The notes beneath the pieces were generated by a model. It did not search any database. It had not been told where the DNA came from and saw only the letters and a list, made by a program, of their open reading frames with translations. This document shows positions 1 through 64,000 of a stretch of 64,000 bases of DNA, in pieces. Source of the stretch: Rhyacophila brunnea (lineage: Eukaryota; Arthropoda; Insecta; Trichoptera; Rhyacophilidae); NCBI GenBank assembly GCA_022495005.1, contig JAGYXB010000693.1, positions 903,478 to 967,477 of the forward strand. Direction: 5' to 3'. A program made the position numbers and the translations under genes. Each line of letters starts with the position of its first letter. Positions within the stretch are counted from its first letter, which is position 1.

Positions 1-130
1 ATTTCCGTTATTACTAAGTTTAGATACCTATTCCTATATATATTTAATGATTATCCTCGATTTGCCGCCCTTTGAGTAACTGCCGCCCCCAAGCGACGCT
101 CAATCTGACTACCCCCACGGGACGTCACTG
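1..130. mobile_element. hAT-like MITE, end only (family CAGTGACGTCCC)
   Basis: The right terminus matches the ends of the full copies at 24510-24899 and 49932-50307, including the GC-rich stretch around 67-120 and the terminal CGGGACGTCACTG. The rest lies outside the window. The family is placed in hAT from its CAGTG terminus and the 8-bp TSDs of the other copies. It has no coding capacity. Confidence 0.75.
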
Positions 131-1245
131 CTTACGAGATTCAAACGTTTTAAAATGTACTTCCAATTATTGGGATTCACATTTAGAAGTTCACGCATTT
201 TTTAAATCAATTTTGGACTTTTCAACGTCTACCATTTCGAGGTTAAAGTAATTTACTAGAGAGAATAAATACATAAACAATAATGAATATAGTTGCGTTA
301 GTATAAATAAATCGGTCGATTCATAAGAATGTATCTATTTATAATTGAATTAATTATCAATGATTTTTTTATGAATGTAAAATCTTATTAGTGGATATAC
401 GGATATGCATAGTTTCAGAAATATAATATTATGTTCAACAACAACCAACGCTTTCGCTGATACCTGAAAAAATTGATTGGCGAGACAGTGTAAGTGTAAA
501 CTGTTAATATCGCCATAGTTTAATTTACACTCTATTGCTGGTAGTAATTGAAATACATGCGCATGTATGGGCATAGGGATTCATATCGAAAGAAAAGAAT
601 GCTTGACCGCGAGGAATTTATTTCTGAAAAAACATCACAAAATCAGTACTCATTGATAATTAATCGAAGGAAAATAATGATAATTTTTTGACGTTTATAT
701 TCAGACGGTGTTATATTTGTTGGTGTCACCACTGTGGTGTTCGATGTGTGGGTTATGGTGTTGAGGATGATGATGAAGAAGTCGAAGATGTATGCAGGAG
801 CGAGGTTTATTTGCAGCGTAACGATCGGTACAATAGTATAAATACAATGACAGTACATATTATCTACTGAGATAGTTACTCAGATTCGAGTGAAATTTTG
901 ATAAATCATTATTCGTTATTTATACAGTCAAAAGTAATACCTAAACATTATATTCCCGTACATAATTATATTGAACGAGTCAGCGGTTTAAATACGAGTA
1001 GCTGTGAATTTTATTTATTATTACAGTCACGATATAATATAATACTATGGGAAAGGATTATTCGACTAATTTTACATAGCGATACTGTATTTCATATCGC
1101 CAATCAATCTGCTGATCCAGCTAAACAGTAAACTTGTTTACCGTTATATGAGTCGCTGAGAAATTATTAATGCGATCGAATAATTTGATACATTAAAAAA
1201 TAGATATTTGATCGCTAATATACTGACAGCTACATATTATTATAG
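131..1245. other. AT-rich, nothing recognised
   Basis: Short open frames here (at 350-574, 643-870 and 898-1131) have AT-driven composition, overlap on both strands and show no motif. I see no gene. Confidence 0.5.
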
Positions 1246-2474
1246 TTAGGGATTGCAATACCGGTATTCAATTATTTATCGATACCGAAATACCGGTTTC
1301 AAAAATCCGAATTAGTACCGGTATTTTCGGTATTAAGAAAGCATACAGTTTATGTTTTCGAAAATGAATAAATGTTATTTTTACATTATTTACTATTATA
1401 TTGTATACATATATAGTGTATAAATGTTATGTTGTCAAAACGCAAATATATTGACTGAAACCAACAAAAGTTACATAATATTTAAAACAAAATCCCTCAA
1501 ATATACTCATAGAATTGTCGCGATGAATTAACATATTTCGAAAAAAGAAGACATTCGTGGCAAATGTCTCCAATTATTCTACAACTATTGATCTAACGTT
1601 GATAGTACATCCAACAAACGTTGTATTTCACAGAGATTTTCCTGTACCCGGACTAATATTTTGTAAAAATTAACAGTTCTGAAATATTATCTTCTATACA
1701 TCGTCGGTGTTTTGTAAAAACGGCGAATTAACCAAAATGCTATTTTACAGGAGGAGGATTTTTAACTTTTGACATATATTTGTCTATTACCTGTAGATGA
1801 TTACAAATATCTAACAAGTTTATAATCTTCTTCTTATTGTGCCATCCCCTAGCGGAGGTCGGCCACCATCAAGGCGATCTTATCTTTGTCGTCTGCTACC
1901 CGGAACAGTTCGGTGGAGCTGCACTCGTACCAATCACGGAGGTTCTTAAGCCACGAAATGCGGCGCCGTCCTCTGCTACGCTTCCCATTGATCTTTCCTT
2001 GAATGACAAGTTGGGGAATGCTGTATTTTTGTCCTCTCATAATGTGGCCGATAATAATAATCTCATAATAAAGCTTAGAAAGAATACTGTCATTATAATA
2101 GGTATTATTATGTAATATTTTAAAAGGCCTAATATGTCACATTTGCTTTTTATTTCGTAATTTTAATTAATTTAATTTTAGTCGATTATCGTTTTTACGT
2201 ACTTTTCTGTGGAGATATAAATTCGCCGTTTTTACACAACAAAGCTAGTGAGGTACATTTATTATATTTTCATTAAAATTAAGATTTCGCCAAAATGGTT
2301 GATTGGCCCTTTTTACAAAACATATTATAAAGGTCAACATATCAAATAGATTACAATAAGTAGTTATATTTATTGACAGGTACTTTTTTTTTTTTTTTAA
2401 TAAGTTTTGACGAATACCGGTATTCAATAAGAAATACCGGTATTGATATATTCATTCGGTATTGCAATCCCTAA
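1246..2474. mobile_element. hAT-like element with TTAGGGATTGCAATACCG termini
   Basis: Both ends carry the inverted terminus TTAGGGATTGCAATACCG, followed by inverted runs of the ACCGGTATT motif (about 1260-1335 and 2410-2460). Flanks are TATTATAG (1238-1245) and TTTTATAG (2475-2482), an 8-bp TSD with one mismatch, which is diagnostic of hAT. The interior is AT-rich without a transposase, so it is non-autonomous, and it holds a non-LTR fragment near 1835-2045. Confidence 0.8.
1835..2045 (-). pseudogene. non-LTR retrotransposon 3' end fragment (RTE-type C terminus)
   Basis: The minus-strand frame reads the basic linker and tryptophan-rich end typical of RTE-like ORF2 C termini: a block like GRRRISWLKNLRDW followed by LFRVADDKDKIALMVADLR, then the 3' end with a TCTTCTTC-type tail at its left edge. 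Only the last ~65 residues remain, so it is a dead 5'-truncated copy nested in the hAT element. Confidence 0.65.
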
Positions 2475-3080
2475 TTTTATAGTCCAAATTATTTGCATTT
2501 GCTATTGTGTTATCTGCTTTTACCTTAATTATTTAATTAATTGTAGTATTGTGAAATGGTTTCTGAAAACTATAAATGTTGTGTTTTCATTCTGATTAAT
2601 TGCACGATTTTATTAATTTGATTGTATTAATATAATGGCTTTATAGTTTTTTGTTGCGTTTTAAAGCAAACAAACTTACGGAGTAATTAATAACGTCTAA
2701 TGGGTACGGCATAGTCTTGCCGTCGAGCTTAAAACTTTATATTGTTTTGTTTCTAGACGTTTGTAATGTTTTAAGTCGGTACCGACCTTTAGGACTCGGT
2801 GATTAATGATATTTCAATATGGAGTTTGACGAAGAGCTCTGAAATGCAGTCGACTAGTAGTTAGTGTAATTAGTAATTACTGTAATGCAAGTCTATGTAG
2901 GTACCAGCGCTCAGTTACGGTGGTGAGCTTTCCTTGTATTAAGATCGTCCATGGAAACTTTGACTAGAGATTTGTGTAGTAAGTGTAACGAAGATTGATT
3001 TGATTTTCGTATTTCTGCTAACTTATTTATCAAAGATGTATATTAAAAATAATTACCAGATAAAAAGAACTTTTTACATA
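2475..3080. other. AT-rich, nothing recognised
   Basis: No open frame of interest, no tRNA-like boxes and no TIR pair found. The last ~25 bases before 3081 (AAGATAAAAAGAACTTTTTA) recur before other copies of the downstream MITE family, so the family consensus may extend slightly outside the TIR. Confidence 0.45.
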
Positions 3081-3482
3081 CAACGTTTTTAAATTTTCTG
3101 TTGAATCATTATTAAACTTGACTTGACTAGCTTAAACGATCAAAAAATTTGTACTTGATAGAAATAATACTGAAATGTCATATTGATTTCCATAGTAATG
3201 CACGTATATATTAATAATTTAGTTGCTAGGACCCCAGACCCCTAGCAACCAATAATGGTGTCGAAATAACTTTTCATACGAAATAGAATTAACTGAAAAT
3301 GAATTCAATTCTACTTAAAGATGACTAAATGTATTAAAAAAATGCATTGGCATCGTGTTCTGATATATTATAAAAGTTTCAAATGTCTAGCTAGTCGGGA
3401 AGTTAGTTAAAAATCGATTGCAAGATTTGTACCGGACAAAGAACCACGGGAGAAATAAGAATACAAACTAAGAAAAATGTTG
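3081..3482 (+). mobile_element. Tc1/mariner-like MITE, family CAACGTTTTT, copy 1
   Basis: Termini are CAACGTTTTT and AAAAATGTTG, flanked on both sides by TA (3079-3080, 3483-3484). Members are ~380-430 bp and share an internal inverted pair around TTGCTAGGACCCC / CCCCTAGCAACC. There are six copies in the window, one in reverse. No coding capacity. TA TSD and short TIR fit Tc1/mariner; the autonomous parent is not visible. Confidence 0.8.
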
Positions 3483-3528
3483 TAATTACTTTAAAAAAAA
3501 ATATATGAATGGTATCGGTTTACGGATC

Positions 3529-4074
3529 TTCTTCTTTCTTCTTCTTTGCCCATATCCGTCCCTTAACTGGAGCATATGGACACCACGCGGCGCCTCCAAG
3601 AATCCCTGTCGCTCGCCAGTCTTATTGCTTCGTTCCAGGTCAAACCAGCATCCCGTAGTTCCGCCGTATACACTTTGTAGATTGTTTTTAGCGGCCTTCC
3701 AGGACGCCGAAATCCGGTCGGCTTGAAGAACAGGCAAGCCAGGTTAAAGTTCTCTTCCGCAGCATGTGGCCGAGCCAGATCCAACGTCGCCTCTTCACTT
3801 TCAGCGTGATGAGAGGCTACTTGGTACGTTCTCTTATCTCCTCATTGCTCCTAGAGTCATACCACCGCACACCCAGTATTCGTCGCAAACATCTGTTTTC
3901 GAAGCTCAGTATACGGTTGCTCTGAGCCTTCGTAAGGTGCCATGATTCGCTACCGTAAAGCAGCACCGTCAGAATGCAAGCGTCGAATAGGCGGCATTTG
4001 GTTTTGACCGAGTACAATCGTGAGTCCCAGACATTTCGCATCGAGTTGAATGTTGCTCAACATACAACTCGATG
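3529..4074 (-). pseudogene. RTE-type non-LTR retrotransposon, C-terminal fragment
   Basis: Minus-strand translation gives the end of a reverse transcriptase and the following domain: YGSESWHLTKAQSNRIL, then FENRCLRRILGVRWYD, and after a frame change WLGHVLRMP-type sequence, ENFNLACLFFKPTGFRRPGRP, and an end motif LTWNEAIRLASDRDSWRRRV. The 3' end at the left edge has a GAA-rich tail (CTTCTTCTTTCTTCTTC on plus). Frame changes make it dead. A sister copy lies at 43640-44100. It is bordered by two copies of the same ~448-bp sequence (see findings). Confidence 0.85.
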
Positions 4075-4475
4075 CAACGTTTTTAAATTTTCTGTTGAAT
4101 CATTTAAACTTGACTTGACTAGCTTAAACGATCAAAAAAAATTGTACTTGATTAAAATAATACTGAAATGTCATATTGATTTCCATAGTAATGCACGTAT
4201 ATATTAATAATTTAGTTGCTAGGACCCCAGACCCCTAGCAACCAATAGTGGTGTCGAAATAACTTTTCATACGAAACAGAATTAACTGAAAATGAATTCA
4301 ATTCTACTTAAAGATGGCTAAAAGTAATAAAAAAATGCATTGGCATCGTGTTCTGATATATTATAAAAGTTTCAAATGTTTAGCTAGTCGGGAAGTTAGT
4401 TAAAAATTGATTGCAAGATTTGTACCGGACAAAGAACCACGGGACAAATCAGAATACAAGCTAAGAAAAATGTTG
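4075..4475 (+). mobile_element. Tc1/mariner-like MITE, family CAACGTTTTT, copy 2
   Basis: Near-copy of 3081-3482, including the same sequence beyond the right TIR up to GTTTACGGAT (to 4520). The left TIR abuts the retrotransposon fragment without a TA, unlike copy 1, so this copy arose by duplication rather than its own transposition. Confidence 0.75.
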
Positions 4476-4520
4476 TAATTACTTTAAAAAAAAATATATG
4501 AATGGTATCGGTTTACGGAT

Positions 4521-4957
4521 AGGTATTTAAAAACAACATTTATTTATAATACGGCTAAAGATATTGATTGACACAAGATGACCTTAACCTCAAGGACTCA
4601 AGGTCATTGTTGCGTGGTTGTTTGAAGGAGAGTTTATTGATCGTTAGAAGAATACCCTGAATTCAATAATAAGGATGATAATTTTAATGGCGTGGTAATG
4701 ATGTAGGTACTGGTGAAATAGATGTGATCAAGCCATTGATTATATTAATAAACTGAGAGACTTGATCAGAGTGGAGTGATGGTTAACTATGTCGAGTGAA
4801 GAACTCGTGACAATAATAGTGCGTCTCGTGACGGACTCGATGCGTTGAATGAGGATTCCTGCACTGTCCTTCCAATTTATACAAAAGCAGTACATACATA
4901 TTACAAGAGATATTGTCGCAATTACCAATCGTAATCATAACAGACCCTACTGATCTA
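4521..4957. other. unassigned AT-rich stretch
   Basis: Frames on the minus strand at 4740-5010 lack motifs and run across a transposon boundary. Nothing recognised. Confidence 0.45.
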
Positions 4958-5610
4958 GAGCGGAATGCAGAAACATTTGTCATAACTAAAATTTCCTTAG
5001 CAGAAAACACTATGCAGAAACACTGTCCTTAGTTAAGATCATTTCTATTGAAAATAATACCATATTTAAAAATTCTCGTTAGGTAAATTAGGTAAATTAT
5101 TTTATAATTGTTAAACGATGACAAAATATGACAACTGCATTTTATAAATGCAATAACTATAAATACATATTAATATTTAATTATAATACTCTTATGTTTC
5201 CGTTATAAGTCATTATACGTGATTCCACAGGCACCACAAAATTTTTTTTTAACATGGTAACACTAGCGTCTAGTGTCATTCTTTATCTGGTATTTTGTAT
5301 TTCTGCGGGCTGGCGTATAACAATAAAATAATATTCTGCGAGTACACGCCAAACGAATTAACACTATCAATATCCATATTGAGATACATTGTTAAATGAA
5401 TTTGAGTGTATGGACTGTGTTATAGACATGCGAATTTATTTTGACAGAAGCTGTCAGTGGTAAATGGTAATACAGAAGGGGGCGTGTTCATAACAAAAGT
5501 CGTCTATGGTTAAGGATTCCTTAACTCTATACTCAGGATTGTCTATAGTTAAGTCATGCTTTTCGGCGACTTATCCTTAGGAACGAAATCTTAGATTGTG
5601 CATTCCGCTC
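4958..5610 (+). mobile_element. DNA transposon with 3-bp TSD, family GAGCGGAATGCA, copy 1
   Basis: 653 bp with perfect 12-bp TIR GAGCGGAATGCA, flanked by CTA on both sides (4955-4957, 5611-5613). A second copy at 45921-46575 has its own 3-bp flanks. A 3-bp TSD suggests PIF/Harbinger, although the target here is not the usual TTA/TAA. No transposase remains, so it is non-autonomous. Confidence 0.8.
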
Positions 5611-6076
5611 CTAGTTATTATTGAGGAAATGCTGATGAATATTATCACTCTATTGTTTTGCTTTGACAACAAAACATACATTTTAAAGTATGTGCTGAGT
5701 GGTATGATTACCACATATATTTTAATCCACTAGTAACTACAACGCTAAAAAATACGATCGTCGGTCACCTAATTATATTGTTTGTCCCCTGGGATTCGAA
5801 GCATTTTGACGCCGGGGACTGTCTGTTTTGAAGACGTTGGCTGAGATTGGTCGTCGCTTGACTGATAAAACAGGTGTGTGCCATCCAATTGAGTAGGTTG
5901 AGACAGCGAATAAGCATAGAAATCTAAAGAGGTAGTACATTCGCTATTTTAGGCACTCTTAAGGTATCCAAGGGACTGGGTGAGGTATTTTACACACTTT
6001 GGGAAACCTAGTAGGTAGGTACCTTAGTTATTATTTTATTAGTTTAGATATATGTACTTATATCGTCTAATTTTAC
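5611..6076. other. unassigned
   Basis: A moderately GC-richer patch at 5780-5910 has no convincing reading frame or family match. Nothing else recognised. Confidence 0.4.
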
Positions 6077-6250
6077 CAGAGGGTTGGAGCGGAGTTGCTC
6101 CGCTCCAGCTTTTTTTTTTAGTTTTACAACAAGGTTTATTATTCGTCATTTTCATTATTTAAAAAAGTGAGGTTAATTATCACTCGGCAGTGTTTCAAAT
6201 AATAATTTAGATTTTATATTTTCATTGGATTTTAAAACGAAAACTTAGTA
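6077..6250 (-). mobile_element. hAT-like MITE fragment (family CAGAGGGTTGGAGCGGA)
   Basis: Terminus CAGAGGGTTGGAGCGGA matches, in reverse, the right end of 24368-25265, and the following ~150 bases also resemble that element's right half. The opposite end is missing. Confidence 0.6.
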
Positions 6251-6298
6251 ATATGATATTAAAACATTATTTGAAAGTAGGCGATAAACTGGATTAAT

Positions 6299-6345
6299 AG
6301 TTAGGTTAGGTTAAGTTAGGTTTGGTTAGGCTAGGTTAGGTTAGG
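6299..6345 (+). repeat. short interstitial TTAGG-type array
   Basis: About nine units of the pentamer GGTTA with point variants. It sits inside a dispersed repeat: sequence just downstream recurs next to the similar array at 18359-18378, in reverse, so it is not by itself evidence of a telomere. Confidence 0.75.
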
Positions 6346-6640
6346 TTTTTATTCTTGAATTCATGAATTTTGCCAAAATCAGTTTTGAAAATTGGCGCGG
6401 TTCCCGCTTGATTTCCTGTAAACCGACTTGTACATAAAACACTTACAAATACGTACCTAATAAAATCTCCCTAAATACATGGGAAAGATAATAGAAAATA
6501 GGTATTAAATTAGAAATACTGAACAACGCGTATTTTTTCATCTCGGTGATATAGAGATGACCTTATAGTATGGTCATATCTTTTCGATAAGAAAGCTCAC
6601 GGCGAACTGTGATACGTGTAATTTAAATGTAACCAAATAT
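6346..6640 (-). repeat. fragment of the long-inverted-repeat family seen at 18008-21277
   Basis: Sequence around 6350-6430 (the stretch including GAATTTTGCCAAAATC) matches 18330-18430 in reverse, and 6593-6640 contains GAAAGCTCACGGCGAACTGT, the subterminal block of both arms of 18008-21277. It ends in AATGTAACC like the family terminus. Confidence 0.55.
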
Positions 6641-7329
6641 TTCATCAGAAAATCTAAGTATAAAAAAATGCAGAAAAGTGTTTATAACATGAATATCTCC
6701 TTTTTTCAATTAATATTGTAATCCTTACTTTGATAAATTGCAATAATCAGTTATTTTTTTGTGGATTTCTTCCAACGGATGCAGGAAATGTTTAATAATG
6801 CATTTGCATTATAATTTATGCCTAATTTGAATGAAACGGAAATAATTCATGGAGATAAAGCAGGGGACTGTTTTAAATTTTCTGATGACGGTTTTTTAAG
6901 ATGGCGGTCGGATTTTACTCATTGTCTTGATAAATTATTTCGTAATTAAAGATTTTGATTAATACCCCTTACTGTATTTTATACGGAAACGAAAAAGATT
7001 TTTCAATGCCAGTTCGCAGCACTTAATTCACTCCCTTTGCTGGGGTTTAAATATTATAAGCATGTACCTACTTACTCCTATCTCGTAGGAATTCTTAAAA
7101 AATTATTTAAGTGATTTTGTAGAATTTTAAATTTACTTTCCATCATCATTTTTGGGTCTGCAACACTCGGCGAGGTTTGGTGTCCTCCAGAAACATTTTG
7201 TATCACGGTCGAGCTTTCCAATTACTTTGGACGATTATCCCCACGCTGAAACCTCCTTCTTATCTTATCGTCAGTATATAAATGTACAAACCCGCCCTGC
7301 TGGTATCTCAATTTTCCGATAGGTGTATA
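6641..7329. other. unassigned AT-rich stretch
   Basis: No open frame, TIR pair or tRNA-like box found. Confidence 0.45.
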
Positions 7330-7783
7330 ATATAAAAGATCAGATCAGAATGCTGGGCATTCAGCAAACAGGATGAGAGAAGTATGGATATCTTTGAAAG
7401 GAGAGTTTTTAAAAGAATCTTTGGGGCTGTTCAAGAAAGTGGTATTTGGAGGTCAAGGTATAATGAGGAGCTATACACACTTTATGGGGGCGAAAAGATC
7501 ACGTGGAATATGATGAAATTGCAGAGACTATGCTGGATCGGCCACATGCATAGAATGCCAGTGGATATACCGGCTAGGCGAACTACGTACGCAATCCCTG
7601 ATGGCAATAGAAGACTTGGACGGGCGAAACTGAGATGGCTGCACTGTGCCACGGGAGATTTAAAAATGCTCGGTCAAAGCAGTTGGAGAGTGTCGGGGCT
7701 GGATCGTCCAGGGTAGGGGAAGTTTTTGAGGGAGGTGAAGTCCCACCAAGGGCTGTAGTGCCATAAATGATGATGATGACACA
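7330..7783 (+). pseudogene. RTE-type non-LTR retrotransposon, C-terminal fragment
   Basis: The plus frame encodes the post-RT region of RTE-type elements: FERRVFKRIFGAV, GIWRSRYNEELYTLY, then MKLQRLCWIGHMHRMP and a glycine-arginine linker (GNRRLGRAKLRW). Upstream bases read as the preceding W-A-F motif with a TGG codon. The 3' end carries an (ATG)n-type tail, TGATGATGATG, at 7768-7779. 5'-truncated, with no catalytic RT core. Confidence 0.85.
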
Positions 7784-7986
7784 ATAGAAAAATACAAGTG
7801 TTAGATTTTTTCGTTATATACGTACCTAGCTCAGATGGTCAAATGGAATAACAGTTTCTAAATTTTGTGACATTCACATCATAACATTATAATAATCCAG
7901 GACAAAATGATAAACCGGTTGGGATTTTTGCTTCTTCAAATCGGGACAATCCCCGTGGAATCGGGATGTATGATAAGCCTAACTAT

Positions 7987-8767
7987 TAGTGGCGAAAGGT
8001 GAAGGTAGGCTGTTAAGATCAGGCATAAATAGTGCACACTAATCTTTGTCAGTCAAACGTATTTGTTTTCATTGAATTAAGACTATAATGTGTAGATAGT
8101 GTTTGTAAGTTTTTAAAATGCAATTAAACTCTGCCTAATTCAAGCCATAGTAGATAATACTCAAAAATATTCGTTTATTTATAAAATATCTACAATTATG
8201 CCTATAATTAAACCATACCTTATATCATTTTATATATTTTATAGATACATGAATATTTTTTTCGAAAAACTAACCAACTCCATCCTGTAATATGTATTCT
8301 TATTCAACGAAAACAAATAAGTATGATTGAAAAAGTCTGCACTATGTTTGTCGGATTGCCTATCCTACCATGTCCAATCCTAATAGGATCATAATGGGCC
8401 TCCACAGAGTAGAGGTTTGTATTAACAGATTTTTTTTTTTCGAGAAATGGATGTCAGCCACTTGCTCAACCTTTAGGTCCATACCCTGACTCACTCACAA
8501 ATTGAAAAACAATATGTGTACTTGCCAGACCCAGGATTCGAACCTGGGACCCATGGCGTGATAGTCCAACGCTTAAGCCGAGCGCCCACCGTATACCTAA
8601 ACTATTATGGTTTGATTTAGGCAGTGTTTAATTGAATTTTTGGATGAATTTGCACTATTGGTAAATTCTATTATTAGTTCAATGAAAACAAATAAATATG
8701 CCTGACAAAGTTTAGTGTGTACTATTCATATTAGATCTCCACAGCCTAAATGCACCTTTCGCCACTG
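7987..8767 (+). mobile_element. hAT-like element, family (T/C)AGTGGCGAAAGGTG, copy 1
   Basis: Ends TAGTGGCGAAAGGTG and CACCTTTCGCCACTG are inverted, with further subterminal similarity (GTAGGCTGTTAAGATC). An exact 8-bp TSD CTAACTAT lies at 7979-7986 and 8768-8775. A SINE is nested inside. A second copy lies at 12604-13490. Confidence 0.9.
8368..8606 (-). mobile_element. tRNA-derived SINE, copy 1
   Basis: On the minus strand a tRNA-like head (about 8606 to 8535) includes a B box CCAGGTTCGAATCC and an A-box-like GGCGCTCGGCTTAAGCG, giving an internal RNA polymerase III promoter. It is followed by a ~170-bp non-tRNA body. A second copy (11402-11608) is collinear throughout. Nested in the hAT element. 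Confidence 0.75.
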
Positions 8768-9462
8768 CTAACTATAATACTATCACGATTGATGTGTCTT
8801 GTTTATAAGAAATTTACTGAAAATAATTATTATTCATCCGAAGCAGTTGAGAGAGACTTTCCTTAAATACCCTCAAGATAAATGTTTAAAAATTAGACGT
8901 GGGGGAGGGGCGGGTGCAAAAAATAAGATGCAGGCCCGCGGTCCATCGCGGGTCGTAAACATTCATTTAGTTGGCCCCGAGTGGGCTACGCTAGGGGGCG
9001 CTTGTGGGGGCAAGGGAGGGCTCTAAATTAATAAATGCCGCCTTCCACCAGATAAATTAATAAGAACCCCGAGAACACGGGCGCAAAAATTAACCCTTCG
9101 CCGAAAGGGGTATTTTTCATAATTTATTGTGCAAAGCTTGAAAGGGATTTTAAATTCATAAATTAAAATTGACTCAAATTTAATCAGACTTTTAAAAATA
9201 TTATATAAACTAAAAGCTGCATCTTTGTTTCAGTGGTTTTCGTCTTGGTGATAAATAAAATATGTCTATATAATATAATACGTTGTCCTAGATTAGTGTC
9301 TGCTATTTTTTTTTACCTGGCGGCACACTGGGGAAATTGGGCACTAAAAAGAACATCCGCCAAAAAAGTACTTTATTAACCTTCCTTTTACGATGCTAAT
9401 AAATACCATCCGTTCCGGTGATGTCACATTAGGTTACCATGCGAGATTGATAATATCACACT
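8768..9462. other. unassigned, with a GC-rich island at about 8900-9030
   Basis: The GC-rich patch has an open frame (8799-9026) rich in Gly and Ala without motifs; composition alone explains it. Remainder is AT-rich. Confidence 0.4.
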
Positions 9463-9799
9463 CATGGCCCCCACAAGAGGGGGGGTGGGCTGACAGGGCT
9501 CTAGCCTGGGGGCCCGGGCTCAGGAGGGGTCCAGCGAGGCAATTCGACCAGATAAGTGAGATAAACACACATCACAAATTTCCTTTAATAGTAATTGCTT
9601 TAAGCTATTTTCCGTCAATAATGTTATTATTTAAAAATATGTGGTTGTACGATACAATTTTTATTTGTTTATCGATACTCGACAACTTCCTAATTCAAAT
9701 ACATATACAAAAAAACAAAATATACACGTTAATTTTACCGCGTACACCATTATTCTTAACGATAGGTAGGGGGGCCCGCTTCAGGATGTGGGGGCCATG
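9463..9799 (+). mobile_element. hAT-like MITE, family CATGGCCCCCACA, copy 1
   Basis: Termini CATGGCCCCCACA and TGTGGGGGCCATG are perfect inverted repeats. Flanking octamers ATCACACT and ATTACAGT agree at six of eight positions. The subterminal part is strikingly GC-rich (GGGGGCCCGGGC), the middle AT-rich. No coding capacity. Confidence 0.85.
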
Positions 9800-10180
9800 A
9801 TTACAGTATATAAAAGAGAAATGCCTATTTTGACTTCAAAGATAAGTCTAATAAGGTTTTATCATCGTTATTTGCACAATCACAATCACAAAGGCACCGA
9901 AACTTAATTGTAACAATGCTAGTATTTCTATACATTCTTATAGCCTACAAGTCATATTAATACTATCTTCATCTCACCTCTAACTTTCATATTATCTATT
10001 TCTCACAATTGATAATATGTATGTCTCTCTTTGTCGCATGTACTTTTAGATCTATCCTGTCTGTTCGTAATGTAATGCGATGCTCTGTTTGCAATGTGGA
10101 TTTATAATAATTTATGAGAGATATATATATATATATATATATAGATGATATATAGATGACAAATTAATGTGTATAATTTT
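9800..10180. other. AT-rich, with a (TA)n microsatellite
   Basis: A TA dinucleotide run lies at about 10116-10143. Nothing else recognised. Confidence 0.6.
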
Positions 10181-10407
10181 AATACATCCATTTGAATCAT
10201 GGAGTTCTCGAGTATTGATACACAATTAAAAATTGTATCTTACAACTACACAATTTTAAATAATAATATTGTTGATTTTTACTAGATGGCAAATTATTTT
10301 TGATGTGTGTTTATTATCTTATCTGGTCGACTCGCCTCGCGGGGCCTCACCTCAGCCCGGGCCCCCGGGCTAAGGCCCTGTCAGCCTCCCTCTTTATGGG
10401 GGCCATG
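10181..10407 (-). mobile_element. hAT-like MITE, family CATGGCCCCCACA, truncated
   Basis: In reverse orientation only the end with the GC-rich block survives, terminating in GGGGGCCATG at 10407. The opposite terminus is missing, so no TSD can be read. Confidence 0.75.
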
Positions 10408-10964
10408 TCACATGATGCATATATCGTTTTAGAGATATATCAAGAGGATGAAATCACGACTCAATGATGAGATACACGACGCAAATTAGATTGTATAATT
10501 ATGGCATTACATAATATTATTTTAAAGTATTATGTATATTATAGAAATTTTAAGCTCAAGTAAAGTTAATACAGAGGTAGTGATGAAAATCTGTAAAGAT
10601 GTGAAAATAAAAAAAATGTATAGGGTTTTTATGGGGAAGTATTAAATTATGAAATTTGAATCATTAAAATACGTGGAAACTCGGTTATAAGGAGTACCAA
10701 CATAATCAAATTATTGAAGCATTTCACAATAAAGGGGTTAGTCTATGGTCGTCAGGAAAAAGGGTGGGAATTAAAAATGTGTCGACTCCTTGCGACGGGG
10801 GCACACAGTATGCAAGCCACGGAAAAAGAGACGGAGTCAGAACTATTTTTATAAAACACTGTAATTAATAATGATTGAGATATTAATTATAATTAATTTG
10901 TAAGATATTGTGGTGAAAGTATTATCAAAGAACGATGTTTGTTGTAAGTCTTACGTTATAGAGA
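10408..10964. other. unassigned AT-rich stretch
   Basis: No frame, TIR pair or RNA signal recognised. Confidence 0.45.
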
Positions 10965-11342
10965 TATCGACCGTGGAAAGGAAAAAGACGTAATCCACAC
11001 AAATCAAATTTTACAGGAATGTTTTTGTTATGGTTTGGGGTCAAAGTTAAAATACAAAATACACATAACTGTATTAATAAATAATTTGGTTTTTTATATC
11101 CCAAATCTAATTATTTAGTTAATTAAAGAAAAACCAACAAAAATGCTAGTTAAGTCATTTTCCCACTTTACTTCCTTCTTTGTTTAAAAATTATCAGCTA
11201 AATTTAGATAGCAAATCAGCATTGCAGCTTACATATTTGGACACAACGTATATATTATTTAGTCGTGTACAACGTTATTATCCAATAAAACCTATTTTGA
11301 AAAAACTGAAGGTTACGCCCTTTTTCCTTTCTACAATCCATA
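10965..11342 (+). mobile_element. MITE, family TATCGACCGTG, copy 2
   Basis: Long imperfect TIRs of ~35 bp pair the start (TATCGACCGTGGAAAGG, then AAAAGACGTAATCC) with the end (GGTTACGCCCTTTTTCC, then CTACAATCCATA). Collinear with the better-preserved 23516-23912. The ends are mutated and the TA flank is lost on the left. Confidence 0.7.
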
Positions 11343-11401
11343 TATACAAAGAATTTGAACAACATTAATATTAAAAAGTCTTAAAAAAATCTTTTTCGTC
11401 C

Positions 11402-11608
11402 ATGTCCGATCCTAATAAGATCATAATTATGGGCGTCCACAGAGTGGAGGTTTGTATTAACAGATTTCGTTTTTACGAGAAATGGATGTCAGCCATTTGC
11501 TCAACCTTGTTCATACACAAATTGAAAAAAAACAATATGTGTACTTGTCAGACCCAGGATTTGAGGCTGGGACCCCACGACGCTATAGGCTAACGCTTAA
11601 GCCACGCG
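11402..11608 (-). mobile_element. tRNA-derived SINE, copy 2
   Basis: Collinear with 8368-8606: same body (CCGATCCTAATAAGATCATA) and same minus-strand tRNA-like head, but the B box is mutated (CCTCAAATCC) and thus probably inactive for Pol III. Confidence 0.7.
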
Positions 11609-11806
11609 GCAATCGTGGGTGTCGTATAATTGTTATGTATAATATATATAACATTTAATATCAATTATCGAAAAATGCTAATCCCGAAATCCCAGGATTA
11701 AAATTTTGGCTCGGGATTCCGGATTTCCTAAGCCAGATAATTTTATTAAGTGTGTATACTTTGATATTTTTTCAACATTATAATTAGGTACTGGCTGGTA
11801 ATGCGT

Positions 11807-12339
11807 TCATGTTCCCAATTTATTCCCGTACATTTTTGAGGTTTTCATCTTCCCACAATATAGTTCTCCTTCTTCGATGGCGCTACAGCTCAAGTCGAGC
11901 CCTGGCCTCCTCCACCGCCGTCCTCCACCGCCGTCCTCCAGCCGGAACGGTCCTCCGCACGTCTTTTCCAGTTCATGATTTTTAGCAGCTGGTTGGCATC
12001 TTTGTAATGTTATCACCCCATCGTGTGCGTGGCTTTCCCACTGGCCTTTTCCCCCCTGGGTTTCCTTCTAGGATTTTCTTCGGTATCCGTGACTCAGGCA
12101 TGCATGCGCTGGACATGGCCTGCCCAGTTAAGCCTCTGCAGTTTTATGAAGGTGAAGAGTTTTGAATTTTGGTATAAGCGGTATAGTTCCGTGTTGTACC
12201 TAATTCTCCACACCCCACACTCATTCATGGGTCCGTATATCCGCCTCAGGATCTTTCTCTCAAAGCAATCCACCACATCAGCTGGTTTCACATTTAGAGT
12301 CCATGACTCGCACTGCGTATGACGGTTTATTTCCCCCAC
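11807..12339 (-). pseudogene. RTE-type non-LTR retrotransposon, C-terminal fragment
   Basis: Minus-strand frames read CESWTLNVK, FERKILRRIYGPM, CGVWRIRYNTELYRLYQNS, then IKLQRLNWAGHVQRM, the characteristic post-RT block of RTE elements. After a frame change comes the remainder to a 3' end near 11807. Frameshifts and 5' truncation make it a fossil. Confidence 0.85.
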
Positions 12340-12603
12340 AGTATAGTTATTTTTTGCAATTATTACGGAACCTAGAAATATATACGATATAATATATAAA
12401 TTAAAAATAATTTTTAGTTGAAATTTATTACATCGGAATAAATTGGCGTATTAAAAAAATGCAATGAATTCAAAAATTAATAGGTTATCTACTTCAGTAA
12501 AAAAAATATGGAAAAAATACCAATAGTTTCCACAACTCAAACACGTGGTAAAGAACCTGTTACTTTCAATAATTACATCTGTTAATTAATACTATAGACC
12601 TGT

Positions 12604-13490
12604 GGCGAGAAGTGGAGGTAGGCTGTTAAGATTCGACATAAATAGTGCACACTAAACTTTGTCAGTCATACTTACCTGTCTTCATTGAACTTTGAATACA
12701 ATTTGGAGAGGGTGCTTGTTATTTTTTTTTTAATTCAATCAGATCCTGCTTTAGTCAAACCACAGTATTTTATGTCCGACAAAAACAGTGCATACTTTTT
12801 CAGTCATAATTATTTGTTTTCGTTGGACCAAGAATACATGGTGATTGATGTTGGTTAGTTTTTTTTAAATTCATTAAGCCCTGCCTATACAAAATCACAT
12901 ATTTTATAGATAAACGAATATTTCTTGACAATATGTGTTGTACTGTTATCATGGTCCCCACAAGGTGGGGGGCTGACATCGTTCTAGTCTGGGGGCCCGG
13001 GCTCAGGAGGGGCCCGGCGAGGCCAGTCGACCAGATAAGTGAGATACACACGCAGCACAAATTTGCTTTAATAGTAAAAAAAAGTCGCCCTTAAAAAGTT
13101 TTCCTTCGATAATCTTATTATTTTAAACTATATGGTTACACGATACAATTTTTAATTGTGTATCGACACTCGACAACTCCTTAATTCAAATGAATGCATT
13201 AAAATATACAACAAAATACACTTAACATACACATTAATTTTACCGCGTACACCATTTGGAAAACGCTACTGTAGATCATCACACCGCCTTTATCCTTAAA
13301 TATAGGTAGGGGGCCCGCCAAAGATCCATGGCATGGGGGCCCGGTTCAGGATGTGGGGGCCATGACTGTTGTACACGATGTGTTGGATTAGGTGGGGTTT
13401 AATTGAATTTTAAAATCTAACAAGCACTATTTAAACATTGTAGTCTTACTTCAATGAAAATAAATTCGTTTGACTGACAAAGTTAATTAA
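12604..13490 (+). mobile_element. hAT-like element, family (T/C)AGTGGCGAAAGGTG, copy 2 (decayed)
   Basis: The left part follows 7987-8767 (GTGGCGAGAAGTGGAGGTAG, then the block around AATAGTGCACACTAA), and the right part resumes at about 13380-13490 (GACTGACAAAGTTA). The middle is interrupted by a later hAT MITE at 12950-13364. The terminal right TIR is not recognisable. Confidence 0.7.
12950..13364 (+). mobile_element. hAT-like MITE, family CATGGCCCCCACA, nested copy
   Basis: Ends CATGGTCCCCACA and TGTGGGGGCCATG; octamers ACTGTTAT (12942-12949) and ACTGTTGT (13365-13372) are the TSD with one mismatch. Inserted into the older hAT copy 12604-13490. Confidence 0.88.
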
Positions 13491-15666
13491 ATAATTGAGA
13501 TCTGGATCACAGGAATCCGATGACAGCTACATTATATAAAAAATACATACCTACGTATTATTCGTAATTAGTAGGTAGGTACATAATATCACATGTTAGT
13601 TTCAACCATGTGGTATTATAATTATTATTATACATACATGTTTTATTCTCTCAAAAACATTTGAACACACAAAAACGATTTGATATTTGGCTGAGCTATA
13701 AACATTTCAAGATTAAGTTGTAATTGATAGTGTTCCACTTCTTAAATTTTCAAGGTTTTTTAATTCAACCAGATAGTAGATACTATTCTATAATCAACGT
13801 GGGAAGGAGTGGGGGGATTTGTAATTCTGTGGATCGCCAATAAGATGTCCGCAGCCATGATGTGATGGTAAGAGTAGGTACAGTTAGTATAAGGTAGTAT
13901 TACTTACTTATTTACGCATAGGTCATTCTTGTAGCATAATCACAGGGTCTCGATATTATATATTTACAAAGATGACATTTGAATATTAATTAATTTTTTT
14001 AATGAGATGCTAGGTTAACGGTTATACGTCAAATCGGACGTAACCTATTCAATTGTCCGTGTTGGCACCCGGACGGCAACCGCCATTGGCGCATACCTGG
14101 TAAAGAATATAAGAGTAGAGTTTCTTCAATGCATTTGGTATTTATAATTTTGTATATTAAAATATAGAATCTCTCCAATTATACGACACCATTACTTAGA
14201 TGGCGTGAACCAGAACGAAAGTTTCACCCTTCGTTTTTTATTAAGATAAAGACCCTCCCTGCAAGGGGATGTAAAAAAAGAACAAGAGAAAAACAATAAA
14301 CAAACACAGTTCTCGTCCTAGACGGTTGCAGTATTGCCGAAGACTTAAATTATTTAAATTGTATCTCATCTGCTGTAAAGTAAGTCATTTTGGATATTAT
14401 GTGATTAGGCCATATTATTATTCAATTTTTATGTACATGTATTTGCAGAGTATTGAGCAATCGTTCCCAACCAGTAAGCAAAACTTCGTTACATGTTGGG
14501 AAGTACAATTGAAAACATTTTTGGTAATACAGTAAAAAAAGTTTCTACGTGATATATTTTAAACGATGAAGCATTTTTAAATTTAGAGATTTTATAAATT
14601 ATGACGTGATGGTTTTTAATGAAATACTTAGCAACAGTTTTACTATTGAAACAATTATTATTAGTGTACTAGTGTATAGCAACATACCCAGCGCTAGGAA
14701 TGGAACATTTTACGAACCGGAGCGCTAAATAATTTTCCAAAAATATTAACATAGTTATCTAATTTTATGTATATTTTATAACAATAAGTGTGTTAGATTT
14801 TTCGTTATATGAGCTCAGATGGCCAACATATTTTTTCCACGAGACGGAGCGGAAATGTTTTCGATTTCATGAACCCGAACGGCGCTTCGGTGCGCTCCAG
14901 TCCATTTCGAGCCCTGAACATACCACGAATAAATTGAGTAGTTTAGTAATGATTGTCGCCACCTACTATGCACTGTTTCTTTTGTTTCTCCCAAAACATT
15001 TAAAATTCACGCGCTTACGTATAGTATCCTCCAAATAACTTTGCAATTGCACACATTGTCAAGATTTGTGTGTAATACGCACTCCGTATTAGTGTATTAG
15101 TAAATGCCAGGCGCTTGATTGGATGATTTCATCAAATAAATCAAAATAATTAAAAAAAAAATCTATTCCAAATTGCATGGTTAAAATAAAATAATTAATT
15201 GCTTTATTGATATACCTACTTGTGTTTTATATCAACATATATCGAATCTGGAGTTGGCTGATATGTAATCGTTGGTTTCTTTGGCCATCCACGAGAGCAT
15301 CCGCCTCCAGCACCATATTTCAAATAAATCCAGCCTCTCTTGAATTAACCGTTCAAAGTCTTACTTATATCGACTTTACAGAGATTATTAATTAATAATA
15401 CATCAAAGCGGCATAATATAATATACCCACTAGCTGAAGTATTTGGCATCGCATGAGGTCGCTTCATTGATCATTTATACATTCATAACAATGACAATTT
15501 ATTACATTCTTTAAAATTAAAATTAATCTGTATCTAGGCATACAACATGTTAAAATGAAAATAATTCTGACAGCCAAGTCAATCAAAAGAAATTAAAATG
15601 TGACGTGAAAATTCAAATATGGAACTGTCAGGAAAGGTAATTTGAACAAATAATTTTTGTATTTTA
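13491..15666. other. 2.2 kb with no recognised gene or element
   Basis: Frames such as 14326-14535 and 14790-15038 (+) lack recognisable motifs. A small GC-richer patch at about 14035-14100 has no family match. No TIR pair found. Confidence 0.45.
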
Positions 15667-16300
15667 CCACGATTTTATTAGCTCGTATTCTTCTTCCACT
15701 ACATTTTTTTTCTTATTTGTCCAAGATTTGTATTGGACGATTGAAGATTTTCAACTAACTTCCCGAGTAGCTAGACATTTGAAACTTTTAGAATATATCA
15801 TAACACGACGACAATGCATTATTTTAATACTTTTAGCCATTTTTAAGCAGAATTGAATTCATTTTCAGTTAATTCTGTTTTGTATGAAAAGTTATTTCGG
15901 AAAAAAATCGTAAAAAGTAAAACACTATTGATTCGTATTGAGAATCTCAATACGATGATCTGTAAGCGCATCCTGAAGTGATCAGGATGGAGAGGGATGG
16001 AGACCGCATTGGCGCCCCACCTCACCAACGCGGCCACCGTTCACAGTTTAAGGAAGGGCGGTGAGCACTTCTTCACCTAATAGCATCCAACCTCACTATC
16101 ATTGGTTGCTAAGGGGGTCCTAGCAACTAAATTATTAATAAATATAAACGTGTGTTACTATGGAAATCAATATGAAATGTCAAAATGACATTTCAGTATT
16201 CTATATTTATTCAGTATTTTTATCAAGTACAAAAAAAAGTATTTATTAATACATAGAATTGTCAAGTTTATATGATTCAACAGAAAATTTAAAATCGTGG
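15667..16300 (-). mobile_element. Tc1/mariner-like MITE, family CAACGTTTTT, long reverse copy
   Basis: Reverse-oriented copy: TA flank at 15665-15666, mutated end CCACGATTTT on the left, and AAAATCGTGG followed by TA on the right. Between the usual halves lies an extra ~200 bp (about 15903-16100) containing the palindrome ATTGAGAATCTCAAT and a GC-rich part, absent from the other copies. This may be a longer family version or a secondary insertion. Confidence 0.75.
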
Positions 16301-17174
16301 TATATAAAAAGTTCTTTTTATCATGTTATTATTTTATAATTATGTAGATGTGATATGTCACATATATTTTCACTTTTTTAATATAGGTATTAATTTTCAT
16401 ACATTATATAAATTGGAAAGATAATAGATCATATCAGAAGGTTGAGCAATGTCTGTGTTTAAATGATAATTGTTTTAATACATACCTACCTAACTATTTA
16501 TAACTTTGTGTAACCTTTTAAAATTGAGATTAAAAATTTGCAGCAGTCTTGGAGTGTTAAATAAATAGTGAAACTAAAGCCGGTAACGTTTTAAATGGAT
16601 TATTTTAATTAATTAACTACTTATGTAAGCAAATACTGAGAAATTTAATTAGATTTTTGTGTACTTTTGGTGGAAAATAATCTTGAATGCCTTGCCTACT
16701 ATAATAATTATATTTGTATGTTATAATTAATGAAATAATATATGCAGTAACGGAATTAGTCATTCTGGGAGCCCGATAGAAAAAAAAATGTAGTTGCCTG
16801 TTTCTCAATTTAAAAAATCGGTGTGTGTACTTATGTACGCGCGTTAGAAGTTATACTTCTTTGGCGTAACGAAACAAAAACAAAACTTGTGATAAACTAG
16901 ATTCTTTGACTAGCTCTTAATTATCTTGTTAAATTACATACTCAAGAAAAAGGACCGCTTATTGGAACGCCATTGATTTATTTCTATACATTTTAACTTA
17001 TATTACTACATTATATAATGGTTTATCGTTGTTTTTATTTTTAAAGTACCAACTGTTACTCTGACGTTTAATCGTTTGATTGCGTAAGGAATTGCAAATG
17101 GCCGACAATAATAAATTCGCTGCCTAGGCAACGGAACAATTCTAAACTATAATATTATAATCCTCACGATCGCA
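16301..17174. other. unassigned AT-rich stretch
   Basis: A minus frame at 16617-16808 has no motif. Nothing recognised. Confidence 0.45.
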
Positions 17175-17252
17175 GTACCATACCGTGGCAAAGGTAGTGC
17201 GTTCGGCTGATAACCGAACAATCGGTGGTTCGAATCCAATCGAGTCCGTTTT
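17175..17252 (+). mobile_element. tRNA-like sequence (SINE head or decayed tRNA)
   Basis: Shows a D-arm-like GTGGCAAAGGTAGTGC, an anticodon stem-loop TTCGG-CTGATAA-CCGAA (anticodon position GAT, Ile-like) and a B box GGTGGTTCGAATCC, followed by a T run at ~17248. The T stem pairs poorly and no acceptor stem is evident, so a functional tRNA is unlikely. Confidence 0.55.
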
Positions 17253-18007
17253 TTTCGTGTGAAAAAATAAATTATGTGTTACATGTCACACGCCAAAAAT
17301 ACACTCGATCTGATTTCCCAAACGTAACCACAGAACAGATAATAAATAGAATACCGATGGGCTATATTCAATACGCCGCATGTTGATGCAGGCTTTTTGA
17401 ATGTGTGAGTGTCCTACGAAAATGAAGCACGCATTATGCACGTGTAATAGTGTGTGTAATACACCCACATTAAATGAGCGTACATGCATAAACCGATAGC
17501 AGATTTCAGTATTCGACGTACAACGTATTTTTGACAAGTGTGTAAGTTTTACCCGGATTCTTCCTTACTCGAGACGGTTACCTGCTATCGCCTTACCCGT
17601 AAGGTATTTCAGTTCCCATTATTTCTGAGTTCCCTGAGTATAACTTTACGTTCTACGTTCACACTATGAATTATTAAAAAATCGTTATGGTGCTTTTAAA
17701 TGAATTTAACAAACTACATTTGAATGAAAAAAATTGCCAAAAATACGGCGTAGGTATCTATTAATAAGAATTGAAGAAAATATTGAAAGTTTATTTTTTA
17801 ATTACAAGATAAATAAATTACGTACCTATTGCTTATTAAGTAAAGTTATAGGTGCGGAGCCGTCTTCTATCCAAAGGTTGGCGACCAACATGCAGTACAA
17901 CACAATCAAGCTCCTCAGCGCATTGAATATTGAGCCACTTACGGAGGGAAGAGAATCTCCTTCTATTATAAGTTGGAATAAATCATAATTATCATTATAG
18001 AAAATGG
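17253..18007. other. unassigned
   Basis: The frames at 17286-17537 (-) and 17734-17988 (+) have no family resemblance. The segment 17862-17965 is slightly GC-richer but has frames on both strands and no motif. Confidence 0.4.
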
Positions 18008-18997
18008 CTACATGTAAATTGTACGTAAAACATTTCACGGTAGCACAGTTCGCCGTGAGCTTTCTATCGGAAAGAGATGACTGTATTCAATATTTTTTTG
18101 TGTCTTGTTCATCCTAACTTTATTACTACAATATAAAACCAAGAAAATACCAACTCCGTATATTATTCATCATTCCCGAACATACCACGTCACACACACA
18201 CATCAAGCAACCTTCGGCATAACATTGGGGGTAAGAACAACACTACGTTGACCGTATAGGCGTATACTATACGGTCTCCAATTTTATTAGATTCAATATG
18301 AACATTAATTCAATTTTCATAGCCGATTTTGGCAAAATTCATCAATTCAAGAATGAAAACCTAACCTAACCTAACAAATAATCCAGTATATCGATTATTT
18401 TCAAAAATTGTTTACCGCTGGCTTCCTGTAAACCGAAAAGAACCGTGTTTTATTTAGACATGAATTTTATCTCAGTACTATACGACTCAAAGAAGTTGGA
18501 CGGTCTTTAACTCATTTAGTGCTGACACCGTGACGTTTGAATTAGGCCATTAGATATAATTAACATGATATTTAAATGTGGTACTTAATTAAAAATATTA
18601 ACTAACAGGTCAGCAATGACTGTGTTAATATACGACCATTTATGTTTCTAATACAACATTTCACGGCGAACTGCATACGTACAAATTTCCTGGCACGGTA
18701 GAAAATATGGCCAAAGTATGCAGCTTTTCTGGGCTTGATAGTGGCTATAAGTTATCTTGTCTCATTGGCTATCAGTATCAAATTGCTGTGTTTGCTAACT
18801 TTCACCATGAAACGTAGTTAATTGTCGACGGTCTATTGTTTTCTATAAAATTTAAAAAAAAAAGAAATCGGTCATATACGACACATTATTTTAAAATAAT
18901 CACATCGTCGATATAATATAGAAAGCTAACTAATAATTATTAGTATTAGAGTGTGGTGAAGTTAAATAATGACAAGATAAAAAGAACTTTTTATATA

Positions 18998-19428
18998 TAA
19001 CGTTTTTATATTTTCTGTTGAATTATTATGCTCAATATGCTCAAACTTGTAGTTGATATGAAGTAAATAAAAACAAACAAATAATATAGAATACTGAAAT
19101 GTCATTTCTCATTCATTCCATGGTAACGCACGTATATATTAATAATTTAGTTGCTAGGACCACCCACTTAACAACCAATAATAGTGGATTGGATTACGAA
19201 TTTCTTCCGAAATAACTTTTCATATAAAACAGAATTAACTGAAAATGATTTCAATTCTACTTAAAGATGGCTAAAAGTATTAAAAGAATGCATTGGCATC
19301 GTGTTCTGATATATTTTAAAAGTTTCAAATGTCTTGCTAGTCGGGAAGTTAGTTAAAAATCGATTGCAAAATTTGTACTGGATAAACAACCAACGGACAA
19401 ACAAGAATACGAGCTAATAAAAACGTTG
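18998..19428 (+). mobile_element. Tc1/mariner-like MITE, family CAACGTTTTT, copy
   Basis: Ends TAACGTTTTT and AAAACGTTG with TA flanks. Slightly longer internally than copy 1 because of an extra segment near 19180-19200 that also occurs in the long reverse copy at 15667-16300. Nested in the inverted-repeat structure. Confidence 0.75.
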
Positions 19429-20369
19429 TAAAATGAAATTAGAATGATTATAAAACAAATGAATAGTGAATCATGGACAAATTTAAAAATGACAGTGGTA
19501 CATTCCACGTTTTACTATTTGCGTTTTTTCTTTTCTAATTCTAGACTTATTCGAGATTTTACAATTTCATACCAAGTCCCAACTGGAGTGAGTAATAATC
19601 GAAGGGGTAGAATTTCGCGGTGATTGTTAATCCAAGATGGATCCGAAAATTATATATTATTATGGTTAACCAAAAATATTAATATAAGGCACGTTTTCAC
19701 GAGTTAATATTACCCATTGTATAGTACCAATATACATATAATATGTAACATGTATGTACATGTAATGTCATTTTAACCGGACATCATCTGTTCTGAGCAT
19801 AATTAAAATATTAGATTGGTATGTAAATTATTGAGTAGATCCAAAATAACGTTGTTTATTTCAAGTAAAGAAAAAACTGTGCAATCGTGTCTAATTAGAG
19901 CTTGTGATTTATCGACTATTTCGTATCTCCAAGATTCGACAATTCTCGAATTTAAGAATATTGTTTCTTGAGAATTCGAGATTGATTTATTGTTTTCTCG
20001 AGAAAAATCATCATTTCTATTCTAGCTTTTTGATGGCCGATTTTTTTTTGTTCAAGATAATCAGTTAGGAGGTTTTTTCCCGTTTCAGATTCTTTTTCTT
20101 ATTTTTTTCTTAATACAAATCTATCTAATTCTAGAGATTCTCATTGATGATTGATTTCTAAATATTTATTTCTCGAGACTTGAAAAATATCTTTTCTCAT
20201 TATTTCTTGATAATTCTTTAGAGGTGAAATAACGATACAGTCTGATATAATTTATATTATGTATTAATCAAGAGTATAGTAGTCAGATAGAACCGCGGAG
20301 TAGTGTGGTGAGTTGAGTTTTGGGCAGAGAGACGCCTATATCCAACGGTTATCGATATCGGTCGTACGC

Positions 20370-20580
20370 TCAAGACTGAGGATCGTGACCAATTGTTAAT
20401 TTTGCCATCCTTTGAGCGATCAAGATTTTCCATCCATCTCTATCTTCCGCTTCTCTCAGGGCAGAACAAATGGTATCCCCAGTCAGCTTTTTCACTTGGT
20501 CGCTCCAGCGCGCAGACGCTCTTCCTCTTCTTCGCCTTCCCTGGAGGCCACCCAAAACCACCATTTTCTCCAGGTAAAAT
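20370..20580 (-). pseudogene. non-LTR retrotransposon 3' end fragment
   Basis: Minus strand encodes the last residues of an RTE/Jockey-type ORF2: MVVLGGLQGRRRRGRASARW, then SDQVKKLTGDTICSALREAE and DRDGWKILIAQRM. Only ~65 residues survive. Confidence 0.75.
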
Positions 20581-21481
20581 CATTTCTTAGCTATCAAAGC
20601 CGGTAGATTTAAATATTTTTGGCTCCATTATTCGGAGGCATTTATAAAATAATTGATTATCTCTGATTGACTATTATTTTTTAGCCGCTCGTCGACTCAT
20701 AAAATCCCGCTAACAATGGATACACATTTAATAAAACAGTTACATTGTTAGATTACAGTGGCACCATTTCACCATGAATATGCGCAGATGTGATTTCTTT
20801 TTTTGCGCAGGAATTAGGTAGAGCTAATACGAGACCGTATAGTATACGCCTATACGGTCAACGTAGTGTTCTTTTTACTCCCGATGTCATGTTTAATCAT
20901 CGAAGGTTGCTTCATGTGTGTGTGTGTGTGTGACGTGGTATGTTCGGGCATGATGAATAATTGGTATTTTCTTGGTTTTATATTGTAGTTATTACAAGAC
21001 ACAAAGAAATGACTGTCACATTGATTTAAGTTTGAGTTGAAAGGTTCACATTGATTTGGGATTTAGATACGGTGCGAGACACAACAGTGGGGTTGTCGAC
21101 TACATTGTAGGAAGGCCGAAATACAACTGTTTACATTTCCGTTTTGCGTTATTGTCTATGGTCTATCAATGGTCATATACAACAACATGACAGTTGTTGA
21201 GTTGTATACAAAACCTCTACAAGCTCACGGCGAACTGTGCCACGGTGAAACGTTTTACGTACAATATTTACATGTAACCGAGCTAATGTGCTATTATTTT
21301 AATAATCGAATGTACCTACTTACATTTTTAGTCTACTGTATTGCTTTCTATTGCTCGGCACCACTCTGATTTTATCTTATTTCGTGCCAAAACAATCATA
21401 CCAAACGGTAATGTGGTGTATTTAATTTTATATAAATAGCTATAAATAATTACAAGATAAAATGAACTTTTTATATACTTA

Positions 21482-21863
21482 CAACGTTTTTAAATTTTCT
21501 GTTGAATCATATAAACTTGACTTGACTAGCTTAAACGATCAAAAAAATTTGTACTTGATAGAAATACTGAATAATGAAATGTCATTTCATATCGATTTCC
21601 ATATTAACGCACGTATATATTAATAATTAAGTTGCTAGGACCCCTAGCAACCAATAATGGTATCGAAATAACTTTTCATACAAAACAGAATTAACTGAAA
21701 ATGCATTAAATTCTACTTAAAAATGCATTGGCATCGTGTTCTGATATATCCTAAAAGTTTGAAATGTCTAGCTAGTCGGAAAGTTACTTAAAAATCGATT
21801 GCAAGATTTGTACCGGACAAACAACCACCGGACAAATAAGAATACGAGCTAAGAAAAACGTTG
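21482..21863 (+). mobile_element. Tc1/mariner-like MITE, family CAACGTTTTT, copy
   Basis: Perfect termini CAACGTTTTT and AAAAACGTTG; TA follows on the right, and TA precedes on the left (TTACAACG). Slightly deleted internally relative to copy 1. Confidence 0.8.
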
Positions 21864-22498
21864 TAAAATAAAATTACGTAAGGTTAGGTTAGGTTAGATG
21901 AGATTAAAATTTAATCGACATGTCAAACGATGTACACGTGTTTATAAAAAAAATGTCAGTAGGTTAGAACTACTTAGGTGTGGTCAGGCGAAAGTTGCAA
22001 GTGAAAATTTTATATTTAAAAATTAAGGGGTGTGTTTTCAATATTTTGAGGGTTTGTGAAAGAAGTGATATTTCTACTACGGCATCTGTAAGTGCAGCAG
22101 AGAAATGGTGAAATGCTTACTGCAATCAGCGAATTGCATCAAGCGAGAAGCGCAGCGATTATGAGGCAAATGAGTCCTCACCCTTCTCCCATTCCGCACT
22201 CCTAGCCTCATCAAGTTTTACCAAGGTATTATCTAATATGAATGAGAGAATATAAGATTCAGGCCACACGAATGACATTTAATATATATTTAAGATATAA
22301 CTATAAGTAATACGTGAAGTTAACTTATTTATTAATTATAAGCATTAATTTTTGTCCATGAGCGGAACACGTAGGTAATATTTATTGAATATCTTAAGGC
22401 TGTATATTAGTAATATTAATACTATCGACCGAAGGTACTTGATGGAATTTGTATTTAAATTCTAATAATATTATTGAAGAAAAATAGGGCTGCAGGTA
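21864..22498. other. unassigned, with a short dispersed repeat
   Basis: A few GGTTA units lie at 21880-21897. The stretch 22405-22465 (containing CGACCGAAGGTACTTGATGG) recurs in reverse at 52375-52435 downstream of a hammerhead-like motif, so it is the end of an unidentified repeat. Otherwise nothing. Confidence 0.5.
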
Positions 22499-22608
22499 AC
22501 TTTTTTTTTACTATTAAAGCAAATTTGTGATATGCGTTTATCTCACTTATCTGGTCGACTCGCCTCGCCGGGCCCCTCCTGAGCTAGAGCCCTGTCAGCC
22601 CCCCCTTG
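22499..22608 (-). mobile_element. hAT-like MITE, family CATGGCCCCCACA, truncated
   Basis: Matches the GC-rich end of the family in reverse (CTGGTCGACTCGCC, then GCCCTGTCAGCCCCCC) but stops before the terminus. Confidence 0.7.
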
Positions 22609-23515
22609 AAAGGGATATGCAGTTATATTATATATATATTGTATATGTAATGTAGGAGGCGGTTGGAACGCCTCGGGAAGCAATCGCGAGTGGTTGTCCC
22701 ACTGCACCAGTAACGTCATGCATCGCATAATATTAAATTATGATGTATTTATTTTGAAAAGCTAATTTTTACATTTTATTTTTAATTTTGAGAAAATATT
22801 CTGCCAACTAACTTATTATCTTATCCTATCTGGTATATTATTTGATAATGACAGTTGGAAATGAATTGCCAAAATCATCGCCGACTTCCGATGATGGATA
22901 CATATAAGACACAAATAGAATATATTTTGCATACTAATTTTATATGGTTTCATAGCTTAATGGTTTTATAAAATGTCAATTATCGAAATGAAGTTAAGCT
23001 TAGAAAAAAATACATCTTTAATTTTGATCAAGTGGCGCTGGCGAACGAAGAAAATGTCTTTCCTTGGGAAATCCCCGGCAAAAGAAAGCAGTGCCCGCTT
23101 ACTGCTGCGAGTAAAAGCAATGGAAACTCTAAACGTTTTTCCGATAGTTTCCCTATTGAAAAGTTTAAGAGAAGTTTTACCTCTTGCGCTGGGAGTAAAA
23201 ACAGATTTGATGGCCGGAGGAGAGGACACTGATACTCCACGTGTTTCTGCGACAAATACCTGACCAGTACCGGACATAGTTAGTCGTTATAATTAATATA
23301 TTATTATATAAACAAGATTTAAAAATGTTAGATTCTTATTATTAAAAAAAAATGGGGAAAAACTCAGTAGGTACCCAGCGTACACAAATCCAATATTGAA
23401 TATTCGAAGATTTATTGAAAATTTGGTAAATATGGCAACACTGTTGTAACCGCTAGCTCAAAATGGAGGTCGGAAAGAAATTCACTAACAAAATGATTGA
23501 TTGTATTAAATACTA
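22609..23515. other. unassigned; GC-richer segment at 23020-23265
   Basis: The 23020-23265 segment is clearly less AT-rich than its surroundings and is open in several frames on both strands, which argues for composition rather than one real gene. A coding exon cannot be excluded. No family recognised. Confidence 0.4.
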
Positions 23516-23912
23516 TATCGACCGTGTTTAGGAAAAAGGGCGTAACCCACACAGAACAAATTTACAGGAGAGGCAAAAAACGTTTTTTTGAATGATTTTG
23601 GTTTAATGTTAATAAAAAATAGGCACAGGCATTGGGTGCATGATGATTGATGATTTGGTGTAATATCTTTTTGATCTACTATTAATTAAAGAAGTTATTA
23701 CAGAAAAATCATTAAAATTGAGGGTAAATGCTTTTTTCTTTCAATTAAAACTGAATTAAAGCTCAATGAAAACCTGAATTTAGACAATAAATCGGCATTT
23801 GTGGCTTACTTACTTTTTACAGAACGTGTATTTATTAACGTGTGTTAATATCTAATAAAAGCACTTTTCGAAAAATCGAGGGTTACGCCCTTTTCCCTAA
23901 ACACAGTCGATA
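23516..23912 (+). mobile_element. MITE, family TATCGACCGTG, copy 1 (TA TSD)
   Basis: About 35-bp TIRs: TATCGACCGTGTTTAGGAAA pairs with the reverse of TTTTCCCTAAACACAGTCGA plus TA. Both ends continue into GGGCGTAACCC. Flanked by TA (23514-23515, 23913-23914). 397 bp, non-coding, Tc1/mariner-like. Confidence 0.8.
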
Positions 23913-24367
23913 TAGTAATCGCCACCCAGGTTAAAAATATAAACAAAAGACTAGAAACATAAACATACCAGCCAACATCATATTTATTAGGTTAGGGTAC
24001 ATTGGGTCAAAATAACCCTTTACCTGGAAATTATTCCTCTAAAGAGGAGACTTTCCATAATTATTATGTACCTATAGTGCAGGCTAGTGACCAGTTATAA
24101 CTAATAAATAACAAACCATAAATCAATAGCGTGCATGCAGTGATACGACCGCCTTTTTGAAAAATGGCGGACGATTTTCTGTTATTCACCTATAATAATA
24201 TCATTTCTAGAAATATCTAAAAATATTTCAAATACAATTTTAAGAAAATTAAAAAAATACACATTTTTACGGTTACTGAGCCGTAAGGTGAAGGAAGAGA
24301 TGTAAAAACTTTTTGAATTGAATTTTGAAATTATCCAAGTGACGATTATGTCAAGACACGTTTTAAT
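23913..24367. other. unassigned
   Basis: No frame or element recognised, up to the hAT TSD at 24360-24367. Confidence 0.45.
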
Positions 24368-25265
24368 CAGAGCGTTGGAGCGGAGCTCGTAGCAGGAGCA
24401 CGGAGCGGTGGAGCAATGGGGTTTACCCGGAGCAGGAGCGGCGCCGGAGCACCGAAAATTTGTAGTGCTCCACTGCTCCAGATGTTCTTTTAATATTATT
24501 AAATTTTTGCAGTGACGTCCCTAAATAAAATGCCGCCCTTAGGCAGCGCCAAAATGCCGCTCCATTTTTTTATACAGTATTTCTATCAACCTTTACAATA
24601 TCTAAGAAATGTGTTGTATGGAGAGATTACTAACAAAATACCAGATTTTAATTATTCGCAAATCTGCACGTGTCGTTTCTGGTTACCAAGGACGTCGAAG
24701 GGCAACGGAAGTAAACTAGATATCTCGAACCTGACAAAACCAGTGAGCTGATTTTTTTAATGGAAAGATATTTTCGTTATTACTAAGTTTAGGTAGCTAT
24801 TTCTATATATTTCAAATGATTCTACTTGATTTGCCGCCCTTCGAGTAACTGCCGCCCCCAAGCGATGCTCAATCTGCCTACCCCCACGGGACGACACTGA
24901 ATTTTTATCCTAAAATCTAATGAAAATATTATATTTAATACTTCGCAACACCAGAATTATTTGAAATACGGCAACACTACCTAGTGACAAATAACCTCAA
25001 CCTCACTTTTTTGACACTTTTGGAGACACCACTTTTATAAGTTTGCAGATATTGGATTTAATAGAATTAAAAATGAAAATGATGAATCATAAAGCTTATT
25101 TTACAACCAAGGTTTATTTTTTTAATTTTTTAACATTTGTATACCAACATATTATAACACCCATCAAAACTTTTTACCCGGAAAGGAGCAAACCCTGGGG
25201 GCGAGCTGGAAAAATATTAGGTCCCGAGCAGAGCAACTAAAAAAAGGGTCCGCTCCAACCCTCTG
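24368..25265 (+). mobile_element. hAT-like element with GGAGCGGA-rich termini (nested host)
   Basis: TIRs CAGAGCGTTGGAGCGGA and the reverse complement CAGAGGGTTGGAGCGGA; exact 8-bp TSD GTTTTAAT at 24360-24367 and 25266-25273. Left subterminal region is dense in GGAGC / GGAGCGG units. A second hAT MITE is inserted at 24510-24899; without it the element is ~500 bp. The frame at 25043-25240 is not a transposase. Confidence 0.9.
24510..24899 (+). mobile_element. hAT-like MITE (family CAGTGACGTCCC), nested copy
   Basis: Starts CAGTGACGTCCCTA, ends GGGACGACACTG; octamers AATTTTTG / AATTTTTA are the TSD with one mismatch. Collinear with 49932-50307. Confidence 0.85.
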
Positions 25266-25960
25266 GTTTTAATTCAATATACGTCTCAAGTACTATTCCA
25301 AAAATAGCTAACTATCAGGCACTGTTTTCGAAGATGTGTTTCCAGGAACATAATATGTATCTTTAAAAAAAATGCGCAGTGTAATATGGCTCACACGTTT
25401 TTTATAAAAGAATGCTCTTAAAAGAAATGACATACAAAATTTAATATAACATCATGATATTTTATAATCAACGATATAAAGATAAAATCTGATAGTATTA
25501 TAATATTATCTAATACCGGCCTCAGTAGTTTTAAAGTTGGGTATAGGTAACGGTCAACGGAACAAGAAACTACTAAAATACTACAAAATATCTACTATAT
25601 TTTGCAGCTGATAATTTATTAAGTAAGTATTAATTTTATTATTAGTACCTATAAATAGATGGAGTAAATAATATGAATTATAAATGTCAATGATGTGTAA
25701 AGGGCAAAATTATTTCCTAAGTCCAGTACCGTTGGAGAAATTTGTTAGATGAAGCAGACTTTCGGACTTTTAGTTGAGAATTGCTCTCCGCGTTCGTGTG
25801 AGGCACTTGCATATTACGATCAGGTGAAAATTATATCATCGGAACGAAGAAAACTTTGAGTTTTTAATAGTTCACTCGCTGAATATGCGCCTGGCTTTAT
25901 GGCTAAGCTTTGACGTCACCACTTCTATCGTCCTAGCGTTGTTATGATATTATACCGTCA
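25266..25960. other. unassigned AT-rich stretch
   Basis: Nothing recognised before the non-LTR fragment. Confidence 0.45.
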
Positions 25961-27580
25961 AAAGTGTCATTTAGTGGTCATATAGCTATCATTTATCAAA
26001 AGGCGCTACAAATGTTGGGCTTCGTCTTGCGTTCTTCCCGGGTCTTTTCGGATGTTACTGTATTAAAAATTCTTTATAATTCCTTAGTGAGAAGCTGGCT
26101 TGAGAGTGGGTCGATTGTTTGGGCCCCGCATCAGTTGAAATATGACCTTATGGTGGAGCGAGTTCAAACGAAATTTTTGAGACTCCTTTATTTGAGGTTA
26201 TATGGATCCGTGGCTTTATCCAACTGACTTTCTCTTATGTATGCAAGGGGGGACATGCTCGTCGAAGGTCAAAATTGAGTTTTTATTATATTTTCAAACC
26301 ATGATCCTGGACACTCCTTAAACGTTGTAGATAATCTATTTATATAATTTTGAAGCCTTATTATCTTTTATTGTTATTTTAAACATTTGATGACTGCATA
26401 AAGTATTTTTGTTACATAAAATAGTATTCTTTTAAACCTCTCGCTCTAATGTTTTAGAATATAGTCATATTTCGGTACATAACTGTGCAGTGGTGTTAAG
26501 ATTTTTTACGTTTATTAATTTTTAAACGCATTTATGAAACCATTAGTATAATTTATTACGAGATAATGTTCAAACACGCGCGTCAATATCATTTTACTCC
26601 CTACTTTAATTATAGTTTGTCAATTTATGGCTACGGCCGTATGTTGTAGCTCAACCACTAGGGAATGACAAAAGAAATGGCGTATTTCAAAAAAACACTA
26701 CCTTATTCTTAGGTCAATAATTATTATAAAGCAATCATTATTTATAAGATGTTTATCACACTTGAATGGTCAAAGACATAGTTTATAATAAGTATCTTTA
26801 GAATTATCTTCAAATGTGTTAATCTGGCCGATTTTTTGAATAATAAAATGCCTAATTCTTGTCAAATTTGGGATCACAGATTATCAATATAATTTTTTAT
26901 CGTGAATATTTTACAAAATTATCTCGTAATAAATTATACTAATGGTTTCATAAATGCGTTTAAAAATTAATAAACGTAAAAATCTTAACACCACTGCACA
27001 GTTATGTACCGAAATATGACTATATTCTAAAACATTAGAGCGAGAGGTTTAAAAGAATACTATTTTATGTAACAAAAATACTTTATGCAGTCATCAAATG
27101 TTTAAAATAACTATAAAGGATAATAAGGCTTCAAAATTATATAAATAGATTATCTACAACGTTTAAGGAGTGTCCAGAATCATGGTTTGAATACACAATA
27201 AAAACTCAATTTTGACCTACGACGAGCACGTGGGCCGTTAAGTGCTAGAAGATATTAATATTTGGCCACGTATTTTTTTCGACTTATATGTGGTGTGAAT
27301 GAGAACTTTGCCATTCTTGGTAGTATTGACTTGTGTGTATCTGATAACTATCTTAGAAATCGGGAGCATCAGTTGTTTGTTCTCCCGAGGAGCAAAATTA
27401 GCCTGCCATTAGTGATGTTAATTGGGAGGGCAATAACTCTGTTCAACCAAATCGCTTCGGATGTTGATATATTCCATCGACGTGAGGATGAGTATAGGTG
27501 GACGTTGTTTTATAAATTCTTAAAATAGGGTCTGCTTAACTCGTCCGGTGTACTTCCTTGTATCTAGGATATACTTTATA
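25961..27580 (+). pseudogene. Jockey/CR1-like non-LTR RT C terminus, split by a MITE
   Basis: Two parts of one ORF. 25964-26227 encodes ALQMLGFVLRSSRVFSDVTV and SWLESGSIVWAPHQLKYDLM. After the insertion, 27262-27528 encodes the end (FFRLICGVNENFAILGSID, then DEYRWTLFYKFLK). The intact homologue at 28355-29150 shows the order and the missing residues. The copy is 5'-truncated, broken by 26247-27237 and lacks the catalytic RT motifs. The 3' UTR reads GGTCTGCTTAACTCGTCCGG as in the homologue. Confidence 0.85.
26247..27237. mobile_element. fold-back derivative of a piggyBac-like MITE
   Basis: Left arm (26247-~26570) and right arm (~26915-27237) are near-perfect inverted copies of over 300 bp. 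The termini are GGGGGGACATGCTC and its mutated inverse, with TTAA at 27238-27241; the left flank is GCAA. Compared with the simple copy 30612-31277, this one is a reversed complete body preceded by an extra inverted copy of its left half. It splits a retrotransposon ORF. Confidence 0.8.
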
Positions 27581-27829
27581 TATATTTATATTTTTTTGTA
27601 TTTACATATTTCTACTGTAGATAATACTGATAAGTTAAGTAAGTATAAGATAAGTTAATACTGATCTATCTCTTTTTTACGTACCTAATACTGTTTTAAT
27701 AATATTTCTTTGTTTCTAAATGTCATGTTGTGAACGTCTTAAACTTATAATTTGTAATGTCCACAATATGTAAAATAAATAAATTGAAAATTGAAAAAGA
27801 TCATAATATGTGAACATAATTATGAATTA

Positions 27830-28143
27830 CACTGCATACACCGCAAACTGTTCACAGCAAACAATCATAAGATACTGTAAGTCCCAAAGACTACGATGGG
27901 CGGGACATGTGGAGAGAATGCCTGAAGTTAGAGCGCCAATGATCATGACGAAGTGGCTACCCCAACGGAAGAGACCCAGAGGCCGTCCAAGAAGGAGATG
28001 GGCTGACGCCGTAGAAGTGGACTGGCTTCATATATGAAGACCCGGTAACTGTTGAAGTGTGGCGAGAGACCGGAGTGAGTGGAGAGCGGTTGTGGAGGAG
28101 GCCAAATCCCACCCCGGGATGTAGCGCCGTGGAAGAAGAAGAA
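27830..28143 (+). pseudogene. RTE-type non-LTR retrotransposon 3' end
   Basis: Plus frame reads CKSQRLRWAGHVERMPEVRA, MTKWLPQRKRPRGRPRRRWA, then DAVEVDW; after a frame change comes the terminal block with the sequence ending GAGGAGGCCAAATCCCACCC and a GAAGAAGAAGAA tail at 28130-28142. A sister copy in reverse lies at 39401-39710. Confidence 0.85.
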
Positions 28144-28354
28144 CTGCATACACCGATGCGATTGATGGAAACTGATTTTGAATTCAAGATTATTGAATAC
28201 TAGTTGAAAAAAATGTCTAAATTGTTATCAATTATAAGAAAGCTCCCCAAACATGCCTCATGTAAAATAATAGAATACGATTGTCCAAAGTGCCTATAGT
28301 TGTTCGTTATTTTAATTACATTTTATTTGATATTACGTTCAACTACGAAGTTTA

Positions 28355-29150
28355 GTTTATATGGATACATACATAGCCATATAGTTACCATTTGTAACAA
28401 AGCGCTTAAAATGTTGGGCTTCGTCATGCGTACTTCCCGGGTCTTTTCAGATGTTACGGTATTAAAACTTTTATTTAATTCTTTAGTTCGAAGCAGACTT
28501 GAGAGTGGGTCTATTGTTTGGGCACCGCACCAGTTGAAGTATGGCCTTATGGTGGAGAGGGTACAGAAGAAATTCTTGAGACTCCTTTACTTGAGGTTGT
28601 ATGGATACTATCCGTGGCTTTATCCAACTGACTTTCTCTTAGGCATGCTTACATACTGCAGTCTGCAATTTAGAAGAAATCTTTATTTAGCTACGTATTT
28701 TTTTCGACTTATACAAGGTATAAATGAGAACTCTGCCATTCTGGGCAGTGTTGACCTGTGTGTCCCTGATAACTATCTTAGAAATAGAGACCACCAGTTG
28801 TTTATTCTCCCAAGGTGCAGAACCAACCTGCCACTGGTAATGCCAATTGGGAGAGTGATAACTATGTTCAACGAAATTGCTTCGGGTGTTGATTTATTCT
28901 ACCTACGTGAGAATGAGTTTAGGTGGATGTTGTTTTATAAAATCTTAAAATAGGGTCTGCTTAACTCATCCGGTGTACTTCCTTGTACCTATCTAATTCA
29001 TCTACTGATATATCTCTTTTTTTATGTAATACTGTTATATTTATATATCTTTGTTTCTAAATGTCATGTTGTGAACGTCTTAAACTTATAATTTGTAATG
29101 TCCACAATATGTTAAAAAAATAAATGAATTGAATTGAATTGAATTGAATT
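28355..29150 (+). pseudogene. Jockey/CR1-like non-LTR retrotransposon, 5'-truncated, ORF end intact
   Basis: An open frame to 28953 encodes the thumb and C-terminal region after the RT core: KALKMLGFVMRTSRVFSDVT, RLESGSIVWAPHQLKYGLMV, KFLRLLYLRLYGYYPWLYPT, ending FRWMLFYKILK. There is no YADD box, so it starts inside the RT domain. The 3' UTR (GGTCTGCTTAACTCATCCGG, then GTGAACGTCTTAAACTT) ends in an ATTGA-type pentamer tail at 29121-29150. Dispersed 3' UTR pieces occur at 49066-49330 and 55740-55811. Confidence 0.85.
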
Positions 29151-29219
29151 GATTAATAAACACAGAACTGTTTTTATGGTTGTTCATTGTTTCATGACTT
29201 TCATGTATATTTTAATATT

Positions 29220-29800
29220 ACATGTTTTTTTTATTCAAACGAATAGTTAATTAAATTATAAGCAAGTTCAAGTATCTAAGTTATAACAAAAAATCTTGGA
29301 GTGATCTATGACGTCGGTTAGTAGTTAAGGTTATTTACCTACCTTGATTTAAAATACAAAAGGCGATTGCCAATACGTCAGCTGAATGCAGAACTATTCT
29401 AACTTACATTTGAAATTTTTGAGGAGACAGTTTTTTGAAACAATTTACTGACATTATTTATTATCTTTATTGATAAATGGATGCATTATATTTTAGTAGA
29501 ATTATTGATGAAAAAAATGGTGCATACACATGCTCATATAAATAATAAATAACTGAAGTAGGCTGTTTCAAAAAACTCTGTCCTCAAAAATTTCAAATGT
29601 GAGTTAGAATAGTTCTGCATTCAGCTGACGAATAGTAACGCAATTGATTTAGAAAGCGTTTTTGAGAGTATTGTAAGTTAAAATTCGTCGCAGGTAGATA
29701 ATATTCCTATAGCATAGTGCTCAATAATACGTGGGCACGAATCACGAGAGACGCAGGTTCGAATCCTGCTGGGTGTATTTTTTCAAAAAAGATTTTTTCT
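29220..29800 (+). mobile_element. tRNA-derived SINE family (second type) with linker
   Basis: The tRNA-like head is at about 29708-29778: ATAGCATAGTGCTCA, then ACGCAGGTTCGAATCCTGC (B box), followed by the tail TTTTTTCAAAAAAGATTTTT. The upstream segment 29220-29377 plus 29632-29707 is collinear with 47310-47520, so linker and head form one repeat unit. A MITE (29378-29631) interrupts the linker. Confidence 0.65.
29378..29631. mobile_element. MITE with ~65-bp TIRs, in SINE linker
   Basis: Arms of ~65 bp are near-perfect inverse copies, beginning TCAGCTGAATGCAGAACTAT. The paralogous locus around 47455 lacks the insertion, confirming the boundaries to within a few bases. Superfamily unknown. Confidence 0.75.
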
Positions 29801-30611
29801 ATTGGTTAAATACTTTAAATACGTTAAATATTTATGTTTCCAAATTATGTATGATAGTATGGCTTTACTATTTTGGTAGTTTTATGTCTATTGCGAGTTT
29901 TATGACAAACAGAGTATGCGAGGAACGATTGTTCAATTGAGGGATTATTTGTGAATGATTGAAAGGTTTGATATCGACGACTCCTTCTAATATTATATAA
30001 GATCGGTTAACGTCTACTGATGTCAACTGGTAAGAATAACTGTGCAGTTGTTATTATTGAATATCACTGCCTACTACGCACTGCTTGTTTTGTTTATATT
30101 AAGGATTTAAAAGTTACAGTTACAGAAAAGCATTGATATATTATGTTTATTCGTATTTTTGTTGATCGCATTCGTTTTGGAAAATGTGGAAAAATGTTAA
30201 TATAAATTGTATATCCAAAGTATTAGCAATAAATAAACACTCTTACAATGCCCTAAATATGAACGACACAGAGTACAGCTACGAATTATTGCGGATATCT
30301 TTGAGAATGTCGACTAATTGAATAGTGCCCTGGCGGTGACTAAGACGGGAGAGCTTAGCAAAATAATTGTAAAGTCTTTTAACAGAATTGGGTTGAGGAC
30401 CTGATCGGCGGATCCCCTTCTAGAAGAAAAGAGACGATATGACAGCGAGTCACAGTCAACACCTCGGTCAAAACTCTTTACTTCAATATTTTTTTCAAAA
30501 TTTAGTTAGTTTAGTTAGTTAGATACTTAATAATTAATACCTACTTATAAAACAGTAATAAATCGCATGCATTGGTTTGGGGCGACTCGTTATAATAAGG
30601 CATAACATTAA
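29801..30611. other. unassigned
   Basis: SINE-tail-like sequence fades after ~29850. The stretch 30330-30480 is less AT-rich, without a recognised frame. Confidence 0.4.
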
Positions 30612-31277
30612 GGGCGGACGTGCTCAGCATGGGTCAAAATGGAGCTTTTATTCTATTTTCAAAGCATGATCCTGGGCATTCCTTAAACGTTGTAGATGAT
30701 CTATTTATATAATTTTGAAGCCTTATTATCTTTTATATTTATTTTAAACATTCGATGACTGCATAAAGTATTTTTATGCATATAGTATTATTTTAAACCT
30801 CTCGCTCTAATGTTTTAGAATATAGTCATATTTCAGTACATAAATGTGCAGTGGTGTTAAGATTTTTTACATTTATTAATTTTAAACACATTTATAAAAC
30901 CATCAGTATAATTTATGTTGACATTATTATAGTAAAATATTTACGATAAAAATTATATTGATAATCTCTGTGATCCCAAATTTGACAAGAATTAGGCATT
31001 TTATTATTCAAAAAATGGGCAAGATTAACACATTTGAAGACAATTCTAAAGATATTAATTATAAGCTATGTCTTCCACCATTCAAGTGTGATTAACATTC
31101 TATGAATAATGATTGCTTTATATTAATTATTGACCTAAGAATAAGGTAGTGTTTTTTTGAAATACGCCATTTCTTGTGGCATTCCCCGGTGGTTAAGCTA
31201 CAACATACGGCCGTAGCCATAAATTGACAAACTATAATTGAAGTAGAGAGTAAGACCTACTCTGAGCATGTCCCCCC
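30612..31277 (+). mobile_element. piggyBac-like MITE, simple copy
   Basis: 666 bp, TIRs GGGCGGACGTGCTC and GAGCATGTCCCCCC, flanked on both sides by TTAA (30608-30611, 31278-31281), the diagnostic piggyBac target. Not internally palindromic. No transposase. Confidence 0.88.
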
Positions 31278-31499
31278 TTAAGGGAAGAATGCGACAAATC
31301 CCTAAATATTACCTTTTGGAGTAGATTCCGTTTAGGTGAAAATGTTTCTGGCTGTGGCGCTATGTATTAGTAAATAATTAAGTACCTAACATAATATATA
31401 CCTATGTGATACCTAATTATTTTGCATACGAACTCAAAATAATATAGAATGAGGTAATATTTTGAGCGTTTATGTATTTTTCCATATTGGTACAGTTAG

Positions 31500-31845
31500 G
31501 CTTTGTCCAGATGGTGCGTGTCTCGCTTTACGCTCGTGTACCAAATGTGTGCTGACGTTCTACATTTTTAATGGGAATAAAAATAAGGGCAACTCATTCG
31601 TGACACAAAGCTCCTGAGATTTAATATCAGCAAGCAAACCAGCAAGATATATTGTCGGCATTGTACAACCTTGGTTACGTAATTCATTGTTGGATGGCGA
31701 TAAACAATGTCGCGTTGTTGAGAATCTAGCGAATGTTTGCACTTGTCGCACAACAGATGATACGCCGCGAGTACATGTGGACGGCTCAATGGGATCATAT
31801 GTATCTGGAATGCGCGCGAGTCAAATCGCGCCATCTGGACAAAGC
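31500..31845. mobile_element. DNA transposon with TIR GCTTTGTCCAGATGG
   Basis: TIRs of ~20 bp: GCTTTGTCCAGATGGTGCG and the inverse of CGCGCCATCTGGACAAAGC. Flanks share TTAG but the TSD length is uncertain. The open minus frames inside (31560-31834) have no transposase motif. Confidence 0.7.
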
Positions 31846-32855
31846 ATTAGGTAAGGGTTACGCCATACAAAAAATGTTGGGAGCCACTGTATTAGAGTAA
31901 TACATAAAATACACTTTGCAATTTATACTCAAATCTTTGGTTTCATCAGTATTTACGATACCTATATTATAGTATTATATTATTTTCTTTAAAATAGTTA
32001 CAAATTTAAATAAAATAATTGAATGGAGTAATAATCATTACCAACCAATTAATACAGACTACACTGACTTCAAAGCGTCATGTGAGATCAAAATTTTTCT
32101 AAAAAAAAAAAATCAACCTTCAAAGCGCAGATTTGTTTAAAATAAAGTAATAATTGCTTTGAAAGAGAGAGACAGAGAGAGAGGGGAGAGAAGTGTGGGA
32201 AGGTAGCTAGCTGTTAACGAGAATCATTTACAGAAGAAGTGAAGTGGAGCCTGAAAAGAAGAATTAAAATTACTGTACAAATCGTAATCAAGCAAACGAA
32301 CTCATTTTGTGATCATCTCCGGCGTTTCGAAACGGGGGAAACGTTTCGCGAGGGTAAAATGCGATCGGGAATTATTATTATCGTCGATAGCAACACAGAG
32401 ATGATTCTTTTTTCGATTTGTACCAAACGTCAATAAAACGCGGGAAAGGATTAATTATTATGTAATTTGTTTATGGACGGAATGATTGCATAATTTTTAA
32501 ATAGGCTTCATTTTATATTCTCCTATTGATTCATATTTATTGTGGTACTTGGGAAAAGGAACAGACCACAAGAGAATTGCATGTTTGGATTGAATTGATT
32601 TTTTTAAGGTGATCCTATTGAATCTACGTTGATGTAATTTTTTTGGCATAAAGGTATGCGTTAACAACAGTTGAGGCGAAGCAATACTCACACAGACGCA
32701 TTGTTTACAAACAGAATGTTTCAATCGACATCAACGTATACGCATGTTGTCCTCTTTTTGCTATAAGCGCAATAAGTAGGCGTAAGCAAGACAAACGGCT
32801 ATTTCTCGTAGACGTTGTACTCGTACAATGCTTGTTGCCTCAGAAATGCACCAAT
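31846..32855. other. unassigned; GA-rich tract
   Basis: Contains an A run at 32101-32112 and a GAGA-type purine tract at about 32160-32200. The following ~250 bases are less AT-rich (frame 32239-32436 +) but show no known domain. Confidence 0.4.
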
Positions 32856-33187
32856 CATGGCCCCCACAAGGGGGGGCTGACAGGGCTCTAGCCTGGGGGC
32901 CCGGCGTGGCGGACCGACCACACATCACAAAATTGCACTATTATTAACATTTCAAAATATGTACTTATGCGATGCAATTTTCGATTATGTATTTTTTGTC
33001 GATATTCGACAACTCCACAATTCAATTGGGTGTATTAAAATACAAAAAATCACTATAAAATACCCTGAATTACACTATTTATATTACACAATTGTAGATC
33101 GTCACACTGATTTTAACCATAGCGATGGATAGGGGGGCCCGCCGAAGATTCTAGCCTGGGGGGCCGCTTCAAAATGTGGGGGCCATG
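32856..33187 (+). mobile_element. hAT-like MITE, family CATGGCCCCCACA, intact copy
   Basis: 332 bp, TIR CATGGCCCCCACA inverted at the right end, exact 8-bp TSD GCACCAAT at 32848-32855 and 33188-33195. Best-defined member of the family. Confidence 0.93.
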
Positions 33188-34130
33188 GCACCAATACACA
33201 CAATCTTTCGTATCTGTGTTCACTTCAACTTTCATTGCGCGACCTATACGCACGAATTACACAGGGTGAATTTGATACGGTTTCTATTCCCAACTTCACG
33301 TAGGTATGTCTTGCCTATTGTATCGCTTTCTCTTGCTCGGACTATGATTTATTTTCTGTCAAAACTACCGAACTTCACGCTGTTGTAATATGCTTATAGC
33401 AATGATGCATTGTTTTACCTTCTTCAATCCTTCAATTCAATCAAGTCCGTCGTGTCATTAGCTAATAGAAATTTAAAGATTTTGAAAAGGAAGCATTAAC
33501 CATTCCTATTATTATTTCATTAGCCAGCGTACTAGAAAGTCTTTTTGAAATTAACCCATATGTCCTTGTCGTATCACTTGATTCCTAATGCATTATTTAC
33601 GGCCTGTCGCAGAAGGGAGAGAAAGAGATATTTATTTATTTAAGAAAACAAAATATTGTGGACACAACAAATCAAATTCAAGGCGTACACAACATGGGAT
33701 TAACATTATAACAAATATTTCCCTCACAAAAGAGAATAAGAGAATATATAAAATAATAATAATAATACAAAATAAAAATTCGAAAATGTCTACGTATTTG
33801 GGGGCGCACTAGTCTTGCACCCATCGCTAACGGTACCTGATAGGCTTGACACGAGGAAACGGTCCGATCCAGAATAAATCATCGCTGCGACCACGTAGGT
33901 AATTGACAGGCGCATCTATGAATCATTATAATATGAATCTTCATGCTTTATACAGCGGCATAATTTTATCTCATCGCCGTGCAGTAGCTTCTTTGCATGA
34001 TAGAAAAATAGTTTAACGATTAGTGTACCCAAAAGACTTAAGTATATCATTTACCGCCACGAATGGAAAATTGTGTATATTTTGTGATGGATAAAAACAG
34101 TGTTGTTATTTAATTTGTAACACCTTAGTG
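33188..34130. other. unassigned
   Basis: Frames 33176-33388 and 33588-33812 (+) have no motif; the first runs out of the MITE terminus. Nothing recognised. Confidence 0.45.
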
Positions 34131-34528
34131 CATGGCCCCCACAAGGGGGGGGGGGCTGACAGGGCTTTGGCCTAGGTGCCCAAGCTCTGGAAGGACCCGG
34201 CGTGACGAGTCAACCAATAAGTGAGATAAACACAGACCACAAATCTGGTCTAATAGTTAAAAAAGTCGCCTGCGGCGCTATTTTAATTCAATAATTGTTA
34301 ATTCAACATTTGATTGTACGATGCAATTTTTAACTGTTTGCCGATACTCGACAACTCCATAATTCAAATGGATGGACATATTAAAAATACAAAAAATCGC
34401 TAAAAATACCGCGTACACCATGGAAAACGCTACTATAGCGCGTCACACTGCCTTTACCTTTAGCGATAGGTAGGGGGGCGCGCCAAACATCCTAACCTGG
34501 GGGCCCGCTTCAGGATGTGAGGGCCATG
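34131..34528 (+). mobile_element. hAT-like MITE, family CATGGCCCCCACA, intact copy
   Basis: 398 bp with termini CATGGCCCCCACA / TGTGAGGGCCATG and exact 8-bp TSD CCTTAGTG (34123-34130, 34529-34536). Confidence 0.93.
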
Positions 34529-35331
34529 CCTTAGTGTCGTCGGCTAAATATAATACTTTTATTGTGTTTACTGTCAATTCATGGTGGATCTGCATTGTAT
34601 TATTGATTAATTTAATAAAACGCATTTTTTTAGTAATTATTTCACTTTTAATATATAAATCTGGATTGGTTTCGTCCGCCTTAGAAGGACCTGTTTAACT
34701 GAATAATATTTATAAAACAGGTATTTACCAGAACAAAAATAATCTACCAATACATCGAATTATCCAAATACTTTGTCAATAACAAGTAAATTAAAATTAA
34801 GACGGTACTTCAGTGAAACGGAAAATAATTTTCAACTATAGGTGCGACGAAATTTTGGACTCACTGGCAATCGGAGAGCGAACGTCGAGCTGTGAACACG
34901 TCAATTTGTTTCGTGATGGCGACGGGGGTATTAATTCTTAAATCATGTAAAGATGACTAAAAGACGTTACCCATTTACTTGAAAAAGAAAACATGTCAAT
35001 GAATATATTATTATTGTGACTAATAGAACAATAAACAAAACATTAAATGGACGCATGTTGGATTTATATGACAAATTATATTTCGTTCGGCACGCGTCAT
35101 TTGCACAATCCACGCATCACCTAGCCACGATCTTTTTAGACCATGCCCGAACTGAGGTATAGCCTTAATGAGATTGGATATTAATATTTCATACTACTTA
35201 GGTACATCATTAAGGACTAATTCTAATTTGTTAAATGATCAATTGCATTTTGTACAAGCCTATAGATTCTTGAAGAATAATGAATAATTAAACAATATTT
35301 TCTATACACTGCCCTAGCATTTGCGTGTTAA

Positions 35332-35542
35332 CCCTTTGAACGCCGCCTCTTCACGGCAAGCAATATACCCTAATGACGCGAATAAAAGAAACGGTGTCCT
35401 TGCGGAAATAAAGCACGAAGAATCCAAAACAATGCCTTAATTACTGCAAGAGTTCGCTTATATTAAATTAATGTGTTAATCACGGCTCTCCAGTGCAGCC
35501 GAGAGCGTAATGAGGTTAGATTAAAAGCCGGCGCTTGAAGGG
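35332..35542. mobile_element. piggyBac-like MITE (211 bp)
   Basis: TIRs CCCTTTGAACGCCG and CGGCGCTTGAAGGG (one mismatch), TTAA at 35328-35331 and 35543-35546. Nested in the long inverted-repeat element. Confidence 0.88.
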
Positions 35543-35904
35543 TTAACGTACCGGGTGACCAAAGTGTAACAATGGAAGTGAAACAATTACACACAAAAGA
35601 GTGATAATGTCTTTATATTACAACAATGAGTTGAGATTATATGGTCGGGTTAATTTTTAGATTTCGTGTCGGGTTTGAGGGGCGGGGTGGGGTGGGGGGT
35701 TGAAATTATAATTAAAATTAGGTACCTACATATTTTGTATCTTATTAAAGTGTAATTAAAATCTCATAATCATAGTATTGTGCACTATTTGATTATCTCT
35801 TTAGCAATCATTATAAAAGTCTTCATACAATCTATTGTTCAGCTAATTCTATCATGCTATTTTTACATTAACTGATAATTAAATTCTTAAAAATAACTGC
35901 CCAG

Positions 35905-36400
35905 ATCATCTTCTTCTTCTTATTCTTAGTCAATATCCGCATGTGGACAGCACACGGTGCCTCCAAGATTTTTTATGGCTCGACGGTCTTATTTTGTCTT
36001 TTTAGATGATGCCAGCATCCTGAAGCTTCGTCGTATACATCATGCCAAAAACAAGGAACATTTTAACATACAATTTATTTATGTAATATACCATAATATA
36101 TTATTCTTTCTAGCGCTGTAAGCCAATGTGGGTCTTGGCTTTCTCCAGCATATGCCTCCATCTAGATCTGTCAGAAGCCGCTTCTCTAGTCTCTTTAAGT
36201 CTCGACACTTTCCTTCTATCATATACGAGGTTGACCAGGTCTTCGTTGCCTTCCAGTTTCCCGAATGACAGTTTTTTCATGAGTGACTCGTTCATCCATT
36301 GTACACGGTCCAGCATCTTAGGCGGTCTAATTTGATTGATTATACGATGTGCGCCTCTTCTACAAACTGTAACTTCGTCTCCACCCCAACTGTGTGTCAT
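35905..36400 (-). pseudogene. RTE-type non-LTR retrotransposon 3' ends
   Basis: Minus strand 36110-36400 encodes RRGAHRIINQIRPPKMLDRV and ends with REAASDRSRWRHMLEKAKTH, the conserved tail of RTE ORF2. A second, shorter 3' end with a GAAGAAGA tail lies at 35905-36035. Both are 5'-truncated. Confidence 0.75.
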
Positions 36401-37145
36401 TAAGGGGTCCGACTGTTCATAATTATGAGCCCACCACTAGTTCCATGCATTTGGTCATGCGCCCTCCGAGCCATAGGTACATGACTACTGGTAGTATTAA
36501 TGTTTTGTACAATATGCATTTCAAGTATCGGTACCTTGGAACATCACACCTTCATTTTACCGAAGCGATATTTGTTGCATAATACAATTTTTCTTCTAAT
36601 TTAGATTTTTAACATACTAAACGAAATACTTGACTACAAAAATCCTGTTATTAATTAGCCCTGAAAGTATCACAAGGTCTGTTCAGCCCTCTTGATACAA
36701 TCATACATTTGGGTCCTATTGTGCTGGTGTTTTTATTAAGTCCTCAGTTGAGGCACGGTCTAAAAAGATCGTGGCTAGACGATGCGCGGATTGCGGGTCG
36801 CGGGTGCAAATGACGCATGTAAAACGAAATATAATTTGTCATATGAAACCAACATGTGTCCATTTAATGTTGTGTTTATTTAGAAAGCAGCCGTGACGGG
36901 TGGTGGTGGGAACTTTAACGTATGTTCTATCAGTATCAATAATACTATATTCATTGACATGTTTTCTTTTTAAAGTAAATGGGTAACGTTTTTAGTCGTC
37001 TTTACACGATTTAAGAATAAATACGCCCGTCGCCATCACGAAACAAATTGACGTGTTTCCAGCTCGACGTTCTCTCTCCGAACGGCAGTGAGTCCAAAAT
37101 TTCGTCGCGCTTATAGTTGAAAATTATTTGCTGTTTCACTGATGT

Positions 37146-39400
37146 ATCACATTAAGGACTAAAAATACTTCTCTGATGCTTGAGAACCTAACTTTAATGC
37201 TTATTATCCGTTAATACAAGAAGCAGATTTATTTTACGATAATGACGTATTTAAAACTAATTATTTTACAATAGTTTAATCAATAATAATAATAATAATA
37301 ATAATCAATAGTTTTTTTCTACTAGATACTTGCAATGATTGTAGGAATATGATGTTTTTAATATATGATCGATGCTTGTAAGAGCTACACTGGTGACAAG
37401 AGGTAAAAAATAGCCTCTAATATATTTTTTTTCAATCGGACGAATATACTTCATTAATCAGCATTCTGACAACTGAATATATGTGACACAAGGTTTAGAT
37501 CATTATTCAAATTTTATGAAGGACCTATTTCTTTGCTTCTATTTAACAATGAAAAACAATATCTTGATGGGCACTTGGCCATCACTTGCCGCATGATAGT
37601 TGAGAAGTTTTGGTGTAGAATATTTTTTGCATTAAAGTAATATTAAAAGCAAATTCTTCAACAATGACTTTGCACTCCAGCTCTAAGATGAAAATGATGT
37701 AATATACTTATTATAAAAATATATTTTTATTATATTATATCACAAATGAATATCATTCTCATCTAATTTTATAAGAGGTAATCAGGCAAAGAGGCGTATT
37801 GGTGCATTAAAAAGTGCAAAGTTATAAAACGTATACTATACCTGTCACGGTCGTCACAAAGGCCAATTATATTGCATTTAAAAAAATTGCAGCGTCTTAT
37901 TGCGGGTGTGAAGATCTCTTCACATAATTTGGTTCGTCAGTATTGTTTAGCTAGCTGGTGATTTAGCTTTGTGTTTTGTGTCTTATATATCATTCAATTC
38001 ATTTGTTTCTGTTAAGTCTCGCTGCCTTTCTCTCCCATGGCGCTTTTTATTAAATTACGCTATTCAGTAAACTCAGTCAAAGCTCACTCGAGAGCGTGGT
38101 GATTTCAGTCTTGGCAATTTGCTCCTGAGACATTCCCAGGCGTAAAAAACTGCTGATCGCTTCACATCAAAATGTAGGGCCTCGTGATACGCTCGATTAA
38201 GACCGAGTATGGTGCGGGGCGGGTTGGTTTAGAGAGGTCTATATTTGTGTTGTCTGTCACTAAATCTAAACTAAATCTGTTAATACTCTGTGGATGCCAA
38301 TGATGAATTCCAATATGATCCTCGTAGGAACGAATATGGTAATGTAATAATTGTGTGAATTATTTCAAAATGGAATTTATTTATTCATTCTGTATTTGTG
38401 GCTACTTTTTCTTTTCATATTTTACGCGAATAATCGCTACTTGATTATAAATTTAAATTCATAAAAATAATGCCATTTATAAGGCATGTAAAAATAAGAT
38501 GAAAATATAAAAATATTTTATTGATTTAATCATGGTTGAAAAAAATATGTTTTCATTGACACAGACGAGATTTAAATTTGAATTCAAATGACGCTGGCAA
38601 AATTGTTTAGGAGTTTTTTTGCCAGAGTATTTAATTTAGTACTGACCAAGTAACAGACGTGAGATAAAAAATGCATAAAAAGGGAAACAAGATGAAGAAT
38701 ATACAGGGTTTGCTTCGCTAGAAAGTTGAAGATGGGAGTGGTGGGGTGTTGTAATTGTCTCTAATTGAGTGACGTCAGCTGCTGTTGACAATTCACATTT
38801 TCTTTTATCCCTCTGCGTGAACTAGCCCCCTGCAGATTCTAATATCTACAAAATAATAATTATGTCTTGCGATACAGAATCTAAAAATGCAGATATTAAA
38901 TAAATTGTAGCAAGAAATAAATGTCGACATCAAAATATTTGAATTATAAATAGAAAGCGTCTTATACGCATTCTGTATTAGGATTTTTGAAGCCGGTTCG
39001 ATTTTAAAATCGAACAATTATTATGCATGTAGTTGTATTGAACAAGTTCAATATTTTTCTTCTTCTAATGGCAGCCACGAAAACAAAATGGCGGTATGAA
39101 TTTCTCGGCGATTTACGTGATAATTCATCGTAAAAAATATTGACCAATGTATTAATAATTGCTCTTGGCTGCATACATAAAATTGACGAAGGACTATTTT
39201 TAGCTTTAGTTATGTAAAGCTAAACTTATAATGTCCGCTTTGATATGGCAATATGAGAAATGTCAAATTGAAACCGAATTTATTTATTTACTATCCAATC
39301 ATATCAATTGATGTATAGTTTGTCAATATCCGCACATATTATATTGATGTACCTGTGTAGTTGACTAATCGGTTGAATCTGAAATTATAGACTCTTCTTT
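37146..39400. other. 2.25 kb without recognised gene or element
   Basis: Holds an (AAT)n microsatellite at about 37276-37305. Frames such as 38805-39017 (-) lack motifs. I found no TIR pair or splice-bounded exon. Confidence 0.45.
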
Positions 39401-39710
39401 CTCGGCACTATATCCCGGGGCGGGATTTGGCCTCCTCTACAATTGTCCACCACACACTCCTTTCCCTGGCTGCTCCTCTCCAGTCTCCAGCCCTCCCCAT
39501 CTTTCTCCAGTCCTCTTCGATACAGTCAGCCCACCTCTTCTTTGGTCTGCCCCTAGACCGTTTCCACTGTGGGATCCACTTGGTCATGAATTTTGGCGTC
39601 CTGTGCTCAGGCATTCTCTCAACGTGTCTAGCCCACCTTAGTCTTTGGGATCGACAGAATTTCACCACCGTTTCATGTTTTATTAACTCTTCTAGCTCGT
39701 GGTACTGAAA
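39401..39710 (-). pseudogene. RTE-type non-LTR retrotransposon 3' end
   Basis: Minus strand reads MVKFCRSQRLRWARHVERMP, MTKWIPQWKRSRGRPKKRWA, DCIEEDWRKMGRAGDWRGAA and WWTIVEEAKSRPG. This is the same terminal domain as 27830-28143 but in one frame, so it is a younger or better-kept fragment. 5'-truncated. Confidence 0.85.
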
Positions 39711-39773
39711 TTATAGTGGACTGTCTTAATAGAAGTGTGAAGTTCTCTTCAAATTCAAAGTCACTTGTTAGTA

Positions 39774-40232
39774 CACAGGTTTCCAAACTTCTTCGGGTGG
39801 CCACCCCTTTTTATAAAAGCCATGTGACCCGCGACCCCATCGCAATTGAAAAAGGCATTTTTAATAAGGTAATTAAAAAAACAACGAAAATAGTTTTTTT
39901 AGTTAGAGTTGAAAATCCACTCTCCCAGAGATATGTAAGGCGAGCGTCGTCACATTTGGGTATGAATGATACATACCACACCAGAATTGTATGAGCAATT
40001 TTTCATTAAACAAGTTACGTGCCGAGAAATCATTCCGCAAATCCAAGAATCCATCTTGTAATTCATCGGGAATGCTGGCTAAATAGAGGGAAGCAGAGAA
40101 TGGATTTCGTCTCAATGTAGTTTCTTCTTCTTTCAGCTCAGGGAAGTAACGCTGAAGTTAGTTTTCAAGGTATTATAGTGAATTTTTTTTTTAGTTGACT
40201 GAATAAGTTGGCGACCCCACAGTAAACCCGTG
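39774..40232 (-). mobile_element. internally deleted hAT transposon
   Basis: TIRs CACAGGTTTCC and the inverse of GTAAACCCGTG; exact 8-bp TSD TGTTAGTA at 39766-39773 and 40233-40240. Carries a recognisable transposase C terminus on the minus strand, so this is a deletion derivative of an autonomous hAT. Confidence 0.88.
39924..40170 (-). pseudogene. hAT transposase C-terminal remnant
   Basis: Minus-strand translation gives the hAT dimerisation region: FPELKEEETTLRRNPFSASL, then ELQDGFLDLRNDF, LLIQFWCGMYHSYPNVTTLA; the hallmark ESGFSTLTKKT follows in another frame, so a frameshift is present near 39935. The catalytic RNase H-like core is deleted. Confidence 0.8.
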
Positions 40233-40293
40233 TGTTAGTAGCTAACTTAATCAGTAGACCAGGATTCCTATTTCATACGTTTAAGCTCGAATT

Positions 40294-40827
40294 ATATTAT
40301 GGTGCATGTCGCGGAATATCACGTGACGTCACAGTAAGCTGCCGGTACGGAGAAAAATGTGTAAATTCGTTGTTCTCGGTGTTAAAAATGTTATCAGACT
40401 GATGCTCCCATCCCGTAGCACATTTTGAATCTTTAAACGAACATTGTCAGTTAGCAAAATCTGCCGAATTCACCAGAACAACAATAAGGTCACCTCACGT
40501 TGTACTGTACTGCATCGACGCCTGCATGACTCAATGAACGTTTTTTTATCATTTTCTACATGCCTACACATTTTTATATCAAGTCAAAATCGCATGTTTA
40601 CGGTTGGCACTATGTATTTTCCATAAGAATGTTGTCTTTTATCTATGGCCTGCGGTTGGGTTGCGTTTAAAATATTATTTAATTTACAGAGACTCGTTAC
40701 TAGGTTACTCCATCATTGAATATACAGATATCGTGTTCGTTCAAAATATTCTGCAAAATGACGAAATCGTACACCAAATCTGTCGCCGTGACAGCGTGAT
40801 AGTACGCGACATGCATCTCGATATAAT
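40294..40827 (+). mobile_element. DNA transposon with TIR TATATTATGGTGCATGTCGC, copy 1
   Basis: Ends are inverted over ~40 bp: TATATTATGGTGCATGTCGC at the left pairs with the inverse of GCGACATGCATCTCGATATA at the right, followed by CACGTGACGTCAC-type subterminal sequence. A reverse copy lies at 49020-49908. Superfamily unassigned; no transposase. Confidence 0.7.
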
Positions 40828-41399
40828 CACATCACTATCTCTAAAGATTTTTTGTTTTGTGATAATATCTATGATCGACACATTATTTGAAAATGTAAAC
40901 AAATGACTAGGAGTAGAGACAAAGAAATAATATTAGAAACAATCCTACCGTGTATCTTATGATAATGTTCGAATTGATTATGTAGTTATTTTTATTTATG
41001 GCAACATCAAGTTTTACAAAACTATTGTGACAGTTCCATGATTATAATAATAATACAACAAAAATAGATCGTTTTTCAGATTGTACCGAATTGTTCCACT
41101 TTTATGATACGTTGTGAAGGAAAAAAACTGACGTATTGAATTATTATATGTCGTTTGGTGTAAGTACAGAAAAAGTCTTTTATGTTGATTAGAAAACTTT
41201 TATTTGTAGCGAAGGGCGTAGATATGTTTCCTTCCTTATATAGGTATTTCAATACAATATTGCGTATTGTAAGATTCCTAACGTATGATTGATACTATTC
41301 TAAAACAATGGGTCGGGGACTGGGTTAAATTACCCCGAAGACTGATGATTAAATTAGCTGTCTTTTCATGTTGCATTTTAGATTCGTTTGTTGCAAGCC
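40828..41399. other. unassigned AT-rich stretch
   Basis: Nothing recognised. Confidence 0.45.
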
Positions 41400-41966
41400 T
41401 AATGCCGGCGCTCCATTCGCACGCAAGTCAGACGATTTAAAGTCTTTGGATTTTTTTTCGCGTGGAGCACCCCAGATCTGCGGACTTTTAAATCCGCAGA
41501 CCGGCTCGTTGGATTTCAAGCATGTTTGATATTTTACTCTCCGAGTTGCCAGACTTCGTCCGTCGATCACTACGTAAATTCGATTTGATAAAATCCGCAT
41601 TCATTTATACGCAATCATTTGGCTCGAAAAAAATCTGTTATTATATTAAACATTTTCATTGATTAATTTGTTATGAAATTTAGAAACATTAGAAAATGAG
41701 AGATTTACCAATTATTTTTTTATTTGTATTTATGAAGTTCATAAAATAAAACGTAAAACTTGTGTTGTTTTCACTGCTATATTATTTTATGCAAGTCTAC
41801 ATATAAATAACACAAAATTATAGGATTATCGAAAGACATTACGATAATCGTAACACATTTGACAGCTCGACTTTTTTATTCGTTCGTTGATCAGTAGCAA
41901 AGCATAGACAAATCGGACGATTTATTGTCCTCGGACTTTTGGCTCCCTAATGGAGCGCTGGTATTA
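41400..41966. mobile_element. DNA transposon with TIR TAATGCCGGCGCTCCATT
   Basis: Left end TAATGCCGGCGCTCCATT, right end inverse AATGGAGCGCTGGTATTA (two mismatches). Inner inverted material includes the palindromic CTGCGGACTTTTAAATCCGCAG. TSD not clear. The minus frame 41349-41600 is not a transposase. Confidence 0.65.
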
Positions 41967-42120
41967 CATTACTATAACCTCCATCTGACCAGTGTAAGAC
42001 CAGTGTAGTAAGCACATAGTGTAAGAGCCACCTTCTACTACAACGGTCAGTCTGTGCAACTCGAGGCAACGGCTGGCTGATGAGCGTTACCACACGCAGC
42101 CCGTGTACAATGTGAAATGG

Positions 42121-42661
42121 TTACATGTAAGTTGTACGTATGCAGTTCTTCGTGGAACACTTATTCGTGTGCCGCAGTACGTGAAACATGAGTTCGTGCA
42201 ACATTTAATCAAATGACGAGTTCTTCGTTGAACATTTCACCGTGGAATACGTATTATTATAATACGTATTATTATACTTACAATATTAATGTCTAAATAA
42301 AATACTTAAAAATACGTAATAAAACCATCGTAATACAAGGAACACACATTAAAAAATAGGTAGGTAAGTAGATTATAAATACAATCACATCGTATAGGTA
42401 TATTATTTATGTAGTTTCAACATTAAATTATTTAAAACCGATAAAGACATCTCATAAAATTCGTATTGAATCTAATTGGAACAGCAAACTAGCGCCACAT
42501 GTTGTAGAATACGTATTCCACGGTGAAATGTATTCCACGGTGAAATGTTCAACGAAGAACTCGTCATTTGATTAAATGTTGCACGAACTCATGTTTCACG
42601 TACTGCGGCACACGAATAAGTGTTCTACGTTGAACTGTTTACGTACAAATTTTCGGATACG
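42121..42661. mobile_element. fold-back element with ~150-bp inverted arms
   Basis: The arms are close inverse copies, each with GAACACTTATTCGTGTGCCG, CAGTACGTGAAACATGAG, GCAACATTTAATCAAATGAC and GTTCTTCGTTGAACATTTCA. An 11-bp direct repeat ATGTGAAATGG flanks it (42110-42120, 42662-42672), compatible with the 9-11-bp TSD of Mutator-like elements. The terminus TTACATGTAAGTTGTACGTA is shared with the arms at 18008-21277. Confidence 0.8.
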
Positions 42662-42875
42662 ATGTGAAATGGGTCTAGGTATGTGGAGAAATGAAGTGGG
42701 GTATAAACGGGAGTACCTCTGCACTAGTAATATGAAAGATAAGGTATGCACAGATGCGAGAGGCGATCATTGTGCGTCAAGAACGTTTGATAATTAGCCG
42801 ATCGATCGCTGTCATGGGCGGTGGCTCTAAAATTCAAATTACACGAAAAATCTTTAAAAAAATCGTATGTCAGAT

Positions 42876-43148
42876 AAATGAGTGTTTCACAACCATAGTG
42901 AACCAAGTCCATTCTGGTTATTTTTGAGTAAGCTAGGTTCAAACATTATATTTGAGTAAGTATTTCTTATTCTTCAAGTGTAGGTAAGATTTTCCTTACA
43001 TAAAAACTTAAATGTAGTCAAAATAATACTTCAGAATTGCAATCATACCCTTACAGAATTAGAAATACTCAAATTTTATGTTTGAACCAAGCTTATTTAA
43101 AAATAACCAGAATGGACTTGGTTCACTATGCTTGTGAATCACTCAAAT
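42876..43148. mobile_element. MITE with ~80-bp TIRs
   Basis: Inverted arms share CATAGTGAACCAAGTCCATT and CTGGTTATTTTT, TTGGTTCAAACAT-type sequence. About 273 bp. Termini AAATGAGTG / CACTCAAAT. Superfamily unknown. Confidence 0.65.
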
Positions 43149-43403
43149 GTTATAATGAAACCAAAATACTTATGTTTTTATAGAATGGTTTTTTGTAAAT
43201 TTATTAAACGATATTATAACTCATATTATTTTAGAAATTATACATTTATTACAATTAAGTGCAATATTATTTGTCTGATTTCACTTTGATTATACGCGGT
43301 TTATAATTAAAAGCTTTAATAATTGAATAAGTACGTGTTTATTGTAGACATCTGCACGTTATGTTTCAGTCTAACAATAAAATTAGCAACATTTTACGTT
43401 TAG

Positions 43404-43529
43404 ACCAGCCGTGGAACAGCAAGACCGCCTGGACAACCTCATCGACTTGATGGAGAGGTGCTGGAATGACAACCCTGACGACATACCCACCTTTGATACC
43501 TTGAAAGAGACAGTTCGCTGCCTCATGAA
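43404..43529 (+). CDS. putative exon: end of kinase-homology domain, receptor guanylate cyclase-like
   Basis: A 126-bp segment reads, in one frame with normal codon composition, PAVEQQDRLDNLIDLMERCW followed by NDNPDDIPTFDTLKETVRCL and MK. This is subdomain XI of a protein kinase fold (LM-x2-CW-x3-P-x2-[R]-P-TF). The FRP lead-in and the VRxLMK ending fit the kinase-homology domain of membrane guanylate cyclases better than tyrosine kinases. Boundaries fit splicing: TTTACGTTTAG upstream and AA|GTACAC downstream, both in the same codon phase. The normally conserved Arg is Ile here (one base change), and neighbouring exons are not in view, so it may be a host exon in a repeat-filled gene or a stray pseudo-exon. 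Confidence 0.6.
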
Positions 43530-43639
43530 GTACACATATTTTTATTTTCTTCCTCTCACTGCCACTCTATCCTTTTAACCAGAACTTCTGAACAGTTGTA
43601 ATAAATATATTTGTAATTTAACCATACTCTAACTAAGTG

Positions 43640-44100
43640 GCATTGCCGCTTTTTCGACATTTGCATTATGACGGTGCTGCTTTACGGTAGCGAATTATGG
43701 CACCTTACGAATGCTTAGAGCAACCGTATACTGAGCTTCGAAAACAGATGCTTGCGACGAATATTGGGTGTGCGGTGGTATGACTTTAGGAGCAACGAGG
43801 AGATAAGAGAACGCACCAAGCAGCCTCTCATCACGCTGAAAGTGAAGATGCGACGTTGGACCTGGCTCGGCCACGTGCTGCGGATGCCAGAAGAGAACTT
43901 CAACCTGGCTTGCCTGTTCTTCAAGTCGACCGGATTCCGGCGTCCTGGAAGGCCGCTAAATACAATCTACAGTGTGTATACGGCGGAGCTACGGGATGCT
44001 GGTTTGACCTGGAACGAAGCAAGAAGACTGGCGAGCGACCGAGTGGTGTCCATATGCTCCAGTTAAGGGGCGGATATGGCAAAAGAAGAAGAAGAACTAA
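43640..44100 (+). pseudogene. RTE-type non-LTR retrotransposon, C-terminal fragment
   Basis: Sister of 3529-4074, here on plus: VLLYGSELWHLT, then CLRRILGVRWYDFRSNEEIR, RRWTWLGHVLRMPEENFNLA, GFRRPGRPLNTIYSVYTAEL and LTWNEARRLASDR. A small deletion removes the terminal DSWRRR block. GAAGAAGAAGAA tail at 44083-44095. A stop codon lies in the first part. Confidence 0.87.
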
Positions 44101-44819
44101 GTAGCTACTTAGTGCACAATTGTACAATTGTATGTGGTAATATAGACAGACGTGAAAAAATTCAGAATCTTTACTTATTTTCGCTCCCTTCTATCTTCAG
44201 ACTCAGTGACGTCCCGTAGTGGTAGGCAGGTCATGTGTTGCACATTAAGTGCCAAGGGTGGTACATTATAAAGAGCAGTGAATGAAAGAACGAATACAAA
44301 TATTGTAACTTTTGAGAGCAGTTGCAATTTCCGTGAAGTATAATATTATTATGACCCGATAGCTTCATTAGATTATAGATATTAGCAACATCTTAGTTTA
44401 AACAATAGTTGAAACATAAAAAATTATGACACGTAACTATTTCAATACGTACCTACCCATTATAATACATATTGTAATAGTGATTTTGCACAGGAAAAAT
44501 TTACACGGTAAGCATTTAAGCTTGAGACATATTGTATTAAAAATACAGTAATATCAACCGTATTGATAGCGGCTGAAAATACGATCTTAAGTTGGCAGCC
44601 TTGGATTTAAGTTACAAAATGAAACCTCAGAAAGGTAAACGCAAGGTTTACATATAAATTACACGAGGAGTAAACTAGGCCATATTTTCACGTGGGTATC
44701 AAAATAATATCGAAATAATTTTTGGCAAAGGCGCCCATTTCCCGGAAATAAACCCTGGCAAGCGTATCTGATTACCGTGTTTTAGTATCACAGATTTCTG
44801 TATGTATGACGTAGACTGT
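44101..44819. other. unassigned
   Basis: Nothing recognised. Confidence 0.45.
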
Positions 44820-45735
44820 AGAGAAGAGTTGGGCAACCTGCGCCCCAAATGAAGACTTTGCGGCCTAAGGCCCATCTGAAGTTTTCAGCTTTCTATATTT
44901 TGCATTTTGGTATTCATATAAAAAAGATATAAAATCCTTCGTAACAAAACTCAAACTTTATGAAAATCAATTACGGTCAAATAATTCAATTCATTTATCT
45001 ATATTAAATGACTTTAATTCTTTCCACGCGGACGGAACACCTGTTGTACACTAATTAATTGGCCATTCGATATAATTAGCATGTTATTTAAATGCGGTAA
45101 TTAAATGCTCTGCGGTCAATAAGTTAATAGTGACCGTAAAGATTCTTTAAAATATTCCAATGAAGTCACAAAATTAATTAAAGAATTCGTTACCAGATTC
45201 GCATTTATGCAAAAGTATGAGGAAATGTTCAAAATATTCTTAACTCTATTTAACGTGGAGGTGGAATCAGCGCCTCCACGTTAAATGGAGAAAATTTACA
45301 AATGGAGCTAATAGAACTGCAATCAAGCATAGTGCATGTTCCAAGGGAATAAGCTCGAGTTTTATCAGAAATATATCCTCGAAGATAAATTTCCAAAATT
45401 AAAACGACTGGCAATGTGCATTACAGTAGCATTTGGTACTACATATCGCTGCGAATCGTTATTTTTGAAATTAAATGTAGTAAAAACGAAGTGTCGCAGC
45501 AGGTTGATCGATGAAAACATGACACACTAACTGCGATGCGCGTCGACTAAATTACCAATCGAAATGAAAAAGATATCAAAAAATATACAAAAAACAAGTG
45601 TCACATTAATTATAGGGTAGTAAAATATTTTGAATAAGTTCTTTGATTTTTTTTTATATGTGTGGCCCACCTAAGCTCAGTAATATTTTTTTTTTGGCCC
45701 ACCAAACGATTTGGGTTGGGCACCCCTGCTGTAGA
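44820..45735 (+). mobile_element. decayed hAT transposon
   Basis: The left end near AGAGTTGGGCAACCTGCGCC and the right end GGTTGGGCACCCCTGCTGTA are degenerate inverted ends of a CAGGGGTGCCCAACC-type hAT terminus. The interior encodes a transposase C terminus on plus. Exact ends and TSD could not be fixed. Confidence 0.65.
45130..45620 (+). pseudogene. hAT transposase C-terminal remnant
   Basis: Plus-strand translation shows FVTRFAFMQKYEEMFKIF, NGENLQMELIELQSS, then in 45336-45530 FPKLKRLAMCITVAFGTTYR with CESLFLKLNVVKTKCRSRLI directly after it. This is the hAT dimerisation block (FGTTYxCE, FLKLNxxKxxxRxxL). In-frame stops and a short inverted duplication at about 45250-45290 make it non-functional. 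Confidence 0.8.
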
Positions 45736-45820
45736 AAGTATTTATCACGAAAGATTGCTTTACATACGATAATGATGATTCCTGAAACGGAAGGTGTTCT
45801 AATGTTGATGTTTCAGGCGG

Positions 45821-45920
45821 CTCTCGTGGTGCAGTGGATAAGGCACTGGCCTTCCGCCCGAGAGTACGAGGTTCGATCCCGGTGAGGACACAATATTTAT
45901 GTGTTTTTCTCAAAGCCTGG
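45821..45920 (+). mobile_element. tRNA-derived SINE (third type), 5' part
   Basis: Head CTCGTGGTGCAGTGGATAAG (A box) and GAGGTTCGATCCCGG (perfect B box), followed by a non-tRNA body cut by the transposon at 45921-46575; the body resumes at 46579 (GTGTTTGTGATTGTCCG). Pol III promoter boxes look intact. Confidence 0.75.
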
Positions 45921-46575
45921 GAGCGGAATGCAGAAACATTTGTCATAACTAAAATTTCCTTAGCAGAAAACACTATGCAGAAACATTGACCTTAGTTAAG
46001 ATCATTTTTATTGAAAATAATACCATATTTAAAGATTCTCTTTCCTATAGTTTAGGTAAATTATTTTATAATTGTTAAACGATGACAAAAATATGACAAC
46101 TGCATTTTATAAATGCAATAACTATAAATACACATTAATATTTAATTATAATACTCTTATGTTTCCGTTATAAGTCATTATACGTGATTCCACAGGCACC
46201 GCAAGATATTTTTTAACATGGTAACACTAGCGTCAAGTGTCATTTTATCATCTGGCATCTTGTATTTCTGCGGGCTGGCGTATACAAGTAAAATAATATT
46301 CTGCAAGTACATTCCAAACGAATTAACACTTTCAATATCCATATTGAGATAAATTGTTAAATGAATATGAGTGTATGGACTGTTTTATAGCACGCGAATT
46401 TATTTTGACAGCAGCTGTCAGTGGTAAAATGGTAATACGGAAAGAGGCGTGTTCATAACAAAAGTTGTCTATGGTTAAGGATTCCTTAACTCTATACTCA
46501 GTATAGTCTATAGTTAAGTCATCCTTTTCGGCGACTTATCCTTAGGATCGAAATCTTAAATTGTGCATGCCGCTC
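45921..46575 (+). mobile_element. DNA transposon with 3-bp TSD, family GAGCGGAATGCA, copy 2
   Basis: 655 bp, collinear with 4958-5610. TIR GAGCGGAATGCA / GAGCGGCATGCA, flanked by TGG on both sides (45918-45920, 46576-46578). Inserted in a SINE body. Confidence 0.85.
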
Positions 46576-47214
46576 TGGGTGTTTGTGATTGTCCGAAATT
46601 ACTATCAACCACCTTGTACAAAAAGGCAAGGACATGGTTATTGATAATTCAAAAAAAAAAATATGACTGTTTCAAAGTTTTTCCCCAAATTGTATAAATA
46701 CATATTTTGAATTGGTATATAATTGTGGAAAAATTCAGTTCGCAGTGAAATATTCAGCCGCAGAATGGAAGAATTTATAATTTTGTCTAGAAAATCTATC
46801 GTGAGTGAAACGCTTATATGAGAAGGCAGTATTTGTTTTGCAGAAAAAAATATGGAAACATAAATAATGCGGTAGAATCTAGATGGCGCCAGCGAGCTCG
46901 CTCAACGAGAAATTAATAACAAACGCCCTGAAATGAGTGTAGGCGAGAAAAGTCCTGATACGCCCCTGCACCACCAACCACCACCCACACCCTTCAAGCA
47001 CGGAGATAATATTGAGTCGTTGGAGTATCACTTTATATTACATTGAAGGGCATGGTGTTTCAGAAATCGTAAAACGATGTAGAATATTAAACCTTACAGA
47101 GTTTTTAAAAACATACGTTATATTATACGGACTACGAAATCAATAAATTAAAAGTTTCTATGAAAATGCATATTTTTATTCTTGAAAAATATTAGAAAAA
47201 AATAAGAACATTAC
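46576..47214. other. SINE remainder, then unassigned
   Basis: 46576-~46640 continues the SINE body. A short GC-richer stretch at 46880-47000 has no recognised frame. Confidence 0.4.
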
Positions 47215-47690
47215 GCGAGAGATGCAGGTGTCTAACTTTTTCTATAATAAATTTTCTCAAGAGTGTTTTCAAACTTATGTAATATGTTCAACAATTGAAA
47301 TATTCATTGAATAAAACAAATAGTTAATGAAAAATGATTAGCAAATTCAAGTAATATACAACCAAAAACTTTGGAGTGATCCGTGACGTCAGTTAGTAAT
47401 TAAAGTAATGGTACCTACTTTGATTTAAAATACAAAAGCCGATCGCCAATGTAGCAAAATTTAGAAAGCGCTTCAGTAAGTATTAAAAGCCATTAGTTTA
47501 AATTTTTCGTGATCAATTATGACTCCTTTAGCATAGTGGTCTATGTCCGTGGGTGCGTTACCCGAGATGCAGGTTCGATTCCTGGGGGTGTCTTATTTGT
47601 TTCAAAAAGATTTTTTCTGTAGGTTATAATATATTTTCTCAGAAGTGTTTTCAAGATTATGTATGTTCAAGAAAATCAAAATTATGATTT
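47215..47690 (+). mobile_element. tandem SINE units (second type)
   Basis: A SINE tail (47215-~47320, with AGAGTGTTTTCAAACTTATG) is followed by the linker (to ~47525) and then a second tRNA-like head (47526-47595, B box GCAGGTTCGATTCCTG) and tail with the same TTTTCAAGATTATGTATGTT block. The period is ~320 bp, so this locus is a partial dimer. Related single units lie at 29220-29800 and 54290-54510. Confidence 0.65.
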
Positions 47691-48040
47691 TTCTGTACTT
47701 AATAAAGAATCATAAACGTTACATTCTTAAACGTTGTCTTTCTCTTCATACCTATTACATAGGTGTATACCGTGGCGTAAAGAATGCTAGGCGCCATCCA
47801 ACTACGGACGAATGGAAAAGGGAAGGATCTAGAGGAGGCTTTAATCGGGAAGTAAATTGACTCTTGTTGATGATCATACGAGTCAATATAATATATAAAC
47901 TAAGTGAAGTTAACACAAAGTTATTATTTATAAAATATCATGGGCTTTAAATTAGCCAATAAGATAAGAGAACGTATAACTAGCAACAACTGTAAAAAAG
48001 CTGCATACTTTGGCTATATTTTTCACAATGATAAATGAAT
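47691..48040. other. unassigned
   Basis: A stretch at 47925-48030 resembles 18700-18790 in reverse (GCATACTTTGGC / GCCAAAGTATGC). Nothing else. Confidence 0.4.
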
Positions 48041-48129
48041 TAGTTCAACTCACAATGCTGGAAAAAGTAGAGGGCAGCAGAAGCGTAAGTTAGAAGGAAG
48101 TTCTCTCGATTAAGCACATTCGCACGTGA

Positions 48130-48370
48130 CCCATTGTTCAAGGCATTAGGGATTTGATACTGAACACATCCTCTGGGACTGCCCACTAATAGGATCCAAC
48201 CGACCAGAGCTGTTTGCTGGAGCTGACCACACACTGGGCCGATTGGCCATGCTGATATGATATCAATTAAGGCCAACTTTGAGGCATTTGAAGTATTTGC
48301 TGCGTCATATGGAGGAAGGAATAACTTCGATTCCTTCTTAGATTCATCACTTTCAATACCTGACTCCTCT
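48130..48370 (+). pseudogene. non-LTR retrotransposon (R1/LOA-like) RNase H-end remnant
   Basis: Plus-strand translation shows the typical zinc-knuckle-like tail of R1/Jockey-type ORF2: FDTEHILWDCPLIGSNRPEL, then GADHTLGRLAML, interrupted by stop codons. The longer minus-strand frame over the same bases (48040-48390) is a shadow. Confidence 0.65.
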
Positions 48371-48400
48371 GTTTCGGCAGAGCAAGTCAAAATTTTTTTT

Positions 48401-49019
48401 TATATTCTCTAAAACTATTTCTTTAAGCACTAAGATGCATGGTTGCTACATCAGTCCCGTGCAACTCCGTTTCGGTACAAAAAAGTGTGACACTATTTTT
48501 TTTTCATTCTGACATGTTTATAGTGTCATGGAAGGCGGCTGTGCACGCTGCTGCATATACATGGCGGGTGGAAATGGGGTATCCCTAATCATTGGCCCAG
48601 GATACCGATGTGTACTGCAAGTCGGTCGGCAAACCTTCGATAAAATACGGTATCAAAAGAAAATTTTATTATTTGAGGGTTGAACGTTTTCCGGGCCTTC
48701 CTCCGAATATTTTATATTTGTAAATATGTTTAGTATCTTTACACAATAAATCTACTTATGTATTTGTGATAAGACTATAGTTTATGAAGACGTTTTTTTG
48801 AATCTAAATATTAATATCTATCGAAATTTGTCTAAAAAACATCCAAAACAACGCACAATTGGGTACATAAATTGAATTCCGAATATGAGTATTTTTTCGG
48901 TATCGTCATATTCATAAAACAATAAATAACAAAATAAAAATATTTTTTTCATTCACATGAATGAATTGCAAGATTATAGAATGTAATATTCTTGGTAACT
49001 GATAACGTTTCTAAAGGTT
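48401..49019. other. unassigned
   Basis: A less AT-rich patch lies at 48530-48640, without recognised motif. Confidence 0.4.
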
Positions 49020-49908
49020 CAATACATTATGATGCACGTCGCGTACTGTCACATTATAGTGAACATTACAAATTATTAATTTAAGACGTTCACAACATGA
49101 CATTTAGAAACAAAGACCTGTAAGAAACAGTATTATATAAAATAGAAAAATATCAGTATTGAGTTATTAAAGAGTAGAAAAGTGTAAATACAAAAAAATA
49201 TAAATTAAATACAAGAAAGTTCACCAAATGAGCTAAGCAGACCCTATTTTAGGAATTTATAAAACAACGTCTACTTATATATATAAAAATACGTAGTCAA
49301 ATATTGATATCTTCTAGAATTTACTGGCACATGTTGTCATGGTGAGAAATCTAGTCTATGGTTTCGTCATTCCACAGAATAATTTGAACGATCACTAGCT
49401 CTATAAGTTCAATGATGGAGAGTGCCAACTCCAATGAATTATTATTCATTATTTATGCTAATTTAAATTAATTTTAACAGTTTTTACGTGTGCGTACGAT
49501 AAAATTACGTGCGATATTGCAACCATACATAATATTTTGAACAGAACCCAACCTGCAGACCATAGGTAATAGACAGCATTCTTATATAAAATAAATAGTG
49601 CAAACCACTAAAAACAAAAAAAACACGCAATTTTGAGAGGAGTCGAAAATATGTAGGCATGTAGAAAATGATAAAAACGTTCATCGAGTAATGCAGCGCG
49701 GTACGCGTGAGGTGACCTCATTGTTGTTCTCGTGATTTCGGCAGGTTTTGCTAACTGACAATGTTAGTTTAAAGGTTCAAAATGTGCTACGGGATGGGAG
49801 CATCAGTCTGCTAACATTTTAAATACCAAGTAAAACGACATTTCACACTTTTTTTACCGTAGCGGCAGCTTACTGTGACAGCATATAATGTCATCATAAT
49901 ATATTTGA
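49020..49908 (-). mobile_element. DNA transposon with TIR TATATTATGGTGCATGTCGC, copy 2
   Basis: Reverse, mutated copy of 40294-40827: it shares the blocks at 49540-49600, 49655-49700 and 49780-49880 (CTACGGGATGGGAGCATCAG). A non-LTR 3' end is inserted near 49066-49330. Confidence 0.65.
49066..49330 (-). pseudogene. Jockey/CR1-like non-LTR 3' end fragment
   Basis: On minus, matches the 3' UTR and last codons of 25961-27580 and 28355-29150: TTTATAAATTCCTAAAATAG then GGTCTGCTTAGCTC and GTGAACGTCTTAAATT. Confidence 0.75.
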
Positions 49909-49931
49909 ACTATTGATTACGTCGTGATTAG

Positions 49932-50307
49932 CAGTGACGTCCCTAGACAAAATGCCGCCTCTGGGCAGGGCCAAAATGCCGCCCCATTTTTTATACAGTA
50001 TTTTTTATCACCCGTGGACGTGTCGTCACTGGTCACCATGGACGTCGAAGGACAACGGAAGTAAACTAGACATCGCGAACTCTAAAAAAAAAAAATTAAG
50101 TCCTATTAAACCATTCATGTTACTTAATACATTTTTTTTCCAATCAGTAAGCTGAATTTTTTAATAGAAAGATATTTTCGTTATTACTAAGTTTAGATAG
50201 GTAGCTATTTCTATATATACGAAATGATTATCCTCGATTTGCCGCCCTTCGAGTAACTGCCGCCCCGAAGCGACGCTCAATCTGCCTACCCCCACGGGAC
50301 ATCACTG
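49932..50307 (+). mobile_element. hAT-like MITE (family CAGTGACGTCCC), copy
   Basis: 376 bp, CAGTGACGTCCCTA ... GGGACATCACTG. TSD GTGATTAG / GTGATTAT (one mismatch). Confidence 0.88.
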
Positions 50308-50796
50308 GTGATTATGTTCGTATATGACAGACAGCTTAATTGAAATCCAATAGATTAAAAACCGTTATTTTGATTAATTTAAATAATCGAAAAAACAGTG
50401 TATTGAATGTAAAATGAACAATGTAGGTATGTTTTTATAGCATTAATCTGTCCATATTGTTATCCTCGTCTAAAAGCAATATCTCTGTACAGTTGTCCAA
50501 AAGGTAAATAATTCAGAATTTACCTTCATCTATAGTTACAGGCTTCAGTATATTTGGCTATAGAAATATGACAAAAAAATATGTCATGTATGCGCGATGC
50601 CTGAGGGTTTAACAGGGTTGGTCTGCAAACTCAAAATGGAGGCTAGATGACTTGATAACATTGAAATCGAGATTCGAGTAAAAGCAAACATAACCAGAAA
50701 AAAAACTTCAAATAAAAAATAAATAAATCAAAACATTTTAAGGTGACTTGAAATTTGAAACATTTCAGAAACATACGACGCCGGATAGGACATGAC
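50308..50796. other. unassigned AT-rich stretch
   Basis: Nothing recognised. Confidence 0.45.
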
Positions 50797-51343
50797 TAGA
50801 GTTGGGTTTCGGGAATTTCAAGACGGGAATTCTCGAGAAATTTTCGAGATTTTCCATCCCGAATCTCGAGAATTGAAATTTTTAACATTTCGGGAAATCC
50901 CGGATCTCGATATTAATTGAAAAGACGATTTTCTATATGAAAAAAGTGGACAGAAAACACAAAACGTTCAAAGACTGATCGGGGCATTTAACACAATTAA
51001 GCCAACGTCGACTCAAAATGAGCGCAATTTTTGTAACATCAGGAAATTTTGTGTCTCAAAAACGTACGCGATTGTCAGACGCAGCGATTGACAGTCTGTG
51101 TTATTTGAAATTCTATTTTAATAAGTAATGTTTTGAATTATTTTTGTTTTCCTACTTCTATTTTGTTTGTTTCCTTACATAAATAAAAAAAAAATCATAG
51201 TTTTTTCGAATTTGTCTGTTTTTACACTGATTTTTACAGGTTTTTTTTTTTAAATTTCCCGATATCTCGAGAATTCTCGAGAATCCTTTTCTGGAAATCC
51301 CGAATATTGAGATTGAGATTTTCTCGGGAAATACCCAACTCTA
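50797..51343. mobile_element. hAT-like element rich in CTCGAGAATT motifs
   Basis: Termini TAGAGTTGGGT and the inverse ACCCAACTCTA; TSD GACATGAC (50789-50796) / GACACGAC (51344-51351), one mismatch. Subterminal regions contain repeated palindromic TTCTCGAGAA-type motifs on both sides, plausible transposase binding sites. No transposase inside. Confidence 0.85.
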
Positions 51344-52672
51344 GACACGACTCTGCATTCATCGTATTTTGGCTAACGTGTTTTACCATTGAGCCATTTG
51401 CATCCTACCTAATTATGACTAATTGACTTTTGTGGTTTTAATCAATGCACTAATAATATGTACTTACATTGATTGCTAGCCAGTATCTGGAATCGCTAGA
51501 AATTTTAGTCTTATCGTACATACACTTGCTAAAAATTTCATGAATTATTTTATTTAGAGGGCCAGGTACCATAGGGGTAAAAAAAGAATTTTTGGTATAT
51601 TTGGGAACTATATTTAAAAAAATTATAGACTTTGTAGGATAGTTATAGTCTTTTAGTCATATCTCGTACTTCAATCATTTCTCTTCATTTTTAGATTGGA
51701 ATAATACATTTTGTTAACTATTTTTTGACTTGAGGCCCTATAATTAACACTAAGGCCGATATGCATAAAATGTTATTATGTTATATCGAAATAACGTCAA
51801 AATTATATGCAGAGTTCAAAATACAATGACAGATGTAAAACTAGCAACATATTGAGGCAACGTTGCATCTGCAGTCAGAATTGTAGCCATTTAAAATAAA
51901 ATCACTTTCCACATAATTATTAAAATATTGTTTTAAAAATTGCACAATATTAAAAAATCATAAATTAATTTAATTATTTTTCAATATATGACCATTTTTC
52001 TTAGAATCAACGATTTACACTATTTATTTTTATTGTTTATAAAGAATAATGATCTATCATTAGGCTTTGACGATTTATTATAATATGCTATCGAGTGTAT
52101 TGTTATTAATAAGATAGAGTTTTTACTAATTAGGTTTTTACTGATACTTCAACTATTCATAATTTGTTTGTTGTATTAATTTTTGTGACCTTTGACTTGA
52201 TAGGTAGGTAATGGAATTTTTACCTACTTTATTGTATTGATTTATTATATAAGCTAGAGTTAAGAGAGTTCGTTGTCAGTGTGTGTGTGCCTTTGGTGAG
52301 TGTACACGGCGCCTGAAGATGTCGAAAGGCGAAACCCGGGTTGCAAAAACGACTTGAATGGAATAGTACAAAACTTAAATCCATTAGAATTTAAATTCAA
52401 ATTCCATCAAGTACCTTCGGTCGATAGTATTAATATCATAAATTATTAATTGTTAATATAAATAATTTACATTATGTAATCGTTACTTTATCACATTAAT
52501 TGAATTGTAAATGAACGAGTATAATCGACATTTTATTATTATTTTCATTCATGTATTTTTATTGATATGTCAATAAAGTTACGTGTAAAATTAAGAGGCA
52601 TTTGTTTACAGAAGCAAATATCAACCGTGTTGATAATATAATAATTACAAGATAAAAATAACATTTTATATA
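51344..52672. other. AT-rich, ends of an unidentified repeat
   Basis: Mostly unassigned. 52375-52435 recurs in reverse at 22405-22465, and a hammerhead-like motif lies just upstream of it (52313-52345). Confidence 0.4.
52313..52345 (+). ncRNA. possible hammerhead-type ribozyme core (weak)
   Basis: CTGAAGA (matches the CUGANGA core) is followed after 11 bases by GAAA (core GAA plus A), with a short potential stem GTC/GGC closed by GAAA between them. Helix II is not perfectly placed and helix I is weak, so activity is doubtful. Confidence 0.2.
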
Positions 52673-53058
52673 CAACGTTTTTAAATTTTATGTTGAATCA
52701 TATAAACTTGACTTGACTAGCTTAAACGATCAAAAAATAATTGTATTTGATGTCATATTGATTTTCATAGTAACGCACGTATATATTAATAATTTAGTTG
52801 CTAGGACCCCAGACCCCTAGCAACCAATAATGGTGTCGAAATAACTTTTCATACGAAACAGAATTAACTGAAAATGAATTCAATTCTACTTAAAGATGGC
52901 TAAAAGTATTTAAAAAATACATTGGCATCGTGTTCTGATAAATTCTAAATGTTTCAAATGTCTAGCTAGTCGGGAAGTTAGTAAAAAAATCGATTGCAAG
53001 ATTTGTACCGGACAAAGAACCACCGGACAAATAAGAATACGAGCTAAGAAAAACGTTG
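52673..53058 (+). mobile_element. Tc1/mariner-like MITE, family CAACGTTTTT, copy
   Basis: Termini CAACGTTTTT / AAAAACGTTG, TA on both sides. The right terminus is tandemly repeated (AAAAACGTTG again to 53070). Confidence 0.82.
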
Positions 53059-54289
53059 TAAAAAACGTTGTAATAAAACTATTTAGTACTGCTAGTCTTT
53101 CGTATTTACATAAATAATCGATATTAATCTTCCATTGTCAGAAAAAAGGTAAGTATCATTCATTTAAAAATAAATATATATGGCAAATGTGAAGTTTTTG
53201 GCTTATAAGCTAGAATGTCGGTTAGTGTAGCTTTCCCAATTTAATCTAGCACTAACACTTAATGTGTAGTGATTCGCGATATTCTACGCATCTCGGCCTA
53301 AAAGTTGAATGTGAGGTATGGACCATCATAAGTCTGAAAATGTTGCCGAATTCCGATCTTAGTTAAACTAATAAATTAATAATAGTTTTGGTATGATATT
53401 ATGAGATACCGTTTTGGGCATAGATTTTGCGCGGCTGCACACTTTTTTCAGTATTGATTTGTTATAAAAATGCATTAAAACGCTTTGAATGAAGAATATA
53501 AGAAAAAAACCACGAAAATGACAATACGGAAGCAATATAAAAATGCCATACAAATATTTTCGTGTACAATATAAATAAAAACAAAAATGTGTCCTGATAA
53601 ACTAATCCCGGGAATGCGTGGTTGGGGAAGAAAGACAGTTATGCCGAGTAATTCAACTGTGTTTGCTTGTTATTGATCATATCAAAAACAAATCTTGTGC
53701 GATATAAAAATGATATGAACACATTTCGTTTCCACGACTGCATGACAATAATAGCAGTCGAGCCATACAAGGACACTAAAAGAGTCAAGCTAGTCACAGA
53801 CGTTTACCAGGATATAATTTAGATGAAAGATGTATAATATAGATTGTATTTATTATATATGGTGGCGCTTTTAGTAGTGAACTGTAATTTGAAGATGCTG
53901 GTGGATGGATTACGGATCTAGGGGGGGAGGCGGAGGGGTTAACAGGATGGCAGACACTGACATTTTATGTTGAGAGGGCTGGCGCGCGCTAGAGCCGGTT
54001 CAATGTTCACGCACTCACGCACTGGTAAACGGACGGTTCGGAATGTCACTCTCACGGTTTTACTTGGTGTTTGATAATGAATGATGATGACAAGTTCAGG
54101 ATGGATGATAGTCGCAACGTTCGCTCAAACCGTATTAGATTTAGCGCAACGAAGGTCGAATAGATGTGTTTTGTTCGAGTCACTCTGTGGTTAATGACGG
54201 CTCAGTTGTAACAAGTCTACACGCGCCTGTTGTCTTGATGTAACTGCCTGTAATGTTGAAAGGATACTTGATGGACGAATTACTCTATA
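53059..54289. other. unassigned; GC-richer patch 53900-54060
   Basis: The patch around 53920-54060 (including GGGGGGGAGGCGGAGGGG) has no long frame and no family match; a promoter or conserved non-coding region is possible but unsupported. Confidence 0.35.
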
Positions 54290-54510
54290 TGGATAGTGGT
54301 CTACGAACAATTCACATGTGGCCGTGGTTCGATTCCTGATGGGTGTCTTACTTTTTTTGAAAAAGATTTTTTTCTATTGGCTATATTTTCTCATGAGTGT
54401 TTTCAGAATTATGTATGTTCAATAATTAGAATGGTACATTCTTAAATCTAGTGAATTATTCGTCGAATAAAAGAAATAGTTAATTACAATTATTAAGAGT
54501 GTTGTAAAAT
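54290..54510 (+). mobile_element. tRNA-derived SINE (second type), copy
   Basis: Head ends in a B box GTGGTTCGATTCCTGATG, then GGGTGTCTTAC, the poly-T/A hairpin TTTTTTTGAAAAAGATTTTT and the tail CTCATGAGTGTTTTCAGAAT, collinear with 47540-47690 and 47215-47320. Confidence 0.7.
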
Positions 54511-55739
54511 TTGCAGATTTCTTCTAGACGATGCGATTCATGAAGTATATTCAAATTTTATTTTTAAAAAGACGTTAAAATGTAGAAAAAAGATTTGTTT
54601 CTTCAGAAATATGATTAAAGCTCGCGGGTCTCACAGAAATACTTGGCGGGCCGTAGTTTGCCCAGGCCTGATATAAATGAATACAAAGTTAACTATGAGT
54701 GACATTGGTGACAACCTAAAAACCAGCCATCGTAAGATTTTTAATTTTGATCTCTAATTTATATTATTTCTACGGTCTGATTCATCGAAGCTTGTGGACT
54801 TCTGTGAATGCGCCTATCTTCAGTAGTAAAAAGAAAAGCTTCGACTTCGAGCCGAGAGATAGCGGCAAAATAAAAGCGGAAATCTAAATAAAAAATCTCC
54901 AGCTGATGCGAGGGCGTCGGCCGTTATATTTTGACGACTCCAAGAGGCAGTAAAAGCGGGACCGGGGTAGTTTGTGCTTAGCAACACGTGAAATGGGAAA
55001 ACCCGCCTCGGGGAAGTCCGCCGCTGCCGCCATGCTCCGCGTCGTGGCAAAAAGAGCGGGAAATTCGCCCGGAAGGGGCGGCCGGAAAAATTCGAATGGC
55101 GGGAATTTTAAATATAGACAGCCGGTGAGATTTAATAGGGTCGCTTTGACTGAAAAATGCTTGACGATGGCTGTATGTAATATTGACTATTATAACTGCA
55201 CCAAGAGTGGTTGCCATTCGGAAGCTAACCTAAGGTTCTCGCTCCCTGAATATATAATAATATTTTTAATAGCATCTGAAACTAACTATTTTAAGCGTGG
55301 AACATAAAAAACGTCCTTTACAACTAATATTTAATTATGGACGCCTATTTTTGAAACTATTAACGAGTAGCATAGAAATCAAAATTAAAAGTAGTAAGTT
55401 AATGTAGCTTTGGTCTAATGAAGTTGCTGGTACATGACCAAAAGCATGATCGTAGTGTTTGGCTCATTTGATCGGAGTGTGCTGTATTGTATCTTTGGAC
55501 CCATGAAAGACACACAGTTGGGATGGAGACATAAACACAATTACGAGCTGTACGCTTTATACAAGGGCTAGGTCATCTTTGAGACCATTTAATTGTACTG
55601 CCTTTGACGGCTGGGTCTTGTACACAAGATGGGTGTCATGAAATGCATGATAAAAAGTTGTTTGGGAAACCGAATAGAAGGTAAATAAAGATCTGGTCGA
55701 CCCCATACAAGACGGAGGGATTGACATTCAATTTAAATT
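54511..55739. other. unassigned; GC-richer segment 54820-55150
   Basis: 54820-55150 is distinctly GC-rich for this window and has overlapping open frames on both strands (54820-55217 -, 54972-55307 +) without a known domain. The rest is AT-rich. Confidence 0.4.
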
Positions 55740-55811
55740 TATTTTTTGCATATAGTAAACTTTTAAAATTACAAATCCAAGACGTTCACAATAGTATGAA
55801 AAGAATATACA
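55740..55811 (-). pseudogene. fragment of Jockey/CR1-like 3' UTR
   Basis: On minus contains TATTGTGAACGTCTTGG, a variant of the 3' UTR block at 29070-29100. It abuts the LTR of the errantivirus. Confidence 0.5.
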
Positions 55812-56288
55812 TGTTATGGATTTAATATAATTAAACACTAATAATTTATTTTATGTTTATTTATTCAATTCACAACACAAATCACACGTACAGTTATAAT
55901 AATTTTCACTTACATTACTTACAAGTCAGAATACGGAGAAGTCTGGATAGACCTGGACAGTCGGAACTTAGGATTATTACTGGCCTCTGAGGTGTCGATA
56001 CTTGTGAGTATCTAGCAATTTATAATGGAATGAGACAAAGGAAAGTTTTGGACGTTGCACTTATTATGCAGGGATGTATGTTTATGATAGTAAGTAATTT
56101 AGCTAGAAATTTAGTATTGTTTGTTTACATTACAATGGAAAGCACTTAGTTAGTTTAAATAATGTCGCGACGAGTAAATACGATAAGTATTGATAATTAT
56201 ACATCAGGGCTTCTCAATATTATACAGGGGTAACAAAGAATAATATAACAAGGAATAAAATATAGTATAAAAGGGCGTATACATAACA
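55812..56288 (-). repeat. 3' LTR of errantivirus
   Basis: 477 bp with 7-bp inverted termini TGTTATG / CATAACA. On minus it contains a TATA-like TATACTATATTTTA near its 5' end and several AATAAA-type signals near its 3' end, consistent with promoter and polyadenylation roles. Confidence 0.95.
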
Positions 56289-56298
56289 ACTCCCTCCT
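56289..56298 (-). promoter_or_regulatory. polypurine tract (plus-strand DNA priming)
   Basis: AGGAGGGAGT on the minus strand directly abuts the start of the 3' LTR, as expected for the primer left by RNase H. Confidence 0.88.
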
Positions 56299-56351
56299 AA
56301 AAGAATAAACTTATGGTTGACAATTTTGCCATGAGTTTATGTTAGATAATA

Positions 56352-58263
56352 TTAATTAATTTTATTTATTAATCTTGCGCTTCTCCTAACAGTTGATGTG
56401 GATGGGTGAACATTTACTTCATTTGGTTGAGTTAGGTTTAAACTTGTTATTTCACTTAGTTCAACATCATCTGGAGGATTTTGATTATTGAAGCAGACAT
56501 TGAATATATTATTGACAGGTCTATTGGTGTCATCGGCACCTTCTATAGATAGTATTTTAGAGCATTTCTTATTACATAAATTATACAGTTTATACAAGAG
56601 GTAAATAACAATACATATAGAGATAATATACATGAAATATTGGTATGTATTCATTTGTTGTTTGAATTTAGGTTGATCTAACAGATTGTCTATATTATCT
56701 GAGATAGAGTTTATTTTGTGTGAGATTAAGTGCTAATCCTGCGTTAGCATAGTGTAATGGCTGTAAGGGAGGAAAAGGGATTGTTTTATTTATTTCTTCT
56801 TTACAACAATCATCATCTAGTATATTTATATTAGGAATAAAAGCATTATAATTAGAATATGTTTGTACAATTTCAGTGGTTAACATGACATTTTTTGTAT
56901 AACCTTTACATCCAGGTTTCAACGATAGTATTCCTACATTATACAAAGTTACATCGGTTATTTTAGAGTTACAACTTAAAGTAATTGTAGATGGTTCTGA
57001 GAAGACATATACCCATTGGTTATTTGTTGATAGTTTATACCAAATGTCTAATTTTCAAAAGTTTGTTGAACTATGCAAGATTTAGGTATTATATTGGAAT
57101 TTATTAACTCTGTTTCGCAAATAGGTCTGGAATTGCTAGTATGTATTACATTCATTTGTTTACAAATAAAATTTTGATTAGATAATTCATAACAATTTTC
57201 TAGTGTTTGTAATAGAGTATATTGAATTTTTGTTGTGGAGTAAGCTAGGTATTTTTGAGATGGATGAACAGATATGAAACCATTTGGAGTGTAAACAGGT
57301 AAAGAAATTAAATGATATAAGTCATAGACATTGTTATTAGTGTATGGTATAGAAATTTTGTAGATTATGTTTTTATTGATATAATATAATTTTATATTAA
57401 TAATGGTTAATAGATAGTGAATGTTTTCGATATCTAATGACACAGGGTAGCTAAAACCTTCTGGTAAAAGCGATTGAGTTTTACGTAGTTCTTCTAGTAA
57501 TTGATTTGGGGAGATAATAGATGGATGGATTTGATTTGATCTAGCAAAAAGGATAGATGATATAATGGTATTCAATTCGATTTCCAATTCGTTAATAAAA
57601 AATGTTAATGAGGTATAGTGTGATAAAACTAATTCTATTGTTTTCATTTCATCTTGAGTTGATTGAATAGTATGTATGTGTTTGTTAAAATTTCGTATGT
57701 TAGCATTGAATATTTTTTCATTATCATTAAGATTAGAAATAGTTTGATTAAAATTATTGATAGTGGTTGTTATAACTTGAGTTTGATCTTTAAGCAAATG
57801 CAAGATTTCGATATCTTCTTTAGATATTTTTTTTATAGCTTCATCATAGTAACTGGCATCTTGAGAATCTAACGTTCCAAAGAGAGTTTTACTAATGCTA
57901 CCAATGACGTTTATGAGTCCGCGTTTTGATCGCGTGTGGTTCTGAGAATGTCCTACCAATTGAGATATAGTATTTTCCAGTTTGATTAGAACAGGAATTT
58001 TATTTTTTAAGTATTCTAGTTTAGAAGAGCAAATATTATTTTCGGTTTTTCTAGATATGAAATGACAAATGTGAGACGTTTTGATATAGATCTGTTCAGC
58101 TAGGTTGATTTTATTATTTAAAAAGGTTATGTTGTAATGTGTGATGAGCTTCCAGCTGGAGTCGTAGAATGTAAGTTTTCCCAAATTATCGTAGAGAAGA
58201 CCAGGAGATTTGTTGATATTTTGGTTGTCGTAATCTAATGCGTATGTGTTTACTGTGATGGAT
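56352..58263 (-). pseudogene. env: errantivirus env (fusion glycoprotein), frame broken twice
   Basis: Related to baculovirus F-type / errantiviral Env, which mediates membrane fusion. The first open part (to 57048) has an SU-like region, a furin-type site RSKR (residues 85-88 of the 58184 frame), and directly after it a fusion-peptide-like GLINVIGSISKTLFGTLDSQ, then a coiled-coil-like stretch. The second part (57051-56695) carries conserved cysteines (DDCCKEE) and the third (56708-56352) a membrane anchor, ISICIVIYLLYKLY, and a cytoplasmic tail. The parts are in different frames, with shifts at short A runs near 57052 and 56710. There is no ATG at the start: the frame opens at 58286 and a TTTCAG acceptor at 58264-58269 suggests a spliced mRNA. 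The 5' end overlaps the end of pol. Confidence 0.88.
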
Positions 58264-61200
58264 CTGAAACAGCATGTTTCACTCGGTTAGTATGTACCTT
58301 AATTAATTTATTTTTTATCTTAATCGTAACATTTAGAGGACCATTGACCTTTATGATTTCGTAAGGTCCTTGGAAATTAGGGGACAGTTTTTTAGATTTA
58401 TTTAATTTAGAAGCATTATTCGTAAGATATATTTTATCGCCAATTTCGAATGTTCGTAGGGTTTTGTCTTTATTATGCCTAATTTGTGTTTTTTCTTTTT
58501 CTCTTATTAAATTTTTTCTTGCTATTTCATGTGATTTTGTAAGTTTGAGTTTAAGATTGTCTAAAAATGAATCGTATGTGTACTTAAATTCGGATGTTTT
58601 AATAGCTGTTGGTAACTTAGGTTGATTTCCATAAACAAGTTCAAATGGTGTAAATTTTGTAGCAGTATGTGGAGTAGTGTTGTAACTGAACATAGCAAAG
58701 GGTAACCATTCATCCCAATCAGTCTGGCTAGGAGAGATATAGTGTTTTAGATAATCAGCTAAAGTAGCATGACTGCGCTCTAAAGAACCGTTGCTTTGAG
58801 GAGTATATGCGCTTGTTTGTATTTGTTCTATTTTAAAAAGTTTGGCTACTTCCTTAAGAATATTAGAGGTAAAATCCTTTCCTTGATCTGTAAGTATTTT
58901 TTCTGGAATTCCAAATTGACAAATAAACTTTGAAGTCAATTGAGTTGCAATAGTAACGGCTTCATGATTAGGAATAGGATAACATTGAGAATATTTGGTT
59001 AAGTCATCTTGAAGAGTTAATATGTACTTATTACCATTTTCTGTTAAAGGAAGGGGACCTACTATATCTAAAGCAATACGTTCGAAAGGTTTTTGGCTAG
59101 TTGTAGTTATTTCTATCGGTTGTTTAAGATTTTGACGAGATATTTTATTTTTCTGGCAAGATTCGCATTGTTTAATGTATGTTTTAATATCTTTTTGCAT
59201 ATTGGTCCATTTATATTTTAGTTTTACACGATTTAAAGTTCTATGATATCCTGAATGTCCGCTAAGAGGAGAGTCATGATATTCCTTTAATATTGAGGGT
59301 ATTTCATCATGCTTAGGGTTAATTATTTTGTTATTACATATCGTGATATCTATATTTACATTATGGAAAATATACTGAATAATTTTTTTAATTTTTTCCC
59401 AATTAAGATTATCTAAACCGCACCCAAGTTGTGGAAAAGAGATACATGGTTCGTTATTATTTATTAGGATAGTTTTAAGATTAGAGATTGCTTGAAAAAT
59501 AGAAATATAACTTGGTTTTTCCCAAAAATTTTGTTTCGTAATTAAATGGTAAATGTTGTTTTTAGATACTATTGATTTGAGTACATCACCTATTTGAGAG
59601 TGTGTATCTAACAATTCATCGTAATTATTGATCATGGTACTAATTTCGAGAGCAAGACCTTTGGACATAGACTTATCATTAGAGATACAGTGTGCGATGG
59701 ATTGCTTTTGATTAAGAATTGATTCATCTATTTCAATTAAATTAGTATTAAAAGATTCATTTTGTTTTTCAAGAAAGTCATTGTATGATTGAATACTAGT
59801 GGAGGTAGAAGGGTTATTTATTAAGATTACACCTTGATTTTCGATTCGTGATAGAGCATCAGCATTAGAGTTCAGTTTACCTGGTTTATAAATAATTTCA
59901 TAGTCATACTCTTCTAATTTTAATCTCCATCTTACGAGTCTAGAACCTGGGTCTTTTACGTTAAAAAGCCAAGAAAGGGGGCGATGATCAGTAAATATTT
60001 TAAATTTTCTACCGTATAGATAAGGTCTAAAGTGTTTACATGCCCATACGATCGCTAATAGTTCTCGTTCTGTCGTGGAGTAATTAGATTCAGCTCTATT
60101 CAATGTACGAGATGCATATGCAATTGGTAAATCTTTTGCTAATGATCCTTGAGATAATACAGCACCTATAGCAAAGTTAGAAGCATCCGTTGTGAGGTTA
60201 AACGGTTGCGTGAAATCGGGATATTGAAGTATAGGTTCTGTTGTTAATTTGGTTTTTAATGATTGGAAAGCATCTTCCTGCAGCTTAGTCCAATTGAAAA
60301 CTACATCTTTTTTCAACAAACATGTGAGATTTTGAGAGATTTTAGAAAAATTAGGAATGAACTTCCTATAATATCCTACCATTCCGAGGAAAGATTTGAT
60401 ATCTTTGGGATTCTTAGGTCTAGGGAAATTGGTAACAGAATTGATTTTTGAGGGATTTGGTTTAACTCCTTCTTCGGAAATAATATGACCTAAGTATGCG
60501 ACTTCGTGACGCATAAATTCGCATTTGTCTGGCTGTAGCTTTAGGTTGTGTTGATCGAGACGCTGAAATATCTCGCGCAGTTTTCGAGAATGAGATTCGA
60601 TTGAATCTGCATATATAACTATATCGTCTAAATACACAAAGCATTTAATTCCTTGTAAACCGGATAAAACATTGTTCATTAGCCTTTGGAAACAAGATGG
60701 TGCATTTTTTAAACCAAAACTCATTTTTGAAAATTGATAATGTCCTTGATTTGTGGAGAAAGCGGTTTTATCTGCGTCTTCAGGTGACATAGGGATTTGA
60801 TGAAAACCGGAGGCTAAGTCAAGCGTTGTAAAATATTTTGAATGACCTAATTGATCTAAGATGTCTGAAATATTAGGTATTGGATAGCTATCATTGATAG
60901 TGACGTCATTGAGTTTTCTATAATCTATTACTACCCTCCATTTCTTTTTACCAGAGGCATCGTCCTTTTTAGGCACGACCCAAAGTGGTGAGGACCATGG
61001 TGAAGTAGAATGCTCTATTATATTTTGAGAAAGCATTTTATCTATTTGGTCTTGGACTTCAATTTTATGTACTTCTGGATACCTATATGATTTAGTGTAT
61101 ATTGGAACTTGAGATGTAACAGGTATCTTATGATGAGTTGAGTTGGTATGGGTTAATAGATCACCATCTAAATGAAATATATTATTATACTCGTGGCATA

Positions 61201-62023
61201 ATGATATAATTGAATCAGCTTCCTCATTGTTCAGATGAGATAGCCGTAATTCTTTCTCAACCCGTTGATTGCGAGAGGAATCTTTACTAGATGTGTTTGT
61301 AAAAAATAGAAAACTTTCATGCTCGTCAAATGGTTCAAGAGTTATTTCGTTCGATAAAATATTAACTGACTTTTCACTATTATTAAGAATAGTTGCATAG
61401 ACTTTATTTCCTGGACGTACTGTAGTAAGAGCTCGTGATAGATATACGTCTGGAAGGATTTGGACATCTGGTATTATACCATGTTTGATTTCTGGATTTT
61501 GGACAATTAATTCTATAAGGGTTTCGGATCTAGGATTAAGAGAAAAGATAGGATTAGTATTATTATTAAAAATAGGAATGATTTCGTTGTGGATGATCAA
61601 CGTATTCGTTTCATAATCGATTTTCGCGTGGTTATTTAGGAAAAAATCATGACCTAATAGTCCGTCTAATGGAACATTGGTGACATCATTTGGAATCATA
61701 TGGAAAGTATGCTCTAATTGCTTATATTTCAATGGAAATAACAAATTAACTATGCCAAGAGTTTTCACAGGATTTGGAGAGTTATCGATACCTTTAAGTG
61801 TGATTATTTCGGTTTCATTGACCAATTCTTCCTCATTAAGGGAATTCATCTTTACTAATGAAATATCTGCACCAGTATCAAGCAATAGCCTAAGGGATTT
61901 CCTTATTATACTATCATATGGTAATTCCACATATGCCGTAATAGGTTCTAGTGAGAATATTCTGCCTGAATGTTTCGCACGTTCCTGGAATTGGCAGGAT
62001 TCCGGGAGTGCTGGGAGTTTAAA
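58250..62023 (-). CDS. pol: Pol polyprotein: protease, RT, RNase H, macro domain, integrase
   Basis: Made as a -1 frameshift extension of Gag; the frame opens at 62023 and no ATG is needed (the conventional numbering below starts at the GTG at 61930, 1226 residues). Protease: LLLDTGADISLV, Asp18. RT: VVIDYRKLNDVTIND, catalytic Asp371 and YLDD (433-436). RNase H: TDAS Asp582, TERE Glu623, TDHR Asp648. Macro domain: ~727-867. Integrase: zinc-binding H885, H892, C922, C925; core Asp955, Asp1015, Glu1051 (35 residues between the last two, the D,D-35-E pattern); GPY/F-like module GPY at 1188-1190. All catalytic residues are present and the frame is uninterrupted, so the protein looks functional. 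Ends at TAA 58250-58252, overlapping env. Confidence 0.95.
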   Translation of the reverse strand, partial: FKLPALPESCQFQERAKHSGRIFSLEPITAYVELPYDSIIRKSLRLLLDTGADISLVKMNSLNEEELVNETEIITLKGIDNSPNPVKTLGIVNLLFPLKYKQLEHTFHMIPNDVTNVPLDGLLGHDFFLNNHAKIDYETNTLIIHNEIIPIFNNNTNPIFSLNPRSETLIELIVQNPEIKHGIIPDVQILPDVYLSRALTTVRPGNKVYATILNNSEKSVNILSNEITLEPFDEHESFLFFTNTSSKDSSRNQRVEKELRLSHLNNEEADSIISLCHEYNNIFHLDGDLLTHTNSTHHKIPVTSQVPIYTKSYRYPEVHKIEVQDQIDKMLSQNIIEHSTSPWSSPLWVVPKKDDASGKKKWRVVIDYRKLNDVTINDSYPIPNISDILDQLGHSKYFTTLDLASGFHQIPMSPEDADKTAFSTNQGHYQFSKMSFGLKNAPSCFQRLMNNVLSGLQGIKCFVYLDDIVIYADSIESHSRKLREIFQRLDQHNLKLQPDKCEFMRHEVAYLGHIISEEGVKPNPSKINSVTNFPRPKNPKDIKSFLGMVGYYRKFIPNFSKISQNLTCLLKKDVVFNWTKLQEDAFQSLKTKLTTEPILQYPDFTQPFNLTTDASNFAIGAVLSQGSLAKDLPIAYASRTLNRAESNYSTTERELLAIVWACKHFRPYLYGRKFKIFTDHRPLSWLFNVKDPGSRLVRWRLKLEEYDYEIIYKPGKLNSNADALSRIENQGVILINNPSTSTSIQSYNDFLEKQNESFNTNLIEIDESILNQKQSIAHCISNDKSMSKGLALEISTMINNYDELLDTHSQIGDVLKSIVSKNNIYHLITKQNFWEKPSYISIFQAISNLKTILINNNEPCISFPQLGCGLDNLNWEKIKKIIQYIFHNVNIDITICNNKIINPKHDEIPSILKEYHDSPLSGHSGYHRTLNRVKLKYKWTNMQKDIKTYIKQCESCQKNKISRQNLKQPIEITTTSQKPFERIALDIVGPLPLTENGNKYILTLQDDLTKYSQCYPIPNHEAVTIATQLTSKFICQFGIPEKILTDQGKDFTSNILKEVAKLFKIEQIQTSAYTPQSNGSLERSHATLADYLKHYISPSQTDWDEWLPFAMFSYNTTPHTATKFTPFELVYGNQPKLPTAIKTSEFKYTYDSFLDNLKLKLTKSHEIARKNLIREKEKTQIRHNKDKTLRTFEIGDKIYLTNNASKLNKSKKLSPNFQGPYEIIKVNGPLNVTIKIKNKLIKVHTNRVKHAVSDPSQ
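59330..59752 (-). other. macro domain (TARG1/OARD1-like ADP-ribose hydrolase) embedded in Pol
   Basis: Pol residues ~727-867. Recognisable blocks in order: SIAHCISNDKSMSKGLALEI (744-763; the nucleotide-loop region), QIGDVLKSIV, IYHLITKQNFWEKPSY (793-808) and SFPQLGCGLDNLNWEKI (831-847), ending in a strand like NIDITIC. This order and wording match the ALC1/TARG1 macro subclass, whose members remove ADP-ribose from glutamate. The residues equivalent to the catalytic Lys and Asp of that enzyme are present (K799 in LITK, D840 in GCGLD). The domain lies between RNase H and integrase, in frame and with the same AT-rich codon use as the rest of pol, so it was not acquired yesterday. Activity and purpose are inference; removal of host-attached ADP-ribose during the replication cycle is the obvious hypothesis. 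Confidence 0.88.
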
Positions 62024-62928
62024 TTATTTTGAGGATTATTCTGTGTATTGTGTGGAGATTGACGATTTTGAAACTGACTTCGCGGGGTTTGAGATGTTTG
62101 ACCGTTATGACTGTTCTGAACGTTCGGAGAAAAGTTTCGCGAATTTTGATTTTTATTATTGAATTGGCGTTTTCTACACTCTTCTAATATGTGACCTGAT
62201 TTTTTACAATATCTACAGAATTTTACATTATTTGCGTAATTACGAGGTGTGCTGTTGTCAGCTATAAATTGATTAATGTTATGTTCCCGTTTTATTTGAG
62301 AATTTCTAAAAGGATTTACGTTGGGCTGTCTAGAATGATAGTTATTGTTTCTAGAATTATTAATGTTCATTTCCTTAATGGCACTTAATACTTTTTCCTC
62401 TTCTATCGCTATATTTGTAGCTTCAACTAAAGTCTTTGGCTTAGAAAGTCTGACCGCCATTGATATTTGTGTATTTGCACCTAGAATAAATGTATTTAAT
62501 GCGCTATCTTCTATTTGTTTAATTCGACCTTTCAACTCATTATCATCACTAGTTGAGAATCGCGTTGCGCCTATCAAATTATTAGTACATGCTTCTACTC
62601 GTTGAATGAAATTAATTATAGGTTCATTATAATTTTGTTTACAATTTCTTAACTCTAATTCTAATTGTGAGGTATGTTTGTTGTCACCGTATGTAGATAT
62701 TAAAAATGATTTGAATTCTGAGTATGTTTCGAATGCAAAGTTAGCAATAGTATATTTGGCTTTACCTTCTATTCTATGAATCATGTATTTTAATAATGTA
62801 TTTTTTAATGGTTCGGAACATAATTCAAATGCAGAGTCGCAATCTTTTAAAAATGGATAAAGATTTTTTCTTTCTCCGTCAAAAGTTGAAATGAATTTCA
62901 TGAGAGTGTCAATGGTAAGTGTAGACAT
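61948..62928 (-). CDS. gag: Gag polyprotein
   Basis: 326 residues from ATG 62926-62928. The N-terminal two thirds are a helical capsid-like region of Ty3/gypsy Gag (for example FISTFDGERKNLYPFLKDCD, and FIQRVEACTNNL). The C terminus is basic and Asn/Gln/Ser-rich with one CCHC zinc knuckle, C238-x2-C241-x4-H246-x4-C251, for RNA binding. Ends at TAG 61948-61950. The last 76 nt overlap the pol frame and contain the frameshift signal. No internal stop; looks functional. Confidence 0.93.
   Translation of the reverse strand: MSTLTIDTLMKFISTFDGERKNLYPFLKDCDSAFELCSEPLKNTLLKYMIHRIEGKAKYTIANFAFETYSEFKSFLISTYGDNKHTSQLELELRNCKQNYNEPIINFIQRVEACTNNLIGATRFSTSDDNELKGRIKQIEDSALNTFILGANTQISMAVRLSKPKTLVEATNIAIEEEKVLSAIKEMNINNSRNNNYHSRQPNVNPFRNSQIKREHNINQFIADNSTPRNYANNVKFCRYCKKSGHILEECRKRQFNNKNQNSRNFSPNVQNSHNGQTSQTPRSQFQNRQSPHNTQNNPQNNLNSQHSRNPANSRNVRNIQAEYSH
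61983..62023 (-). promoter_or_regulatory. -1 ribosomal frameshift signal (gag-pol)
   Basis: Slippery heptamer TTTAAAC at 62023-62017, read T TTA AAC in the gag frame (Leu303-Asn304). After a 9-nt spacer comes a stem-loop: TCCCGGAAT (62007-61999) pairs with ATTCCAGGA (61991-61983), eight pairs and one mismatch, loop CCTGCCA. The -1 frame has a stop immediately upstream (62024-62026) and is then open through pol. A pseudoknot is possible but not shown. Confidence 0.88.
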
Positions 62929-63453
62929 TTTATGTGTGTGTTTTCACTGTGTAACGAGAGTAAGATTATGACAAAAATAATACTTATAATAATAACAGAT
63001 ATTATTACTTACAAACAGATTATAAGGAAAAGATTCATTGTAGATCTTGTTGAGTAGGTGATTCCGGACTTGGAGGTTTGAGCTTTCTTGGAGATTAGGA
63101 GACACAAGAGCTAGAGACACAGACACTTGGAGATTTGGAGACACGAGAGATTGAGACACAGACACTTGGAGATTTGGAGACACGAGAGATTGAGACACAG
63201 ACACTTGGAGATTTGGAGACTTGGAAGCTTCTTGGAGACTTGCAGTTTTATTTATAAATGAAGAAGACTTGAAAACTTGAGTAATGTGTAAGATTAATTT
63301 CCGTTCGATTCTAAATCGATGTACTTTTAAAATTTATTATTATGTATAGTTACGTGTTTTATTTTTATTTTTAATGGATTCTTGCTTGGTTTTAAAGAAT
63401 AAAATTCACCGTTTAGTAATATTAATTAATACACTTCACGTTATTTAAGCTAA
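62929..63453 (-). other. 5' leader of the errantivirus with 39-bp tandem repeats
   Basis: Untranslated region between primer-binding site and gag. About three and a half copies of a 39-bp unit (GAGACACAGACACTTGGAGA within each) span about 63084-63230. The open frame over the repeats (62944-63204) is an artefact of a period divisible by three. A packaging or internal ribosome entry role is possible but not shown. Confidence 0.8.
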
Positions 63454-63471
63454 ATCCCACGACTGACACCA
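63454..63471 (-). promoter_or_regulatory. primer-binding site (tRNA primer, Leu-like)
   Basis: On minus: TGGTGTCAGTCGTGGGAT, starting 7 nt after the 5' LTR. TGG is the complement of CCA-3', and the following bases match the acceptor and T-arm end of a leucine-type tRNA better than the Lys- or Ser-type primers of classical gypsy and 17.6 elements. The tRNA assignment is from memory of tRNA ends. Confidence 0.75.
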
Positions 63472-63478
63472 AATTTTA

Positions 63479-63955
63479 TGTTATGGATTTAATATAATTA
63501 AACACTAATAATTTATTTTATGTTTATTTATTCAATTCACAACACAAATCACACGTACAGTTATAATAATTTTCACTTACATTACTTACAAGTCAGAATA
63601 CGGAGAAGTCTGGATAGACCTGGACAGTCGGAACTTAGGATTATTACTGGCCTCTGAGGTGTCGATACTTGTGAGTATCTAGCAATTTATAATGGAATGA
63701 GACAAAGGAAAGTTTTGGACGTTGCACTTATTATGCAGGGATGTATGTTTATGATAGTAAGTAATTTAGCTAGAAATTTAGTATTGTTTGTTTACATTAC
63801 AATGGAAAGCACTTAGTTAGTTTAAATAATGTCGCGACGAGTAAATACGATAAGTATTGATAATTATACATCAGGGCTTCTCAATATTATACAGGGGTAA
63901 CAAAGAATAATATAACAAGGAATAAAATATAGTATAAAAGGGCGTATACATAACA
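63479..63955 (-). repeat. 5' LTR of errantivirus
   Basis: 477 bp, apparently identical to 55812-56288 by direct reading. Drives transcription of the element on the minus strand. Confidence 0.95.
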
Positions 63956-64000
63956 TCAAACCTAACCTAACCTAACCCAACCTAACCCAACCTAAACTAA
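63956..64000. repeat. TTAGG-type pentamer array at window end
   Basis: After TCAAA the sequence is CCTAA units with CCCAA and ACTAA variants to the end of the window. The insect telomere pentamer, but short and imperfect; it could be subtelomeric or interstitial. Confidence 0.7.

What the first reader, a model, noticed from the sequence alone, without database searches (positions are those of the whole stretch)
59330..59752. Errantivirus pol with a TARG1-like macro domain between RNase H and integrase
Seen: Pol residues ~727-867 carry the ordered motifs of an ADP-ribose-processing macro domain, with Lys799 and Asp840 at the positions catalytic in TARG1/OARD1. Known: Ty3/gypsy Pol normally passes from RNase H to integrase through a short linker; some lentiviruses hold a dUTPase at exactly this point; several RNA viruses use macro domains to reverse host ADP-ribosylation. 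Inference: a captured host hydrolase that counters PARP-based defence or assists integration-linked repair. The uninterrupted frame in a very young insertion implies it is under selection. I know of no described errantivirus family with this layout.
Basis: partly seen in the sequence, partly recalled or inferred. Interest (0 to 1): 0.93.

Follow-up and report, generated by a model that had tools for sequence, protein, structure and literature searches.

The report
Retrovirus-like element carrying TARG1-type macro domain
A young retrovirus-like element carries, between two of its own replication enzymes, a domain closely related to an animal enzyme that strips ADP-ribose tags; sibling families in the same genome keep it, doubled it or let its active site decay, which suggests that ADP-ribose signalling matters to how such elements copy or insert themselves.

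Summary

It is not a one-off. The 1.09-Gb source genome holds at least 24 near-identical matches and divergent families; in the fetched stretches the domain lies between RT-RNase H and integrase. It is under purifying selection (dN/dS 0.065, families A versus B). Nine of 13 other Ty3-type stretches fetched lack it.

Beyond the finding: one family has two tandem macro domains; others carry only a degenerate form, equally constrained (dN/dS 0.07). Two further Ty3-type Pols hold a TARG1-like domain elsewhere, between protease and RT and after integrase.

Function is inferred: an ADP-ribosylhydrolase acting in the reverse-transcription/integration complex. Closest precedent: fish retroviruses with macro-domain ORFs.

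The parts
59330..59752 (-). TARG1-type macro domain, Pol residues 727-867
59534..59536 (-). codon of Lys799, aligned with catalytic Lys84 of TARG1
   Evidence: alignment; review passage
59411..59413 (-). codon of Asp840, aligned with catalytic residue 125 of TARG1
   Evidence: alignment; review passage
59753..59860 (-). 36-codon linker from the end of the RT-RNase H piece to the macro domain; weaker constraint between A and B (dN/dS 0.31, wide interval)
59861..61033 (-). reverse transcriptase and RNase H part of Pol (query piece)
   Evidence: Pfam RVT_1 1.3e-42, RT_RNaseH 3.4e-41
58253..59329 (-). integrase: H2C2 zinc domain, catalytic core, SH3-like C-terminus (the last just below its Pfam cut-off)
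   Evidence: Pfam Integrase_H2C2 4.1e-21, rve 2.6e-12, SH3_Tf2-1 1.3e-06
58250..61930 (-). pol ORF, 1226 codons from its first GTG; the open frame reaches up to 62023
61948..62928 (-). gag ORF, 326 aa; overlaps the open pol frame by 76 nt in the -1 arrangement
   Evidence: Pfam Retrotrans_gag 4.8e-4 and Ty3_capsid 1.3e-3, both below their cut-offs; frames
57048..58184 (-). env ORF, F-type (Baculo_F) envelope protein
   Evidence: Pfam Baculo_F 1.8e-36, profile positions 40-406 of 609
55812..56288 (-). 3' LTR (477 bp from TG to CA)
   Evidence: exact repeat
63479..63955 (-). 5' LTR, identical to the 3' LTR

Best explanation
The Pol polyprotein of this env-bearing Ty3-type element includes a TARG1-class (ALC1-like) macro domain between RNase H and integrase (shown by sequence, predicted fold and position). 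It was probably present in the common ancestor of a set of element families that still carry it (their domains group together, moderate support), and it is kept by purifying selection (shown for the family pairs that could be measured). Because the catalytic Lys/Asp pair is kept in families A, B, C, G and the first domain of D, it most likely works as a mono-ADP-ribosylhydrolase (inferred, about 0.75). Being released with, or fused to, reverse transcriptase or integrase, it would travel in the particle with the cDNA and remove ADP-ribose that host PARP enzymes put on the linear viral DNA ends or on proteins of the integration complex, clearing the way for integration and end repair (inferred, about 0.35 for this substrate class). 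In the D, E and F families a duplicated copy has lost most of the binding signatures while staying constrained (measured in E), so it has probably become a binding or structural part of Pol (inferred).
Against: No activity was or could be measured. Families E and F carry only a domain lacking the HCIS-D and GCGLD motifs, with long open frames in several copies, so hydrolysis cannot be needed by every member of the lineage. The window's own domain is missed by Pfam's Macro model. Whether protease frees the domain is unknown. dS is high even for A-B (1.84) and saturated for most other pairs, so the A-B and E91-E99 ratios are the informative ones. Within-family variant counts are too small to show selection by themselves.
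Confidence: 0.6

Rival explanations
1. The domain is a hydrolase, but its main job is to undo host antiviral ADP-ribosylation in the cytoplasm, as proposed for RNA-virus macro domains, and not to serve integration.
For: Arthropod RNA viruses have predicted domains among the closest viral fold matches (Kadipiro virus VP8, thrips-associated virga-, negev- and flavi-like viruses). Viral macro domains counter host innate responses (PMC7232374, abstract start in the listing).
Confidence: 0.3
2. The domain is mainly a binding or spacer module of Pol (for instance tethering integrase to ADP-ribosylated chromatin), with catalysis incidental.
For: The degenerate version in E is under as strong constraint as RT and integrase (dN/dS 0.07 for each, E91 versus E99). 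Family D keeps both forms.
Against: Families A, B, C, G and D1 keep both catalytic residues across large divergence, which a mere spacer would not need.
Confidence: 0.25
3. A recent one-off host insertion into one copy, without function.
For: The window copy is very young (identical LTRs).
Against: At least 24 near-identical matches plus divergent families with the same junction and dN/dS far below 1 between families.
Confidence: 0.01
4. Chance resemblance or an unrelated insert.
For: Pfam gives no Macro match for this copy.
Confidence: 0.005

Closest known systems
TARG1/OARD1 (C6orf130), ALC1-like macro-domain hydrolase of animals
   Same: Fold, length, catalytic Lys and Asp, HCIS-D and GCGLD motifs
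   Different: Part of a retroelement Pol polyprotein; about 30% identical to human TARG1; in a clade apart from this host's own TARG1-like genes
Teleost epsilon-like endogenous retroviruses with macro-domain ORFs (Basta et al. 2009; seen only as cited in PMC4977317, passage)
   Same: A retrovirus-like element that acquired a macro domain
   Different: Described there as additional ORFs in ray-finned-fish elements; here inside Pol between RNase H and integrase of a Ty3-type element. The original paper was not held, so its macro-domain class could not be compared.
dUTPase in retroelements (recalled for lentiviral Pol; a passage in PMC2774666, mentions dUTPases of betaretroviruses and fungal chromoviruses)
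   Same: A captured enzyme in a retroelement
   Different: Different enzyme and substrate
Macro domains of arthropod RNA viruses (Kadipiro virus VP8, thrips-associated virga-, negev- and flavi-like viruses)
   Same: TARG1-like predicted fold in viruses found in arthropods
   Different: RNA viruses without integration; known here only from predicted structures
Errantivirus (Ty3-type elements with F-type env; genus features recalled)
   Same: LTRs, gag-pol-env layout, -1 gag-pol arrangement, Baculo_F env
   Different: The added macro domain; I saw no description of it in the library searches made

Membership tests
TARG1 / ALC1-like macro domain | Macro fold closest to TARG1 | tested here: met
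TARG1 / ALC1-like macro domain | Sequence homology to TARG1 | tested here: met
   E 4e-20; profile E 2e-38
TARG1 / ALC1-like macro domain | Catalytic Lys84 and residue 125 | tested here: met
   Pol Lys799 and Asp840; kept in A, B, C, G, D1; residue 125 is Asn in E91 and Ser in F
TARG1 / ALC1-like macro domain | ADP-ribosylhydrolase activity | not testable with these tools
   needs an assay
Pfam PF01661 Macro | Model match in this copy | tested here: not met
   no match at E <= 1 for the window segment; 7 of 9 family rows match at E <= 1, best 3.6e-7
Errantivirus (Metaviridae) | Ty3-type order PR-RT-RNase H-integrase | tested here: met
   Pfam RT, RNase H and integrase matches in order; protease only weak (RVP E 0.016, below cut-off)
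Errantivirus (Metaviridae) | F-type envelope gene | tested here: met
   Baculo_F E 1.8e-36
Errantivirus (Metaviridae) | RT phylogeny with named errantiviruses | not tested
   no named reference sequences at hand
Errantivirus (Metaviridae) | 4-bp target-site duplication (recalled feature) | tested here: inconclusive
   flanks of the window copy do not match, but the contig ends 45 bases beyond the 5' LTR; other copies were not examined
Fish retroviruses with macro-domain ORFs | Macro domain as an additional ORF in an epsilon-like retrovirus | tested here: not met
   here it lies inside Pol of a Ty3-type element

The most novel reading that the evidence does not exclude
A lineage of env-bearing Ty3-type elements made a TARG1-type ADP-ribosylhydrolase a constitutive part of Pol, duplicated it, and then sorted the two copies: some families keep the eraser, some only a catalytically decayed but still constrained copy, one keeps both in tandem. 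TARG1-like domains sit at three different places in Ty3-type Pols and probably entered more than once, so ADP-ribosylation is a recurrent constraint on retroelement replication or integration in animals.
Probability: 0.5. Interest if true: 0.9.

Novelty: new variant of a known kind. Interest (0 to 1): 0.82.

Why it matters
It would give a natural, selected fusion of an ADP-ribosylhydrolase to the reverse-transcription and integration machinery, with built-in comparisons (eraser, decayed, both, none) inside one genome. That makes it testable whether ADP-ribosylation of viral DNA ends or integration complexes limits retroelements. It also shows that standard Pfam annotation can miss the domain, as it does in the window's own family.

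Tried and rejected
Chance or artefact: rejected. One-off insertion: rejected. Capture from this host's TARG1: not supported; host genes form their own clade, with the limit that host rows are single exons plus two domains of an intronless copy and that no TARG1 known to be from another arthropod was at hand; the profile search listed only the best 120 of 3372, mostly vertebrates among the named ones. Origin of family D's tandem by joining an E-type macro-integrase part: not supported, since D integrase is no nearer to E (51-54%) than to A (59%); family branching is poorly resolved. IMG/VR scans with the macro, integrase and RT pieces found no relative by tblastn; a profile scan found 48 loci with TARG1-like genes, in which tblastn of RT and integrase pieces of P0003 and P0004 found no match at E 1e-3. 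A protein search from the P0004 macro region found only itself. My first argument from a 35-row alignment was circular, since the window was one of the rows; replace it.

Papers: 10 searches, several with capped listings (for example 20 of 932). In the listings I saw no macro domain in a Ty3-type element; the one relevant paper opened was the fish review. Two other hits were not opened: PMC8511677 and PMC5434184. Word look-ups in PMC2774666, PMC12992720, PMC5408687 and PMC2577118 gave nothing on it. The tool states that most subscription papers and bioRxiv preprints are not held.

Full report
WHAT IS THERE. The right end of the window holds an LTR element on the minus strand, 55812-63955: two LTRs identical over 478 positions (477 bp from TG to CA), gag (61948-62928), pol (58250-61930, open frame up to 62023, overlapping gag by 76 nt in the -1 arrangement) and an env ORF (57048-58184) matching Baculo_F at 1.8e-36. 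RT, RNase H and integrase match Pfam strongly; the gag and protease matches are below their cut-offs. The host group is not named by any tool; 'insect' would rest on the env type and on recalled errantivirus biology.

COPIES AND FAMILIES. The source genome (1.087 Gb, 2118 contigs; the window is the end of contig C1777) gave 151 matches to the domain, a lower bound (150 of 200 candidates scored; not all listed). By my count of the list: family A, 24 full-length matches at 99-100%, none with an internal stop; family B, 36 at 76-80%, one with a stop; family C, 8 at 49-51%; C480 (here G) at 51%; family D, 5 at 41-45% with a second match about 0.6 kb away; and lower or partial ones. I had 30 + 20 + 12 stretches. 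Order by tblastn: of the 38 stretches L073-L110, 28 have an RT-RNase H match, macro and integrase in order (in L086, L088 and L100 the RT-RNase H match covers only the RT side); L090 and L108 lack that match; L102-L106 and L109 look internally deleted; L110 ends at a contig end; L097 is a host gene. All 24 family-A loci have the same-length segment.

SELECTION. Nei-Gojobori estimates: A versus B, macro 0.065 (0.023-0.134), linker 0.31 (0.076-0.876), RT-RNase H 0.03, integrase 0.04-0.05. E91 versus E99: macro 0.073 (0.033-0.142), RT-RNase H 0.07, integrase 0.07, linker 0.07 (0.004-0.287). dS for A-B is high (1.84), and most other pairs are saturated. The linker interval overlaps that of the domain, so the contrast is suggestive only. 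Within family A, 24 copies show 7 non-synonymous and 6 synonymous variants and no stop over macro plus linker, against about 4 to 1 expected without selection; in 6 copies of B it is 6 to 2 and in 6 of C 10 to 5; the last two are too few to tell.

ELEMENTS WITHOUT IT. An RT query from P0004 gave 106 matches (105 of 889 candidates scored). Of 13 stretches that I chose and fetched, 4 (L111-L114, RT 66-72% to the window) carry the E-type segment, L114 broken part-way; 9 (L115-L123, RT 39-46%) go from RNase H to integrase without it and have no match to any of 13 macro queries at E <= 0.1. In the RT tree the 7 no-macro rows included group together (96/95); a single clade of the 11 macro rows is not rejected (p-AU 0.62). 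So the domain appears to mark one lineage in this genome; that is a sample, not a census.

ORIGIN. Two other Ty3-type Pols carry a TARG1-like domain: P0003, between protease and RT (residues 154-281 of 1506), and P0004, after integrase (1058-1182 of 1452; Pfam Macro 1.7e-7). In the domain trees the RNase H-integrase domains form one group (90/91, 85/82), P0003 joins them (99/98, 99/97) and P0004 does not; but a clade of all element domains is not rejected (p-AU 0.41). P0003 RT is more distant from the window (39%) than P0004 RT (52%), the reverse of the domain. Separate entries, or one entry with later transfers, are both open. An earlier tree without the sibling families placed the window and P0003 beside the viral-contig rows; with the siblings that placement did not persist. 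Within the lineage, D2 groups with E (99/94, 99/96) and not with D1, which fits an old tandem duplication followed by loss of one or the other copy. The host has its own TARG1-like genes: C1096 with an intact GSGLD motif, and a set with altered active sites; they form a clade apart.

HOW IT MAY WORK. Steps shown: domain identity, place in Pol, constraint. Steps inferred: hydrolysis; delivery with the RT or integrase; substrate. Passages read say TARG1 acts on protein Asp/Glu-ADP-ribose and on ADP-ribosylated 5' and 3' phosphate ends of DNA and RNA, and that PARP1-3 can modify such DNA ends in vitro (PMC8053099, passages; PMC7050489, passages). A reverse-transcribing element with free linear DNA ends is therefore a plausible user. 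Antiviral ADP-ribosylation in the cytoplasm remains a strong rival.

NOVELTY. Macro domains in retrovirus-like elements are on record for fish (PMC4977317, passage, citing Basta et al. 2009, not held). I saw no description of one inside Pol of a Ty3-type element in ten searches of the held library, several with capped listings. I therefore call it a new variant of a known kind: a captured macro domain, in a new element class and position, with new features (tandem, decayed, constrained).

The conservation argument was redone without the window among the rows; 'entered at least twice' was softened to 'probably more than once'; wording of the position count, the Pfam misses and the paper searches was narrowed.

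Noticed in passing
L097:1824-3527 (G000:C899) and G000:C2055:203222-212788: A 567-aa ORF with three tandem TARG1-like domains, nearly identical to three exons spread in the same order over about 9.6 kb on C2055; it looks like an intronless retrocopy of a three-domain host gene. The active-site Asp is replaced in these domains.
   Followed up: partly
G000: C2055, C608, C1726, C1096: The host has a small expanded set of TARG1-like genes; of the seven exons fetched only the one on C1096 keeps the GLD motif.
   Followed up: partly
L102-L106, L109: Copies that look internally deleted from within the macro domain into integrase; many similar partial matches in the list suggest an amplified non-autonomous derivative.
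   Followed up: partly
window 63087-63220: A 39-bp tandem repeat (3.4 copies) in the leader between 5' LTR and gag; tandem repeats in the leader of Tirant are mentioned in PMC5408687 (passage).
   Followed up: no
window 63959-64000 and 6300-6347: Degenerate AACCT/GTTAG repeats, one directly beside the 5' LTR at the contig end.
   Followed up: no
window 57048-58184: The env ORF covers profile positions 40-406 of 609 of Baculo_F only; whether env is complete in this copy was not examined.
   Followed up: no
BFVD structure library: Predicted TARG1-like domains in Kadipiro virus VP8 and several thrips-associated RNA viruses suggest repeated acquisition by arthropod viruses.
   Followed up: no
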